Assembly (NCBI GenBank): GCA_023139045.1
Contig: JAGLOJ010000018.1
Span: 1 to 57,699, forward strand
Direction of reading: 5' to 3'
Length of the DNA: 57,699 nucleotides
From: Candidatus Sabulitectum sp.
GTDB taxonomy: Bacteria; Fermentibacterota; Fermentibacteria; Fermentibacterales; JCC-6
Of the stretch, positions 1 through 57,699 are shown in pieces. The notes under the pieces are model-generated. The model was not told the origin of the DNA, did no database searches, and worked only from the letters and a program-made list of their open reading frames with translations. Position 1 is the first letter of the stretch. Each line of letters begins with the position of its first letter. The position numbers were made by a program, and so were the translations under genes.

Positions 1-154
1 TCCAGGCAATCGGAAAACATTGATACGCCGTAAATCCTGATTGTAGTCGAGAAAATATCACCTCTCGACAATCCACAAGAAACCGCCCTAATTCTATGAA
101 AATGTGAAGTTATTTATGCGCGGTTCCTTAGGTTAAATGCTAACGCAAAATTGC

Positions 155-418
155 TTATTCGTAATGAGTCCACATACGAAGAATCTTAATTGTAAGCTCC
201 CTCTCAATCACTTGGTATACAAGCCTGTGCTGAATATTGATCCTGCGGGAGATTGCACCAGACAAATCTCCAACAAGCTTCTCGAATGGTGGGGGAGTTT
301 GGTAAGGATCCAGAGATATAGTATTAAAGAGTACTTCAGCCTTTTCCTTCAGTCCTGAATTGGCAATCTTCTTTGCGTCTTTCCTGGCTTGTTTAGTGTA
401 AATCAGTCGCCATATCAC
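155..418 (-). CDS. yoeB: YoeB/Txe-family toxin (mRNA endonuclease)
   Basis: Toxin of a type II toxin-antitoxin pair. YoeB proteins bind the ribosomal A site and cleave mRNA. The 87 residues match the family length. Glu46, Arg65, His85 and Tyr86 fall where E. coli YoeB has its catalytic E46, R65, H83 and Y84, and the protein ends in the family-typical WTHYE. The start is GTG and overlaps the antitoxin stop by 4 bp (GTGA), so the two are translationally coupled with antitoxin first. All key residues are present, so it is probably active. Confidence 0.93.
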   Translation of the reverse strand: MIWRLIYTKQARKDAKKIANSGLKEKAEVLFNTISLDPYQTPPPFEKLVGDLSGAISRRINIQHRLVYQVIERELTIKILRMWTHYE

Positions 419-657
419 CAGTCGAGTCCTTCATCACACTCCTCAAGTGGGGTGTTCATCCCTTCCCTAATGGACTCCCTCATTCCAGGAATCCCAAGAA
501 GAAAAAGCGTTTCCTTTATGGCTCTCCAGTCTTCTTCAGAAACAAGAACAGCTGAATTCCGCTTTCCGGCAATCTGGACGGGCTCATGGGATAAGGCTAC
601 TTCATCCAGAAGGGTATACAGTTTCTTTCTCGCCTCAGTTGCAGTAAGGTTTGTCAT
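415..657 (-). CDS. yefM: Phd/YefM-family antitoxin
   Basis: Antitoxin partner of the downstream YoeB. The N-terminal half (residues 1-50 of 80) has the Phd/YefM DNA-binding and dimerisation fold pattern, with a TATEARKKL-type start and a PVQI..KR.SAVLVS strand. The acidic C-terminal tail (EECDEGLDW) would wrap around the toxin. I chose the ATG at 657 because GGAG lies five bases upstream; an in-frame TTG at 669 lacks this. YefM-YoeB complexes repress their own promoter, and the matching operator is visible at 672-693. Confidence 0.92.
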   Translation of the reverse strand: MTNLTATEARKKLYTLLDEVALSHEPVQIAGKRNSAVLVSEEDWRAIKETLFLLGIPGMRESIREGMNTPLEECDEGLDW

Positions 658-671
658 AAGAATCTCCAATC

Positions 672-693
672 ATTACGTACGTAATATCGTACG
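672..693 (-). promoter_or_regulatory. YefM/YoeB-type double palindromic operator
   Basis: A perfect 14-bp palindrome, ATTACGTACGTAAT, at 672-685 has its CGTACG core at 676-681. A second CGTACG core lies at 688-693. The cores are 12 bp apart centre to centre. Long and short palindromes with six-base cores 12 bp apart are the known architecture of the E. coli yefM-yoeB operator, where the core is TGTACA. Here the cores overlap and follow the predicted -10 element. Confidence 0.75.
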
Positions 694-711
694 CGCGTTT
701 AATTTTGTCAA
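683..711 (-). promoter_or_regulatory. Predicted sigma70 promoter of yefM-yoeB
   Basis: On the minus strand TTGACA (711-706) is followed by a 17-bp spacer and GATATT (688-683). This is close to a consensus housekeeping promoter. The -10 is overlapped by the palindromic operator, as expected for autorepression. Confidence 0.65.
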
Positions 712-915
712 TGGATAATCATATTCTACTCTGGCTGTGCTTCTTCAACTTGGCTATAAACAGGGAATTCTAATTGTCGTTGAAGCAATCTATGGATCTT
801 TCGGCATACAACAAAGGGTGATGACAAAAGGCTGCAGCATTCATTCTTTCCAATTATTCCTGATGATACTCGTCAACATGCTGAAAGTTTCAGGAAAGAA
901 CGGGCAAAGAAAACT

Positions 916-3900
916 TTACTGTTTAAGAACAGCCCTGATCTTGCTCTGCAGTTCATCTGCGCTGTATGGTTTCTGAAGAAAACCATCGGGGTACTCGTCG
1001 GGGAATCTGGCAATTACCTCGTGTTCACTGTAGCCGCTGGAAATTATCACCGGGATGTCGCTTCGGAGTTTCTTCATCTCTCTGAAGGCTTCATCACCGT
1101 CCATATTTGGCATTGTGATATCAAGGATGACAAGGTCAACTTTCAAAATATTTTCTTTGAACTTGTTCAGGCAGTCAAGGCCGTCAACTGCGGAAATGAC
1201 ATTAAGCCCGAACTGGTTCAGCATTGTTTCAACAACATCTCTCACCAGCGGTTCGTCATCCACAAACATTACAGTACCGCCCATTTTCAAAGAATCACTT
1301 CGCGTCTTTGATGGCTCCGGTGAACTGTAAGAGTCTCCCGTAATTACCGGGAAAAGTGCTCTGAAGGTGGAACCTTCACCTGGTGTTGATTCAATCTCAA
1401 GTGCGCCGTTGTGGCTGCTCATAATCCCCAGTACTGCGGACAGCCCCAAGCCTCTTCCTGTAAACTTGGTCGTAAAGAAGGGGTTGAAAATACTCGTTTT
1501 TACTTCAGCAGACATTCCCTCTCCGCTGTCCTTCACTTCCATATAAACGTAGTTTCCAACAGAGAGTTCATCCAGCCGCTCAAGGGTGCCTATGTACTTG
1601 TCATCGCAGTAAATCACTCCCGTGCAAATATCGATTGTTCCCGGTGAATTATCAAGAGCCTCTGATGCATTTGTAATCAGATTCATAAAAACCTGCCCCG
1701 CCTGAGTGGCATCAGCAAGTATGAGTGGCAGATTTTCGGAAAGGTCAAACCTCATCACAGCCTTTTTAGACACCGTGACCCGAAGCATGTCCGAGATTTC
1801 ATCAACTACTGCATTCAGGTTCAGAGGGGCAATCCTGAACTCTCCCCTGCCGGAGTATGCAAGCATCTGTCCGGTAAGGTCTGCGGCTCTGCTGGTAGCA
1901 ACCTCTATAGCTTCAAGATACTTCGTTACATCTCTACGGGTTTTGCTGACTTCCACAGCCAGTTGTACATTTCCTGAAATGGCCATAAGTATGTTGTTGA
2001 AATCATGGGCGATACCACCGGCAAGAACGCCGAGACTCTCAAGCTTCTGCACATGCTGAACCTGGGCCTGAAGCCGTATCTGTTCCGCCTCGGCAATTTT
2101 CCTGAGGGTAACATCCCGACAGAGTACAAGAACGGAGTCAGCCTCGAATGGAGCGATTCCGGCTTCATAATAATGATGTCCGTCCGGAAGATCAAGTTCA
2201 TATGCAACATTGCTCACCTGCCGGGTCTCAAGTGTTGATACTATTGTCGCCAGCATCTCGTCAGCGGTTGTTCCTGGAAGGTCAATATCAAATATGCCTT
2301 TATCTGCGATTTCATCCGGACCGTAATAAAGCTTGTTCTCGTCTCCCGCATAGAAATCCAGATATTTACCCTCCCGGGAGAGCACAAACATCAGATCGGG
2401 AATTGCTTCAAGTATCGCCTGCATTTTATTCAGCGACTGATTGAGCTGCTTCTGGTAATCAATAAGACTGGTGATGTCAGAGAGGGAGATTACACCCATC
2501 CCTCCGCTGTTGTGAATTGTACCTGTGCGCATACGGATGCTTCTGACAGCTCCGTCTTTTCTGATAAGCCTGAATTCATATTCCTGATGTTCTGACGAGT
2601 CTCCGGCAAGCCTTTTCTTTCTCTGCTCTGCCACAGACTGCAGGTCCTCCGGATGCACAAAATCCACCCATGTCATTTTGCCGACAATCTCTTCAAGGCT
2701 GAACCCGGTCAGCTCCACAACATTGGAATTGGCTGATACAACACCACCATCAGGCCCGAGAAGGGCCATGGCGGTCACCGTACTTTCGTATATGGTTCTG
2801 TAACGCTCTTCACTTTCTGCAAGGGCCCTTTCTGCTCCAAGTCTGTCTGTTATTTCCAGTCCTATTCCACCGATTAGCGGTTCTCCGCCGGGCATCTGTA
2901 TTTTGAAATAATGACCCTCAAAAACGCGCTCTTCTCCATCAGTGTCCTTGAAAATTCTTTCACGACAGATATAGCCATTTTCCAGAACCTCCTGATCCCT
3001 CTTGATGAGATTCTCATACACTTCAGGAGAGTAAAGCTTCTCCGGATCCTTCCCGATCCAGTCAGGTTTATCGAAAAATTCCAGGATAATTTTGTTCATT
3101 CTCAAGTATCGGGAACGGGAATCTCTGATAAAGGCTATACCGGGAATGTTCTCCAGAAAAGAGTTCAGCATGTTTGCTGTCTGATCCCGCTCTGAAGCGA
3201 GCTGGAGTCCGTGAATTGCGAAACCGATATCCCCGGCCAGTTCCGCCAGGATGCCAGTCAGCTCGGAAACACCATCAGAAGATTCGGATTCTGAAGGGAG
3301 CGCAAGAAGCGAACCGTAGGAAATACCCCTGTATTCCAAAGATGAAACGATTGTGGATTCCGAAGGCATCGAGCTTGAATCTGAACTGAACCTGACCTCA
3401 TCTCTGCCTCTTGCATAGTGAATAGCAGAGCATGAAAATACACCTGAATCAGTGAGAATTCCTACAGTATGTTCCAAAAGAGTGTTAACATCACTGGCTT
3501 CATAAATAAGTCTGTCAACGGATCTCAGCATGCCCACGATGGAATTCAGTTTTTTTATCCGCTGTTCCCGGATGCTTCTGTCGGTAATATCACGAGCCAT
3601 GACCAGCATGTGTCTGGGGGTTCCGTCTTCATTTCTCACAGCGATCTTAACTACATCGTATACTTGTCCATCAGTCAGCTTTTCATCGATTCGCACATAA
3701 CCGTCGGTGGACCAGGCATCGGCATCTGACGTAGAACAAGCAGGCGACAGATGAGGAATCTCATTGTCTGAAAGCTCGAGTGAAGTTAGATAACTTCCAG
3801 CTTTCTTATTCCAGTCGAGCCATTTTCCATCGGGGTCCTTTAGAATAATGATATGGGGTGTTGAGTTCTTCACAATTTCAAGAAAACCCTTTACTGAACA

Positions 3901-4227
3901 AAGCTCTTCCCGTGTGCTTGTCAGTTCAGTTACATCCTGAACAATGATGTGTCTGCCGGAATCTTCTGCTGGAACAACCGTTGCACTGATATCTACTCTG
4001 GTTTTCTTATTTGTATTGAATGAGAATGTCTGTGGGGATTCTTCTTCGAGAGAAAGCTCGGGAAAAAGATTTAGCAACTGCATACCCTTTACACTGGCCA
4101 TCGATAGACCCAGCAGGTCGGCGGTAGACTGGTGAACCTCTGTTATCTGCCCGCAACCATCGACACGCAGATAACTGACGTAGGTATTATCAAGAACGAT
4201 ATCAAGAAGTTCTTCCTTGTCGCTCAA
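916..4227 (-). CDS. Multi-PAS hybrid sensor histidine kinase
   Basis: Predicted signal-transducing kinase of 1103 residues without an obvious membrane segment. In order: two PAS-like domains (about 8-215), a GAF-like segment (about 225-345), three more PAS domains (about 350-715), a HisKA dimerisation helix with phosphoacceptor His741 (AHDFNN), an HATPase domain with N-box Asn853, a DSGEG G1 box and GRGLGL G2 box, and a C-terminal receiver with phospho-acceptor Asp1036 and the KPY lysine. The start is TTG at 4227 behind a GGGGGGT ribosome site. No response regulator lies next to it, so the output partner is elsewhere. The input signal cannot be told from sequence. Confidence 0.93.
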   Translation of the reverse strand: MSDKEELLDIVLDNTYVSYLRVDGCGQITEVHQSTADLLGLSMASVKGMQLLNLFPELSLEEESPQTFSFNTNKKTRVDISATVVPAEDSGRHIIVQDVTELTSTREELCSVKGFLEIVKNSTPHIIILKDPDGKWLDWNKKAGSYLTSLELSDNEIPHLSPACSTSDADAWSTDGYVRIDEKLTDGQVYDVVKIAVRNEDGTPRHMLVMARDITDRSIREQRIKKLNSIVGMLRSVDRLIYEASDVNTLLEHTVGILTDSGVFSCSAIHYARGRDEVRFSSDSSSMPSESTIVSSLEYRGISYGSLLALPSESESSDGVSELTGILAELAGDIGFAIHGLQLASERDQTANMLNSFLENIPGIAFIRDSRSRYLRMNKIILEFFDKPDWIGKDPEKLYSPEVYENLIKRDQEVLENGYICRERIFKDTDGEERVFEGHYFKIQMPGGEPLIGGIGLEITDRLGAERALAESEERYRTIYESTVTAMALLGPDGGVVSANSNVVELTGFSLEEIVGKMTWVDFVHPEDLQSVAEQRKKRLAGDSSEHQEYEFRLIRKDGAVRSIRMRTGTIHNSGGMGVISLSDITSLIDYQKQLNQSLNKMQAILEAIPDLMFVLSREGKYLDFYAGDENKLYYGPDEIADKGIFDIDLPGTTADEMLATIVSTLETRQVSNVAYELDLPDGHHYYEAGIAPFEADSVLVLCRDVTLRKIAEAEQIRLQAQVQHVQKLESLGVLAGGIAHDFNNILMAISGNVQLAVEVSKTRRDVTKYLEAIEVATSRAADLTGQMLAYSGRGEFRIAPLNLNAVVDEISDMLRVTVSKKAVMRFDLSENLPLILADATQAGQVFMNLITNASEALDNSPGTIDICTGVIYCDDKYIGTLERLDELSVGNYVYMEVKDSGEGMSAEVKTSIFNPFFTTKFTGRGLGLSAVLGIMSSHNGALEIESTPGEGSTFRALFPVITGDSYSSPEPSKTRSDSLKMGGTVMFVDDEPLVRDVVETMLNQFGLNVISAVDGLDCLNKFKENILKVDLVILDITMPNMDGDEAFREMKKLRSDIPVIISSGYSEHEVIARFPDEYPDGFLQKPYSADELQSKIRAVLKQ

Positions 4228-4281
4228 CTTTACCCCCCATAGTATCCTACATTATGACATATCACTCACCATAACGCAAGA

Positions 4282-4306
4282 CGGGTGCCCCTTGAAGGGA
4301 CACCCG
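4282..4306 (-). terminator. Hairpin terminator after the 4330 lipoprotein gene
   Basis: On the minus strand CGGGTGTCCC and GGGGCACCCG pair over ten positions, with one G-U wobble, around a five-base loop. It lies just past the lipoprotein stop. The following U-tract is weak (TCTTG), so this may be a weak terminator or an mRNA-stabilising hairpin. Confidence 0.6.
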
Positions 4307-4329
4307 CCTGTAAATAAACCGGTTACCGG

Positions 4330-5289
4330 TTACATCTCTGCAGGAGGCTGCATCTGAGATGCAAATCCCTGAAGCAACATGGCTACAGGCATGGTCTGGT
4401 CGGGAGCCTGGGTCATCAGGTTCTCTGCACCATCAAAACCGAATGCTGTAACAGATATCATGCCACCATCATCTTCAGGATCGTTGGGCACAGCTTTTGC
4501 TTCCATGATGGGAAGAATGGGAAGTTCCATGGAAATAATGGCAACCATGCTGCCCTCTTCCGGATGAGACATTGTGTACTGAATGCAATCCAGTCCGTTA
4601 ACTTCGATTTCTTCCATACTGAATTCAGCGTTTTCAAGTTCGGTCATGAACTCTTCAAGCTCAGAATCTTCAGCATCGAACTGCATGCTCTGTTCAATCA
4701 TCTCAGGATTATCAGCGATCATCTGTTCAACAAGCTCAGGAACACCCGCCATGTCAAGAAGCATAAGCTGTTCGCCCTGCATGACCTTAACCTGCTTGAT
4801 GGCTCTAAGTGAGAGCATCATGTTTTCCACGGCGTCTTCGTTGTTCATGAAACTGCCGTCCTCAGGAAGATTCTCCTGAATGTAGGCCACGGGATCGGTA
4901 ATAAATTCTTCCATGTAAACGCCGCTTACAGCAACAAGCTCTTCGACTATGGAAGGATCAACAAGAACCTGAGCAACTGCTTCTCCGTCTATCTCGATCT
5001 GGTACCAGAGGCATTCCGCGCCGTCGTAGTCTTCACTGGCAACGATGGAAAGCTTGAATTCGCCCTCTGCCCCGTCAGCACTGTAAGCTATCCACTGTCC
5101 AACCTCTGGTGCAGTGAATTCAAAGCTGACACTTACTTCATCGCTGCTGGAACCATTACCGGCTTCAATTGCTTCGCCATTCTCGCTGGTTTCGCCGTTT
5201 CCATCAACTGGTGCAGGATCTCCCTGCCCAGCGCAACCGAAAACGAAAACTGCAAGAAGAACTGCAAGCATCGTGGTGATCTTTATCAT
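4330..5289 (-). CDS. Acidic lipoprotein of unknown function
   Basis: Predicted lipoprotein of 319 residues. A short signal peptide ends in a VFGC lipobox, with Cys19 as lipid attachment site, followed by a low-complexity linker rich in Gly, Glu and Ser (about 20-50). The rest is a soluble, very acidic domain with many Glu-Met patches and no motif I recognise. It is transcribed alone between a hairpin (4282-4306) and apt. Function unknown; a cell-envelope location is the only safe inference. Confidence 0.8.
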   Translation of the reverse strand: MIKITTMLAVLLAVFVFGCAGQGDPAPVDGNGETSENGEAIEAGNGSSSDEVSVSFEFTAPEVGQWIAYSADGAEGEFKLSIVASEDYDGAECLWYQIEIDGEAVAQVLVDPSIVEELVAVSGVYMEEFITDPVAYIQENLPEDGSFMNNEDAVENMMLSLRAIKQVKVMQGEQLMLLDMAGVPELVEQMIADNPEMIEQSMQFDAEDSELEEFMTELENAEFSMEEIEVNGLDCIQYTMSHPEEGSMVAIISMELPILPIMEAKAVPNDPEDDGGMISVTAFGFDGAENLMTQAPDQTMPVAMLLQGFASQMQPPAEM

Positions 5290-5337
5290 TCTTTCCCCTT
5301 TGTTTGACCAGTTTTCATTAACTGGTCCTGTTTGTGG

Positions 5338-5874
5338 TCAGTCTATTTTTATTAGTGAACGAACTGGAACTCCTGTATCTTCAATCTTTTTTGCACCGCC
5401 AAGAAATCTGAGATCCATGAGAAAGGCTGCTGCAACAGGTATACTTCCATCACGTCTTATCAACTCGGCAGTGGCAAGAGCAGTACCTCCCGTGGCAACC
5501 AGATCATCAATAATGAGCACCTTCGAGCCCTTTGCAAGAGAGTTGCGGTGCATCTCTATGGTATTAGTACCGTACTCCAGTGTGTAATTCTCACTGATAA
5601 CATCAGCCGGCAATTTACCCGGTTTACGAATTAGAACCAGAGGAATGCCGAGTCTGTCTGCAATAATTCCGCCGAACATGAATCCTCTTGATTCAACCGC
5701 GGCAACTGCATCAAATTCAATATCTTCAAGTATTTTCAGTATATGAGTAACAGAATCCCCAAGAGCACCGGGATGAGTAAGAACTGTGGTAACATCTTTA
5801 AATACTATGCCCTCTTTGGGAAAATCAAGAACATTCCTGAAAAGATCTGCGATTTCACTAATACTGTGCATCAA
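5338..5874 (-). CDS. apt: Adenine phosphoribosyltransferase
   Basis: Converts adenine and PRPP to AMP and pyrophosphate in purine salvage, in the cytoplasm. The 178 residues match the family length. The PRPP-binding motif is at 119-131 (VLIIDDLVATGGT), and the VESRGFMFG segment (60-68) and RKPGKLP loop (83-89) are the standard Apt features. The start overlaps the stop of the preceding SLOG-family gene by 4 bp, so the two are co-transcribed. A second Met follows the first, so the start may be three bases later. Confidence 0.95.
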   Translation of the reverse strand: MMHSISEIADLFRNVLDFPKEGIVFKDVTTVLTHPGALGDSVTHILKILEDIEFDAVAAVESRGFMFGGIIADRLGIPLVLIRKPGKLPADVISENYTLEYGTNTIEMHRNSLAKGSKVLIIDDLVATGGTALATAELIRRDGSIPVAAAFLMDLRFLGGAKKIEDTGVPVRSLIKID

Positions 5875-6329
5875 TTATCCCCAATCACCTCAAGTACGAA
5901 TTCCACCGCTTCCATGGGTGTTGCAACCCTTTTAACTCCCGGGATACTCTCCCAGCTGCCAAAGCAGCACACAGGTTTACCGGACTGAAGTGCAAATGCT
6001 ATCTCCGAAAGGGTGCCGTATGCACCTCCGACGGCGCAAACGGCTTCACCGGCAAGGGCAATCATACGGTTACGGGAAACTCCCATACCGGTTGGCAGAG
6101 AAAGGGAAACAAATGGATTAGCCTGCGATCCTTCTTCTCCGGGCAGAATTCCAACAGTCAATCCTCCTGCTTCAAAGCAACCTCTGCAAACGGCCTCCAT
6201 GACACCACTGCCGCCTCCGCAGACAATCGACAATCCGGCATCAGCCAGAAGTCCGCCGAGCATGAAAGCAAAACTGGATTCCTCTTCCGAAGCAGTGTTG
6301 CCGCCAATAACACTAATTAGTCTGTACAT
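5871..6329 (-). CDS. TIGR00725/SLOG-family nucleotide-binding protein
   Basis: A 152-residue Rossmann-like protein of the SLOG/LOG superfamily, closest in appearance to the TIGR00725 group. Visible motifs are GGNTAS near the start, GGGSGVMEA (38-46), SRNR (85-88) and GGAYGT (101-106), the phosphate-binding signature. LOG relatives cleave cytokinin-type nucleotides; the exact substrate of this group is not settled. The 4-bp overlap with apt suggests a role in nucleotide or nucleobase salvage, which is inference from context. Confidence 0.82.
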   Translation of the reverse strand: MYRLISVIGGNTASEEESSFAFMLGGLLADAGLSIVCGGGSGVMEAVCRGCFEAGGLTVGILPGEEGSQANPFVSLSLPTGMGVSRNRMIALAGEAVCAVGGAYGTLSEIAFALQSGKPVCCFGSWESIPGVKRVATPMEAVEFVLEVIGDN

Positions 6330-6380
6330 GAATGTAAAATAGTGAAAAACCTTTAAATTTCAAAATATGGAGATGAAATG

Positions 6381-6458
6381 TGGTCGGGGCGAGAGGATTC
6401 GAACCTCCGGCCTCCTAGTCCCGAACCAGGCGCGCTAACCGGGCTGCGCTACGCCCCG
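6381..6458 (-). tRNA. tRNA-Pro (CGG)
   Basis: Full cloverleaf on the minus strand. The acceptor stem is CGGGGCG/CGCCCCG, the anticodon stem is CCTGG/CTAGG, and the loop TTCGGGA gives anticodon CGG. The T loop is TTCGAAT. The discriminator is A, and CCA is encoded (6381-6383). Confidence 0.95.
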
Positions 6459-6515
6459 ACCGAATGGAAATAGAGCTGGAATCTAAATAATCACCGCTGT
6501 TATTGCAACTGTTCT

Positions 6516-7040
6516 TTAGAGCAGAAAGCTGAGACCGGAGAGTACGCCCTTCATGATAAGCGTAATTATGGCTCCGGCAATCAACACACCAAGAAAGACT
6601 GAAAAAATTGCCTGCTTCCTTGGAATATCAAAAACAAAAGCAGCAGCACTGCCTGTCCATGCACCTGTCACCGGAAGTGGAATTGCCACAAACACCGTTA
6701 AACCGAGAGCCTCATATTTTTTTATGTGCGGCCCGACCCTCTTGCGTGTTCTCTCAAAAAGCCAGGTAAAAAATCTGTCAAACACTTTCCACTTTGACAG
6801 CCAGCGACTTACCGGACCGAGAAGCATAAGTATAAACGGTACAGGCAGCATATTCCCGGCAACTGCCAGTAGATAGACCTTCCACCAGGGCCAGTTCCAG
6901 CTTTCAGCCATCACAGTGAATGCAACTGGAATGGAAGCTCTGAGTTCGGTAAGCGGCAGAGCTGAAAGCAGCATAAGCACCAGTTCTCCCGGAAGGCTCT
7001 TCAGGCTGTCGATCAATGCTATTGCTATATGCTCACCCAT
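6516..7040 (-). CDS. COG2426 small multidrug export-like membrane protein
   Basis: Integral membrane protein of 174 residues with about four to five hydrophobic segments. It matches the COG2426 'putative small multi-drug export' family by the LTELRASIPVA motif near residue 30, a VAGNMLPVPF segment, and the amphipathic RTRKRVGPHIKKYEALGL stretch. Family members are poorly characterised, and the export role is only a database label. It overlaps pcm by 8 bp and is probably translated with it. Confidence 0.85.
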   Translation of the reverse strand: MGEHIAIALIDSLKSLPGELVLMLLSALPLTELRASIPVAFTVMAESWNWPWWKVYLLAVAGNMLPVPFILMLLGPVSRWLSKWKVFDRFFTWLFERTRKRVGPHIKKYEALGLTVFVAIPLPVTGAWTGSAAAFVFDIPRKQAIFSVFLGVLIAGAIITLIMKGVLSGLSFLL

Positions 7041-7668
7041 TCCATCCCTCTTTCCCTATGAGCGGTACGAAAGAACATGTGAAAGATGAAACTCTCTCAA
7101 GCTCTCCTTCCACTTTTCTCCATACGATGAATTCCTGTGATGATTTTGTGCCTACCGGAACACCGGCAAGGCCCCCCTCTCTCAGCTGTCCGGCAAGAGA
7201 AACCGGTAGTTCAGGTGCGCCGGCACTGTAAAGTATACCATCGAAAAGTGCATGCTCAGCCCAGCCGGAACTTCCGTCACCATAACGGACCACAACATTT
7301 CCTGAACCGGTTTGCCTGAGATTTGTTCTTGACGATTCCACAAGGCCCAGAACCCGTTCTACACAGTACACTCGATTGAAAAGCCTTGAAGCCACTGAGG
7401 CAAGATAACCGCTGCCGCTTCCGGTCTCCAGCAGCTTTCCTCCGAAAACAGGTTCAAGCGCTGAGAGCATGCGGAAAACTGTAGCCGGCTTGCTTATGGT
7501 CTGCCCGTGTCCGATGGGTAGACTGCTGTCTGTGTAGGCCATTCTCTTCCAGCCGGGATCAACGAATACATCCCTTTGCACTTCCGACATTGCTTCCAGA
7601 ACCCTGGCACTCTGATCAGGGAAAAGCCTGTTAAGCAGAACTGTCATTTCAGCGGCTTTTGATATCAA
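7033..7668 (-). CDS. pcm: Protein-L-isoaspartate O-methyltransferase
   Basis: Repairs isoaspartyl residues in aged proteins by SAM-dependent methylation, in the cytoplasm. The 211 residues are the usual length. The family substrate motif PIGHGQTIS (51-59) and the SAM-binding motif [11 protein letters not shown] (80-90) are both intact. It precedes the COG2426 gene with an 8-bp overlap and follows the tRNA-Pro(GGG) terminator. Confidence 0.95.
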
Positions 7669-7687
7669 GAAAAACCCCCTGGATACG

Positions 7688-7715
7688 AAGAAAGGAACCC
7701 GAGGGTTCCTTTCTT
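7688..7715 (-). terminator. Intrinsic terminator of tRNA-Pro(GGG)
   Basis: Nearly perfect 13-bp inverted repeat: AAGAAAGGAACCC (7688-7700) and GGGTTCCTTTCTT (7703-7715). The A-rich foot and T-rich right arm give a U-tract on the minus strand, and it directly follows the tRNA 3' end. Confidence 0.85.
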
Positions 7716-7724
7716 ACTGTTTTC

Positions 7725-7801
7725 TGGTCGGGGCGACTGGATTCGAACCAGCGACCACTTGAACCCCATTCAAGTGCGCTACCGGGCTGCGCCACGCCCC
7801 G
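7725..7801 (-). tRNA. tRNA-Pro (GGG)
   Basis: Full cloverleaf on the minus strand. Acceptor stem CGGGGCG/CGCCCCG, anticodon stem CTTGA/TCAAG, loop ATGGGGT giving anticodon GGG, T loop TTCGAAT, discriminator A, encoded CCA at 7725-7727. Its acceptor stem is identical to that of tRNA-Pro(CGG) 1.3 kb away. Confidence 0.95.
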
Positions 7802-7831
7802 CTTGGAAGCACAATTCTATTCAACGATAAT

Positions 7832-8209
7832 TCAACCGTCAAGTTCAGTACGCGGCTGACGGGAAAGATCCCTGACAATAGCCTCCAATTCGATGCATAT
7901 TTCATCAAGCAGTTCTGTTGACTGATTGTCGGCCTTCAGATTCAGTGTTAACTGGCCTTCCTTCTTTTTAAGAAGATCGATCTGTTTACGAGCCCCCTCT
8001 ATAGAGTAGCCCTCTCCATTGAGTAGTTTGTCGATCAGCTTAAGCGTATCAAGGTCGTGCGGTCGATAACACCTGTTCCCTGCCTGATTCTTGTGCGGTT
8101 TCAGGGATGGGAATGCACTTTCCCAGTAGTGCAGTGTGTGAGATTTAATACCGAGCATCTCACTGACCTCACCAATGGAGTAGTAGAGTCTTCCGCTTGC
8201 CTCTTTCAT
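7832..8209 (-). CDS. MerR-family transcriptional regulator
   Basis: DNA-binding regulator of about 125 residues. The winged-helix of the MerR family is at the N terminus: the [21 protein letters not shown] pattern is split as helix-turn-helix, then [15 protein letters not shown] short coiled-coil tail follows, with no effector domain and no metal-binding cysteines. I prefer the ATG at 8209 because it forms an ATGA overlap with the DnaJ stop; an upstream ATG at 8236 would add nine residues. The effector is unknown, and coupling to a DnaJ-TPR protein may hint at a stress role. Confidence 0.85.
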
Positions 8210-8991
8210 TTTCCCGTCCTCAGCAATTTCTTCCACCAGGGAAGCTTTTTGTTCTTTAACGCTCTGATTTTTTCAAGCCCCTTAAGAGCTGATCCATAAT
8301 CTTCCTGCCAGGAAAGAGCATTGGTGAAAGATTTTTCAGCACTATCTATCTGATTCCCCTGCAAATACATATCACCGATCAAATAATGTATCTCCGGATT
8401 GAAGTATTCAACTTCACCTGCCTTTTTCAATTCTTCAACAGCCTCCCGAAGCCTCCCTCTCCCGGCAGCGGACTTCGCCAGAAGCTTCCTCAATTCAATA
8501 TCACGGGGATAGGCGATAACGGCTTTTCTCATTAATTCAGTTGCTCTCCAGAAATCTCCTTTCCCGATAAGATTTCTGGATTCATACTTAATTCTTTCAA
8601 GCTTCTTTCTGCTCATGAGCCCTGAAGAAGGATTCGCTTGTTTTTCGACCTGTCGGGTTGCAGCTTCTGAACTCTGTGGCCCCGAGCTCGAAGCAGATTC
8701 CTCGGCACCTCTTCCTTCGTCTGTCGAAATTACTTCCTCCTGATACTCTACTTCAGGAGTAGACAACCTCTGGTCATATTCCAGTCTTTCGTGGGGCTTG
8801 CTCAGTACCATATATGCTTCATTGATCTGTGCAAATTTTTCCTGAACTTTTGGAGAATCCCCGGCGACATCAGGATGGTGTTTAAGAGCCATTCTGGCAT
8901 AAGCCATCTCAATTGTATCCTGATCAGCATTCCTCTTGACGTTCAGCATCTGATAGAAGTCTGCCGCAGTATTCTCTATACCTCTTTTCAT
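8206..8991 (-). CDS. J-domain protein with TPR-like helices
   Basis: Predicted co-chaperone of 261 residues. An N-terminal J domain (about 10-75) has the HPD tripeptide at 39-41 that stimulates DnaK ATPase. A Ser/Glu-rich linker (about 85-125) is followed by TPR-like helices (about 130-245), including a REAVEELKKAGEVEYFNPEIH repeat pattern broken into helices. The DnaJ zinc-finger and C-terminal domains are absent, so this is a specialised class C J-protein. It lies four bases after the M14 peptidase and overlaps the MerR gene. Confidence 0.88.
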   Translation of the reverse strand: MKRGIENTAADFYQMLNVKRNADQDTIEMAYARMALKHHPDVAGDSPKVQEKFAQINEAYMVLSKPHERLEYDQRLSTPEVEYQEEVISTDEGRGAEESASSSGPQSSEAATRQVEKQANPSSGLMSRKKLERIKYESRNLIGKGDFWRATELMRKAVIAYPRDIELRKLLAKSAAGRGRLREAVEELKKAGEVEYFNPEIHYLIGDMYLQGNQIDSAEKSFTNALSWQEDYGSALKGLEKIRALKNKKLPWWKKLLRTGK

Positions 8992-8994
8992 GCT

Positions 8995-10425
8995 TTACCT
9001 GAGAACCGTGAATCTCTGAGAAACTGTCTGGGTGCCGTTTCCCGCACGCAGGAAGTAAATTCCGTTCTGCAGACTGGCAGGTATTACCCAGTTTCCGCCT
9101 GAAGGAGCAGCAACAACTCTGCCCGTAACATCAAGAACAGACATGGAAGTTGGAACTGCACCTGTAACGGTGTAGCTTAGAACAGCACTTACCGGGTTTG
9201 AACCCAGAGAGAGTTCCATCGCAGTTCCCTCAAACCGGGTACCGGTTCCCTCTTCAATACCCACCATGGAAAGCAGATTCATGCAGAGAAGCTTGTTCAT
9301 GTATCTGCACTCAACATTGTTGGTCACGATAAGGGTTGTGTCATTCTGACTGCCCCAGAAACCGTTGTCGTCAACCTCAGGAGTGTAGAAGAGCATGGGG
9401 TCGTGTGTGGTCTCACCATACGACCAGTCAACAGCATCACCGTTTACCGAGTATAAAATCTGTGCGGCTCTGCCGACCTGATAGTTGTTCTGCGCAGCCA
9501 TCTGGTTGCCCCAGCTTTCAAAAGTGCTTTGATGCGGTGTGGGGGAATTGATGTAGCCCCAGGGAAAAATAAGATATCCCCCGTAGGTGTGATAGTGGAA
9601 TCCACCCAGAGGCTCAATTGAATCTATCCACTGTGTCTGGGCAAGAGTCTCGGGCTCGCTGAGTGCCGATTCTCCTCTGTAAGTCGCTGAATAGGGGTCA
9701 GGGCTTGAGCCAGTGTTATCATATCCCCACTGGAAGCTGTAGTTACGATTCAGATCAATACCACTGGAAGCGACAGGTGTGGTGAAGTTCATGTTCTTGC
9801 GCTGGTCACCACCGCTCGGGTTGTTGTATTCATAAGCGTCAGGATTGACAATCGGTATGATGTAAATCTGGGCATTGTCCAGAATGAACGTTGCCATTGT
9901 ATCACTGCCATACTCTGTGGTGAGCCACTGAGCCCAGTCGATGATAACAGAATTACTGCCCGGTTCACGAGCATGGGTAAGGGCAGTAAAAAGAATTGCC
10001 GGAGCATCCGTGTCTGCATTTGTAATTCTGACAAAGTACAGATCTCTTCCCTCGTAGGAAGTGCCGTAGGAGGTGGGCGAGTCCACCATATCATTGGCCA
10101 CTGCCAACTCAGCCCAGAACAGAGCGTTCTCGTTAGGACCATAGTAATAGCCCATTTCGTTTCTACCATCCATTGGAACAAGCTCTGACCATTCCAGAGG
10201 CAGCAACCTGGCTTCAGGATATCTCTTCATGGTCTCATCAACAAATCTCTGATTCACAAGAACATCCACATAACCGTCGACTCTGCTGCCAGCTGCAATC
10301 TCGTAGCCCATGTCACGAACTATGGTGAAATCTGAATCAGCCTGCATGGGTATCCGGATCAGTCTGTCAGCATTCATCACCACCGGAAGCACCAGAAGAA
10401 GTGCCACAACAAAAATCTTACGCAT
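8995..10425 (-). CDS. Secreted M14 zinc carboxypeptidase with C-terminal sorting domain
   Basis: Predicted exported metallocarboxypeptidase of 476 residues. A Sec signal peptide (1-19, ending MNA) is followed by a short N-terminal segment and an M14 catalytic domain (about 90-385). Zinc ligands are His151 and Glu154 (HARE) plus a His at 277 or 279; the substrate-binding DLNRNY (224-229) and catalytic Glu350 (YTPE) are intact. The last 75 residues form a beta-rich domain with LDVTGRVV and NGIYFLR motifs, like type IX secretion sorting domains. It probably degrades extracellular peptides. Confidence 0.92.
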   Translation of the reverse strand: MRKIFVVALLLVLPVVMNADRLIRIPMQADSDFTIVRDMGYEIAAGSRVDGYVDVLVNQRFVDETMKRYPEARLLPLEWSELVPMDGRNEMGYYYGPNENALFWAELAVANDMVDSPTSYGTSYEGRDLYFVRITNADTDAPAILFTALTHAREPGSNSVIIDWAQWLTTEYGSDTMATFILDNAQIYIIPIVNPDAYEYNNPSGGDQRKNMNFTTPVASSGIDLNRNYSFQWGYDNTGSSPDPYSATYRGESALSEPETLAQTQWIDSIEPLGGFHYHTYGGYLIFPWGYINSPTPHQSTFESWGNQMAAQNNYQVGRAAQILYSVNGDAVDWSYGETTHDPMLFYTPEVDDNGFWGSQNDTTLIVTNNVECRYMNKLLCMNLLSMVGIEEGTGTRFEGTAMELSLGSNPVSAVLSYTVTGAVPTSMSVLDVTGRVVAAPSGGNWVIPASLQNGIYFLRAGNGTQTVSQRFTVLR

Positions 10426-10445
10426 TACTTACCCTTCATCTATGG

Positions 10446-10474
10446 TTGACAATTGTGCGGGAATCCTTTAAATT
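10446..10474 (+). promoter_or_regulatory. Predicted rpsT promoter
   Basis: TTGACA (10446-10451), then TTAAAT (10468-10473) after 16 bp, or TAAATT after 17 bp. It lies about 80 bp before the rpsT start in the divergent gap with the M14 gene. Confidence 0.6.
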
Positions 10475-10554
10475 CGCCCGTCATAAGGTGTATAACCCCT
10501 GGCGGGGTAAAAAAGTTCGGCTCGTGCCGTCTATTCTGCGAAAGGAGAGAGCTT

Positions 10555-10788
10555 TTGGCAAGGAGCAAGCAATCACTCAAGCGTGTGAGAACAGATGCTT
10601 TGAAAAATGAGAGAAACCACAGAAAGCTTAAAAGGCTTCGTACAGCCATTAAAAAGGTGAATGCAGCAGAGACCCCGGAAGAGAGAAAAGAGGCAGTCAT
10701 GCTGGCTCAGAGTCTCATTGACAAAGCTGGAAGAACCAGACTCATGCACCCCAATAAGGCCAAGCGCCTTAAAAGCAGAGTGCTGTAG
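10555..10788 (+). CDS. rpsT: 30S ribosomal protein S20
   Basis: Binds the 5' domain of 16S rRNA in the small subunit. The 77 residues are highly basic and show the S20 pattern: an N-terminal ARSKQSLKR, a central NERNHRKLKRLRTAIKK helix, and a C-terminal KAGRTRLMHPNKAKRLKS. The start is TTG at 10555, seven bases after AAGGAG; the longer reading frame from 10453 lacks a ribosome site and has no S20-like residues. S20 commonly starts at UUG in E. coli, where initiation is autoregulated; the same could apply here. It is monocistronic with a strong terminator. Confidence 0.95.
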   Translation: MARSKQSLKRVRTDALKNERNHRKLKRLRTAIKKVNAAETPEERKEAVMLAQSLIDKAGRTRLMHPNKAKRLKSRVL

Positions 10789-10806
10789 TTTAAAGACAAG
10801 TACGGT

Positions 10807-10833
10807 AAAACCCCCTGTAACACAGGGGGTTTT
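10807..10833 (+). terminator. Intrinsic terminator of rpsT
   Basis: AACCCCCTGT and ACAGGGGGTT-type arms with a short loop, followed by TTTTCTGTTTT, 19 bp after the rpsT stop. Confidence 0.9.
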
Positions 10834-10883
10834 CTGTTTTGTCAGCTCGAAATACAAAGGAAAGTACGATCTGCACCGAAGGC

Positions 10884-10910
10884 AAAGCCCTCCCGGGGAA
10901 AGAGGGCTTT
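10884..10910 (-). terminator. Terminator between rpsT and tonB
   Basis: Inverted repeat AAAGCCCTC (10884-10892) and GAGGGCTTT (10902-10910) with a nine-base loop. It is just past the tonB stop. The symmetric A/T flanks could work in both directions. Confidence 0.7.
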
Positions 10911-10917
10911 TCAGTTG

Positions 10918-11565
10918 TTAATCAGACAGGGAGAAGACGTAGCGCAGGGTGGTCCAGACCCCCACCGGCACTCCATTGTTCCTTGCACATGACCAGCGGG
11001 TGTTAACAGCCGCTGCGAGAGCGGCGGTATCCAGAGAGGAGACTCCGCTTGAGTGCATCAGCTGTACATCCTGTACCAGTCCGTCACGGTCGATATAAAC
11101 CCAGAGGGTAACCACACCTTCCACACCTGCAAGCCTGGCTATCTCCGGGTAGGCAGGTGGAGGCATGAATGTGCAATTAGGGTAAACCTCGACGGGCATG
11201 AAACCGGGAGGTCCTATTTCCTCACCGGGTCCGATTCCAGTTTGCGAAAAATTCTCAATGGTCTCTACTGTACTCAGCCCTATTGTATCTGTGCTCAGGG
11301 AAATAGTCACATCGGGAGTAACCTCCTGAATGGCCTCTTCCAACTGAATATCCATGAGAGCCTCTTCCTCTATCACTTCTTCTTCCTTCTCCTCTACGGA
11401 GGAATCGTAGGGGAGAAAGGCGTCCACCGCCTCTATCGCATCATCAAGGGTTCTTGTGGAAAGCCTGCCAATTTCCGTGCCCGGTATGAACTGAAAAAGT
11501 AGGTTTACAAACAGGAGACCGACAAGAAGGCCGATCTCCATTCCCATTCCATCTGACCGTGTCAT
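10918..11565 (-). CDS. TonB-family energy transducer
   Basis: Predicted inner-membrane protein that would transmit proton-motive force to outer-membrane receptors. It has 215 residues: one N-terminal membrane segment (about 9-28), a Glu-rich periplasmic spacer (about 45-85) in place of the usual proline-rich one, and a TonB C-terminal domain (about 130-215) with YPEIARLAGVEG, DRDGLVQDV and STRW-like features. No exbB or exbD lies nearby. Its Shine-Dalgarno AAGGAGGT is five bases from the ATG but sits in the right arm of a perfect hairpin (11571-11610), suggesting translational control. Confidence 0.88.
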   Translation of the reverse strand: MTRSDGMGMEIGLLVGLLFVNLLFQFIPGTEIGRLSTRTLDDAIEAVDAFLPYDSSVEEKEEEVIEEEALMDIQLEEAIQEVTPDVTISLSTDTIGLSTVETIENFSQTGIGPGEEIGPPGFMPVEVYPNCTFMPPPAYPEIARLAGVEGVVTLWVYIDRDGLVQDVQLMHSSGVSSLDTAALAAAVNTRWSCARNNGVPVGVWTTLRYVFSLSD

Positions 11566-11570
11566 CTGAT

Positions 11571-11610
11571 ACCTCCTTTCTTAACTGTGATACAGTCGTT
11601 GAAAGGAGGT
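11571..11610 (-). promoter_or_regulatory. Hairpin sequestering the tonB Shine-Dalgarno
   Basis: ACCTCCTTTC (minus strand 11610-11601) pairs perfectly with GAAAGGAGGT (11580-11571), the tonB ribosome-binding site. An inner ACTGT/ACAGT stem surrounds AUC. The left arm is the same sequence as the 3' end of 16S rRNA (anti-SD). It lies between the cysS stop and the tonB ATG and could act as a translational switch or an attenuator. Confidence 0.7.
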
Positions 11611-11623
11611 TATTCCAATCGGG

Positions 11624-13051
11624 CTAAATATCCGGAGTTACTTCACTGACTCCACCGGGAAGGTCACGAACGGAGAATCCCGCCTCGGCGAGATCATCCC
11701 TCAATTTGTCCGCTTCCTGGAAAAGCCTGTTTTTCCTCAGGTATCCTCTGAGCCCTCCGAGTATTCTGCAGAGGTCTTCCGACGACCCGCCACTACTCTC
11801 TGAAGTAAGCTCAACACCGAGAACTTCCGTTGCCAGGCGATCAAGCAGAACTGCCATGCATTGTTTATCCGCTTCAGAAGTGTTTCCCTCAAGCAGAATG
11901 TTACCAGCTCTGACGAACTCAAAAAGAGCAGCAAGTGCTCCGGGAGTATTCAAATCATCATCCATTGATTTCCTGAAATCTTTCTCTGTCTCCCTTACAA
12001 GCTCCAGTACGGCCCGAGCGGGAGCTCCAGCCTCAGGGTCTCCCAGCCTTGACCTCAAGGAGAGAAGCCGCTCAAGCCCGCTCTTTGCCCCTGCAAGCCC
12101 CTCATCCGAGAAGTCCAACGGGCTTCTGTAATGACTTCTAAGGATATAGAGTCTTACAACCATTGGATCCCACCGCTGAAACAGGTCTCTGAGAAGGGTA
12201 AAATTGCCCAGACTCTTCCCCATTTTCCTGCCGTCTACTGTAACCATGTTGTTGTGCATCCAGTATCTGACGAATTCTTTACCGGTAGCTGCTGTGGACT
12301 GAGCTATTTCGCATTCATGATGAGGAAATGAATTCTCAAGACCACCACCATGAATATCTATTGTTTCACCCAGGTAACGCATTGCCATAGCTGAACATTC
12401 CAGGTGCCAGCCGGGATATCCCCAGCCCCAGGGGCTGTTCCACTTGAGTATGTGATCCCGGCTTGCTTCAAGCCAGAGAGCAAAGTCTCTGGGATCACGC
12501 TTGTCATCCGCCACGCAGACACGGGTACCGCTCTTCTGATCGTCTCCGATTCTGCCACTGAGTTTACCGTAATCGGGAAAAGAAGAAACATCGAAGTAGA
12601 CATTGCCGCCGGCCTGATAGGCATGACCCTTCTCAAACAGCGTTTTTATGAGCTCAATCTGCTCGGGAATGTGTCCGGTTGCCCGGGGTGATATGTCAGG
12701 TCTCAGGTTGCCGAGAGTATCCATATCATGGAAATAACTGGCCGTGTATTTCTCTGCGATTTCCATCGGTTCAAGCTTCTCGAGCTTTGCCTGTTTCTGA
12801 AGCTTGTCCTCGCCGGAGTCAGCGTCATCGGTAAGATGACCCACATCAGTAATGTTCTGTACGTACCTCACCTTGTAATCAAGATACCTCAGATACCTTA
12901 GAAGCACATCAAAGCTCACATAGCTCTTGCCGTGTCCAAGGTGACTGTGCCCGTAAACAGTGGGTCCGCAGACATAAACACCTACGAATGGTGGATCAAG
13001 TGGAGTGAACTCCTGCTTCTGTCGAGTCATTGTGTTGTAAAGGGAAAGCAT
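11624..13051 (-). CDS. cysS: Cysteinyl-tRNA synthetase
   Basis: Charges tRNA-Cys with cysteine; class I synthetase, cytoplasmic. The 475 residues are the usual length. Zinc ligand Cys28 is in the VCGPTVY motif, the HIGH box is HLGH (37-40), the ECSAM zinc segment is at 218-222 and HHECEIAQ at 244-251. The KMSKS box reads KMGKS (276-280), a tolerated-looking Ser-to-Gly change at its third position. It follows trpS by five bases, so the two synthetases form an operon. Confidence 0.96.
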   Translation of the reverse strand: MLSLYNTMTRQKQEFTPLDPPFVGVYVCGPTVYGHSHLGHGKSYVSFDVLLRYLRYLDYKVRYVQNITDVGHLTDDADSGEDKLQKQAKLEKLEPMEIAEKYTASYFHDMDTLGNLRPDISPRATGHIPEQIELIKTLFEKGHAYQAGGNVYFDVSSFPDYGKLSGRIGDDQKSGTRVCVADDKRDPRDFALWLEASRDHILKWNSPWGWGYPGWHLECSAMAMRYLGETIDIHGGGLENSFPHHECEIAQSTAATGKEFVRYWMHNNMVTVDGRKMGKSLGNFTLLRDLFQRWDPMVVRLYILRSHYRSPLDFSDEGLAGAKSGLERLLSLRSRLGDPEAGAPARAVLELVRETEKDFRKSMDDDLNTPGALAALFEFVRAGNILLEGNTSEADKQCMAVLLDRLATEVLGVELTSESSGGSSEDLCRILGGLRGYLRKNRLFQEADKLRDDLAEAGFSVRDLPGGVSEVTPDI

Positions 13052-13056
13052 ATTCG

Positions 13057-14046
13057 CTATCTCTCTTTCCAGTAATCCGTGTGCATGGCCTCTCTGACTA
13101 AAGCCATAGTTTCTTTTCCAGCCTTAACAGCTCTTTCGGTACCGCTGATGAGGATGTCTTCCATAACGCCGGGTTTATCGTACGTGGCTCTTCTCTCCCG
13201 GATAGGGGCAAGAGTCTCCTCCAATTTTCTGATAAGGTTCTTCTTGCAGGCAACGCATCCGATAGTTCCCTTTTTACACGAATTCTCTATCTCCGGTACT
13301 TCAGAGGCATTAAATGCCTTGTGATAAGCGAAGATTGTACATATGTCCGGATGTCCCGGATCTGTTTTATGGATACGGGCAGGATCTGTAACCGCACTCA
13401 TCACTTTTTTCTTTATTTCCTCTGGATCATCCTTGAGGTATATGGCGTTCCCCAGGGATTTGCTCATCTTGGTGTTCCCATCAAGACCGATCAATCTTGA
13501 AATCTCGCTGACCATAGCCTTCGGTTCAGGAAATACATCCCCGTAAAGTTCGTTGAATCTCCTTGCGACAAATCTTGTCACCTCCACATGGGGAAGCTGG
13601 TCTTCACCCACTGGCACAAGGTTTGCCCGACAAAAAAGAATATCCGCCGCCTGGCTCACCGGGTAACCCAGAAATCCATAGGTCATGTCTGTAAAGCCGT
13701 ACTGCCTGGCTTCTGTTTTGATGGTGGGGTTGTGCCTGAGACGGCTCACTGTGGTGTAAAGACCGAACAGCACAGTAAGTTCAGCTATCTGAGGAACCAT
13801 ACTCTGCACGAATATGCTGGTTTTCTCAGGGTCAAGACCTGCCGCAATGTTATCCAGAGCCACTTCACGAACATTAGTTCTGATAAGCTGAGGAGTTTCC
13901 CAATGTGTTGTGAGAGCCTGTATGTCTGCAATAATTATGAATGTTTCATACTGGTTCTGAAGTTTTACTCTGTTTCTCAGTGAGCCCACAAAATGCCCCA
14001 GATGAAGTGGCCCGGTGGGTCTGTCACCGGTAAGAATTCTCTCCAT
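13057..14046 (-). CDS. trpS: Tryptophanyl-tRNA synthetase with Fe-S-type cysteine motif
   Basis: Charges tRNA-Trp; class I synthetase, 329 residues. The HIGH box is HLGH (15-18) and KMSKS (193-197) is intact. The C-terminal anticodon-binding part contains four cysteines spaced C-x20-C-x6-C-x2-C. Thermotoga maritima TrpRS carries a [4Fe-4S] cluster on C-x22-C-x6-C-x2-C, so a cluster is likely here; the cysteines are seen, the cluster is inferred. It is followed by cysS in the same operon. Confidence 0.95.
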   Translation of the reverse strand: MERILTGDRPTGPLHLGHFVGSLRNRVKLQNQYETFIIIADIQALTTHWETPQLIRTNVREVALDNIAAGLDPEKTSIFVQSMVPQIAELTVLFGLYTTVSRLRHNPTIKTEARQYGFTDMTYGFLGYPVSQAADILFCRANLVPVGEDQLPHVEVTRFVARRFNELYGDVFPEPKAMVSEISRLIGLDGNTKMSKSLGNAIYLKDDPEEIKKKVMSAVTDPARIHKTDPGHPDICTIFAYHKAFNASEVPEIENSCKKGTIGCVACKKNLIRKLEETLAPIRERRATYDKPGVMEDILISGTERAVKAGKETMALVREAMHTDYWKER

Positions 14047-14063
14047 TTTTCCTCTTTCGATCT

Positions 14064-15074
14064 TTACAGGTTTATTCTCACCGGTGAATCTGAATCCCTG
14101 AAATTTCTCAGATCTATTTCTCCGGTATGCGTTTCAATGAGATTAATGAAAATGTCTACAATGGGTTTAACTGCGGGACAAACCTTTGAGTAGCCTTCAA
14201 AATAAAGCAGGGTCTGCGGGATGTACTTAAGATACTTGTCGTTACCAAGAACTCTGTATTGATAAGCAAAAGTTCCGATAGCTTTCATGTTCCTCTGCAG
14301 AGCGCTGAAAACAAACTCGAACATATTCGCTCCACCAACACCAAGAATGTATGACGATACAAGCCCTTTCCAGCCATCACCGCAATCTCTGTAACTGTCC
14401 CTTAGAAGGCTGGCGAGATCGTAGCATGGAGGTCCCTGACGAGCATCCTGCCAGTCTATGATATGCACTTTGCCCTTGTGAATCATGAGGTTTGCAGAGT
14501 GGTAATCTCTGTGGGTGAAAGTGGTCGTTCCTGATCCCATTGCCCTTTCACACAACTCTCTGAAATGGCCTTGAAGCTCGAACAGATCCTCCACCGGTAC
14601 CCGAAGCAGCCTGAAAAAAAGATGCTCAAGAGTATGCTCAAGCTCCGCCATAAAAAAACTGGGAGTGAAGTATCTCCTGCCGGAGATACTGCTGCTGGCA
14701 ATTTCAGGAGAAATTTCACGCTGAAGCCGTCTCAGCAGACCAAGTGATTCATCAAGATATGCATCGTAGCTTTCCTGATCCTCCACGTCACACAGGCGGG
14801 TAGTTCCCAGATCTTCCTGAATAACAAATCCACGGGATTCATCGCTGAGAATAATCCGGGGTAAGGGAAAATCCAATCCCATAAGAAGACCATGTATGTC
14901 CAGCCAGGGCCAGAGAGGAGTACGCGAGCTATCCATAACGACGAGTGAATCACCACCGTGTTCTATCCTGTAGAAATCCCGGGCTGATGCATCTCCGGTA
15001 ATGGGAGTAATGCTGCTGGCTGTACCGTACCTCTCACCTACCCAGCGTGCAACATCTTCCATCCGTTCAATCAT
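14064..15074 (-). CDS. AmgK-like anomeric sugar kinase (APH fold)
   Basis: Aminoglycoside-phosphotransferase-fold kinase of 336 residues. It has an ATP-binding N lobe, the catalytic HRDYHSANL loop with Asp190, and the metal-binding IDWQD (206-210). Its partner immediately upstream is a MurU-like nucleotidyltransferase with an 8-bp overlap. AmgK and MurU together turn MurNAc into UDP-MurNAc through MurNAc-alpha-1-phosphate, bypassing de novo synthesis. The pairing makes that role likely, but sugar specificity cannot be read from the sequence. Confidence 0.85.
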   Translation of the reverse strand: MIERMEDVARWVGERYGTASSITPITGDASARDFYRIEHGGDSLVVMDSSRTPLWPWLDIHGLLMGLDFPLPRIILSDESRGFVIQEDLGTTRLCDVEDQESYDAYLDESLGLLRRLQREISPEIASSSISGRRYFTPSFFMAELEHTLEHLFFRLLRVPVEDLFELQGHFRELCERAMGSGTTTFTHRDYHSANLMIHKGKVHIIDWQDARQGPPCYDLASLLRDSYRDCGDGWKGLVSSYILGVGGANMFEFVFSALQRNMKAIGTFAYQYRVLGNDKYLKYIPQTLLYFEGYSKVCPAVKPIVDIFINLIETHTGEIDLRNFRDSDSPVRINL

Positions 15075-15957
15075 TCTTCAGCTCCTCTGTAAACCAGGGC
15101 AAAACACCATTTACCAGCGATGCCCCGGGTAAAAGCACTGAGCCTTCCAGCATAACAGAATCCCGAATCAGCACTCCCCGGGAGATTGTACAAGAACTGC
15201 CTATCCAGTAAAAGCCCTCCAGGGTCACTTCATCATAAATTCTGGCGGACGGGTGAATATAACTTCCCCGGTTAAGAAGGTGTTTCCTGAAAAGACGAAC
15301 CTCACCCATATCTAGCCATTCCGTATCTGTGAAAAATTCCCTTACCTGAATTCCCTCTGCGGCAGCAACCCTTCTCAACTTTGTAAAAAAGCCCGTTGCC
15401 AGCTGCTCTTCTGCAGCAAGAGCCGCTACCTCCGGAGATATGATACTTACTCCAAGATAGTGTCGGGATAACCCATTTACAGGCAAACCACCATAACTGC
15501 CGTAATCCGGAAATTTTCCGGTGAGCACCGTCCACTTTGAACCGGATCTCAGGTGAAACTCTACCATTTCTTCCACCGGCACATCAAGAACCATATCTGT
15601 ATTTGAGATAATCCAGTGACCATTGAACATTTCTCTGTTCAGCGAAAGTGTTCCAGGAAGGCCCAGGGGTCTTTCCTCAAAAAGCAGTTTTGTCTTGCCA
15701 CCCCAATGCCGGCTGCCCTCCTGAAGAACAAGCTGCGGACACCTTGATGCATTGAAAGCCATGACCTCCAGATCTAGAACTGCGAATTGACTGACGAGGT
15801 TACCAAGGAGAGTAGTATCAAGCCATGGCAGAAGAGCCTTCGGACGACAAAAAGAAAGGGGTTCTGTTCTTGTGCCGTAGCCGGCAGTAAGGAACAGAAC
15901 CCCCTGGATGTATCTGCCGGAAAAATTAACCGTAGATCTCTTTCCTGTTGCAGTCAC
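15067..15957 (-). CDS. MurU-like sugar-1-phosphate nucleotidyltransferase
   Basis: Predicted NDP-sugar pyrophosphorylase of 296 residues. The N-terminal nucleotidyltransferase fold has LTAGYGTRTEPLS, a variant of the GxGxR signature, and CRPKALLPW at about 38-46 with the catalytic Lys. ISNTDMVLD holds the metal-binding Asp. Isoleucine-patch repeats (about 230-285) suggest a left-handed beta-helix, which MurU lacks. The start given is GTG at 15957; it overlaps the previous gene by 32 bp with no clear ribosome site, and the true start may lie nearer 15900. It probably supplies UDP-MurNAc with the AmgK-like kinase. Confidence 0.82.
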   Translation of the reverse strand: MTATGKRSTVNFSGRYIQGVLFLTAGYGTRTEPLSFCRPKALLPWLDTTLLGNLVSQFAVLDLEVMAFNASRCPQLVLQEGSRHWGGKTKLLFEERPLGLPGTLSLNREMFNGHWIISNTDMVLDVPVEEMVEFHLRSGSKWTVLTGKFPDYGSYGGLPVNGLSRHYLGVSIISPEVAALAAEEQLATGFFTKLRRVAAAEGIQVREFFTDTEWLDMGEVRLFRKHLLNRGSYIHPSARIYDEVTLEGFYWIGSSCTISRGVLIRDSVMLEGSVLLPGASLVNGVLPWFTEELKND

Positions 15958-16126
15958 AAACTTTGATTCTTCTACGCTGAGGACGCCAGGTTTCTTTCAA
16001 CCCCGTACGGGCAGCAATATAAACGACAGGAACTTTTTCCTTGCCGCAAACCTGACACAGCTCTTTGTGAGATGTACGAGTTTCGTGTGCAAGTTTCGCT
16101 GCAAATGTTCTTTCTTTCTTTGGCAT
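15926..16126 (-). CDS. Small basic protein with CxxC and CxC pairs
   Basis: Sixty-six residues, strongly basic, with CQVC at 24-27 and CDC at 57-59, enough for one zinc site. I do not recognise the family. The gene looks real: its ATG overlaps the GH57 stop by one base (TAATG), and AAGGA lies seven bases upstream. Basic charge and a likely zinc ribbon suggest RNA or ribosome binding, which is inference only. It sits between the GH57 enzyme and the MurU-like gene in one operon. Confidence 0.75.
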   Translation of the reverse strand: MPKKERTFAAKLAHETRTSHKELCQVCGKEKVPVVYIAARTGLKETWRPQRRRIKVCDCNRKEIYG

Positions 16127-17253
16127 TATCTATCCTTTCGCGCCATGGCCGGAATCTGCCCGGCCAGCTCCATGACTCTGTCAAGGAGCGCCCTATCCGC
16201 AAGCCCGCCAAGGGCGGCTTCAATAATCAACAAAATACCCCTTCGAACCTGTGAATAAGATTCACGGCCCGGTGAGGCCCACCACAGAGGGCACGAGTAT
16301 AACATCTTATCCACCGGGTTCGCAACCCCTTCAGGGTCGTATTTTCTGCATTCAGTCAAAACAAAATTCAGAAGCTCCCAGTATGTTTTATGGTCTCTGT
16401 TGCTGGAATTGTTCCAGAGCGGAAAAGGCTCGCCGGCATCCAGATCACCAGCAGTTGTTGACCAGCTTCCAGAAGGTACAGCACACTCTTCCAAAGGAAA
16501 CTCATTCAGAATTCTGTCCAGTGAAGAAATTCTTATTTTCTTCTGCAATCCAATCTGCTCAAAGAAAGGTCTGAGAAAGGAATCAATGGCCCCGTCTCTG
16601 TGGTGACCGTAAGTTTCTCCGTCCATTGCGAGAATCACGTAGGAATCTCCATCCCCAGACCACGAATGAAGATCTCGAACCATTCTGTTCACCATTTCGG
16701 AACCGCTGCCCCCATGAAAGGAAATAAGATTGGACCAGAAATTGCTTCTGAGAAAAATGCCGGTTCCATCCACTGCAGGAATCCAGCAGGCAGGAACTTC
16801 AGAATGGGAGTAAACCCATGGAACATCATCAGTGATTGTCCATTTGAAACCCATAGAGCCAAACAGTCGTGCCGTATCCATATCAAGAGCCATCTCCGGT
16901 GGAAAAACACCTTCAGGATTATAGACTTCCCCAATCAACTTCCTGTTGCCTCTGTCATTCAATTCTATCTGTCTTTCTGCCTCTTTTCCCGGTATAAGCG
17001 GCAGAATCGGATGGTATGCACCACTGGAAGTGAAAATGCAGCTGGACAATTCTGAAACAATCTCCAGTGTCTCCGGAGCATACCTTGCCAGTTGCTCCGT
17101 AAGAGAATAGTTCATATTCACAGTTACTTCCACGCCGGTCTCAAGCAAGAGTTTGAAGAGTGGTCTGTAACATTCCCTGTCTATCCTTTTCACAATTTCA
17201 GGATCCTGAGATGGCGGCTGATAGAAGTGAAGAAGAAATCCCACATGCTTCAT
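16126..17253 (-). CDS. Glycoside hydrolase family 57-like enzyme
   Basis: Predicted retaining alpha-glucan enzyme of 375 residues. It starts with HFYQPP, the family's conserved region 1 pattern. VFPPEMALD contains the candidate nucleophile Glu120 and AMDGETYGHH the candidate acid/base Asp211. GH57 includes amylopullulanases, glucanotransferases and branching enzymes; the substrate here cannot be assigned. No signal peptide, so it acts in the cytoplasm, perhaps on storage glucan. It overlaps the SAM hydrolase by 4 bp upstream and the small zinc protein by 1 bp downstream. Confidence 0.87.
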   Translation of the reverse strand: MKHVGFLLHFYQPPSQDPEIVKRIDRECYRPLFKLLLETGVEVTVNMNYSLTEQLARYAPETLEIVSELSSCIFTSSGAYHPILPLIPGKEAERQIELNDRGNRKLIGEVYNPEGVFPPEMALDMDTARLFGSMGFKWTITDDVPWVYSHSEVPACWIPAVDGTGIFLRSNFWSNLISFHGGSGSEMVNRMVRDLHSWSGDGDSYVILAMDGETYGHHRDGAIDSFLRPFFEQIGLQKKIRISSLDRILNEFPLEECAVPSGSWSTTAGDLDAGEPFPLWNNSSNRDHKTYWELLNFVLTECRKYDPEGVANPVDKMLYSCPLWWASPGRESYSQVRRGILLIIEAALGGLADRALLDRVMELAGQIPAMARKDR

Positions 17254-18023
17254 TGAGAATTACTCCGTTTCCCTTTAAGTACCAGGCAGTGTCCCGGCTG
17301 CAGGTCGAGATATTCAGCCGCTGATCTACCGTTTAGAGCAATCTCGTAAAACCCCTGACTCCCCCGCAGAAACAGAACAGAATCAGCTGCCGGTGCCTGG
17401 TGATATGAACTGACGGAAACCAGAGGAATTTCACCGGAAGCTGCTGCAAGAACCACAGGGGTAAACTGATGCAAATCATCAGCAGTAATACCCAGTATGC
17501 AGTTTCCGAAGTGATCTACATGCAGAACGAAAGCAGAGAGCGTGCTGCCGCTGAGTACCGGTTTCGGTTCCTCCAGAAATACAGGCTTCTCAAGAGGCTC
17601 AAGAAACGATGTCCAGCCTGGATCAACTGCCAGTCTGGCTGCACAAACGGCAAAAACATCCCTGCCGTGAAATGTAGGGGCTGAATCGGATTCAGGAGGC
17701 GGCAGCTTCCATACTTTGATCGCCCCAGACAGCATCGTAATCAATCCGTTATCAGGCGCTACAATAAACCTGCCCTTCCAGAAAGCAGCCAGCCCCAGAC
17801 GATTGCTCCCAACACCTGGATCTACAACTGCAATAGTCACTGAACCTTCCGGCAGATGAGGAAGTGATGACCTCAGATGGTAAGCACCCTGAAGGATATT
17901 TCCCGGTTCAACCATGTGCGTCAGATCTATTACAGGAGTGTCGTATCCTGAAAATGAAAGAATTGCAGCTTTCATCTGAGCGATGTATGTATCGGAGCAG
18001 CCAAAGTCTGATAGAATAAACAA
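17250..18023 (-). CDS. SAM hydroxide adenosyltransferase (DUF62 family)
   Basis: Hydrolyses S-adenosylmethionine to adenosine and methionine. The 257 residues show the family motifs FGCSDTYIAQMKAAI near the N terminus, AVVDPGVGS (about 65-73), VAPDNGL, FHGRDVFA and HVDHFGNCI. The family also holds fluorinases and chlorinases, but those add a halide loop and are rare, so the hydrolase is the safer call. It heads the 4-bp-overlap run with GH57 and the zinc protein. The reason for linking SAM hydrolysis to sugar genes is unclear. Confidence 0.92.
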   Translation of the reverse strand: MFILSDFGCSDTYIAQMKAAILSFSGYDTPVIDLTHMVEPGNILQGAYHLRSSLPHLPEGSVTIAVVDPGVGSNRLGLAAFWKGRFIVAPDNGLITMLSGAIKVWKLPPPESDSAPTFHGRDVFAVCAARLAVDPGWTSFLEPLEKPVFLEEPKPVLSGSTLSAFVLHVDHFGNCILGITADDLHQFTPVVLAAASGEIPLVSVSSYHQAPAADSVLFLRGSQGFYEIALNGRSAAEYLDLQPGHCLVLKGKRSNSQ

Positions 18024-18048
18024 AGGTGTTTTCAGAATTATCCTCCCA

Positions 18049-21000
18049 TCAGCGGTGTTTCACCACCACAAGTGTTCTGTCGTCTGCCTGAGCTGAACCT
18101 TGTCCGTGTGTGTTCATCGCCTTCAGAACACGAGTTACTATCTGCTCGGCATTAAGATCCCTGTACTCGATAACAGCGTCAGTCAGCCCGGAAATATCGA
18201 ACTCGACATCATTAGCATTCATGGTTTCTGTAATTCCATCGGTATAGAGAACAAGCACATCGCCTGGATGTATCTGCACGGTTCCATGGTTGTAGTCCGC
18301 GTTCTTAAGCACTCCCATAAGAATACCACCCTCTTCAAGGAATCTGACTTCACCGGTTCTTGAAACAAGAAGAGGAGGATTGTGACCGGCGTTGCAATAT
18401 GTAAGAACACCATCCTGCGTATTGAGAACACTGTAGAAGAGACCTACAAGACCGGTAACTTCCCCCTCGACAGTAAGCTCAGAATTTACCCTTTTCATGA
18501 TTTGACTGATATCAAACAGACTTCTTACACTGGCCCCCAGAGTTCCCTTCATGCCAGCCATGGTCAGGGCTGCCGGAATTCCTTTTCCTGCCACATCAGC
18601 AACAGCCAAACCAAGGTTTCCGTCGGGAAGACTGAAAAAATCATAGTAATCTCCCCCTACCTCTTTTGCGGGATTGTAGAAAACTGCAATTGAGTAATTC
18701 TCGTATCTGGGTGCCTCGGCGGGCAACAATCCCATCTGAATTCTTCTGGCCGTGCTCAATTCTTCTGCAAGGGAATCTCCGCTTGTGAGCCTTCCGAGAT
18801 ACAGATCCGGCAGTTTTTCTCTGAGTTCCTGTGAAGTTGTTATGGATGGATGGCTTGTGACCAGACGAGCAGCGGCATTTCTCACATTCTCCGATCTGTC
18901 ACTTAGAAGAATTGTGATCTTTTCCACCAGTCCGGAAATACTACCCAGATTTGTCAGGTTTTCAATTGCTGCAATTGTTTGAAGTCTGACCGATGTATCA
19001 TGATCATCGAGAGCCCTCAGGTAGAATTCAGCCCTGTCTTCTGCTTTCAGAAATGGAGAATTGCTCACGCCGCGAAGAATTGCCGTTCTTACAGTTGGGT
19101 CACTGTCTCCTGCCAGAACATGAATCTGTTCAGCAATTTCTCCCGGTCTTGCAAACTCTGCAAGAGCTTCGCCGGCAGCGGCTCTTACTGATCTTTCATC
19201 ATCGATGGCAAGCTCATTCAGAAGTGCAATGTTCCACGGTGTCATCATTCCAAGACGTTGAATACTTGAAGCAACAGTCTTTCTCACCGACGGGTCAGCA
19301 TCAACAGATAGCTGAGTAAGCAGTTCATCAGCGCAAGCGGAAACAGATAACCTGTTCCAGAGAATGAACCATGACAGCCGTGATCGCTCTTCAACAGAAC
19401 CCTTTTTCAGAAGCAACTTGAGAACATCCACTGCAATTCCTGCAACATCGCTTCTTCCACCGGCAAGAAGCTGTGCGAGAGCCTCTCTGGCTCCGTATCT
19501 TTCGGAAGCCAGGACAATGCGAATAAGTTCAGTCTGTTCAGAATCATCAAGTATTCTGATATAGGGAAGTACCATGGTAGCCATCTCGCTGCTCTGGGGC
19601 ATGTTCTCTGAAATAAGCTTCCAGAGAGTGGCTTTTTCCGCTGCAGTGAGATCCTTGTAATTCATCAGCATACACTGAGCAACAGTTCTGATGTCGTTCT
19701 CTGAGATATCTGAAAACAATGTATCTCTGATGGTGCTTCCAAAGAATCTGATCCGGGCACCTATACTGGAAGCAACAAGTGCACGACCCCCATCTGGAAG
19801 ACGCTGCATCAGAAGCCAGATCAGATCACATGATTCTTCCTCAAATTCACCGAGCTGCCTGTTCATCAAGCCGGAAACAAGGTTCATGAGCTGACTGTTC
19901 TCACCCCTGTCCAGTGCCGAATTCACAATCTCCATTTCTCTGCTGCTGAGAGCGGGAAACTTTCTGCCAAGGTAGAAAAGCACAACACTGGAAACCTCAG
20001 GATCTGTATCTTCAAGAAGTTTTTTTACAAAATCACCGGGATCGCCGGAAATACCCCACATATCAATGCTGAGGAGAAGGGCTGCTCGCACTGATCCCTC
20101 GGGATCGCTGGATGTTGTCTCGACAAGATCTCTGAAGTAGTGATCCTTCCTCAACCATGGAACTCCTTGAGATCTGGCAAGCGCTCTTCTGGTTTCAACA
20201 AGACCTGATTCGAGAATGTGTCTACACAGACCTTCTGCAGCTCTGTCAAAGGATCCTTTGTCAGCAAGCAGCATGGCGAAAAAATCGTTCAGCCCTTCAA
20301 TCTGAGATTCCCGGGAAGCGGTAAACAACAATCTGGATTTCTCAGAGGAAGAAAGATGCCTGTACATGTGTGCAATGTTGTACCCGGCTCTTCTCTGTTC
20401 TGTATTCCTGCCATTCAGAAGAGTCTCCATCACAACCCTTACAAGCGGGCTTCCCGCTCCGGAGAGTTCTGCCATCCCCTTGTCAACGGCATCAAGAATG
20501 AGGGTATCACCGCTGCAAAGATGCATTTCACCATTTATTCTCAGCCTTCTAAAGGGTAAAATACCCTTTTGAGCTCTGGTCTCGGCATACATTTCATCCA
20601 GTGTCTGAGAAGACGGGAACTTTTCCCTGAGAAGAAAGTGCAACCTGGACCAGATTTCCAGCAGAGAACTTTTGAAAATCACCTCCGGAACAATTGGTTC
20701 GAAAAGCGAAAGTAGTACCAGCTCAGCCTTTGCAAAAAGATCAAGACTTCTGAAGGTTTCCAGTGCTCTCTGCCCCTGCTCCACCCTCCACTGCCTGTTG
20801 GTCTCCGGCGAGGGCAGTTCAACGTGGGCATCCCCGAATAAAGAGAACAGACCGGAAATTCTGGGATCGGATGAGGTGAGAACAACCCGCCTTCTGGAAT
20901 CAGTAGACTTGAGGATAATCGTAAATGCGGAGAGGAACAGATGTAGAGGATGGATCACGATCATACGCCTGATTGAATCTATGTCAAAGAGAAGAGCACA

Positions 21001-21663
21001 GTCTTCCTGGCCTCTCAATTTCATTTCCACCAGTTTGGAATCAATATCCGAGTCAATAAGTTCAATGGGAACAAGTCCCTCATCAGTTGCTTCCATTAGA
21101 AGAAGACGGGCAAGTGTGGTTTTTCCAGCTCCAAGCGGACCGGAAAGACAGACAAAGCCTCTGTTCCTGAGTATTTCTGAAGCAGCAATTAGACTTTTGC
21201 TGTCGATAGACTCACCTGCAACATCATTCCAGGAATGGATCAGATCATCTCCGGATGGATACGAGGTCATACCTTTGTTAATGCCGGAGATCCAATCCTG
21301 AACCGAATTATGGATAATTGAAACAAGATGCTCCTGATCTCTGAATGTCCAGCGACGCTGCCACTCCTCCAGCTTCAAAAAGATAGGATCTGAAAACAGT
21401 GGTTCCCCGCCAACAAGCGCACCCACTGGTATTCCTTTTCTGAAAAGAGAGAAAAATCTGGAACGGGCAAGTGCCGTGGGGGTGGTACCAATCAACAACA
21501 GTGCCGCATCAGGTTGAGAAGTTTCAGACTCGCCTACCAGTTTCAACCTGTCAGCCCACCGGGGTACATGTAACTTCCCGGCTTCAGAAAACACGACCGA
21601 ACTCTCACCGGCAGGAAGAACATTACTATCCGTCCATACAAGTAATTCAAAACTGTGGGACAT
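18049..21663 (-). CDS. STAND-like NTPase / HEAT repeat / SpoIIE phosphatase
   Basis: Large signalling protein of 1204 residues. The N terminus (1-130) is unrecognised. An AAA/STAND-like NTPase follows, with Walker A GPLGAGKT at 175-182. About 480-960 is a run of HEAT-type helical repeats, each near 31 residues. The C terminus (968-1204) is a PP2C/SpoIIE serine phosphatase with metal ligands in GGDYYD (1003-1008), DVAGKG (1023-1028) and ADDRT (near 1193). SpoIIE-type enzymes dephosphorylate anti-anti-sigma factors; its likely target is the STAS protein two genes upstream. The NTPase and HEAT parts probably sense a ligand or partner. Confidence 0.9.
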   Translation of the reverse strand: MSHSFELLVWTDSNVLPAGESSVVFSEAGKLHVPRWADRLKLVGESETSQPDAALLLIGTTPTALARSRFFSLFRKGIPVGALVGGEPLFSDPIFLKLEEWQRRWTFRDQEHLVSIIHNSVQDWISGINKGMTSYPSGDDLIHSWNDVAGESIDSKSLIAASEILRNRGFVCLSGPLGAGKTTLARLLLMEATDEGLVPIELIDSDIDSKLVEMKLRGQEDCALLFDIDSIRRMIVIHPLHLFLSAFTIILKSTDSRRRVVLTSSDPRISGLFSLFGDAHVELPSPETNRQWRVEQGQRALETFRSLDLFAKAELVLLSLFEPIVPEVIFKSSLLEIWSRLHFLLREKFPSSQTLDEMYAETRAQKGILPFRRLRINGEMHLCSGDTLILDAVDKGMAELSGAGSPLVRVVMETLLNGRNTEQRRAGYNIAHMYRHLSSSEKSRLLFTASRESQIEGLNDFFAMLLADKGSFDRAAEGLCRHILESGLVETRRALARSQGVPWLRKDHYFRDLVETTSSDPEGSVRAALLLSIDMWGISGDPGDFVKKLLEDTDPEVSSVVLFYLGRKFPALSSREMEIVNSALDRGENSQLMNLVSGLMNRQLGEFEEESCDLIWLLMQRLPDGGRALVASSIGARIRFFGSTIRDTLFSDISENDIRTVAQCMLMNYKDLTAAEKATLWKLISENMPQSSEMATMVLPYIRILDDSEQTELIRIVLASERYGAREALAQLLAGGRSDVAGIAVDVLKLLLKKGSVEERSRLSWFILWNRLSVSACADELLTQLSVDADPSVRKTVASSIQRLGMMTPWNIALLNELAIDDERSVRAAAGEALAEFARPGEIAEQIHVLAGDSDPTVRTAILRGVSNSPFLKAEDRAEFYLRALDDHDTSVRLQTIAAIENLTNLGSISGLVEKITILLSDRSENVRNAAARLVTSHPSITTSQELREKLPDLYLGRLTSGDSLAEELSTARRIQMGLLPAEAPRYENYSIAVFYNPAKEVGGDYYDFFSLPDGNLGLAVADVAGKGIPAALTMAGMKGTLGASVRSLFDISQIMKRVNSELTVEGEVTGLVGLFYSVLNTQDGVLTYCNAGHNPPLLVSRTGEVRFLEEGGILMGVLKNADYNHGTVQIHPGDVLVLYTDGITETMNANDVEFDISGLTDAVIEYRDLNAEQIVTRVLKAMNTHGQGSAQADDRTLVVVKHR

Positions 21664-21673
21664 CAGTACTCCG

Positions 21674-22090
21674 TCAGGTAAGGGGCCAGATCAGAGTGGC
21701 TCTGGTTTTTCCTTCAGGATTCAACCCGTAATCCAACCAGCGAGCAAGATTCCGTGCAATGAGAACACCTCTGCCGCGACTGCTGATCAGTGCCTTGCCC
21801 TCACCGGGTACGTGACCCATGTGAGCATCCGGTTGCCAGCTACCGCAATCGTCTACAATAAACTGTAATCGGCCGGAGTAAACATCAATGTAGATTGTTA
21901 CAAGTTTCCTGGGATCACTGCCATTGCCATGCTCCATTGCATTTTTGACTACTTCCATAACGGCAATGGACAAACCGGTAACATCTTCCTCACTTACGCC
22001 GGCAACAAGACCGATTTTCTCTACAAAGATCTGCAAAGCCTCCACGATGGTGTCGTCGCTGGGGATCTTGAGAACTATTCCCTTAAGCAA
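21674..22090 (-). CDS. RsbW-like anti-sigma serine kinase
   Basis: GHKL-fold ATPase of 138 residues, the kinase of a partner-switching module. The N box is VVKNAMEHGN (48-57), the G1 segment is VDDCGSW, and SSRGRGVLIARNLA forms the G2 lid. RsbW/SpoIIAB proteins bind a sigma factor or other client and phosphorylate the STAS antagonist. It lies between the SpoIIE phosphatase (10 bp downstream) and the STAS gene (2 bp upstream), the expected set. No sigma factor gene is adjacent. Confidence 0.92.
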   Translation of the reverse strand: MLKGIVLKIPSDDTIVEALQIFVEKIGLVAGVSEEDVTGLSIAVMEVVKNAMEHGNGSDPRKLVTIYIDVYSGRLQFIVDDCGSWQPDAHMGHVPGEGKALISSRGRGVLIARNLARWLDYGLNPEGKTRATLIWPLT

Positions 22091-22092
22091 AA

Positions 22093-22434
22093 TTATTCCT
22101 TAAGGCTGGCGAGGGCTTCACTTTCATTAGTGAAGGTCTCAAATATTGTTACAAGTTTTGTAATGATAAAAAGCTCATGAATCTTCTTGGTTGCATTCAG
22201 AATGGCCATTCGCCCGCCTTCTCTCGCCAGGGAAGTATGTCCACTGACAAGAACTCCAAGACCGGAACTGTCCATCCAGTTCACATGCCCGAGATCAAGA
22301 AGAACATTGCCGGTTGCATTGCTGATAGCTGTCTGGAAGACAGATTTGAGGTCCATCAGATCGGGTCCGCTTATCACCTTGCCGCTTAAACGTATAACCA
22401 TTACACCATCTTTGATCTCTTCTTTAATTTTCAC
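22093..22434 (-). CDS. STAS-domain anti-anti-sigma factor
   Basis: Antagonist of the adjacent RsbW-like kinase. The 113 residues are a single STAS domain with the phosphorylation-site motif MDSSGLGVLV. I chose GTG at 22434 because AGGAGG lies six bases upstream; the longer frame to 22482 adds unrelated residues. Phosphorylated it would release the kinase; dephosphorylated by the SpoIIE domain it would capture it. Confidence 0.93.
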   Translation of the reverse strand: MKIKEEIKDGVMVIRLSGKVISGPDLMDLKSVFQTAISNATGNVLLDLGHVNWMDSSGLGVLVSGHTSLAREGGRMAILNATKKIHELFIITKLVTIFETFTNESEALASLKE

Positions 22435-22506
22435 ACTCAGCCTCCTGTAAAAAAATGGGTAACCCGCCCGCCTACTCATCAAGAATAGGTAATTAGTAAT
22501 TCAATG

Positions 22507-23514
22507 TCACGAGCATAACACAAAATCCATCCAGTTAAGTAGTCCTTTCCCCTCAAGAAAGTCCTGAATGGCACTTGTTGCCCCTGGTTTCCGGGAGGCA
22601 ACTATCAAAGGCAATCCCTTGAAATTCTCCCACTGTAAGATGCCTGTGACCGGTCGGCCTCTCAGCTCCCTTCCCTTTTGAACTGAATCCGGTGAAAGGA
22701 AGGCCTCAATATGGAAACCCTGTCTCTGTATGTATTTGCCAAGTCTGCGAGCTGTCTGGCCGGTACCGGCAACAAAAACCCTTTTGTCATGAAGACATGG
22801 TACATGCTCCAGATAAAGTGCTTTTACCTTGTAGAACGATGTGAGAGAGTACATGGAGCTGGTTCTGCTGAACCTGTCGGCCCTCTCTCGCCAGGCAAGA
22901 AGCGTTCTTGGTACCCTGACAAACCCGAAGCCCTGACTCCATAGTCTGAGCCACAATTCATAATCCTCGGGAAGACCCATGTCACGATAACCTCCGGCAT
23001 GAAGCACTGCCTCTCTGCTGTAGAATGCAGTTGGATGTGGAATAGGGCTCTCGATGAACAGGCTGTGCTCTATTTCTTCCGGAGTTTCAAGACGGTTGAT
23101 CCACTCCTCATACCGTCTGTAGCCTGAACTGACTTCTGAATCTGGAAAACTTCTGACCCTGCAGGAAACAACAGTTTTCTCTCCATAATTCTCCGCTGTC
23201 ATCAGTTGCAGAGCAAGTCTGTCGGGGTGGCAGAGATCATCACTGTCAAATCTGGCTATCCATTTTCCTCTGGCTGCTGCAAGACCACGATTAAGTGAAG
23301 AAACCAGCCCCTGACCACCATCAATAATTTTGAACCGGGAATCGCGCCTGCAGAATTCCTGAGCAATTCTTCGTGAATTGTCGTCGGATCCGTCATCAAC
23401 CATTACCACTTCAAAGTCAGATATTGTCTGCGAGACCAGAGACTCCAATGCAGCAGAAATGAATCTGTCTGTGTTTTTGAAGGGTATCAGAACAGAAATA
23501 GCTGGAGAACCCAC
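22507..23514 (-). CDS. Family 2 glycosyltransferase with C-terminal Rossmann-like domain
   Basis: Predicted cytoplasmic or membrane-associated sugar transferase of 335 residues. The GT-A domain (1-220) has VLIPFKN, a VMVDDGSDDNS nucleotide site and the metal-binding RFDSDD. The last 100 residues form a separate domain starting with VFVAGTGQTARRLG, a dinucleotide-binding-like glycine loop. It is the first gene downstream of TlpA, separated by no bases. The acceptor, perhaps surface polysaccharide, is not visible. Confidence 0.88.
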   Translation of the reverse strand: MGSPAISVLIPFKNTDRFISAALESLVSQTISDFEVVMVDDGSDDNSRRIAQEFCRRDSRFKIIDGGQGLVSSLNRGLAAARGKWIARFDSDDLCHPDRLALQLMTAENYGEKTVVSCRVRSFPDSEVSSGYRRYEEWINRLETPEEIEHSLFIESPIPHPTAFYSREAVLHAGGYRDMGLPEDYELWLRLWSQGFGFVRVPRTLLAWRERADRFSRTSSMYSLTSFYKVKALYLEHVPCLHDKRVFVAGTGQTARRLGKYIQRQGFHIEAFLSPDSVQKGRELRGRPVTGILQWENFKGLPLIVASRKPGATSAIQDFLEGKGLLNWMDFVLCS

Positions 23515-24303
23515 CTATCTCATGCTCTCATAAGCAGAACGAAGTTCCTCGGGAGTACTCACAGGTCTGTTGCAGGCACCGCCGACACAAAGCTGTGCAT
23601 AGGGCCATCCGGAACCCGGGAGATAAGCCTCTGCCATAAGAATGGAATCCCCGGGTACGGTAGGGTCGAGCACATCATAACCATGAGTACCGGCAATTGC
23701 AGCGGCTTCAAGAACAAGAGCATCAACAAGAGAGTCACCTGCCGGACCGACTACATAAATATGTACCTCGGACTCCTCTTCAATCACCTCAACATCAGCA
23801 CCGGAGGCACCATCCATTGCAGAGGCGAACCATTCAGAACTGCGGGCACCAATTGCCCTTGCGGTTTCCTCACCCAGTCCGTTAAAAATCACTGTCATTG
23901 GAAGCGCATCAGCAAGCTCGTAGCGATCAGACACCAGGCGAGCCTCTTCGGATGAAAGCCACACCACTGTTATGCCAACGGGATTGTTCTCTCTGAAAAG
24001 CTCAAGAGTAGACAGATCAGGGTCGCCCAGATCCACAGCAACAAATACAGCATCTTCTCCGAGTTCTGAAGCAAGCTCCTCCAGCAGCGGCATCTCCCGC
24101 ACACAGGGACCGCACCATGTAGCCCAGAAGTTGATCAGTACCGGTTTCCCCGCAGAAGCAACAAGAATACTGTCAAGCGATTCGATTCCAGTTACCAGAG
24201 CACCGTTCACTGAAGATCCCGCCGGTGCATGGTGGGAAAGCGAAACAACAAAGACTGGAATCATCAAAATCATAACAAGCGGAATCCACAGGTATTTCTT
24301 CAT
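23515..24303 (-). CDS. TlpA-like membrane-anchored thioredoxin
   Basis: Predicted periplasmic thiol-disulfide protein of 262 residues. An N-terminal signal anchor (about 4-22) precedes a thioredoxin fold with WCGPC (about 65-69) and the cis-Pro region ALPMTVIF. A second C-terminal domain (about 165-262) contains LCVGGACNRP, another cysteine pair, in a pattern seen at the end of other thioredoxin-fold proteins. I chose ATG at 24303 because MKKYLW begins the signal anchor and GGGGTG lies upstream. It starts two bases after the membrane ferredoxin stop. Confidence 0.9.
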   Translation of the reverse strand: MKKYLWIPLVMILMIPVFVVSLSHHAPAGSSVNGALVTGIESLDSILVASAGKPVLINFWATWCGPCVREMPLLEELASELGEDAVFVAVDLGDPDLSTLELFRENNPVGITVVWLSSEEARLVSDRYELADALPMTVIFNGLGEETARAIGARSSEWFASAMDGASGADVEVIEEESEVHIYVVGPAGDSLVDALVLEAAAIAGTHGYDVLDPTVPGDSILMAEAYLPGSGWPYAQLCVGGACNRPVSTPEELRSAYESMR

Positions 24304-24305
24304 AA

Positions 24306-25181
24306 TCACCCCCTGGCTGTGTGGGAAATCGCATCCACCGGACATACTTTTTCGCACCGTCCGCATCTGATGCATTCTGCACTTGAAGGGGTTTTGTAAA
24401 TTTCAATACCCATAGGGCAGACAACACCGCATTTTCCGCAGTTGACACAGGCATCCGATACACGCATCCGAAAAACAGAAACTTTTCCCAGAAGCCCCCA
24501 GGCAGCCCCAAGCGGGCAAAGGGCTCTGCAGAAAGGTTGCTCCACAACCATTGACCACAACAACACAAGAACAGCAACAGCAGATTTCCACCAGAACAAA
24601 AATCCTATCTGGAAAATCCCGCCTGAAATGGAAACAAGCGGCCATCCTGCAAGAGATGTTCCCGCAGGGCATACAGCCTTGCAGAACCACGGATCTCCGG
24701 ATCCTCCGGCAACAGGCCTAAGAAATGCAGGGAGGGCAAAAACAAGCAGAAAAAGCATTGCGTACTTCGCGGGTCGGAGAGACTCCTGAAATGACATTCG
24801 AGGAATCGGGATCTTGTAAAGAAGCTCCTGCAGAAGACCAAACGGGCAGAACCAGCCGCAGGCAAATCTGCCCGCAAGCAGACCGACCAGAGCAATAAAC
24901 CCGATAACACCCAGCACAACAAGTGCGTCAGCCCTTCCGGCTGCCAGCATGCCCCAGAAACCAGGAGTTGCCAGTATGGACTGCAATGTACCGGCAGGGC
25001 ATGCAAGAACACTTGAAGGACAACTGTAGCAGTGAAGACCCGGGATCATTGCAGCTTTGGATGCCCCTGTGTAAATAGTGCCGTCAACCCAGCCTGTAAG
25101 ATGCAGATTGGTAACCAGCAGTGTGGAGAACTGCACAGTTTTTCTTAACACGGAGTGCCGCGCTAACCTATTCCTATGCAT
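24306..25181 (-). CDS. NapH/CcoG-like membrane 4Fe-4S protein
   Basis: Integral membrane electron carrier of 291 residues. Several transmembrane helices carry FACGWFCPFGLLQ and FCRALCPLG, the conserved Cys-x3-CP motifs of the NapH family, and YSCPSSVLACPAG near the N terminus. Two C-terminal ferredoxin motifs, CVNCGKCGVVCP and CIRCGRCEKVCP, bind two [4Fe-4S] clusters. It sits between a CXXC microprotein and TlpA and probably passes quinol electrons to the periplasmic thioredoxin; that path is inferred from context. Confidence 0.92.
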   Translation of the reverse strand: MHRNRLARHSVLRKTVQFSTLLVTNLHLTGWVDGTIYTGASKAAMIPGLHCYSCPSSVLACPAGTLQSILATPGFWGMLAAGRADALVVLGVIGFIALVGLLAGRFACGWFCPFGLLQELLYKIPIPRMSFQESLRPAKYAMLFLLVFALPAFLRPVAGGSGDPWFCKAVCPAGTSLAGWPLVSISGGIFQIGFLFWWKSAVAVLVLLWSMVVEQPFCRALCPLGAAWGLLGKVSVFRMRVSDACVNCGKCGVVCPMGIEIYKTPSSAECIRCGRCEKVCPVDAISHTARG

Positions 25182-25285
25182 TCCAGGCAGATATTCGTTG
25201 CTTTAGAAAGAATCGCGGCAGGATCACCAAACACATAGCCGATAACGACCAGAAGAAATGCCGCAACAACAAGAATGATTCGCAG
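25163..25285 (-). CDS. CXXC microprotein, CD1871A-like
   Basis: About 40 residues: one hydrophobic helix, a short loop, then a terminal NICLECIGIG. It resembles the CD1871A family of small CXXC proteins that occur beside 4Fe-4S membrane proteins and TlpA thioredoxins, exactly this context. It overlaps the membrane ferredoxin by 19 bp. No ATG, GTG or TTG start lies between tRNA-Cys and the helix; candidates are CTG at 25285, ATC at 25279 or ATT at 25276. The frame stays open through the tRNA to ATG codons at 25381 and 25399. Confidence 0.55.
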   Translation of the reverse strand: MRIILVVAAFLLVVIGYVFGDPAAILSKATNICLECIGIG

Positions 25286-25290
25286 AGGGA

Positions 25291-25365
25291 TGGAGGCGAC
25301 GACCAGAGTCGAACTGGTGAATGGTGGATTTGCAGTCCACTGCCTTACCACTTGGCCACGTCGCC
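25291..25365 (-). tRNA. tRNA-Cys (GCA)
   Basis: Full cloverleaf on the minus strand: acceptor GGCGACG/CGTCGCC, anticodon stem GTGGA/TCCAC, loop CTGCAAA giving GCA, T loop TTCGACT, discriminator U73 as required for Cys, encoded CCA at 25291-25293. Confidence 0.95.
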
Positions 25366-25423
25366 TTCCTTTTTTACTCATAGGGACGCAATCATACAAA
25401 ATGCATAATTTAAAATCAAGACT

Positions 25424-26062
25424 CTAAGACCCGTCTGTCCAGTCCAACCCCACCCAGAAGCCATCTTCCCAGGTCATATCACCCAGCGGAGTATCAATGG
25501 TTGGAACCATGAACATCTGAAGTCTTCCAAGATGGTCTTCGTCCCTCAGGTCTCCTTCAATTCCACCAGTTGCCAGAACGAGATCCACAATACCGAGAGG
25601 ACCGAGTATTTCGAACAACTGGAATCCATCAAATTCAATTCCCAGGTCGAGAACAGCAATCTCACCATCATCACCAATACCAAACGAGCCTGTAAATAGA
25701 CCTTCAGCCACCTTAACAGTATCTTCTCCAGCGCCTTCAATGGTATCCATGAAAACATCGTAGTCAAGAGAGGTAAGAGTTATCGCAATTTTAGGCAAAC
25801 CGGAATTACCGATATTAGGATTACTGATACCCAGACCGAGATTGAATTCTACAGGGCATTCATCCTGCCACCAGTAAGCTGCCACAGTGGCCGCTTGAGT
25901 GAAAGTAAGACTTCCCAGTTCAGAGATATCAATACCGCAGACAGCAAACTCTGTTGTATTCTCGATCCTGAAATTTGCATTGGTAAAAGAAAGAATATCG
26001 GTTATGCCACAACCAGTGACCAGCAAAAATAACACAGGAAGAATCAATAACTTGTAATTCAT
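25424..26062 (-). CDS. Lipoprotein of unknown function, possibly LEA14-like
   Basis: Predicted lipoprotein of 212 residues with signal peptide and VTGC lipobox (Cys18). The body is beta-rich. The ISNPNIGNSGLPKIAITLTS segment with alternating strands and a following amphipathic hairpin recalls LEA14/WHy domains, but I cannot confirm it. It is the last intact gene before the damaged surface-protein cluster. Confidence 0.72.
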   Translation of the reverse strand: MNYKLLILPVLFLLVTGCGITDILSFTNANFRIENTTEFAVCGIDISELGSLTFTQAATVAAYWWQDECPVEFNLGLGISNPNIGNSGLPKIAITLTSLDYDVFMDTIEGAGEDTVKVAEGLFTGSFGIGDDGEIAVLDLGIEFDGFQLFEILGPLGIVDLVLATGGIEGDLRDEDHLGRLQMFMVPTIDTPLGDMTWEDGFWVGLDWTDGS

Positions 26063-26197
26063 ATTTTCCTAACCTTTCAAAGCAGCAATGAGATTCTCAG
26101 CAGGCACTGCATGTATGACAGACAGTACAAACTCCGTACCGTTATCATACACCTTTAAGAAGAGTCGGGTAATGCCATTTAAGCCTGCTGATTAAGC

Positions 26198-26668
26198 CTA
26201 CAGCTTCACCAATTGAGTAGTAGTTGTTATACCAGCAGATGTTCCCCGGATACTGTAGGTTCCGGCCGGAAGCTCAGTACCTTCTGAGTCACAACCGTCC
26301 CAGAGAAAAGTATTACCACTGCTGCTGGAAATAGTCCTGACAATTCGCCCTGAAAAATCGTAAACCATCAGCTGAACCGGTACAACTGCTCCCTGAACAG
26401 TAATTGTTACGCTCTCCGCAAAAGGATTAGCAGAACTCTGAAGAACAAAGGGGTCAGTATCAACAGGAGATGTACTTGATTCCTCTACCTCAACCCAGTC
26501 GTGATCGAACCACCCCATGACAATCCAGTACCCGCTGACTTCTACATCACCCTCACTCCAGATGGCAAAAACATCACCATCATCATTCGTCGCTGCCTCA
26601 AGGGCGGCAGGCTGCTGAACTTCCTCATTGCTGCAGTCATAGGCTGCGTTTTTAGTATTTCCGGTGTC
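26198..26668 (-). pseudogene. 3' remnant of a secreted protein with sorting domain
   Basis: The frame is open from a TAA at 26671-26669 to the stop at 26198, about 156 codons. It encodes a piece of a beta-rich repeat, including EAATNDDGDVFAIWSEGD, then a sorting-type C-terminal domain (VYDFSGRIVR, LPAGTYSIRG). The only ATG (26518) lies in mid-domain, there is no signal peptide, and upstream sequence is unrelated, so the 5' part has been lost. A 106-residue product from 26518 is possible but unlikely to be functional. Confidence 0.65.
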
Positions 26669-26762
26669 TTAAGATGCCCTCGATGAATATGCCGGTCGGG
26701 GTAAGGGCTACTTTTATAATCAGAATACGGTTGACACGAAAATCAGAGAGGCCACCATACAT

Positions 26763-26955
26763 CTACTCCAGCTTCAACACCACTTCACTGCTCATAGTAT
26801 TTCCCGAGGAACATCTTATTGCATAAATACCGCTGGGTACTTCAACTCCTGAAGATGATCTTCCGTCCCAGAGGAAAGAAAACTCACCTGCATCAGGCTC
26901 AAGCTCGACAACAAGCCTGCCTGAAACATCGAATACTGAATACCTGTATCGACAC
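26763..26955 (-). other. Out-of-frame sorting domain of the FG-GAP protein
   Basis: In the frame shifted relative to the main gene, the minus strand reads YSVFDVSGRLVVEL, then FSFLWDGRSSSG, VPSGIYAIR and a final VVLKLE before TAG at 26763-26765. These are the normal closing motifs of the sorting domain, matching those in the M14 peptidase and the 26198 remnant. Confidence 0.75.
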
Positions 26956-28219
26956 CGGAATTCCCTGAAACCTCAATTGCAACAGAAGAAGAGAACGGAT
27001 TGGGTGAAACCCTGACACTCAATTCCGATGAAATGGTACTTCCAGATTCTTCAGAGCATCCTTGAGTAATTGTTGTATTTCTGTAACACTCAACAGAGGT
27101 ATCACCAAAAAATATCAGATCCTGATCTCCATCAAGGTCGAAGTCTTCAGAAAGAACACCGTTACCACCGTCCGCTATCAACAAAAGACTGTCAGTATTC
27201 CATTCGCCTGGGAAGTGACCATTACCGTAACCGGGGAAAACCTTTCCAGAGTTGTCTGATGAAAGCGCTACATCAAGATGTCCATCCAGATTAAAATCTC
27301 TAACTTCGACCCAATTCCCAGCACCAGTGAAATGATCCGCATCATAATACTGAGAGCCATCCCAGACGTAAGCGATGTCCACACTAGCTATAACATCTCC
27401 GCTAGTAGCAACAAAATCCGGTTCTCCATCTTCATTAAAATCTCCCGGTGCAATAAAGCAGAAATTGAATGCACCATCAAAAAACGCAACAACAGGCATC
27501 GCTGGCTGGAAGGTACCGTCACCGTTACCGTAAAGAAATACTATACCATCCCCACCATATCCGTTAATTACACCAATATCTGTATTCCCATCGAGATCCA
27601 TGTCTCCAAGAATCTGTACTGTGTGGAGTATCCCCTGAGGGACACTGTAACTTGTTGCCGGTTGAAAGGTGAAATCTCCATTCCCCAGTCTCACAACTAC
27701 TATATCGGTACCACCAAAATCCAGATCTGCAATTACAATATCGTCATTCCCATCATTATTCAGATCACCGGAAGTAACCCAAACATTTTCCGCTATCAGA
27801 ATATCAATCTCGATGAATGTTCCATCCCCATTACCCTCATACACATGGATGGTATCACTTTCATGAGTGCTCTCGCCCACCCATCCCTCACCAATCAGTA
27901 GATCCAGATTACCATCATTGTTAAAATCGTTCATTGTCATTGAACCCATTGTATAAGTAGAAACGATTGAAGTCAGATCAAATGTGCAATCACCATTCCC
28001 CTTGAAGAGAAACAAGTAATTGGAATTGGGATAAGCATGGTAAGTTGCAACAAAATCAGGGAACCCGTCATTATTGAAATCTCCTCCAGCCAGACAAACT
28101 GGTGAAGGAATCGATAGCGGCTGATCATAAGCCTCCTCAAAGATATAGTCTGCTCCGGCTGTCTGCGAAAGAAGGGCAGGAAGAATAACGAACAATGTTA
28201 AATACTTCATCTTCATCAT
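26816..28219 (-). CDS. FG-GAP/VCBS-repeat secreted protein, frameshifted at C terminus
   Basis: Predicted exported beta-propeller protein of 467 residues as read. A signal peptide (1-23) is followed by at least six FG-GAP-like repeats with calcium-binding DxNxDG motifs (DFNNDG, DLNNDG, DMDLDG, DFNEDG, DFDLDG). A linker with SPNPFSSS opens the sorting domain. The frame then shifts near 26950-26956, and the last 50 residues as read are spurious. A single-base loss explains it: the correct sorting domain continues in another frame to 26763. Confidence 0.82.
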   Translation of the reverse strand: MMKMKYLTLFVILPALLSQTAGADYIFEEAYDQPLSIPSPVCLAGGDFNNDGFPDFVATYHAYPNSNYLFLFKGNGDCTFDLTSIVSTYTMGSMTMNDFNNDGNLDLLIGEGWVGESTHESDTIHVYEGNGDGTFIEIDILIAENVWVTSGDLNNDGNDDIVIADLDFGGTDIVVVRLGNGDFTFQPATSYSVPQGILHTVQILGDMDLDGNTDIGVINGYGGDGIVFLYGNGDGTFQPAMPVVAFFDGAFNFCFIAPGDFNEDGEPDFVATSGDVIASVDIAYVWDGSQYYDADHFTGAGNWVEVRDFNLDGHLDVALSSDNSGKVFPGYGNGHFPGEWNTDSLLLIADGGNGVLSEDFDLDGDQDLIFFGDTSVECYRNTTITQGCSEESGSTISSELSVRVSPNPFSSSVAIEVSGNSGVDTGIQYSMFQAGLLSSLSLMQVSFLSSGTEDHLQELKYPAVFMQ

Positions 28220-28246
28220 CTCCTTCAGTTACCAAGTATTATTACT

Positions 28247-29914
28247 TTATCTTACAAACTCTTCTTCGCCAAGCCCAGTAACACAGACGGTATACATTCC
28301 AGCTGGAAGCCTGCTCCCTTCCTCACATGGAAGCAAAGTGGTCATTCCTGTGTGTAGCTCTTCAGTTTTAAGATTACCAACAATCCTGCCGTCAATTGAG
28401 TATACCCTGATTTCTACACCATCAGAAAGAGCCAAGGGCAGATTGATTGACAGCTTTATTGTTTCAGCAGGGCTGGATATGAATACTTCAGGGGTGTCAG
28501 TGGCGACTGAAATACTTGCTGCCGTTGAGGAGTTGTTTGTTTCATCTGTTTCAAGATACTCGTTAAATGGATCAGCTATTACCGTTATGCTTCTTTCACT
28601 GTAGCGTTGTGATTGAAGAGGAATCTCGACCTGATGAAAACCCTCTTCAAGAGGAACTCTTACCGAGCCAATAGATCTGCCACCATTAAATGCGACCACT
28701 TCAACAGTTCTGCAACAAATCACAGGCTCTGCAAGCTCGGAAATGTCGGATTCAATGATTAGATCGCTAAATTCAGAGGGGCTGGAAACTCTGGAATTTA
28801 CAAATGACGATCTTGTGCTTAAAACTGGAGCAGACTGTCTTGTGGCTGCTGATACAAATGCTGACATAATAGCAGGAACTGCCTGGGATGTAACACCTGT
28901 TATCTCAATCTCAGCAACAACACAGTTGCCACCTCTGCTTCCCGATGATAAAATACAGGAATTTTCAGATACACTTATATCCAGTCCATAGCCTCGATCA
29001 CTGGAAGTGTTATAGAAACCGTTTCGCAGTGGGTTGTCCTGATACATATGCCAGCCATCGGTTGTGTAGTAACCCTCCCAGTCAAAAAGAGTGGCATGAC
29101 CGGAATAGTCAATATATAGAACTTCTGAAAATCCATCCCCATCCAGGTCACAAACAGCAGGTACAGCAAAGGAGGCATCACGGGTCCATGAGGGGAAGCC
29201 TTCCAGCATTGATGAACCGCTCTGGGGATCATGCCCACAAAGATATGATGAGAATCCTGAAAAGATTGCCATTTCTCCTGAACCCAGCGTTGTAGTAAGA
29301 CCTGTAACCGGCTGTGATCTGATATGCGCTCCACCACCAATTACCGGATTGTAAGGAATATTGGTGCTTTGAAATTCCATTGAACCATCACCCAAATCCC
29401 AGCCGCAGGTAACCCCTTCATAAGTAGGTCCACTACCGCGCATTACATTCTCTCCGTTAAGAGTGTATACAACCTCAAGATCAGAGTTACCATCCAAGTC
29501 TCCAATCGCAGGGCCTGAAAGGTTACTACAAAAGTCCCTCCCGTTCATCCACGGAGTCTGCCATACATAAGTAACATCTACAGGATCGGTGTCCAGAGTG
29601 TACACAAACACTTTCTCAAGTGTTCCGGACAGAACACCTGTTTTAGCGACCCCGGAAATATAGAAAGTGCCGTTCTCCTCTGCAGCAGCAAGTGTACCAA
29701 AAACCCGAGCCGTCTCGTTATCAGTGTCAAGCTCAGTCAATCCATGCGCGGAAATATTCACATTCCCACCATCCTGGAAATCAATAATTTTTAGTTCTGT
29801 TCCATCACCTGCAGATCCGTAAGAAGTGACAACCAGCTCCTCAAAACCGTCTTCATCAAAATCAGAGTCTGCCTCATCTGCGAAATCTGCAAGGGCAACG
29901 GTGTGATTATCCAT
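28247..29914 (-). CDS. Surface protein with sorting domain, 5' end missing
   Basis: From the first plausible Met (29914) 555 residues are encoded. Calcium-type DxDxDG motifs (DFDEDG, DLDGDG) indicate a VCBS/FG-GAP propeller, then a CARDB-like adhesion region (DPFNEYLETDETNNSS), and a terminal sorting domain (VYSIDGRIVG, LPAGMYTV). No signal peptide exists: the protein begins inside a repeat. The frame runs on to 30328, but that part crosses tRNA-Gly and its repeats and is not protein-like. It is therefore a 5'-truncated gene, broken near 29920-29960. Confidence 0.7.
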   Translation of the reverse strand: MDNHTVALADFADEADSDFDEDGFEELVVTSYGSAGDGTELKIIDFQDGGNVNISAHGLTELDTDNETARVFGTLAAAEENGTFYISGVAKTGVLSGTLEKVFVYTLDTDPVDVTYVWQTPWMNGRDFCSNLSGPAIGDLDGNSDLEVVYTLNGENVMRGSGPTYEGVTCGWDLGDGSMEFQSTNIPYNPVIGGGAHIRSQPVTGLTTTLGSGEMAIFSGFSSYLCGHDPQSGSSMLEGFPSWTRDASFAVPAVCDLDGDGFSEVLYIDYSGHATLFDWEGYYTTDGWHMYQDNPLRNGFYNTSSDRGYGLDISVSENSCILSSGSRGGNCVVAEIEITGVTSQAVPAIMSAFVSAATRQSAPVLSTRSSFVNSRVSSPSEFSDLIIESDISELAEPVICCRTVEVVAFNGGRSIGSVRVPLEEGFHQVEIPLQSQRYSERSITVIADPFNEYLETDETNNSSTAASISVATDTPEVFISSPAETIKLSINLPLALSDGVEIRVYSIDGRIVGNLKTEELHTGMTTLLPCEEGSRLPAGMYTVCVTGLGEEEFVR

Positions 29915-29954
29915 ACAGAACCATTCTCCTGAATGAGTAAAACTGCAGATCGGA

Positions 29955-30091
29955 GCTTTTGTTTTTTGATGATCAGAGTGCGGGTAATTGAGCGACAGCA
30001 CAATCCCCGCTCCACTTTTTTGCGCGGCTCCGAATATTGTTTTTGCTTTTTTGATGATCAGAGGGCGGGAAGCAGGGCGGCAGCACTGGTC

Positions 30092-30114
<23 letters not shown>
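29955..30114. repeat. Two direct copies of an 86-bp unit next to tRNA-Gly
   Basis: Copy A (about 29955-30027) and copy B (about 30040-30114) share TTTTTTGATGATCAGAG, CAGCAC and TCCCCGCTCCACTTTTTT in the same order, offset by 85-86 bp, with divergent sequence between. Both end in the same tRNA-3'-end-like sequence followed by GCGCG. Confidence 0.75.
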
Positions 30115-30202
<88 letters not shown>

Positions 30203-30429
30203 TCCGTTTTTGCGTGCGCCGTATATGCTCAATCCAGTAGAAAGTGTCAAGGGCAATTCTGCAAACTCATCATCAAAAAGATGTTTACAGCATCCGTATT
30301 TAATGCACTTCATTCCAGATAACATCACCCTTGTAAATTTACTGCAAAACTATTATTAATCCTTACCTGGCTTGCTATCGTATGCAACACTGTCGCTGTT
30401 TTAAGGAGTTGGTTATCAAAAGTGAGGCC

Positions 30430-30999
30430 ATGAAGAGACTCTTGGACAGGGTCTCAATATTCATCTCTCGAGGTCAATGGGATAATGCTGAGATTATTCT
30501 GAACAAACTTATTGTAGCTAAACCATGGGACAGGAAACTACTCCTGAGCAAAGCCTACTTAAGAAAAAAGATGTGGATGGCTTCCGACTGTGAAAATCAC
30601 GAATTGCTCATTGATGCCGAACACCTTTTCTCCAGATGCCATCTTCTTACAGGCTCTGTTGAAGCTGGGATCAATTCAGCCACATTGCTTCTTTTAAGTG
30701 GAAGAGATAAAGAGGCATACAGAAGGGCTGACGATACAGCGCACCATTGCAGACAGCTGATACTCGAGAGTGACAATCACCACCAGGAGAGCTACGCTGT
30801 AACCATTGCAGAAGTCAATCTGCTGAGAGGCAGACTGGAAGCTGCTGAATCATGGTACAGAACGGCATTGTCCCAGGAGAGCAAAGTATCAGAGCAGGTT
30901 GCAGACAACATGAATCTGCTACTGAATCATCTGGTCACCGAACCTGAGATGGCAGCAAAAATTAGAGACGCTGCGGGGGTCTGTCCTTTTAAGCAATAG
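30430..30999 (+). CDS. TPR-like helical protein
   Basis: Predicted cytoplasmic helical protein, 189 residues from ATG 30430. Repeats of the TPR type are visible (FISRGQWDNAEIILNKLI; LLRGRLEAAESWYRTAL), with the middle less regular. No enzymatic motif. The start is uncertain: AAGGAG at 30403-30408 fits an ATC at 30415 better than any standard codon, and an ATG at 30382 has no ribosome site. It is one of few plus-strand genes and stands alone. Confidence 0.72.
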   Translation: MKRLLDRVSIFISRGQWDNAEIILNKLIVAKPWDRKLLLSKAYLRKKMWMASDCENHELLIDAEHLFSRCHLLTGSVEAGINSATLLLLSGRDKEAYRRADDTAHHCRQLILESDNHHQESYAVTIAEVNLLRGRLEAAESWYRTALSQESKVSEQVADNMNLLLNHLVTEPEMAAKIRDAAGVCPFKQ

Positions 31000-31028
31000 C
31001 TGTCACTGTTGCACGACGGGATACCAGT

Positions 31029-31466
31029 TTACCGCTGAACGCTCCAGGCATCCGGATAGCCACTTGACCTGAGTTGAGCCCTCAATTCATCACTGTCCGA
31101 TGAAATTGCAAAAGAACCAACCCTGACCTTGTAGTAACTACCGGTATGGTCTATGAATACCGGCTGATCTGTTTGAGCAGCAATTGTGTCACGCAGGGTC
31201 AGTGCAGCGTCAATAGAGCTGCAAGCAGCCACCTGAACACCCCATGGTCCATTCACAGCGGTTGGGGTTTCTATTTCTATCCCACTATCTTCATCTGCAG
31301 GAAACCTGATTGAAGTCACCGGGCCGAACCCCGCAAACGGATCTCCAGAGTATCCCGGAGGATCTGCATAGGGATCGGTAATTTCATCATTACTGCCATC
31401 AGAGGATGTGGTGGTACCGCAACCGGCTAACAAAATGAAAGCATACAAGAGAAGAATGTATTTCAT
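31029..31466 (-). CDS. SPOR-domain lipoprotein
   Basis: Predicted lipoprotein of 145 residues. Signal peptide with LAGC lipobox (Cys16), a Gly/Asp/Pro-rich linker (20-70), and a C-terminal SPOR domain (about 72-145): WGVQVAACSSIDAA, then YYKVRVGSF. SPOR domains bind denuded peptidoglycan glycans, often at division sites. Its start overlaps the upstream gene by 4 bp, making it the end of the truA operon. Confidence 0.9.
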   Translation of the reverse strand: MKYILLLYAFILLAGCGTTTSSDGSNDEITDPYADPPGYSGDPFAGFGPVTSIRFPADEDSGIEIETPTAVNGPWGVQVAACSSIDAALTLRDTIAAQTDQPVFIDHTGSYYKVRVGSFAISSDSDELRAQLRSSGYPDAWSVQR

Positions 31467-32389
31467 TTCTTTTCCTCCTCTGCCCTGATAAATACATCAA
31501 GCAGGGGCAGCATAAGTTCATGGTGACCTGTAACCTCAACCGTTTGACCGCCCAGGGCATTCACAGGGCGCCTTACAACATTGAAAGTGGATCTGTACTG
31601 TTTGATCATATCAAAATCAGCTGTAGTAATGTTCTCTACGGGAAAGCCCAGGTTCCGTGCGGAAGAAAGAGCCTTCAGGAAAACCTCCGGCATAACAACG
31701 GCACTGCCCACATTAAGAACAACACCATTCGCCAGATTGCCAACGACCTCTACAAATGAAACAAAATCCTTTTCGGCTTCCCGACCCAGTGCCGACCAGT
31801 CAACATGGTATACAGGATGGACTATATCAGACCCCAGACTGGGATGAACGGTAACGGTGCACCCATTCTCCACAGCTGCTGCCATTGGACTGATCAGGGT
31901 GTTTCCACCATTCTCAATTATCTCCAGACCAATGCCGCGCCCTATGCCCCGGCGGCGACCAAGGGCTTTGCCGTAGTGGATTGCAGTTTCCTCCCACATA
32001 CCGAAAGAACCATCTTTAATACCGGCTTGAACATCTTCTGAAGTGGCTCCGTACAGGGCCATTTCCAAATCATGAATTGATCCGGCACCGTTGGTGGCCA
32101 ATGCAGTGAATACTCCGTCTTCCAGCCATCTGACAACAAGAGGGCCAAGACCACACTTAATCACATGCCCACCGTACATCAGCAGACGAGCTCCTCCTGC
32201 CTCTCTTGCGTCAACCAGGGCTCTGGCAAGCCTGCGCATCTCTCGTACTGCAAGAATATCAGGCAGAGAGTGAACAAATTCGCTTACAGGCGTATCCGCC
32301 TGCCACTCACCGGTAAGGAGATCACTGGTGACTTTGGATGTTCTACCGGAAAGGCTTTTCAGCCTCAGTTCTTTTCTACTAAATTTCAT
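31463..32389 (-). CDS. Conserved protein with deoxyhypusine-synthase-like layout
   Basis: Soluble protein of 308 residues that I cannot name with certainty. The MYGGHVIKCGLGPLV and ALATNGAGSIHDLEMAL stretch, then VHPSLGSDIVHP and GVVLNVGSAVVMPEVF, follow the order of nucleotide-binding segments in deoxyhypusine synthase, but the WGKI catalytic lysine motif is not evident, and bacteria lack eIF5A. It may be a divergent DHS-fold NAD enzyme. It overlaps truA and the SPOR gene by 4 bp each, so it is translated with them. Confidence 0.65.
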   Translation of the reverse strand: MKFSRKELRLKSLSGRTSKVTSDLLTGEWQADTPVSEFVHSLPDILAVREMRRLARALVDAREAGGARLLMYGGHVIKCGLGPLVVRWLEDGVFTALATNGAGSIHDLEMALYGATSEDVQAGIKDGSFGMWEETAIHYGKALGRRRGIGRGIGLEIIENGGNTLISPMAAAVENGCTVTVHPSLGSDIVHPVYHVDWSALGREAEKDFVSFVEVVGNLANGVVLNVGSAVVMPEVFLKALSSARNLGFPVENITTADFDMIKQYRSTFNVVRRPVNALGGQTVEVTGHHELMLPLLDVFIRAEEEKK

Positions 32390-33120
32390 GGGGGGGGGTA
32401 TCTCACCTCCGTAAGTATTAGTCCACTCGCAGGTAATGAGGGACCGGCAAGCCTTTTGTCAGTAGTATCAAGTATGCTTTTTACTGTTTCCGGAGAGATT
32501 CTTCCGGTACCAATTCGAAAAATGGTGCCGGACCAGATTCTCACCACACCTCTCAGGAACCTGTTTGCAGTAATGGTCAGTGTCCAGCCCCCGTTATTTT
32601 CCACAACAGATGTTGATAAAACATTCATATCCCAGGTGGTGTTTCCTCCCCCCTCCCGTGCAAAGCCGCGCCAGTTTGAATGACCCAGTGAGAGTTCAGC
32701 GGCTGTTCTCATGGCGTCTGTATCGAGGTTAAACACCCCGGGCTGATATTCGTACCGGCCCTTGAGAGGATGCCGACCTGATCCAATATGATACTCGTAG
32801 CTTCTGGAAACCGCATGAAATCTGGCATGAAAATCATCAGCCACCTGCTCAACTGAGACACAGGAGATATTCCGGGGAAGCATTGTGTTAAGCCCATTCT
32901 CGATCCTGCCAAGTTCATCGGGGTTGATATCGAGGTGGGCAGGCATACATGCAGCATGCACACCGGCATCAGTTCTACCGGCCCCTGTAATCGAAATGTG
33001 TCTGCCGCACATTTGCTGAAGTGCTTTCTCAATTTCCCCCTGCACAGTGATATCTCTGGGTTGTATCTGCCAGCCGGAGTATACTGTTCCGTCAAACTCG
33101 AACCGTATAAGCAATCTCAT
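32386..33120 (-). CDS. truA: tRNA pseudouridine synthase A
   Basis: Modifies U38-40 in the tRNA anticodon arm. The 244 residues match TruA. The catalytic Asp51 lies in GAGRTDAGVHA (47-57), and FEFDGTVYSGWQIQ opens the fold. It overlaps the membrane-protein gene upstream and the DHS-like gene downstream by 4 bp each. Confidence 0.95.
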   Translation of the reverse strand: MRLLIRFEFDGTVYSGWQIQPRDITVQGEIEKALQQMCGRHISITGAGRTDAGVHAACMPAHLDINPDELGRIENGLNTMLPRNISCVSVEQVADDFHARFHAVSRSYEYHIGSGRHPLKGRYEYQPGVFNLDTDAMRTAAELSLGHSNWRGFAREGGGNTTWDMNVLSTSVVENNGGWTLTITANRFLRGVVRIWSGTIFRIGTGRISPETVKSILDTTDKRLAGPSLPASGLILTEVRYPPP

Positions 33121-33692
33121 CTTACCATGCCATCAGCTATTCCGGAAACAGAAAGAAGAAGAAATATCCAGGATAACACTGCTACTGAAAGAGGCAATAC
33201 TCCGCAAGGTTTTCGTTCAGGAAGAACTGAATTGGCTTTAGACACGGAATCGCCTGCAGTCTGCAGAATTCTGGAAAAAAGCGGCAGTTCTGAATTTCCA
33301 ACCCAGCACGGTCTGACATTTGATGCTGTACTACCTGCCATCTGCATCAATACTGAGAGTTTTTCCGTAAAAGGGAACGGTCTCATAGATTGAAGAACGC
33401 CTGCCATACCCCCGGTGCCGAGTTCGGATGCAAAATATGTACCGGAAGCCAGAGCACAAATCCACCTGATGGATCTCAGAGTGCTTTGATTATTCCCGGA
33501 GAGGTAAGCCCAGACAAGCAAAACAGCAGGAGGAAATGAGAGAAAGAAAAGTCTTCTGCAGTACTTCCACCTTCCACTGGCGATAGAAGCAACTGAAAAA
33601 AGAACAAAAAAATAGAGAAGATTACTGGTACATATCATTGCCGAGAGCGGAACAGCAAGCAGAGCTGAGAAAACCATGCAGTTCGCAGTCAT
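33117..33692 (-). CDS. Membrane protein, possibly ECF transporter T-like
   Basis: Integral membrane protein of 191 residues with about four hydrophobic segments. The cytoplasmic stretch around ASELGTGGMAGVLQSMRPFPFTEKLSVLMQ resembles the coupling region of EcfT/CbiQ proteins when divided at its two helices, but no ATPase or S component is adjacent. That label is tentative. It sits between the RluD-type synthase (2 bp) and truA (4-bp overlap). Confidence 0.6.
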   Translation of the reverse strand: MTANCMVFSALLAVPLSAMICTSNLLYFFVLFSVASIASGRWKYCRRLFFLSFPPAVLLVWAYLSGNNQSTLRSIRWICALASGTYFASELGTGGMAGVLQSMRPFPFTEKLSVLMQMAGSTASNVRPCWVGNSELPLFSRILQTAGDSVSKANSVLPERKPCGVLPLSVAVLSWIFLLLSVSGIADGMVR

Positions 33693-33694
33693 TG

Positions 33695-34678
33695 TTATTT
33701 ACCAGTTGAAACTGAGTCGAGTTTTTTCTGGACCAGACGAAATTCTATGGGTGGTGCGGAATTAAACTCAAGCTCCTCATTAGTGATTGGATGGATAAAA
33801 CCAAGTGTCTCAGCGTGAAGCATATGATGACCGGCAAGCCTGATAGCATCCGCTATCAACTCCCTGTTTTCTCTTGTTGAGGGAACTCCCCCTGGAGACA
33901 TTCCACCGTATTTGCAATCACAGATAATCGGACATTTTTTTAAAACCGACATATGTACCCTGATCTGGTGAGTTCTGCCTGTTTCAAGTCGGCATTCAAT
34001 CAAGCTGGCAATTGAGTACTTTTTGATAATCCTGTAATTCGTAGCTGCCCTTCTTCCACTTTCAATCACGGTCATCTTCTGTCTGTTGTTTGGATCTCTG
34101 CCTACGGGACCGTCTATTCTTCCTTCCGAGGGTGAAGGAAAACCCCAGCACAAAGCAACATACCTTCTTTTTACTGTTCTTGCTGCCAGCTGTGCTGAAA
34201 GATGTCTGTGTGTTTCATCGTCTTTCGCGACCATCATCAGACCGGTAGTCTCCTTGTCAAGCCTGTGAACAATACCCGGTCTCAAGTCTCCGGATATACC
34301 GGAGAGTGTATCCCGGCAGTGATAGAGCAACGCATTAACAAGTGTTCCATTCCGTGTACTGGGCGTAGGATGAACAACAAGTCCGGCATGTTTGTCCACC
34401 ACAATCAGATGTGCATCTTCATAAACGATATCAATCGGAATATTCTCCGGAATGAGATCAATTGGCTCCGGATCGGGGATATTCACAATAACAATCTGAT
34501 TGCTCTTCAAATGGGTTGACGGCTTGACAGGTGCCTTGCCGTCAACCCTCACATGACCGTTCCGGATCAGTGTGCTTATGTAACTTCTGCTCAGACCAAG
34601 ATTGTCCTGAAGTGCAAGAAAACTGTCCAGTCTGAGGCCTGAATCATCTTCGTCGATTCTGTATTCAGGAGTGCTCAA
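33695..34678 (-). CDS. RluD-type large-subunit rRNA pseudouridine synthase
   Basis: Predicted 23S rRNA pseudouridine synthase of 327 residues. An N-terminal S4 RNA-binding domain (about 13-75) precedes the RluA-type catalytic domain with Asp141 in IVHRLDKETTGL, plus the TGRTHQIRVHM motif. RluD modifies helix 69; this homologue's exact sites are not proven. It follows the parvulin gene by six bases. Confidence 0.92.
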   Translation of the reverse strand: MSTPEYRIDEDDSGLRLDSFLALQDNLGLSRSYISTLIRNGHVRVDGKAPVKPSTHLKSNQIVIVNIPDPEPIDLIPENIPIDIVYEDAHLIVVDKHAGLVVHPTPSTRNGTLVNALLYHCRDTLSGISGDLRPGIVHRLDKETTGLMMVAKDDETHRHLSAQLAARTVKRRYVALCWGFPSPSEGRIDGPVGRDPNNRQKMTVIESGRRAATNYRIIKKYSIASLIECRLETGRTHQIRVHMSVLKKCPIICDCKYGGMSPGGVPSTRENRELIADAIRLAGHHMLHAETLGFIHPITNEELEFNSAPPIEFRLVQKKLDSVSTGK

Positions 34679-34684
34679 ACTGTG

Positions 34685-35167
34685 TTAATTCTCTCTGCAA
34701 ACCAGATGGTAGCCAAACTGGGTCTCGACGATTCCGGAAATTCCACCAACAGGCAGACCGAATGCAGCCTCCTCGAAAGCGGGAACCATAGCTCCGCGAC
34801 CGAATTCACCGAGCATTCCACCATCAGCACTGGAAGGACAATCAGAGTAATCAACTGCAGCCTGCGTAAAGTCAAGCTCTTCAGACTGAATTCTGCTCTG
34901 TATATTTTCGGTCAGGGCAAGAGCCTCGTCCTGAGTGCGATTGAAAGGACCATCCACAGCACAACCATCGTAACAAATAAGAATATGCCTTGCTGTAACT
35001 GAGGTCGGTGCTGCGGTTTCCACCTGAACATCCTCCACTGGCTCTGTGTCTGTTGTTTCCACTGTTTCTGTCTCAATATCTTCCGCTGTTACATCGGCGG
35101 CAGGTTCTTCCTGGCCGCATGCAAACATCAGAAGCACTACAGGTATGATGTACAAAAGTTTTTTCAC
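34685..35167 (-). CDS. Parvulin-type peptidyl-prolyl isomerase lipoprotein
   Basis: Predicted periplasmic folding catalyst of 160 residues. The signal peptide ends in a MFAC lipobox (Cys17), followed by an acidic Thr/Glu linker (18-55) and a parvulin domain (57-160) with ARHILI, YSDCPSSADGGMLGEFGRGAMVPAFEEAAFGL split across strands, and a closing FGYHLV. It starts at GTG behind AAGGAG and heads the rluD-truA-SPOR operon. Confidence 0.92.
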   Translation of the reverse strand: MKKLLYIIPVVLLMFACGQEEPAADVTAEDIETETVETTDTEPVEDVQVETAAPTSVTARHILICYDGCAVDGPFNRTQDEALALTENIQSRIQSEELDFTQAAVDYSDCPSSADGGMLGEFGRGAMVPAFEEAAFGLPVGGISGIVETQFGYHLVCREN

Positions 35168-35270
35168 AACTTTTCTCCTTGTTTGAGGAATAGGGTTTCA
35201 GGGATGGAATATAGCCTCTTTTTACAGAGTTGACACCGATAGAGGTCGCAACCGATAGTATGGCTGTGTA

Positions 35271-35299
35271 TTGAGATGCCTGTTGTATTGTTTTATATA
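35271..35299 (+). promoter_or_regulatory. Predicted promoter of the aminotransferase gene
   Basis: TTGAGA (35271-35276), 17-bp spacer, TATATA (35294-35299), 26 bp before the start codon. An alternative TTGACA at 35230 has a less favourable spacing. Confidence 0.6.
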
Positions 35300-35325
35300 A
35301 AAAGTAACCAGAAAGGGGGTCCAGA

Positions 35326-36531
35326 TTGGACCGAACTTCCTACTTCAGCGATCGTGCGAATGGTATGCAGCGCTCTGTGATCAGGGAGCTTCTCAAGCTC
35401 ACGCACAATCCGGATATAATCTCCTTTGCCGGCGGTCTTCCTGCTCCTCAAACATTTCCAGTGGAATATGTGAAGAGGGCAACTGCAAAAGTTCTTGAGG
35501 AAGAGCACGTAAAAGCTCTTCAGTACGGTGCTACAGAGGGTGACCCCAGGCTTCGGAAAAAGCTGGCAGAGATCATGAAGAGAGATGGTATTGACGCTGA
35601 TCCTGATCAGATTCTGGTAACTACCGCAAGTCAGCAGGGTCTCGAAATCATGGCCAAGATCTTTTTCAACCCCGGAGATACATGCATTGTTGGACTCCCC
35701 ACTTATCTTGGCGGGCTTCAGTCTATAAAGAGCTATGGCGGAGTGCCCGTGGGAGTTGAGCTGGATGAACACGGCATGATTCCAGAGAAACTCGTGGAAA
35801 TGCTGGACAAACTTGAAGCAGAGGGCAGAAGGCCCAGGCTGATATATTTAATTCCTGATTTTCAGAATCCAGCAGGAGTTACAATTCCGCTTGAGCGTAG
35901 AAAAGAGATAGTAAAGATCGCCAGGGACAGGGATTACATCATCGTTGAGGATACCCCCTACCGCCAGATCAGGTTTGAGGGCGAGCATCAACAAACATTC
36001 CAGAGCCTGGCTCCGGAGAGAGTTCTCAGCCTTTACACCTTCTCCAAGATCATGCTTCCCGGTTTCCGTCTTGGCTGGGCCTACGGACCGGAGTGGCTTA
36101 TTAACAAATTCATCATGGCCAAACAGTCAATGGACTTGTGTACCCCTCCGTTTAATCAGGCTGTAACTTACCACATGCTGGAAGAGGGCGCTCTGGAAGC
36201 CGGACTTAAGATCATCATCAAGCTCTATCACAGCAGATGTAATGTTATGCTTGAAGAGCTCGAAAAGAACCTGGGTGATCTAGAAGGAGTTTCCTGGACA
36301 AAGCCCGAAGGTGGACTCTTCCTCTGGCTCACACTGCCTGAAGGCATGGATACCGATGAGCTTTTCAAGAAAGCTATCGAAAAGAATGTGGCCTATGTGC
36401 CGGGAAGTGCTTTCTTCCCGAAGAACGAAGACCACCGCTCCATGCGCCTTAACTTCAGCTACAGCAATGAGGAAAAGATCAGAGAAGGTTGCAGAAGACT
36501 GGGAAAACTCATAAAAGAGTACAAGCCTTAA
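35326..36531 (+). CDS. PLP-dependent class I/II aminotransferase (LysN/MocR-like)
   Basis: Predicted cytoplasmic aminotransferase of 401 residues, fold type I. PLP Lys241 lies in the TFSKIMLPGFRLGW motif (238-251); ISFAGGLPAP, YGATEGDPRLR, PDFQNPAG and the C-terminal MRLNFSY complete the set of the 2-aminoadipate/aromatic aminotransferase group. Exact amino donor is unknown. The start is TTG with AAAGGGGG upstream. It stands alone with its own promoter and terminator. Confidence 0.92.
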   Translation: MDRTSYFSDRANGMQRSVIRELLKLTHNPDIISFAGGLPAPQTFPVEYVKRATAKVLEEEHVKALQYGATEGDPRLRKKLAEIMKRDGIDADPDQILVTTASQQGLEIMAKIFFNPGDTCIVGLPTYLGGLQSIKSYGGVPVGVELDEHGMIPEKLVEMLDKLEAEGRRPRLIYLIPDFQNPAGVTIPLERRKEIVKIARDRDYIIVEDTPYRQIRFEGEHQQTFQSLAPERVLSLYTFSKIMLPGFRLGWAYGPEWLINKFIMAKQSMDLCTPPFNQAVTYHMLEEGALEAGLKIIIKLYHSRCNVMLEELEKNLGDLEGVSWTKPEGGLFLWLTLPEGMDTDELFKKAIEKNVAYVPGSAFFPKNEDHRSMRLNFSYSNEEKIREGCRRLGKLIKEYKP

Positions 36532-36541
36532 ATCTTCACAG

Positions 36542-36578
36542 GAAGCGAGGGCACCGTTCAGTGCCCTCGCTTCTCCTT
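36542..36578 (+). terminator. Intrinsic terminator of the aminotransferase gene
   Basis: Perfect 13-bp stem, GAAGCGAGGGCAC (36542-36554) and GTGCCCTCGCTTC (36561-36573), with six-base loop and TCCTTTAT tail. Confidence 0.92.
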
Positions 36579-36625
36579 TATACGGTTTTCCAGTACGGTT
36601 TAAAAAGATTTCTGACTCACCGAGT

Positions 36626-39373
36626 TTACTCGCTGTCCAGAACCTTTCGCACCATGGCAGTCAGATCTGCCAGTGCAAACGGTTTCTGTATGAAGTGTAC
36701 ACCTTCGTCCAGTAACCCCCTGTGAGCGATTACACCTGAAGTGTAACCGGACATGAAAAGACACTTGAGCCCTGGACTGGTAACCAGAAGTTTATCAGTC
36801 AGAGCCTTTCCATCCATTTCAGGCAATACAACATCTGTAATAAGCAGATCAATCCGGGAGGAAAAGTCCTTGACTATGTGGAGGGCCTCGTCAGGCGTGG
36901 AAGCGGTCAGTACAGTGTAGCCCATACCTTCCAGCATCATTCTGATTATTTTGAGAAGGGCCAGCTCATCCTCAACCACTAAAATTGTTTCGTCCCCCCG
37001 CCTGGCCGCTTCAGCCGAATCAGCGTTCTTACCATGCTCTTCATCTGCTCCGGTATACCGTGGCAGGTAAATTTTAAAGGACGTTCCCTGCCCCGGCTCG
37101 CTGTAAACGTTGATGAACCCATTGTTCTGCTTGATAATACCATATACTGTAGCCAGCCCCATACCAGTTCCATTTCCAATTTCCTTAGTGGTAAAGAATG
37201 GCTCAAATATGTTCTCCATGATTTCTTTACTAATACCGCAACCATCGTCACTTACCGTCAGAAGTACAAACTCACCGGGTATGAACCATGTATTCTCAGA
37301 GCAGTAAGTCTTACTTATTGTCACATTCCTTGTCTCAATAACGATTTTGCCCGAACCACTAATAGAATCTCTGGCATTGATACACAAGTTGGCAATAATC
37401 TGATCAGTTTGCGACGGGTCTACCTTCACCGACCACAAACTATCTCCCGGTTTCCATAATATTTCTATGTTTTCACCGATAAGCCGGTGGAGCATATTCA
37501 ACATCCCCGCCAGTGTTGCATTCAGATCCAGAATCTCAGTACTGAAAGGCTGCTTGCGGGCAAAGGCCAGCAGTTGTCTGGTCACCCCCACAGAACGTTC
37601 TGCAGCCTTGCGTATTTCCATTAAATTGGCATACAGTGGAAGTGAAGGATCCATATCCTCCATGGATATTTCAAGGTAACCAAGGATTACTCCCAGCATA
37701 TTGTTGTAATCGTGGGCTACCCCCCCGGCAAGCCGTCCGATGGATTCCATCTTCTGCATCTGTCGAGATTGTTCCTGCAGGCTGATCTCTATGGTAATGT
37801 CACGCTTAACAGCCACAAAGTTTATAATATCACCGGATGTATCAAGTACAGGAGATATACTAGCCTCCTCTGTATACAGCATTCCGTCCTTCTTTTTGTT
37901 TACTAATCGACCGGTCCAGGTTTTGCCGCTCTTGAGTGTCTCCCACATCTCCCTGTAAAACGCATCACTCTGTTTACCGCTGCTCAGAAAGCTGGGATTT
38001 CTGCCAATAGCCTCCTCACATGTGTAACCGGTAGCCTGCAGAAAGACCGGATTTACATATTGAATAGTTCCATCCACATCGGTGATAATAACAACCTCAG
38101 CCGCCTGTTCCATTGCAGATATCAACCGTTCGTGTTCTGCCTGCTGCTTTCTTTCATCGGTAACATCAATTGCATAGTGCAGATAGGTTTCTTCATCCAG
38201 GGCTACCCAGTGCATGTTCCATATCTTCCCGCCAAACTCTATTCCCGGATTGCTTGCACTGCCTGTATCGGCAAGACACTTGTCAGCCTGACAGAAGAAG
38301 CAGCATGTCCCGGGCAGTGGGGATCCGCTTTCCCTGTAGTGCTGTTTTTCTTCTTCTGAAACAAACTCGCAGCCGGCGAATGTTTCCCAGCATATTTCCC
38401 CGGGGAATGCACCATACTCCATGGCGGTACGGTTGGATGAGATGATAACTCTGTCTTTGCCGATAAGCATGGCAGGGTGGGGAAGACTGTCCAGCAGCAT
38501 CTCTCTGTGCATCATCTGTTCTGCCAGTTTTGCCTCTGACTGCTTGCGGTCAGTTATGTCTCTCCGTATTTCAAGCACAGCAACGATCTCCGTTGAACTC
38601 CTCAAGGGAACGGAAATCACATCGTAGATCTTGTTCTTCTTTGCGCAGATCCACTCCCAATGCACTTTTTTGCCCGTGTATGAGTTCTTTTTCCCGCAGA
38701 AAGAGCACGATTCATCAAGTCCGTTAAAATACTCGTAGCACTTTCTTCCCTCAAAGGTACCGAATTCTTCTATAAGAACCGAGTTCGCATATTTCATGTT
38801 GTAGTTCTCATCAATAATGGAAACACCGTCGGTCATGGCTTCAACAATGGTGCGGAATTTCTCCTCACTTTTTTTCAGAGCTTCACGCTCTTTTTCCAGC
38901 TCAACTATCTTTTTGTCGAGTTTTCTACCCACAGAACGCCGGTACATACTGTTAAGCACATGGTTGTTTATGGGCAACTTCGGTGAAATCTGCGATGTGA
39001 CGGTCACGGGTTCTGCCAGAACCTCACCGATTGCGCGAAGTATATCCTGGGGGATGGCTGGTTTGAGAATAAATCGGGAAGCTCCAAGAGCCATTGCCAG
39101 CTCTTTGTCTTTCCGTTCTGTATAGGTGGCTGTGTAAAACACAAAAGGAATATCTCTGAGCGCAGGATCAGCTTTTATTTTACGGCACAATTCAAAACCG
39201 TCCATCTCCGGCATCATAATATCGGAAACAATGATATCGGGAGGGTCTTTTTTTGCCAGCAGCAGAGCCTCAAGACCATTCACAGCACTTGAAACCTCGT
39301 ACCCGCCGCTTGCAAGAACCCGTTCCAGCATCACCCGGGAATCTTCGGTATCTTCAGCAATCAGTACTTTCAT
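36626..39373 (-). CDS. Hybrid histidine kinase with N- and C-terminal receivers
   Basis: Cytoplasmic hybrid kinase of 915 residues. In order: receiver (1-125, Asp51), a coiled helix, PAS domains including two with CxxC pairs (SFCGKK and CFFCQADKC near 225 and 345), a third PAS (about 420-530), HisKA with His554 (AHDYNN), HATPase with DDGCG and GTGMGLA, and a receiver (about 795-912, Asp847). The cysteine-rich PAS domains could bind metal or a redox cofactor. It overlaps the single-domain regulator by 4 bp and forms one operon with it and the PhnD-like kinase. Confidence 0.93.
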
Positions 39374-39759
39374 GAATATTCCTCAATCACTTTTCTGATC
39401 TGGCTGATAACCGTCATGGGGTTGATGGGTTTCTCTATGTAACCGTTGCAACCCAGAGCCATCAGTCTTTCCCTGTCTCCTGCCATTGCGTAGGAGGTCA
39501 TTGCGATAACGCATACCCTGCCGGCACTTGTATCCAGGGCCCGTATTTTTTTCAGCACTTCCGTACCTTCGATATCGGGCAGCTGTATATCAAGCAGGAT
39601 AAAATCCGGGTTTTCCTCTTGGGCCATCCGCAGCCCTTTCATACCCGTATCTGCCCAGATGATCTTGAACCCGTTCATGTGCAGAAGTTTGGTTATCAAT
39701 ACCATGTTGTCTTCGTTGTCTTCTATGACCAGTGCTGTGAGCTTCTTTTCATCATCCAT
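39370..39759 (-). CDS. Single-domain response regulator
   Basis: Receiver-only protein of 129 residues with phospho-acceptor Asp57, acidic pair Glu13-Asp14 and the KP motif (IEKPI). There is no DNA-binding output. I chose ATG 39759 because GGAGG lies six bases upstream. It lies between two histidine kinases (8-bp and 4-bp overlaps), so it probably shuttles phosphate in a relay, as DivK-type regulators do. Confidence 0.93.
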   Translation of the reverse strand: MDDEKKLTALVIEDNEDNMVLITKLLHMNGFKIIWADTGMKGLRMAQEENPDFILLDIQLPDIEGTEVLKKIRALDTSAGRVCVIAMTSYAMAGDRERLMALGCNGYIEKPINPMTVISQIRKVIEEYS

Positions 39760-42187
39760 TTTTTTCCTCCGATAGATAATCGGTAACATCAAGAGGTATT
39801 TTCATTCCAAATGTGCTTCCTTCGTCAACGGTACTCTCAACAGAGAGACTGCCGTGCAGCAGATCCTCGGCAATCTTCTTCGTCAGATACAGCCCGAGCC
39901 CTGTGCCGCCTGCTTTGACCCGCAGATGTGTATCAAGTCGTTCGAATGGTTCAAAGAGCTTACTCATATCATCTTCAAAAATACCGATACCGGTGTCTTT
40001 CACCAGAAATTCCACCATATCACCTGTTACTGCAACAGAGAAATCAACCTTCCCATGTTCGGTATACTTCACCGCATTACTCAGGAGGTTAAGAAGGCAC
40101 TGCAGCAATCGTTTCCGGTCTGTATTCATCTCGGGCCAGGTATCCCCCGCCAGTTCAAGTGAGAGGTTTTTGGCATCTACCTGCGGGCGGATGGTCTCTA
40201 CTGCTTCATCCACAACATCTTTAAGCATGAAATGCTCGTAGAAGACATCAATGCGGCCAGCCTCGATCTTTGAAATATCAATCACATCACTGATCAGTTC
40301 AAGCAGATGATTCCCGGAACGGTAAATACGATTCAGACTGTCATTCTGCTCACTGTTCAGCTCACCTGACAGACCCTGCAGCAGCAGCCCGCTGAAGCCG
40401 ATAATGGAGTTCAGCGGTGTGCGCAACTCGTGTGACATCGATGCAATGAACATTGATTTGAGTTTGTCCAGCTCCTGCAGGTGCAGATTGGCCTCTTCCA
40501 GGTCGGCGGTACGCTCTGCGACCATCTTTTCCAGACGGTCATGGGCCTGCTGCAGCGTATTCTCCGCCTCTTTAAGGCTGGTGATGTCTATAAAGGATTC
40601 CAGAAGACACTTCTTTCCGTCAAGAACGATTTGAACAACAGTTTTCAATATTGGAATCTCTCCGCAGTGAGCTGTAAGCAGCACTCTCTCGGAGTGATCA
40701 ACAGTCTGCCCCAGGTCAAGAATCGGACAGTACCCCTCTGCAGCCGGGCAGATAAATTCGTGGCATATTTTTCCTGTAATCTTATCCCTGTGCAACCCTA
40801 TCATTTCCGTTGCCGCCGGATTCACATCACGAACGATACGGGTATCTGCTTCAACCACCATAACAGCCGTGGGAAGAGAATCAATAATTGTCTGTATAAG
40901 AGACTGTGAGCGCGCTCGCTCTTTCTCGGTCCGGATCGACTGCTCAAGTTCTGATTTCAGCCGGGCGGATCGAATGGTGAAGAGAATGATAATTGAGATC
41001 AGTAAAAACAAACCAAGAAGCCAGAATCTGTACTTATTGAGAACTTCCCTGAGGGTTACTTTTCCGTAGTCTTCATAGGGGGACAGGCGAAGAGCCATGA
41101 GGAGTTCCCGCACAGGCTGGTAGTTCTGGGGAATGGTCCATCCGGCGCAGATAGCATCCTTTGCGGCCTGACTGTTTGCAGGCATTCCAATAAGGGCGAT
41201 GGCGACCTGTTCAGCCAGCTGGTTGGTGGTGGCTGGACACTTGGCAAAAGGCCACTCCGGGTAGTGACGTGTTGAGTGCAGGTAGCGAACTTCATCGTTG
41301 CAGTCATGGTGAAATGTCAGCACCTTGATGCTGTCAAGCTGAATTTTTCCCTCAAGAGCCATTCGTTCAAGTATGTGGCTTCTAACAGTTCCGGCATCAA
41401 CATCTTCTGCCAGTACCGCGTAAACCACCGCATCATGGGTTCCCCCGAAACTTAGTTCAGCGAAGTCACGATGGGGGTCAATTCCATACTGCTGCAACTC
41501 GCGCCACACCATATGCCAGCCGCCAAGAGACTGCTCATCAACAGCCATGAATGTTTTGTTCTTCAGGTCTTCAACATCCTGTATGTCATCACGGTCTGCC
41601 CTGCAGAAAAGAACACCGGCGAAAACCTTGTGCGCTATGCCGTTTACCTGCAGATTGTTAAGAGTGGCTATTCGCATCACTCCATACCGTACTTCCAGGT
41701 TTACATAGAAGGAGGAATTTGCCAGTACAAAATCAATTTCACCGTACTCTACCGCTCTGTGTACTTCATCAAACCCCAGTGGAACTATAGAGAATGTGTA
41801 TCCGGGCAAACTGCCGGTAAGATAGTCTGCTGTGGCTCCCCACTGCTGAAGACACTGGGCACTTCCCCGCAGTGCCAGCACTCCGATGCAGATATGTTCA
41901 TCCACATCTTCATCCACAACGGTTGCCGGATCAACTGTGGAAGCTGCCTCCTCAACCACAGGAAGGGTTTCATCAATTGCCGAAGCACTTCCGCTGCAGA
42001 TGATTGACAACATACACACACTTGAAAACAGACCAGAGAGAAAAAACCTTGCTGTTGAGCGGAGGAAACGCAAAACACATCCGGTATCCTCTTCAGACAC
42101 CGTTACTCTGTAACACTCCTCTGAGTTTGATTGCGGAAGCTTTAGATAATCAGAAAAACGGCTCTGCTCAATACAAGCAATGTGCAT
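39752..42187 (-). CDS. Sensor histidine kinase with periplasmic PhnD-like domain
   Basis: Membrane kinase of up to 811 residues. A signal peptide-like helix (about 50-68) precedes a periplasmic substrate-binding domain of the PhnD/TtrS type (about 95-360; YGEIDFVLANSSFY, TFMAVDEQSLGGW), one transmembrane helix (about 388-406), a PAS domain, a coiled coil, HisKA with His586 (SHELRTPLNS), and HATPase with DTGIG and GGTGLGL. It senses a small ligand; TtrS relatives detect tetrathionate, but the ligand here is unknown. The first 45 residues look spurious, so the true start is probably near 42070-42100. Confidence 0.9.
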   Translation of the reverse strand: MHIACIEQSRFSDYLKLPQSNSEECYRVTVSEEDTGCVLRFLRSTARFFLSGLFSSVCMLSIICSGSASAIDETLPVVEEAASTVDPATVVDEDVDEHICIGVLALRGSAQCLQQWGATADYLTGSLPGYTFSIVPLGFDEVHRAVEYGEIDFVLANSSFYVNLEVRYGVMRIATLNNLQVNGIAHKVFAGVLFCRADRDDIQDVEDLKNKTFMAVDEQSLGGWHMVWRELQQYGIDPHRDFAELSFGGTHDAVVYAVLAEDVDAGTVRSHILERMALEGKIQLDSIKVLTFHHDCNDEVRYLHSTRHYPEWPFAKCPATTNQLAEQVAIALIGMPANSQAAKDAICAGWTIPQNYQPVRELLMALRLSPYEDYGKVTLREVLNKYRFWLLGLFLLISIIILFTIRSARLKSELEQSIRTEKERARSQSLIQTIIDSLPTAVMVVEADTRIVRDVNPAATEMIGLHRDKITGKICHEFICPAAEGYCPILDLGQTVDHSERVLLTAHCGEIPILKTVVQIVLDGKKCLLESFIDITSLKEAENTLQQAHDRLEKMVAERTADLEEANLHLQELDKLKSMFIASMSHELRTPLNSIIGFSGLLLQGLSGELNSEQNDSLNRIYRSGNHLLELISDVIDISKIEAGRIDVFYEHFMLKDVVDEAVETIRPQVDAKNLSLELAGDTWPEMNTDRKRLLQCLLNLLSNAVKYTEHGKVDFSVAVTGDMVEFLVKDTGIGIFEDDMSKLFEPFERLDTHLRVKAGGTGLGLYLTKKIAEDLLHGSLSVESTVDEGSTFGMKIPLDVTDYLSEEKNG

Positions 42188-42770
42188 AATCCAATCTCCC
42201 GGCTACGAGGATCCAATATGCTCTTTTCACCTGGTGACTCTGTTTAATCTTGGCCTTTATCAGGCAATCACCACAACAATGATATATCGACATTACCGCC
42301 AAAGTCAATGGTGTATATCCGCACATGCGCTGTATTATATGTGTATTTCGTCACCTATATTTAAACAATTATAGCCTTATAATATGATTTTTCTCGCATG
42401 TTTACAGAATCATTCATCACCTTGTGATGACATCGGGCAAACTGAAGCATCTGGAAAACTTCCAGGCATCGCAGAGAATTGCGATACTTTGTGTACAAAG
42501 CCCTGAATCGCTTTAATCACAGAAGAAGGGGCGTGTGAAATGACAGGCAAGACAAGCATTTTAAGTGTTCTTTAAATTTTCGATACCCCCAAACAAGCTT
42601 GAGTCGCAATTATATTTCCTGACAGACTCACGGGTAAACCCACAGCGGGTTTCCATGAGCCAAGTTGTTGACAGGTAAGCAAAGGATTGTGAGACCTTTT
42701 CAATTTTGAATGGCGCTTATATGTTCCAGTATGGAATTTGAAAATACATAACCAACGAGTGGGGTAATTA
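42188..42770. other. 583-bp intergenic region rich in inverted repeats
   Basis: Divergent gap between the PhnD-like kinase and the dihydroorotate-dehydrogenase-like gene. No protein-like frame is visible. The first 200 bp are AT-rich and may hold promoters. From 42414 there are five short perfect inverted repeats: TCATCAC/GTGATGA, CTGGAA/TTCCAG, ATCGCA/TGCGAT, TTTGT/ACAAA and AAACCC/GGGTTT. They could be operator sites or the stems of an untranslated RNA. Confidence 0.5.
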
Positions 42771-43745
42771 ATGAACCTTTCCACAGTATATATGAGTATG
42801 AAGCTGAGAAACCCCATAATAGTGGGAAGCTGCGGTCTTACAGGGACGCCGGAAAAAGTGAAAGCCTGTGCTGATGCCGGAGCCGGAGCTGTAGTGCTTA
42901 AATCCATCTTTGAAGAACAGATTGAGTCTGATCTGGGCAATTTGGCCGGTGATGGCGCCTGGTATCCGGAGGCTGTGAATTACATCAACAGTTACGGAAT
43001 GCATAATGCAGTTTCCAGCTATCTTGAATTTCTGGAGAAATCCAGAAGCGCTGTAGACATTCCAATCATTCCAAGTATTCACTGCTTCGGTAAGGGAAAC
43101 TGGATCGAATTCGCAAAAAAACTTGAAAACGCCGGTGCTTCAGCCATCGAACTGAATACTTTTATTCTTCCGTCGGATCCGCGAAGAACAGGTCGAGAGA
43201 ACGAAAACACAATTCTTGACATTGTCTCCGACATCAAATCCCAGATCAGTATTCCTATATCGGTTAAGATCGGATCTTACTTCTCCAGTGTTTCTGCATT
43301 CGCAAAGGAACTGGATGACTGCGGCGTAGACGGTATTGTGCTTTTCAACAGATTCTTCAGGATTAATTTTGACATTGAGAACCTTGAGGTGATCAATGGC
43401 TCTCTGCTTTCAACACCTGATGAAACAGAGAGTGTACTGCGCTGGGTAAGCCTGATCAGTCCGGTTACATCCTGCGATATAGCTGCCACCACTGGAATTC
43501 ACGACGGCGAGGCAGTTATCAAACATCTTCTGGCAGGTGCCAATGCCGTACAGATATGCTCCACCCTCTACAAGAACGGACTTGGCGTAATGGCAGATAT
43601 GCATGGATTCGTCGCCGACTGGATGAGAAAACACAATTACAACTGCATTGAGGACTTCCGTGAAAGGCTCAGCCAGAGAAACAGTGGAAATCCTGCTGAA
43701 TTTGAACGAGTGCAGTTCATGAAGGCATCTGTAAACTCAAAATAG
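42771..43745 (+). CDS. Dihydroorotate dehydrogenase-like flavoprotein
   Basis: Predicted FMN-binding TIM-barrel oxidoreductase of 324 residues. It begins with YMSMKLRNPIIVGSCGLT, the usual N-terminal pattern of the 'DHOD-like' subgroup, and has SVKIGSY, LFNRFF, and GANAVQICSTLYKNG phosphate-binding features. The subgroup is separate from true PyrD, and its substrate is unresolved. It is monocistronic with GGGG ahead of the ATG and a strong terminator. Confidence 0.9.
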   Translation: MNLSTVYMSMKLRNPIIVGSCGLTGTPEKVKACADAGAGAVVLKSIFEEQIESDLGNLAGDGAWYPEAVNYINSYGMHNAVSSYLEFLEKSRSAVDIPIIPSIHCFGKGNWIEFAKKLENAGASAIELNTFILPSDPRRTGRENENTILDIVSDIKSQISIPISVKIGSYFSSVSAFAKELDDCGVDGIVLFNRFFRINFDIENLEVINGSLLSTPDETESVLRWVSLISPVTSCDIAATTGIHDGEAVIKHLLAGANAVQICSTLYKNGLGVMADMHGFVADWMRKHNYNCIEDFRERLSQRNSGNPAEFERVQFMKASVNSK

Positions 43746-43753
43746 TATGGAAC

Positions 43754-43785
43754 AGCCGGGCACAGGTGTAGCCCGGCTTCTTTTT
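43754..43785 (+). terminator. Intrinsic terminator of the DHOD-like gene
   Basis: AGCCGGGC (43754-43761) and GCCCGGCT (43771-43778) with a nine-base loop, then TCTTTTT. It lies in the convergent gap with the EamA gene. Confidence 0.92.
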
Positions 43786-44629
43786 ACCTCTTCCCTGCAA
43801 TCAGATAGCTGCCTGCCCCTGCCAGCAGCAGTCCGATTATGAAGTGCAGACTCACAGTTTCACCTATAAACACAATGGCCAGAACTGTTGCTACCGCCGG
43901 TTTCAGCAGAAAGATCGTTGAGGCATTTCCGGCACCGAGTTTTCTGATTGCAGTGATAAAGGTGACATACCCCAGTCCGCTGACTCCAATCCCCAGGAAG
44001 AGAAAGGACGGCATTTCTGATTTCAGCGGTACCGGGCTCATTGGAATACCTTTTACAATCAACCATACAGCAAGTGCAGCAAGGCCGAATGCGAATGAAA
44101 TAACATTGATTGTTATGGGGTCGGCGCTTAGCGAAGCTTTCCTGCCCAGAAGAATGTACAGGGCGAAAGTGATTGATGCAAGAAGCGCATAGATCGTTCC
44201 TGTATCAACCTTCATTGTATGCATCCCGGTTACAAGCACAAGACCTGATAAACCAAGAAGAAGACCGAAGCCTTTTCTCTTCGTGTATTTCTCCCAGCCG
44301 AGAATAGCCGCGATTATTACAACGAAGACCGGATTGGAACAGAAGACAGTTGCCGCTCTGGAAGCTTCAGTGTTCTTAACTGCAAGCTGAAGAAAAGACA
44401 TGCTCATGAAAGTATTGAGAATTCCCATGAGGGCAAGAACAGATACTTTTCCGGGTGACAACTTCACTTTTCTGCGTCTTACAAGCATCACAATTCCCAG
44501 AACAGCAACACCGCAGACGAATCTCCAGAATGTAAGCACCAGAGGATCGATTGACCCCATCAGGGGTTTACTGGCCACTTCCATGGAGGCAAAAAGAAGA
44601 AGAGTAATTATAAAACTGAGAATTCCCAT
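43784..44629 (-). CDS. EamA/DMT-family transporter
   Basis: Integral membrane permease of 281 residues with about ten transmembrane helices in two EamA repeats (about 5-135 and 145-280). The substrate is unknown; relatives export amino acids or metabolites. It follows pgk-tpi by 57 bp with a hairpin in between, so expression may be reduced or independent. Confidence 0.9.
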   Translation of the reverse strand: MGILSFIITLLLFASMEVASKPLMGSIDPLVLTFWRFVCGVAVLGIVMLVRRRKVKLSPGKVSVLALMGILNTFMSMSFLQLAVKNTEASRAATVFCSNPVFVVIIAAILGWEKYTKRKGFGLLLGLSGLVLVTGMHTMKVDTGTIYALLASITFALYILLGRKASLSADPITINVISFAFGLAALAVWLIVKGIPMSPVPLKSEMPSFLFLGIGVSGLGYVTFITAIRKLGAGNASTIFLLKPAVATVLAIVFIGETVSLHFIIGLLLAGAGSYLIAGKR

Positions 44630-44641
44630 GGGTTTACTGGA

Positions 44642-44664
44642 GGGGAGCCGTATAGCGGCCCCCC
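44642..44664 (-). terminator. Hairpin between pgk-tpi and the EamA gene
   Basis: On the minus strand GGGGGGCCG pairs with CGGCTCCCC over nine positions, one a G-T, around CTATA. No U-tract follows, so it may be an attenuator or RNA-stabilising hairpin rather than a full terminator. Confidence 0.5.
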
Positions 44665-44686
44665 GTTTCCGCTCTTCTTTTATTGC

Positions 44687-46636
44687 TCAGCGGCACTCAG
44701 CTACTATCTCTATGAAGCTGTCAGCCTTCAGGCTGGCTCCGCCTACAAGGGCTCCGTTGACATCTTTACCGGCCATAACTTCAGCAGCATTGGTCGGTTT
44801 CACACTGCCTCCGTAGATGATTCCCATTTCCCCGGCAAATTCTTCATCAAGAATCTCCGAAACCCATTCTCTTATGAGGGCATGTATTCTCTGTGCCTCC
44901 TGAGGTGTGGCGGTTTTTCCCGTACCTATGGCCCACACCGGCTCGTAGGCGATAATCAGATTGTAGGGATTGGCATCTTCCAGACCTCTGAGGGCTGATT
45001 CCAACTGCCCGCGGATAACTTCCTCGGTTTTTCCCGCTTCGCGCTGTTCAAGAAGCTCCCCCACACAGAGAACGCAGGATAGTTCAGCGGAAAGACCCGC
45101 CTGTACTTTCTTCCTTACGATCTCATCGGTTTCGCCAAGGATATGCCGTCTCTCACTGTGCCCTGCAAGGAACCAGGAGCATCCTGCTTCTTTAAGCATT
45201 CCAGCGCTTATCTCACCGGTGAATGCACCCTTCTCCTCCCAGAAAATGTCCTGTGCTCCCAGGTATATACCTGCCTTTTCCGCCAGTGGCGCGAAGGCGG
45301 CAAGAAGGGTGAACGGAGCAAAAAGAACCACATCAGCTCCAAAATAGTTAACATTCCCCTCGTCCAGCAGTGAGATGTACTCAATGCCCATAGCCAGTGA
45401 ACCGTTCATCTTCCAGTTGGCTCCTACAAATGGTTTGACTCCATCAATTTTAAGATGCTCAAGGGCTGGAAGTTCTTCACCCTGAAGCAATTTCAGAGAA
45501 GCACCTCCACCGGTGGAAACATGAGTGATCTGCTCTGCAACACCGGCTTCACGAACTGCGCGCATGCTGTCTCCGCCACCTACGACAGCTATTGTACCGT
45601 AGGAAGTCGCATCTGCCATGAATGCAGCAAGTTGTCTGGTACCTATATCGAACGGCCGGATCTCAAATAATCCCATTGGACCGTTCCAGACAATTGTTTT
45701 ACTCTTCAGCATTGTCCTGCGGAACAACTCAATGGATTCCGGTCCAATGTCAAACCCGGCCATATCCGCCGGGAGGTCATCAAATCGCCTGACAACCGCC
45801 TTGTCACCCTGATCTTTTGAGGGAGCGCAGACAATATCCACCGGCAGGATAAGATTTACTCCTTTGGCCTCAGCGGCCTTTATGATGTCCCTGGCTGTCT
45901 GAATTGTATCCTCTTCAACTATGCTTGTACCGGTCTCAAGACCCATTGCCTTATAGAAGGTAAATGCCATGGCTCCTCCTACAATAAGGTTATCCAGTTT
46001 CGGCAGAACATTTTCTATCACTGCAACCTTGTCGCTGACCTTAACACCACCCAGAATTACCGTATATGGCTTCCTGGGGTGCCTTACAAGTTCTCCGAAA
46101 ACCCGCAGTTCTTTTTCCACAAGAAAACCAACATAGCCCCCGCCAAGTATCTCCGGAACACCAACCATAGATGCGTGTTCCCTGTGGCTGGTGCCGAAGG
46201 CATCATTCACATAGATGTCTGCCAGTGCCGCAAGTTTCCGGGAGAAGTCGGGATCGTTTGCTCTCTCCTCGGGATGAAACCGCAGATTTTCAAGAACGAG
46301 AAGTTCTCCCGGGCCAAGACCGGCAGCCATGGCCTCCACTCTTTTGCCAATACAATCTCTTGCAAACAGAATTCTGGTTTCTGTGAGTATTTCCTTCAGC
46401 TTCTCGGCAATGGGCTTCATGCTAAAATCCGGAACTATTTTCCCCTTTGGCCTGCCCAGGTGAGAAGCCAGAACAACAGGTGAACCCTGCTCAATGAGGT
46501 ATCGGATAGTTCTGAGGACTGATCTTATCCTTGTGTCATCAAGTATCTTACCGTCCTCAAGCGGTACATTGAGGTCAGCTCTGAGGAATATTCTCTTCCC
46601 TCCGGTCTTCAGATCTCGAATCGAAGGATACTGCAT
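44687..46636 (-). CDS. Phosphoglycerate kinase-triosephosphate isomerase fusion
   Basis: Two glycolytic enzymes in one chain of 649 residues. PGK spans 1-397: ADLNVPL, HLGRPKG, and the GGGDS nucleotide loop at 353-357. TIM spans about 402-649: Lys409 (NWKMN), His493 (AGHSERR), catalytic Glu565 (AYEPVWAIGTG), and the YGGSVKP phosphate loop. Thermotoga maritima has the same order of fusion. I chose ATG 46636 with AAGGGG upstream, two bases before the gap stop; the longer frame to 46702 reads into gap. All active-site residues are intact. Confidence 0.96.
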   Translation of the reverse strand: MQYPSIRDLKTGGKRIFLRADLNVPLEDGKILDDTRIRSVLRTIRYLIEQGSPVVLASHLGRPKGKIVPDFSMKPIAEKLKEILTETRILFARDCIGKRVEAMAAGLGPGELLVLENLRFHPEERANDPDFSRKLAALADIYVNDAFGTSHREHASMVGVPEILGGGYVGFLVEKELRVFGELVRHPRKPYTVILGGVKVSDKVAVIENVLPKLDNLIVGGAMAFTFYKAMGLETGTSIVEEDTIQTARDIIKAAEAKGVNLILPVDIVCAPSKDQGDKAVVRRFDDLPADMAGFDIGPESIELFRRTMLKSKTIVWNGPMGLFEIRPFDIGTRQLAAFMADATSYGTIAVVGGGDSMRAVREAGVAEQITHVSTGGGASLKLLQGEELPALEHLKIDGVKPFVGANWKMNGSLAMGIEYISLLDEGNVNYFGADVVLFAPFTLLAAFAPLAEKAGIYLGAQDIFWEEKGAFTGEISAGMLKEAGCSWFLAGHSERRHILGETDEIVRKKVQAGLSAELSCVLCVGELLEQREAGKTEEVIRGQLESALRGLEDANPYNLIIAYEPVWAIGTGKTATPQEAQRIHALIREWVSEILDEEFAGEMGIIYGGSVKPTNAAEVMAGKDVNGALVGGASLKADSFIEIVAECR

Positions 46637-46637
46637 A

Positions 46638-47660
46638 TCAGAGCCCCTTTGCGGCCATGAGCAGAAGCATGTCAACCATTCTGGAAGAGTAGCCGAATTC
46701 ATTATCGTACCAGGCGAGAACCTTGAGCATTCTTGGCCCGATCATCTTGGTGATTCCACTGTCAAAGATGCTGCTGTAGGGGTTACCAACGACATCCGAT
46801 GAGACCAGAGGCTCATCCGTGTACTGAAGTACACCCTTCATGGAGGTTTCCGAAGCAACCTTCATTGCATTGTTTACAGCCTCTTCCGTGGCATCGGTCT
46901 TAAGCATACAAACCAGATCCACCAGAGATCCATCAGGCACAGGAACTCTGACGGCCATTCCATCGAGCTTGCCTTTGAGCTCAGGGATAACAAGAGAAAC
47001 AGCGGCTGCAGCGCCTGTAGTTGTAGGGATAACATTGATGGCAGCAGAACGGGCTCTTCTCATGTCGGAGTGGGGAAGGTCAAGAATTCTCTGGTCATTG
47101 GTGTACGCATGAATTGTAGTCATCACACCTGTATCGATACCAAAGGTGTCGTTGAGAACTTTAGCAACCGGGGCAAGACAGTTGGTGGTGCAGCTTGCAG
47201 TGCTTACAACATGGTGTTTTTGTGGATCGTAGAGATCTGAATTGACTCCGAAAACAACTGTCAAATCAGCTCCAGCTTTACCCTTTGCAGGAGCACTGAT
47301 AACAACTTTTTTCGCTCCGGCCTGTATGTGATATGCAGCCTTTTCCCTTGTTCTGAAAAAGCCGGTCGACTCAATAACAATGTCCACACCCATTTCTTTC
47401 CAGGGCAGCTTAAGAGGGTCGGGCTGGCTTGAAACCACAAAGGAATCTCCACCTGCAATGATCCTGTCACCATCTACTTTAACTTCACCTGGAAACACTC
47501 CGTGAACAGAATCATACTTAAGAAGATGAGCCAGCATAGCTGGGTCTGTGAGATCGTTAACAGCAACAATATCGATGTCATCATGCTTGAGAGACTGTCT
47601 GTAAACCAGTCTGCCAATTCGACCAAAACCGTTAATGGCTACTTTTACTTTTACCGACAC
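46638..47660 (-). CDS. gap: Glyceraldehyde-3-phosphate dehydrogenase
   Basis: Oxidises glyceraldehyde-3-phosphate to 1,3-bisphosphoglycerate with NAD. The 340 residues are typical. The Rossmann motif INGFGRIGR (9-17) is followed by Asp36 at the cofactor-selecting position, favouring NAD. Catalytic Cys157 is in STASCTTNC, and the [12 protein letters not shown] closing motif is intact. GTG start behind GGAGAGGAG. It feeds directly into the fused PGK one base downstream. Confidence 0.97.
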
Positions 47661-47681
47661 AGTTTTCTCCTCTCCAATATA

Positions 47682-48719
47682 TCAGCCGTAGAACAGTTCG
47701 GCTGTTTTGATGTGTTCCTCCGGAACAGTTTTAAGAGTTCCAACGGCTTCTGCGAGGTCGGCCGCTATTACTTCAGTTCCCCGGAGAGCCGCCATTTTGC
47801 AATTCTCACCGGATTCGCCGATTTCCACTGCCTTAACACCCAATCGTGTGCCAAGCACCCGATCGAATGCTGAAGGGCTTCCACCGCGCTGAACATGACC
47901 AAGAACAACATGCCTTGTTTCAAGACCGGTTCTGTCCTCGATCTCGTTCTTCAGTACCTCTCCAATTCCAATACCTGTTCCAAGCTGAACATGACCGAAT
48001 GAATCCATCTCTGCTGAATGGTAAACATGACGGGCAAGACCGGGATCAATTGCTCCTTCAGCCACAGCGATCAGGGCATATCTTCTACCCTCCTCATAAC
48101 GCTTTTTCATTACCGCACATACTTCATCGGTGTCAAACTCTTTCTCGGGAGTAAGAATAACATGTGCACCCCCTGCCATACCTCCGTACAAAGCCATCCA
48201 TCCTGCATGGCGACCCATAATTTCCACAACCATCACCCTCTCGTGGCTTCTGGCTGTGGTTTTCAGTTTATCAAGGGCTTCCATCACATAGTTAATTGCA
48301 GAATCGAACCCGAATGTGTAGTCGGTTGCTGACAGATCGTTGTCGATTGTCTTGGGTACACCAACAACAAAAACTCCCATTTCCGCAAGCGTGTTGGCTA
48401 CTCCGAGAGTGTCTTCCCCGCCTACAGCAATAAGAACATCAATATCGTTCTTTTTCAGAGTTTCCCTGATTTTATCCAGACCATTCTCGACCTTTCTCGG
48501 ATTAGTTCTGGAGGAGAAAAGAATCGTACCACCCTGTGTGTGTATGTCGCGGACTGCCTCCCGGTCCAGAGACACAGTGGTGTTCTCAATTGCACCCTTC
48601 CATCCTCTGAGAAAACCGGTCACTTTGTGTCCGCCTGATTCAGCACGAACAACTACACCCCTTATTACGGCATTCAAACCCGGGGCATCACCACCACCGG
48701 TGAGTATTCCAAAGTGCAC
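47682..48719 (-). CDS. Phosphofructokinase, probably pyrophosphate-dependent
   Basis: Phosphorylates fructose-6-phosphate. The 345 residues belong to the PfkA family (LTGGGDAPGLN, PKTIDND, MGRHAGWMAL, GHVQRGGSPSA). Asp103 (GGEDT) and Lys123 (PKTIDND) fall at the two positions that separate PPi-dependent enzymes (Asp, Lys) from ATP-dependent ones (Gly, Gly). So pyrophosphate is the likely donor and the reaction is probably reversible. GTG start; its AGGAGG lies in the last two Arg codons of aroF. Part of the glycolytic run with gap and pgk-tpi. Confidence 0.93.
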   Translation of the reverse strand: MHFGILTGGGDAPGLNAVIRGVVVRAESGGHKVTGFLRGWKGAIENTTVSLDREAVRDIHTQGGTILFSSRTNPRKVENGLDKIRETLKKNDIDVLIAVGGEDTLGVANTLAEMGVFVVGVPKTIDNDLSATDYTFGFDSAINYVMEALDKLKTTARSHERVMVVEIMGRHAGWMALYGGMAGGAHVILTPEKEFDTDEVCAVMKKRYEEGRRYALIAVAEGAIDPGLARHVYHSAEMDSFGHVQLGTGIGIGEVLKNEIEDRTGLETRHVVLGHVQRGGSPSAFDRVLGTRLGVKAVEIGESGENCKMAALRGTEVIAADLAEAVGTLKTVPEEHIKTAELFYG

Positions 48720-48723
48720 TTGT

Positions 48724-49521
48724 TTACCTCCTGTGTTTTTCCTTTAAACGACACGGTGACTGCGGGGCAGCACCGATCGTCTGTGAATACAATCTGAATT
48801 GATCAAGCGAAAGAGACTGCCCTCCGTCAGAAAGAGCTTTGTCCGGATCCGGATGCACCTCAACCATAAGACCATCAGCACCGGCACCCAGTGCCGCCAG
48901 GGACAGAGGCAGAATAAGATCTCTTCTGCCGGCAGCATGACATGGATCAACGATCACCGGAAGACCAAGGGAATTCCTTGCCAGGGGAACCGCTGAAATA
49001 TCAAGGGTGGAACGGGTCCATGTTTCAAAGGTTCTGATTCCCCGTTCGCACAGCACCACGCTCTCGTTTCCCTCTTTAAGGATATATTCTGCAGCAAGAA
49101 GCCACTCCTCTACTGTGGCCATAAAACCCCGCTTCAAAAGAACCGGCATTCCACTGCGCCCTATCTCACTGAGCAGAGTAAAGTTGTGCATATTCCGGGC
49201 ACCGACTTGAAGCATATCAACATATTCGGAGGCGATCTCAATCTGCCCCGCTGACATGACCTCAGTCACAACTGGAATTTTGTATTCGTTCCCCGCTTTT
49301 CTTAGAATTTTCAGCGCATCAACTCCAAGCCCTTGAAACGAATACGGGGATGTGCGAGGTTTCCACGAACCACCTCTAAGCATTTCAGCTCCACATTCAA
49401 CAACAGCTTTTGCAGTTTCCATGACCATCTCTTCATTTTCCACAGAGCATGGACCTGCAATAAGCAGAATTTGCGATCCCCCAAAAACGGCATTTCCCAC
49501 TCTAACTTCTCGTACCAGCAT
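48724..49521 (-). CDS. aroF: 3-deoxy-7-phosphoheptulonate synthase, type I-beta
   Basis: Condenses phosphoenolpyruvate and erythrose-4-phosphate, first step of the shikimate pathway. The 265 residues are the catalytic core only: IAGPCSVE, RGGSWKPRTSPYSFQG, LLKRG, and VDPCHAAGRR, all intact. It lacks the N-terminal ferredoxin-like or chorismate-mutase regulatory domain that many relatives have. The ATG is one base after the AMP-ligase stop, and that ligase ends in a chorismate-mutase-like domain. This pairing is discussed in the findings. Confidence 0.95.
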   Translation of the reverse strand: MLVREVRVGNAVFGGSQILLIAGPCSVENEEMVMETAKAVVECGAEMLRGGSWKPRTSPYSFQGLGVDALKILRKAGNEYKIPVVTEVMSAGQIEIASEYVDMLQVGARNMHNFTLLSEIGRSGMPVLLKRGFMATVEEWLLAAEYILKEGNESVVLCERGIRTFETWTRSTLDISAVPLARNSLGLPVIVDPCHAAGRRDLILPLSLAALGAGADGLMVEVHPDPDKALSDGGQSLSLDQFRLYSQTIGAAPQSPCRLKEKHRR

Positions 49522-49522
49522 G

Positions 49523-51193
49523 TCAGCCCCTCCCCAGATTGTTCATGATGGATCTGATGACTTCCCTGACACTACTGTCAGAGAGGGGTCCGGGGTTATG
49601 TCCCATTGCATTGTTTATCTGCTCCTCAACCCAGTTGGGATTGTATCCGGCATCTATTCTTTCCATGATATTTGCTCTGGAGTTAAGCAGCTTTACAAGA
49701 TCCACATCCAGCCTGAGAAGCTCTGCCCGGTAGTCAGGAGCAATATCCTGCCTGGCAATTCTTGCTCTATCCAGCTTCCCGGAAGCTGTCCGCGGAAGAC
49801 TGTTGCTGAAAAAATACTTCCGGGGCATCTTGAAGTCCTCCAGGATGTCCAGGAGAAAATTCCTCAAGTCATGTTTGGTAAGTTCCACCCCTCCGGGAAG
49901 AACAACGTACGCAACCGGAGCCTCTCCCCGACCGGGAAAGTCCTTTCCGACCACACACACATCCCTCACCGATGGATGCTTAAGAATGGCCAGTTCAACT
50001 TCACTGGGATAGACTTTGAGCCCTGAAGCCTTGATAAGCCCTCCCCGTCTTCCTGTGAAGTAAAGCCGTCCACTTCGCCTTGTAAAGATGTCTCCGGTTC
50101 TGTACCATCCGTCAATAAGAATTTCAGAGGAATCTGATCGTTCACCGAGATATCGATTTACAATACCTTCTCCGGCAATCCACAATTCTCCTCTGCCGTT
50201 ACCCTCTACCACTGCACTTTCATCACGAAGTTGAACACTGTACCCGAAAGCCACAGATGAATACCCCACAACTCCGGGATCACCGATAAGAACCACACCG
50301 GAGGTTTCTGTACTGCCCCATACAGGAGTAACCTTTTCTCCGGTTCGCTCTTTAAACGCTGAAAGAAATCTCTCTGTAACCCTCATACCTCCGGTTTCCA
50401 CAATGCGCAGAGATGAAACATCTGCGTCTTCCCTGCTGGCAAGCCGGCTTAAGGCATCCAGCTGAGGAGGAAGCCCCATAAGAAAGGTGACCTTGTGCTT
50501 ACTGATCATGTGAATGTGCTGTCTTGGATAGACCGAGGGCTCCAGAACAGTGGTTGCCCCAAGATACAGGCCACGCATAAAAATTTCGTGAGGGTGCCCG
50601 ATAACCCCGAAAAGTGACATCAAAACATCATCACCCGTGAGTTCAAGATCCTCACAGACTGATGCTGTGTTTATCAACAGTTCCCGGTGTGTTGTAACAG
50701 CAACCTTGGGCAGACCCGTGGACCCGCTTGTCACATTCATGTAGAACTCGTCAAAAGTATCTATCCTGGGGCTGCCCTGGGGAGAAAGAGCCGGAGAGTT
50801 GATATCTGATCTGCCGAAAGGCAACAGGGTACTTGCTTTCCAGCCATCGATCTCCATTCCCTCCCAGCAGAGAATAAAACGCTTGTTCCACCTGGTAAAA
50901 ACCATCTCTCTGTCTTCAGAAAGCCAGCCGGGATTCAGGCCCAGAAATCGAGCTCCCGCCTTTGAAATTGCTGTAAACGCCACAGGAAGGCCGCAGGTTC
51001 TGCCGACCTGAACTCCCACAAGAGTTCCCTTTTCCACACCGGCCGTTTGAAGTCTGCCGGCCAGGTGCTCCGAAGCCCGGTGCCACTGGGCAAATGTAAG
51101 GGAGCTCTCGCTGTCCTGGAGGGCGATCTTGTCTGGAGTCTCCATGGCCCACTGTTCAAGCAGGCCATGGATAGTAAGAATTGTTCTATTCAA
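49523..51193 (-). CDS. AMP-forming acyl/aryl-CoA ligase with AroQ-like C-terminal domain
   Basis: Adenylate-forming ligase of about 556 residues. The ANL core has TSGSTGLPK (155-163), a GSTETSG motif, the WYRTGD hinge region and catalytic Lys473 (SGKLDR). A further 63 residues (494-556) resemble the AroQ chorismate-mutase helix bundle: LVKLLNSRANIMERI, YNPNWVEEQ and GPLSDSSVREVI. The arginine before the conserved Glu is replaced by Val and the core Lys is absent, so mutase activity is unlikely. I chose TTG 51193; the frame to 51325 overlaps the SPFH zinc ribbons. The ligase substrate is unknown. Confidence 0.82.
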   Translation of the reverse strand: MNRTILTIHGLLEQWAMETPDKIALQDSESSLTFAQWHRASEHLAGRLQTAGVEKGTLVGVQVGRTCGLPVAFTAISKAGARFLGLNPGWLSEDREMVFTRWNKRFILCWEGMEIDGWKASTLLPFGRSDINSPALSPQGSPRIDTFDEFYMNVTSGSTGLPKVAVTTHRELLINTASVCEDLELTGDDVLMSLFGVIGHPHEIFMRGLYLGATTVLEPSVYPRQHIHMISKHKVTFLMGLPPQLDALSRLASREDADVSSLRIVETGGMRVTERFLSAFKERTGEKVTPVWGSTETSGVVLIGDPGVVGYSSVAFGYSVQLRDESAVVEGNGRGELWIAGEGIVNRYLGERSDSSEILIDGWYRTGDIFTRRSGRLYFTGRRGGLIKASGLKVYPSEVELAILKHPSVRDVCVVGKDFPGRGEAPVAYVVLPGGVELTKHDLRNFLLDILEDFKMPRKYFFSNSLPRTASGKLDRARIARQDIAPDYRAELLRLDVDLVKLLNSRANIMERIDAGYNPNWVEEQINNAMGHNPGPLSDSSVREVIRSIMNNLGRG

Positions 51194-52310
51194 CCTTTTT
51201 GCCACAATCGGGGCAGAACTTACTGCCAGCCGGAATGTCGGCACCACACTCGCATTTTGTTCCTCCACCGATCCTGGTTCCGCATTCGGGGCAGAATTTA
51301 CCACCGGCAGGAACCGGTTTGCCACAGGACGGGCAACTTTCCGCTAGAGTTTTTCCGCATTCCGGGCAGAATTTACCATCGGCTACTGACTTGCCGCACG
51401 ACGGGCAGGTAACCAGTGCAACAGCCGGAACAGCAGCTGGAGCATCAGTTTGAGGTGCCATTGCCTGACCCATCTGGTTGGCCATAACCATCCCCATTCC
51501 AAGCCCTGCTCCCATTCCAACTCCGGCACCGGCAGCGCCACCACCGCCACCCGCCTTGGCTGCGTCACCCAGTGCAGTAGCTGTTTTGAATCTCATGTAT
51601 TCGTTCATGTCACCAAGAACACCCATGCCGCTTCTCTCATCGATCCGTTTCTGAACCTCCTCGGGAGGCGTGATGGCACTGATATAAAAATCAACCATCT
51701 GAATGCCGTACTTGCTGAAGTCATCGGTAAATCTTGCTTTCGCAAGAGTACCAAGTTCATCGTACTTGGCTGCAAGATCAAAAATGGTAGACATGGTTTC
51801 GCCAAGAAGATCAGCAAGTCTGCTGATGATAATATTCTTCAGGAAACCCTCAATATCTCCGGTAGAGTATCTTCCCTCAGTTCCCACAATTTTGTTGACA
51901 AAAAGCAGACTGTCAATAATTTTCATGGAAAAACTGCCGAAGGCTCGAAGTCTTACCATGGAAAGCTCTGAGTCACGGAATAATATCGGCTCTTTCGTGC
52001 CCCACTTCATATTCGTGAAAGTCTTCTTGTTTACGTAGTAAACTTCAGCTTTAAACGGTGTACCCTCACCGGCAAATGCCATATCAACAATACCGGCGAG
52101 AATAGGGATATTCTGTGTGGTGAGAGTATGTCTTCCCGGTCCGAGAATATCCATTGCCTTGCCGTCACGGTAGAATACCGCTTCCTGGCTTTCTCTTACT
52201 ACACACTGGCTGCCAAGGCGAAATTCACCGGAACCGTGTTCCGGAATCCTGTGAGCGATCTCTTTCCCGGAATTATCCAGAAATTCAATTATTTCAGGTC
52301 TCTTAAACAT
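51186..52310 (-). CDS. SPFH-domain protein with three zinc ribbons
   Basis: Band-7/SPFH 'virion core-like' protein of 374 residues, similar in plan to Bacillus YdjI. The SPFH region occupies about 20-235, then a Gly/Ala/Met-rich low-complexity linker (about 250-285), and three C-terminal zinc ribbons with CPSCG..CPECG, CPSCG..CPECG and CECG..CPDCG cysteine pairs. No transmembrane helix. It probably forms membrane-associated oligomers. ATG 52310 has GGGAGAG seven bases upstream. The downstream ligase starts in its last codons. Confidence 0.9.
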   Translation of the reverse strand: MFKRPEIIEFLDNSGKEIAHRIPEHGSGEFRLGSQCVVRESQEAVFYRDGKAMDILGPGRHTLTTQNIPILAGIVDMAFAGEGTPFKAEVYYVNKKTFTNMKWGTKEPILFRDSELSMVRLRAFGSFSMKIIDSLLFVNKIVGTEGRYSTGDIEGFLKNIIISRLADLLGETMSTIFDLAAKYDELGTLAKARFTDDFSKYGIQMVDFYISAITPPEEVQKRIDERSGMGVLGDMNEYMRFKTATALGDAAKAGGGGGAAGAGVGMGAGLGMGMVMANQMGQAMAPQTDAPAAVPAVALVTCPSCGKSVADGKFCPECGKTLAESCPSCGKPVPAGGKFCPECGTRIGGGTKCECGADIPAGSKFCPDCGKKVE

Positions 52311-52321
52311 GGTCACTCTCC

Positions 52322-52846
52322 CTAATCAATCGGTGTGTTGTTCTGGAGGTCGACCATAAGTGAGCTTCTACCCTCAAGCCTGTGGAGGAAGTCATCAAGA
52401 CCTGCAACGGCCACCTCAAGAGTTTCTTTCACTTCGGTACCACTATCAACAGCAGAGCCCAGTGCTTCAAAATCAACCTGCATCTTCTCCACATCTTCGG
52501 TGAGTGAGCAGTCGAATTCGTAGAGTTTATCAAGCTCATTCTCATGCACTTTGTGCATATCGAACCAGCCCTTGTATCCACGGGCGGCAAATCTGACCTT
52601 GTCAGCTGCCATTTCAAGTTTTTTTGTGAGTCGACCAAATCCGCCGGCAGCGTCAAGCGCGGCAGGGCCTTTCAGATTAGCCAGACCACTTGTGGCAATG
52701 GTTAAAAGCCCGTCAATCCTGGTAGCAAGTATGGATCTGAAGAGGGCATCATTGTCTCTTCTTTCCTCTTTACCCTTGTACCCCTTGTATCCCGGGATTA
52801 TCCGAATAGCCTTTTCCAGGAAATTAAGCTGTCTTCCATCACTCAT
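52322..52846 (-). CDS. Helical protein of unknown function beside SPFH gene
   Basis: Soluble, largely helical protein of 174 residues. The GYKGYKGKEERRDN pattern near residue 20 and a long coiled-coil-like C-terminal half (about 100-165) are visible; no known motif. Helical partners commonly precede SPFH-zinc ribbon genes, so it may bind that protein. AGGAGG lies five bases before the ATG, and 11 bp separate it from the SPFH start. Confidence 0.75.
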   Translation of the reverse strand: MSDGRQLNFLEKAIRIIPGYKGYKGKEERRDNDALFRSILATRIDGLLTIATSGLANLKGPAALDAAGGFGRLTKKLEMAADKVRFAARGYKGWFDMHKVHENELDKLYEFDCSLTEDVEKMQVDFEALGSAVDSGTEVKETLEVAVAGLDDFLHRLEGRSSLMVDLQNNTPID

Positions 52847-52943
52847 CCCATCCTCCTGACATGTTGTTACTACCCATTATACTCATGGGTATCATACCTA
52901 TATACAACAGGCGTTCGCGTCAATAAGAGATCCGGTATAATAC

Positions 52944-53942
52944 TCAGCGAACCGCCCTGATGTTCTGTGCATGCCCGGTGGCGGTTACTGCGAAAAGATG
53001 CTCTCCGGATCCGTCTCCCTTGCTGACAAAAAAGAGATATCCATCTGCAGTATCAGGGCTTGCAACAGCTTCAAGAGATGCAACTCCCGGTGAACAGATC
53101 GGTGCCGGAGGCAGACCGGAGTTCCTGTAAGTGTTGTAAGGGCTTTCAATTTCCAGATCTCTGTAAAGAAGAACTTCACGAACCTCCCCGAGGGCATATT
53201 GAACAGTAGCGCAGCTCTCCAGCCTCATGTTGATCCGGAGTCTGTTGATGAACACTCCTGCAACAAGATCGCGCTCGGTGTCGGAGGCAGCCTCCCTTTC
53301 TACAATGGAGGCAAGTATCAATGCATCAAACGGCGAGAGACCAACCATTTCACATCTCTCTTCCCACTCTGAATCCATTACTTCAAAACCGGTTCTCACT
53401 ATTGTGTCTACAACATTCCATGCAGGAGTGGAATCGGCGAACTCATAGGTCTCCGGGAACAGATAACCCTCAAAACATGGAATACCCACCGCATTCAGAT
53501 ATTCAATTCCGCGCGATAAATTTTCCAGTTCAGACAGAGGAATTCCAAGAGATTCGGAGAGAACAGGCAGACTCTGCTCCACTCTCAGCCCCGGAGGAAG
53601 AGTAACCCAGCTGGTGGCCACGGGAATTACATCACCGGATATGAACTTCGCCAGTATTGAGTCTGCTTCCATACAATCGCTGAGACTGTAGCTGCCAGCC
53701 TGAAGCGAGGAACCCGGGAAATTACGTCTGTAGCTGAGAAGAACAATCCACCTGCTCCTTACAAGTGAGCTGTCCTCCAGTGCCCGGGCTACATCTCTCA
53801 CACCCCAGCCGCGCTGAAGTGTAAACTTCAAAGCAACGCCATGCCCCGGTGGGGTTTCCAGTTTTCGTACATAAATAAGACCGGCGAATCCCACCACCAG
53901 CAACATGATCAATCCTCTGACGAATATTCTTTTTTTTCTCAT
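52944..53942 (-). CDS. mltG: Endolytic murein transglycosylase MltG
   Basis: Cleaves nascent peptidoglycan strands and ends their elongation. The 332 residues include an N-terminal membrane anchor (about 8-25), a LysM-like subdomain (about 38-100) and the YceG catalytic domain. Catalytic Glu215 is in LASIVERE, and FEGYLFPETY and NTYRNSGLPPAPI are the family motifs. It overlaps ruvX by 4 bp; mltG and ruvX are common neighbours. Confidence 0.95.
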   Translation of the reverse strand: MRKKRIFVRGLIMLLVVGFAGLIYVRKLETPPGHGVALKFTLQRGWGVRDVARALEDSSLVRSRWIVLLSYRRNFPGSSLQAGSYSLSDCMEADSILAKFISGDVIPVATSWVTLPPGLRVEQSLPVLSESLGIPLSELENLSRGIEYLNAVGIPCFEGYLFPETYEFADSTPAWNVVDTIVRTGFEVMDSEWEERCEMVGLSPFDALILASIVEREAASDTERDLVAGVFINRLRINMRLESCATVQYALGEVREVLLYRDLEIESPYNTYRNSGLPPAPICSPGVASLEAVASPDTADGYLFFVSKGDGSGEHLFAVTATGHAQNIRAVR

Positions 53943-54319
53943 ATCAAATTTAAATGCCTTTTCAGAATTTCGCAGGCTGCCAGTGAATCCACACGGCCTT
54001 TCCTGTCCTTCTTGCCCAGCAGTCGCACAGCAACTGCCGAGGAACCAACTTCATTTACCAGCTCAACGGTGTAACCTGATTCCATGAGCCATTTCGCAAA
54101 CTGATCCACTTCCAGGCTGAGTTCCGTGGGCTTTCCCGATGCAGATAGCGGAAGCCCCAGTATGACCCTGATATCATCATACCTGACAGCAAGTTCCTCA
54201 ATCTTTCTGAGGATCTTGTTCCAGGACCCGAACACTGTATCTCCGGGAAGCACAATACCTTCACAATAAATTGCGAAGCCTGTTTTCTTTCTTCCGTAAT
54301 CCAATCCAATAAGCACCAT
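53939..54319 (-). CDS. ruvX: Putative Holliday junction resolvase / pre-16S rRNA nuclease YqgF
   Basis: RNase H-fold nuclease of 126 residues. Asp7 in LDYGRKKTG, a Glu in LVNEVGSS and an Asp in GRVDSLAA make up the metal-binding set. E. coli YqgF matures the 5' end of 16S rRNA. It overlaps mltG by 4 bp and the upstream membrane protein by one base. Confidence 0.92.
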   Translation of the reverse strand: MVLIGLDYGRKKTGFAIYCEGIVLPGDTVFGSWNKILRKIEELAVRYDDIRVILGLPLSASGKPTELSLEVDQFAKWLMESGYTVELVNEVGSSAVAVRLLGKKDRKGRVDSLAACEILKRHLNLI

Positions 54320-55971
54320 CAGAATATCCTTTTCCTGAGATTGTTCATCCCTGCTCTGCAGGCGAGAACTGATACAACAATTCCCACAGGAAGCATAAGA
54401 TACAGAATGGAATTTCGCACAGGAACTGCGAGCATCATTTCAGTAAAGTTATCTGTCATGTATTGCCTGGTAACCCATGAGAGAACAGTGACCACAAACA
54501 GTACAAAAGCCACAGAGACAAAGGCTGCTATAATACCACCCTGACCGCTGGAAACACTTACTGCGCTTCCGGCCCCCCTCCTGAGGAAAATACAACCCAG
54601 GGAAATGTTCATTGTGGAGAGCACCACTGAAGTAATGAAAATGCATGCAACAGACTCTAACTGAAGAAGAACCCCGGCACCAATACTGCTTGTGGAAAGC
54701 CAGGCAAGCAAACTTGCAGGAATTACCGAGAGCAGAAGGGTCTGTGTCCATTTTGATCTGTAAAACAATTCCCTGCCCCCGGGCAGCTGAATAAGTGAAT
54801 AAAGCCCCGGAGACTCCATGCTGGGTGCCGGGAAAGCGAACCTGACCATCATTGTGGCCACCACAAAAGCACTGAAAGATATGTTTATGAATATTCCAAC
54901 GGCAAGCCAGTACGGGTTGGTGAAATCAATGGGGAATCGGTTCAGGTTCACAACATAGATTGAAAACATCCCGGCAAGCAGACCCAGCTGACTCCACTGC
55001 ACAGGGTCCCGGAGAAAAAGCAGCAGATCCTTCTGAAACACAGTGGAATTCCTTCCCCCACCACGAAAAAATTGCGAAGAGTGATACCTGGCGGTAACAG
55101 CTCCGCTCTTACCCCAGGCTTTCAGGTAGCCCTTTGTGGCAAACCAGAGGGCTAATGCCGACAGCAAAAGGGTTTCGGCAACCAGTAGAATCGCAGATCC
55201 GACCTCACCCTCTGTCATTGCTTTCAGGAAAAGAACATGAGGCAGGTAACCGGAGTTCTGACCTGGAAGGTCTGAAACAAATGATTCAAGCCTCCCGAGC
55301 TTCATCCCCGGAGCTTCCTTGATAACAAGATCTGTACTGCTTCCACTGGCGAAGAAGAAGAGAGCCCCGCTCCCTGCAATCAGAGTAATTCCTCCGAAGA
55401 GCCTCCAGCCATTTGCACCGGCGAACTTGCTGAGAAACACAGTAACGATGGTACCGACAGCTGTCCAGGTAAGAAGAAGAAAAGGGTAGAGGATAAATCC
55501 CATGAGAAGATTGATTTCAGTGAACTCCAACCCATGGGCAAATGCCAGCAGCATGGGAATCCCCATAAGAAGCATGGTCCAGCCTGCAAAAAACCAGCTT
55601 TCAAGCACAGCAGACACCGCCAGGGAAGAATGGTTCACCGCTGCCGAGAGAAGCGGGGTAATTCGAGACGATTTGTAAAGAGAGGAATTGCCTGTAATAA
55701 GAGAAGAAACCCCCACAAACACTCCAAAAGCAAGAAGAGCCATGCCGAACAGACGGGCTGCGAGGGCAGTACCGAATCCGAACAGCTCAGAATCCAGCGA
55801 TGAAAGGTAACCGAACAGCCCGTTGAACATGTAATAGAATCCTACTGCCATCACAGAAAGAGTAATCACACCCGAGATCAACTTAAGACGGTTCGATTCC
55901 CATTCTCCGGCAACAGCCCCCAGGAAGGACCGAATCTGCATTGTGAAAAGAATAATAAGGTGATTCAGCAT
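54319..55971 (-). CDS. Polytopic membrane protein, ABC-2-exporter-like
   Basis: Integral membrane protein of 550 residues with about twelve to fourteen hydrophobic segments. Its layout, two halves separated by a soluble loop containing VFQKDLLLFLRDPVQWSQL, is like putative ABC exporter permeases in which a KDLLLFLRDP motif precedes the second half. No ATPase gene lies next to it. I chose ATG 55971; the frame to 56124 overlaps the flavin reductase. The substrate is unknown. Confidence 0.8.
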   Translation of the reverse strand: MLNHLIILFTMQIRSFLGAVAGEWESNRLKLISGVITLSVMAVGFYYMFNGLFGYLSSLDSELFGFGTALAARLFGMALLAFGVFVGVSSLITGNSSLYKSSRITPLLSAAVNHSSLAVSAVLESWFFAGWTMLLMGIPMLLAFAHGLEFTEINLLMGFILYPFLLLTWTAVGTIVTVFLSKFAGANGWRLFGGITLIAGSGALFFFASGSSTDLVIKEAPGMKLGRLESFVSDLPGQNSGYLPHVLFLKAMTEGEVGSAILLVAETLLLSALALWFATKGYLKAWGKSGAVTARYHSSQFFRGGGRNSTVFQKDLLLFLRDPVQWSQLGLLAGMFSIYVVNLNRFPIDFTNPYWLAVGIFINISFSAFVVATMMVRFAFPAPSMESPGLYSLIQLPGGRELFYRSKWTQTLLLSVIPASLLAWLSTSSIGAGVLLQLESVACIFITSVVLSTMNISLGCIFLRRGAGSAVSVSSGQGGIIAAFVSVAFVLFVVTVLSWVTRQYMTDNFTEMMLAVPVRNSILYLMLPVGIVVSVLACRAGMNNLRKRIF

Positions 55972-55994
55972 GGGTCTAAGATAGCAAGAAAAAC

Positions 55995-56495
55995 CTACAC
56001 CCCAAAGGCTGTTACAATCTCTCCGAAATAGATCCTGTGGTAATCTTTCTCCGGATACACCTTTGAACCCGTGTCCGTGATAAAACAGGCAGGATTCATA
56101 TCCTGGGCATACATTTTCCTGCATTCAAGAATAAGTGAAGCCTCTTCATAGCAGGGAGAAAGAACAGATGAAGATGCTTTCAGGGTCAATGAAGTATCTG
56201 CGAGCTTGTTGCAATCCCTTCCGGAAACAGAGCCAAGGTGCAGAAGATCCTGTTTGTACTTCTCCGGAAAAGCGCAGAGGGTAAAACAATCCGACCTCTC
56301 AAGATACTGAAGGGTGTACCTCTGAGGTCTTACCACTATCTGAGCGAACGGTTTGTTCCACATGCAGCCGATGCTTCCCCATGCAACAGTCATCATGTTG
56401 CAGTCTTCCATTGTTCCCGCAGTGAGCAGAAGCCATTGATTCTTCCACAGATCAACTGTTTTCAAATTCAGTTCATCGGGCTTGATTTCTTTCAT
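55995..56495 (-). CDS. Flavin reductase-family protein
   Basis: Predicted FMN-binding split-barrel oxidoreductase of 166 residues. The MTVAWGSIGCMWNKPFAQIVV stretch, read as two strands, and the RYTLQYLERSDCFTLC segment are the family's flavin-binding pattern, and GSVSGRD follows. It could reduce flavin or act as an independent flavoprotein. GGAG lies five bases before the ATG. The neighbouring 288-bp gap (56496-56783) shows nothing clear. Confidence 0.88.
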   Translation of the reverse strand: MKEIKPDELNLKTVDLWKNQWLLLTAGTMEDCNMMTVAWGSIGCMWNKPFAQIVVRPQRYTLQYLERSDCFTLCAFPEKYKQDLLHLGSVSGRDCNKLADTSLTLKASSSVLSPCYEEASLILECRKMYAQDMNPACFITDTGSKVYPEKDYHRIYFGEIVTAFGV

Positions 56496-56783
56496 TTTAA
56501 CTCCATTGGAATTTTACCGGTTTCATTGACGCGCTTCCAGGTCCAGGTCTGGGAAGTGATACACAGAAAAAAAGAATTGCACGAGGCATTCAGCTCCAAA
56601 GGGATACAGTTAAGGTTGCCCTCTGACTAACCATACAGCGTACTGAAGTAATGTATTGCTCTCATCAAGTGCAGAGTCCATGATCATGCGCCCCTGTATC
56701 TGATTGCAATGTAAATCTTTGTATTCCGATAAATCACCGTGAACGGTTCGAAACTAACTGATTATTTTGAGAATCTCATTCAC

Positions 56784-57473
56784 TTAATTCCCCCGGCTTA
56801 ATCTGCTTCCTGCTTCAATTACCATGTAATGGTTTGACTTCTCTGAATCACCAGCTTCGATTTTACACTGAATAATTTCAAAGCCGGCTGTTTTTATCTC
56901 GGCAATAATGTCATCGGGATCTCCAAAATATCTTGAAGCTATGTCTCCGTAAACGGTGCATCTGCTGACTGGATCGTAATTCTCAATTCGTTCCTGAATA
57001 ACAGGTCCGCACATCGTATTGAACATGACATAGCCGCCAGGCTTTAGCACACGAAACACATTTTTGAGAAGTACTGCCCGATCTTTCCCGATAATACAGT
57101 GAAGGCAGTGCCCGTCAAACACAAAATCGAAGGAGGAATCACTGTACGCAGCTAATTGCACAACATCACCAACAGTGAATTGAACCATAGTATTCCCGGC
57201 TGCTGCCCTTTCCCGTGCCCACTCTATCGCCGTGGGAGCTATATCAATCCCATGGGCTGTGTAACCTCTCTCAGCAAACCAGACAGTCATGTTGCCCGCA
57301 CCGCAACCCAGCTCCAGCAAAAACCCGCTTGAAGGAGCATTACCCCGATTGATAACATCCTTCGTGTCACTTTGAAACACAGCATATCCGTTATCAGACA
57401 CATCCCAGCCGGGTTTCCCCTGTGCCCTGTACTCCATGTATTTCTTGTCATGTCCTGCATAGAATGTCTTCAA
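56784..57473 (-). CDS. Class I SAM-dependent methyltransferase
   Basis: Predicted small-molecule methyltransferase of 229 residues. The SAM-binding LELGCGAGN (about 53-61), the acidic GIDIAP and the FDFVFDGHCLH motif IV region are intact, with LKPGGYVMFN after. The acceptor is unknown; sequence resembles Methyltransf_11/25 types. Start is TTG at 57473 with AGGTG upstream. Confidence 0.88.
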   Translation of the reverse strand: MKTFYAGHDKKYMEYRAQGKPGWDVSDNGYAVFQSDTKDVINRGNAPSSGFLLELGCGAGNMTVWFAERGYTAHGIDIAPTAIEWARERAAAGNTMVQFTVGDVVQLAAYSDSSFDFVFDGHCLHCIIGKDRAVLLKNVFRVLKPGGYVMFNTMCGPVIQERIENYDPVSRCTVYGDIASRYFGDPDDIIAEIKTAGFEIIQCKIEAGDSEKSNHYMVIEAGSRLSRGN

Positions 57474-57505
57474 AAAACACCTGCCTTCCTGATAATAGTT
57501 AGCGG

Positions 57506-57611
57506 TCAGGTCAGAAAATTCTTAACAATCCGGATAAATTCACCCGGCTTTTCCATGTGTATGGAATGAGCAGCATGTTCTACTACTCTGTCAAGCAATA
57601 GCTGTCGTATT
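57506..57611 (-). pseudogene. C-terminal fragment of an alpha/beta hydrolase
   Basis: Upstream of the methyltransferase the minus strand reads LLDRVVEHAAHSIHMEKPGE, then FIRIVKNFLT and a stop at 57508-57506. This is the normal closing segment of an alpha/beta hydrolase, including the His before xxxExP. The frame closes with TGA about 40 codons upstream, inside the palindromic repeat, so the gene is cut by it. Confidence 0.45.
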
Positions 57612-57699
57612 CTGCTGGCTCTTCAGAGCCCCAGCGGCGTTACTGGTTCGATTACATAGCGGTGCTATGCGCACAAACCAGTGCCTTGCTGGAGAGCAG
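57612..57699. repeat. Large imperfect palindromic repeat at the window end
   Basis: The sequence is symmetric around 57662: ACTGGTT (57642-57648) pairs with AACCAGT (57676-57682), ATAGC with GCTAT beside the centre, and CTGCT (57612-57616) with AGCAG (57695-57699). The left arm holds an extra small hairpin, GGCTCT/AGAGCC. It ends exactly at the window edge, as assemblies do in repeats. Confidence 0.65.

Follow-up and report, generated by a model that had tools for sequence, protein, structure and literature searches.

An acyl ligase with a degenerate AroQ tail, encoded beside a DAHP synthase in Candidatus Fermentibacterota

The window (the whole stretch of 57,699 nucleotides of Candidatus Sabulitectum sp., a member of Candidatus Fermentibacterota, that was analysed) encodes an acyl/aryl ligase ending in a degenerate AroQ domain, followed after a single base by a DAHP synthase. 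The reading we favour, tentatively and with slightly less than even confidence, is that the two are a co-inherited pair in a chorismate-independent shikimate route, in which the tail would be a non-catalytic ligand-binding or docking module and the ligase would activate an acid of the route. The ligase–AroQ protein is kept beside DAHP synthase even in genomes that gave no enzymes for making chorismate, a sign that the shikimate route may have a use there other than aromatic amino acids.

The ligase, its tail and the adjoining DAHP synthase

The features that concern us are as follows.

49523..51193, minus strand: ANL-superfamily acyl/aryl ligase of 556 aa, starting with TTG and carrying an AroQ-like tail at its C-terminus
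50147..51160, minus strand: AMP-binding domain, residues 12–349, with the P-loop motif TSGSTGLPK intact (Pfam; motif by reading)
50585..50596, minus strand: HPHE motif, residues 200–203, A4 region (motif comparison)
49775..50002, minus strand: AMP-binding C-terminal domain, residues 398–473, the last being lysine K473 (Pfam; alignment)
49535..49732, minus strand: degenerate AroQ (chorismate mutase) helix bundle, residues 488–553 (Pfam, NCBIfam, profiles and fold model)
49676..49678, minus strand: R506, the equivalent of mutase R28 (tail alignment)
49631..49633, minus strand: W521, in the position of mutase R51 (tail alignment)
49519..49525, minus strand: junction TGA-C-ATG of ligase stop and DAHP synthase start (sequence reading)
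48724..49521, minus strand: type I-beta DAHP synthase of 265 aa, lacking a regulatory domain (Pfam, NCBIfam and PDB chains)
51186..52316, minus strand: SPFH/band-7 protein with zinc ribbons, the conserved upstream neighbour (Pfam; neighbourhood comparison)
44687..48719, minus strand: phosphofructokinase, GAPDH and a PGK–TIM fusion, the conserved downstream neighbours (Pfam for the first two; PGK–TIM named from sequence)

The ligase frame opens with a TTG at 51193 and closes with the TGA at 49525–49523. Both of its Pfam domains score above cut-off (PF00501 at residues 12–349 with 173 bits, PF13193 at residues 398–473 with 67 bits), and the P-loop and the A10 lysine of ANL ligases are present; K473 is invariant in 16 aligned sequences. 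Among the best 25 of the 109 NCBIfam families matched, no substrate family reaches its cut-off, and the top match is a subfamily model (PRK06187, 247.8 bits against a cut-off of 476). The fold of the ligase part is closest to benzoate-CoA ligase (4rm3), MenE (5x8g) and 4-chlorobenzoyl-CoA ligase (3cw9). The likeness lies in the overall fold and the ANL adenylation motifs, but the window ligase is only 24–25 percent identical to these enzymes and differs in its AroQ tail and in HPHE at A4. This motif occurs in 15 of 15 ligase–AroQ proteins and in none of the 15 other ligases compared. Motif and tail together mark the family in all 15 cases compared, so that the ligase–AroQ gene could help to locate routes of the kind proposed here.

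The DAHP synthase matches PF00793 with 274 bits and TIGR01361 with 369.7 bits (cut-off 267.75), which places it in type I-beta; its best solved chain is 1vs1. The earlier note had described it as bare and as lying one base behind the ligase, and both points stand: Pfam and NCBIfam profiles detect no AroQ or other domain at its N-terminus, and a single C separates the TGA from the ATG. AroQ and DAHP synthase are therefore not joined in one chain as in the TIGR01801/PRK12595 fusions, a stop and a new start lying between them. We set aside an in-frame run-on from ligase into DAHP synthase in one other genome (G012) as evidence of fusion, because other genes of its cluster have broken frames.

That the ligase ends in a degenerate AroQ domain, as the earlier note proposed, is borne out by several lines of evidence, together with the lost catalytic residues described below. 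The CM_2 profile (PF01817) covers residues 489–551 with 21.7 bits in the whole ligase, below its cut-off of 27, and with 28.6 bits (E 1.7e-6) when the last 78 residues are taken alone. TIGR01801, the NCBIfam model of the mutase domain in AroQ–DAHP synthases, matches the window ligase at E 5e-7, its 29.8 bits falling below the cut-off of 106.35. It is the best family for the window tail, is matched by 18 of the 18 phylum tails tested (E ≤ 1) and is, with PRK12595, the only family matched by all of them. By sequence against PDB chains, the window tail alone finds first a designed repeat protein (8vd6, E 1.2e-4, no individually significant stretch) and then three AroQ–DAHP synthase entries (E 0.0025–0.0055); the 18-row tail profile places AroQ–DAHP synthase chains in its top four positions (E 1.5e-5 to 0.055).

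Structure prediction, a check suggested in the earlier note, agrees. An AlphaFold2 model of the tail only (pLDDT 82.8) has the three-helix AroQ fold, and in a Foldseek search of the PDB ranks 1–15 are AroQ chorismate mutases or isochorismate-pyruvate lyase, with 2d8d best at TM 0.79 and the first ten all AroQ domains of AroQ–DAHP synthases. No Foldseek E value is below 1e-3 (best 2.9e-3), and a Pyrococcus protein without a name follows at rank 16. The bundle had been placed at residues 494–556; its helices are predicted at 488–513, 519–530 and 539–553. The fold and the matching of all 18 phylum tails rule out a chance match of a helical segment.

The best profile and fold matches are thus AroQ–DAHP synthases, type I-beta enzymes that carry a chorismate mutase at the N-terminus; solved examples come from Geobacillus (5j6f), B. 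subtilis (AroA(G), 5gmu/5go2), Thermus (2d8d) and Listeria (3nvt/3tfc). As in those enzymes, AroQ coding lies directly before a type I-beta DAHP synthase, but here the domain forms part of a separate protein, the acyl ligase, and K39 and R51 are gone. We favour an origin from an AroQ–DAHP synthase over one from AroQ–PheA, as the PDB and NCBIfam matches suggest. In the tail profile, however, the margin is slight: an AroQ–DAHP synthase (G132) scores 27.6 bits, against 26.8 bits for G090, one of the other AroQ frames, whose sequences look like those of P-proteins.

Loss of mutase residues and selection on the tail

We compared mutase residues, in E. coli chorismate mutase numbering, in 24 tails, 18 from the phylum and six from outside it. 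The R28 equivalent is kept in all 24 and K39 in none. R51 is lost in 21 of 24; all 18 phylum tails have W there, and the three that keep it are all from outside (L228, L229 and L231). At the R11 place, R or K is present throughout the 18 phylum tails and in three of the six others. The aligned Q88 column holds no Q in any of the 24 tails, though ungapped counting would put the last residue of L021, a Q, there. The key mutase residues are thus missing, as the earlier note held, and no tail carries the set R11, R28, K39, R51 and Q88. As a positive control, the stand-alone chorismate mutase of the window genome keeps R11, R28, K39 and R51 and, by ungapped counting, S84 and Q88 as well.

The phylum tails have invariant polar residues of their own (R494, D496, R506, W521, Q525, H532, N533 and D539), not all of which are kept in the outside tails. 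Among nine ligases of one genus (g1), dN/dS is 0.050 for the tail, 0.043 for the ligase core, 0.030 for AMP-binding_C and 0.041 for DAHP synthase, with synonymous sites close to saturation. Purifying selection thus acts on the tail in this genus as it does on the ligase core, and the tail value of 0.050 rules out a decaying pseudogene domain.

Distribution of the pair and of the shikimate enzymes

Our phylum sample comprised 42 Candidatus Fermentibacterota genomes, 24 of them good, and the pattern-based scan of genome contigs covered the best 80 of 106 matches. The ligase occurs in 37 of the 42 genomes, including every one of the 24 good ones, the AroQ tail in 38, once as a contig-end fragment, and a ligase-linked DAHP synthase in 38. 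Looking for the pair in other genomes, as had been suggested, thus shows it conserved in the phylum and, as described below, in four genomes outside; phylum-wide conservation rules out an assembly artefact.

We profiled DAHP synthase, AroB, DHQ dehydratase, AroE, EPSP synthase and AroC. The early enzymes are widespread (AroB 36/42, DHQ dehydratase II 39/42, AroE 38/42); AroC is found in 12 of 42 genomes (7 of 24 good), and these 12 are also the ones with EPSP synthase. The other 17 of the 24 good genomes gave no match for either chorismate synthase or EPSP synthase, yet all of them have DAHP synthase, DHQ synthase and DHQ dehydratase, and 16 have shikimate dehydrogenase. DAHP synthase adjoins the ligase in every one of these 17 (14 read, three by coordinates). 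Judged from gene content, the shikimate route in most Fermentibacterota does not seem to reach chorismate; if so, this warns that DAHP synthase, AroB and AroE in a genome do not mean aromatic amino acid synthesis.

The window genome does have EPSP synthase, AroC and a good chorismate mutase. It encodes no second PF00793-family DAHP synthase, as is also the case in the other nine genomes of its genus with a chorismate end, so there the ligase-linked enzyme probably also serves chorismate. Two genomes with a chorismate end (G015 and G024) encode a further DAHP synthase.

Outside the phylum, the tail profile matches 33 genomes; six of the matches are ligases, nine more were read and 18 were left unread. 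At least six ligase–AroQ proteins therefore occur there, and four of their genes directly precede DAHP synthase. AroC was not found in four of the six genomes; it is present in G118 and G260, which have the pair. According to the earlier note, tailed ligases far from aromatic genes would refute its reading. This is seen in part: in two of the outside genomes (L228 and L229) no DAHP synthase lies within the 13–14 kb read. In G189 and G327 the P-loop and the A10 lysine are changed and the ligase looks dead, which means that activating an acid cannot be what all members of the family have in common.

Possible roles of the tail and the ligase

In the mechanism we propose, the tail would have come off an AroQ–DAHP synthase when the gene boundary shifted and would now serve as a non-catalytic module for ligand binding, docking or both, still touching DAHP synthase in trans. 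The ligase would adenylate a carboxylic acid made by the route (shikimate, dehydroshikimate or a derived aryl acid), thereby coupling DAHP supply to acid activation. A link in trans is reasonable because the nearest solved relatives of the tail are the AroQ domains of AroQ–DAHP synthases. A trans complex of AroQ and DAHP synthase, MtCM–MtDS of Mycobacterium tuberculosis, is already described (PMC4281200). MtCM resembles the tail in lacking the Ser84 and Gln88 equivalents, but is a free, active mutase without a ligase, and contact within the window pair is putative. The claim that no system of this kind is described thus fails for the trans complex and holds for the fusion in the literature searched: among the matches listed for open-licence PMC articles (titles and abstract openings), there is no description of a ligase–AroQ fusion or of a Fermentibacterota shikimate route. 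If our reading is correct, early shikimate enzymes are used outside chorismate synthesis in uncultured bacteria, and a mutase domain has moved to a neighbouring enzyme and been kept without its chemistry.

AroQ domains are intertwined dimers. It is possible, though in our view doubtful, that the tail has a structural or dimerising role in the ligase, with neither ligand nor DAHP synthase contact, the gene order reflecting mere co-transcription. The loss of K39 in all 24 tails, the tailed ligases L228 and L229 without DAHP synthase nearby, and the long conserved gene order from MltG to PGK–TIM, which includes unrelated genes, are consistent with this. However, the invariant polar residues of the phylum tails resemble a site rather than packing alone, and four genomes from outside the phylum show the pair with DAHP synthase again.

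A bolder form of the preferred reading, the co-inherited pair in a chorismate-independent route, may also be entertained, with similar doubt: the whole phylum would keep a route stopping at shikimate, the former AroQ domain of the unfused DAHP synthase would sit on the acyl ligase as a dead-mutase sensor or dock, and the ligase would make an activated building block for some product such as a lipid, glycan or cofactor. A connection to omega-cyclohexyl fatty acids or cyclohexanecarboxyl-CoA is speculation, for which a literature look-up gave nothing useful.

AroB (247–274 bits against an NCBIfam equivalog cut-off of 305), AroE (137–150 against 200) and DHQ dehydratase (146 against 170, but 155 against one subfamily cut-off of 130) fall below several equivalog cut-offs, and their products may therefore differ from the textbook ones. 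These scores and the aryl-acid type of the ligase fold would fit a modified route, for example of amino-shikimate type, whose aryl product is loaded by the ligase and bound by the tail. We consider this unlikely, as DAHP synthase exceeds its own equivalog cut-off and AroE keeps its lysine motif NVTxPxK in 10 of 10 loci.

The earlier note had the tail as a possible binding domain for aromatic intermediates; on this view it would sense prephenate, chorismate, Phe or Tyr and relay feedback to DAHP synthase in trans. The closest solved relatives, the trans precedent of MtCM–MtDS (PMC4281200) and the window genome, with its chorismate end and no further PF00793-family DAHP synthase, are in line with such a sensor. 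It is nevertheless very unlikely: ligase, tail and DAHP synthase are fully kept in the 17 good genomes without detected EPSP synthase and AroC, and every one of the 18 phylum tails has lost both K39 and R51.

That the tail is an unusual but active chorismate mutase, for which the AroQ fold, the retained R28 equivalent and the absence of Ser84 and Gln88 equivalents from MtCM (PMC4281200) might be cited, is ruled out for practical purposes by the residues lost across the 24 tails (K39 and R51 both in 18 of 18 from the phylum), by the intact mutase encoded elsewhere in the window genome and by the presence of a recognised chorismate synthase in no more than 12 of the 42 phylum genomes.

A shared B12-radical SAM partner, encoded beside AroE and in L230, was set aside, the two proteins being only 24 percent identical. 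Fusions of chorismate mutase to cyclohexadienyl dehydratase provide another rare case of a mutase domain joined to a different enzyme, but they are reported to be bifunctional and exported from the cytoplasm, unlike the ligase–AroQ protein (PMC10520331).

The ligase and its AroQ-like tail

The window's genome is a member of Candidatus Fermentibacterota (Hyd24-12). The two genes of interest are adjacent:

51193–49523, minus strand: ANL ligase, 556 residues, TTG start at 51193 and stop at 49523
49521 (start), minus strand: DAHP synthase, beginning one base past the ligase stop

The ligase consists of AMP-binding and AMP-binding_C domains followed, from about residue 486, by a tail. Its adenylation motifs are intact, and the nearest folds to the whole protein are benzoate-CoA ligase, MenE and 4-chlorobenzoyl-CoA ligase. 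In an alignment of 16 ligase sequences K473 is invariant; the P-loop lysine is replaced by M in one of them (L027). In contig G023:C56 (loci L022 and L055), the ligase frame is interrupted by a single internal TGA. The DAHP synthase belongs to type I-beta and has no additional domain.

Chorismate mutase (CM) family CM_2 matches the whole ligase at 21.7 bits (cut-off 27) and the last 78 residues alone with E 1.7e-6; the best NCBIfam model for the tail is TIGR01801, the mutase domain of AroQ–DAHP synthases. An AlphaFold2 model of the whole ligase (40 rows, pLDDT 83.6, with local confidence in the tail of 59–75) places tail helices at 488–513, 519–530 and 539–553, and a tail-only model (29 rows) has a pLDDT of 82.8. 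The earlier note had proposed structure prediction for this segment, and the result agrees with its AroQ assignment: among 28 Foldseek matches to the PDB, all with E of at least 1e-3, ranks 1–10 are AroQ domains from AroQ–DAHP synthases, and ranks 11–15 are other chorismate mutases and an isochorismate-pyruvate lyase; an unnamed Pyrococcus protein follows at rank 16, and the remaining matches look like noise. The top four PDB hits of an 18-row tail profile are AroQ–DAHP synthase chains; a single tail sequence finds a designed repeat protein first and AroQ–DAHP synthase entries in the next three places.

The doubt raised in the earlier note about mutase activity is justified. We aligned 18 tails from the phylum, six from ligase–AroQ loci outside it (L228–L233) and the stand-alone CM of the window's genome, using E. 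coli CM numbering. R28 is present in 24/24 tails, K39 in none, and R51 solely in L228, L229 and L231; the 18 phylum tails all carry W there. At the R11 position, R or K occurs in 18/18 phylum and 3/6 outside tails. The Q88 column contains no Q in any of the 24 aligned tails, and the terminal Q of L021 would reach this place if counted ungapped. In the stand-alone CM, R11, R28, K39 and R51 align, and S84 and Q88 are found by ungapped counting. Residues L493, R494, D496, R506, W521, Q525, G531, H532, N533, G535 and D539 are invariant in the phylum sample; several are not retained outside the phylum. Among nine ligases of the genus, and with synonymous sites close to saturation, dN/dS is 0.050 for the tail, 0.043 for the core and 0.030 for AMP-binding_C, and 0.041 for the DAHP synthase (35, 29, 19 and 29 usable pairs of 36, respectively). 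The loss of catalytic residues together with low dN/dS indicates that the tail is dead as a mutase, yet is retained within the genus for some purpose other than catalysis of the mutase reaction.

Distribution of the ligase–DAHP synthase pair

With a full-length profile, the ligase was detected in 37/42 phylum genomes and in 24/24 good ones (completeness at least 90 percent, contamination at most 5 percent). A tail profile detects the tail in these 37 genomes and also, as a contig-end fragment, in G006. As far as the examined loci extend, the gene order is conserved: MltG, a 174-residue protein, SPFH, ligase, DAHP synthase, PFK, GAPDH and PGK–TIM. The last of these is, at window 44687–46702, a fusion of phosphoglycerate kinase and triosephosphate isomerase in a single 671-aa frame; the two match in separate frames in L025, L028 and L029.

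In a genome contig scan that retained the best 80 of 106, the best segments of relatives outside the phylum reach at most 39 percent identity. Of 329 genomes searched, 71 contain tail-profile matches, 38 of them inside the phylum and 33 outside, and six of the outside matches are the ligase–AroQ proteins of L228–L233. All six share an HPHE motif at A4 with the nine phylum ligases compared, and it is absent from 15 other ligases, so that outside and phylum proteins look like one family. The DAHP synthase directly follows the ligase in L230–L233; none lies within the 13–14 kb examined at L228 and L229. The arrangement singled out in the earlier note is real and unusual, and extends beyond the phylum.

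In L230 (7063–8907) and L233 (4439–6214), the ligase P-loop motif is degenerate and the A10 lysine is replaced by arginine, and these enzymes are therefore probably inactive. Both are still directly upstream of DAHP synthase. In L230 an AroB-like gene lies ~0.4 kb past the end of the DAHP synthase gene. The surroundings of that pair (L230 1345–11207) include a heptosyltransferase-like and a glycosyltransferase-like gene, both named from sequence, an HpnJ-like B12-radical SAM gene, an LpxL-like acyltransferase and the AroB-like gene.

A possible shikimate route without the chorismate end

Chorismate synthase (AroC) was found in 12/42 phylum genomes (7/24 good ones), and the identical set of 12 has EPSP synthase and a separate CM above cut-off; chorismate synthase and EPSP synthase are found in 14/14 control genomes. 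The earlier steps are widespread in the phylum: DHQ synthase (AroB) family members in 36/42, type II DHQ dehydratase in 39/42, shikimate dehydrogenase (AroE) in 38/42 and the ligase-linked DAHP synthase in 38/42. PF00793 occurs in 42/42, a count that includes KDO8P synthase, which is the second copy in 4/4 checked. All 17 good genomes in which chorismate synthase was not found have AroB, DHQ dehydratase and the ligase-linked DAHP synthase, and 16 have AroE (G021 does not). The named phylum genomes are metagenome-assembled; since the good ones are at least 90 percent complete, missing data are unlikely to be the cause of this absence. Chorismate synthase was likewise not found in four of the six outside genomes (G189, G327, G220 and G075; 94–98 percent complete) and is present in G118 and G260. 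For scale, Zucko et al. (2010, PMC3018139) report that the pathway is incomplete in 16 of 147 free-living bacteria, with missing steps that follow no pattern.

Two genomes with the chorismate end, G015 and G024, have an additional DAHP synthase. A PRK08673 match spans almost the whole length of the G015 copy, which therefore has an N-terminal extension absent from the ligase-linked enzyme; that of G024 is cut at a contig end, beside EPSP synthase and AroC. No additional copy was found in the ten genomes of the window's genus that have the chorismate end. In the window's genome, the genes for EPSP synthase, AroC and an intact CM sit together in a compact cluster (L035 4534–6935; G000:C24:11949–12176).

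The phylum AroB, AroE and DHQ dehydratase fall under several NCBIfam equivalog cut-offs. Motif patterns were made for this analysis, and non-matches may come from the regular expressions themselves. For AroE, NVTxPxK matched in 10/10 loci and NTD in 9/10. In the eight of 12 AroB family members that passed the filter, PTTLL...GGK..N and KN..G matched in 8/8, E..K and HGxA in 7/8, and GGG...D and N.GHT..H in 3/8. Six of 10 DHQ dehydratase loci passed the filter, and all four patterns matched in two. The AroE gene is flanked by two radical SAM genes in 10/10 loci (L189 and the odd-numbered L191–L207); in the window's genome these are

L189 3047–6079 (G000:C127): AroE and flanking radical SAM genes

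where one neighbor is a B12-binding, TIGR04072/BzaD-like protein under cut-offs and the other is HydE-like (231 bits versus a cut-off of 254.6).

A possible role for the tail

The earlier note had raised the possibility that feedback on DAHP synthase by prephenate or Phe needs the tail. With chorismate synthase undetected in 30/42 phylum genomes, such feedback is unlikely to be the tail's general role. From the profile and fold preferences, the tail probably originated as the N-terminal domain of an AroQ–DAHP synthase and moved to the ligase via a shift of the gene boundary. It would now probably bind a small ring carboxylate, through R506 and other invariant residues, or dock on DAHP synthase, or both, and the ligase probably activates an acid derived from the route. 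Its HPHE motif at A4 is weak evidence for a polar substrate. The probable pseudo-ligases in G189 and G327, which are still paired with DAHP synthase, argue that this pairing can persist after acid activation has been lost. The wider point would be a chorismate-independent shikimate route accompanied by the ligase–DAHP synthase pair.

Elsewhere in the window, a 693-aa frame at 28247–30328 has a start that overlaps a tRNA-Gly gene (30127–30202), and the true start is therefore probably further inside the frame.
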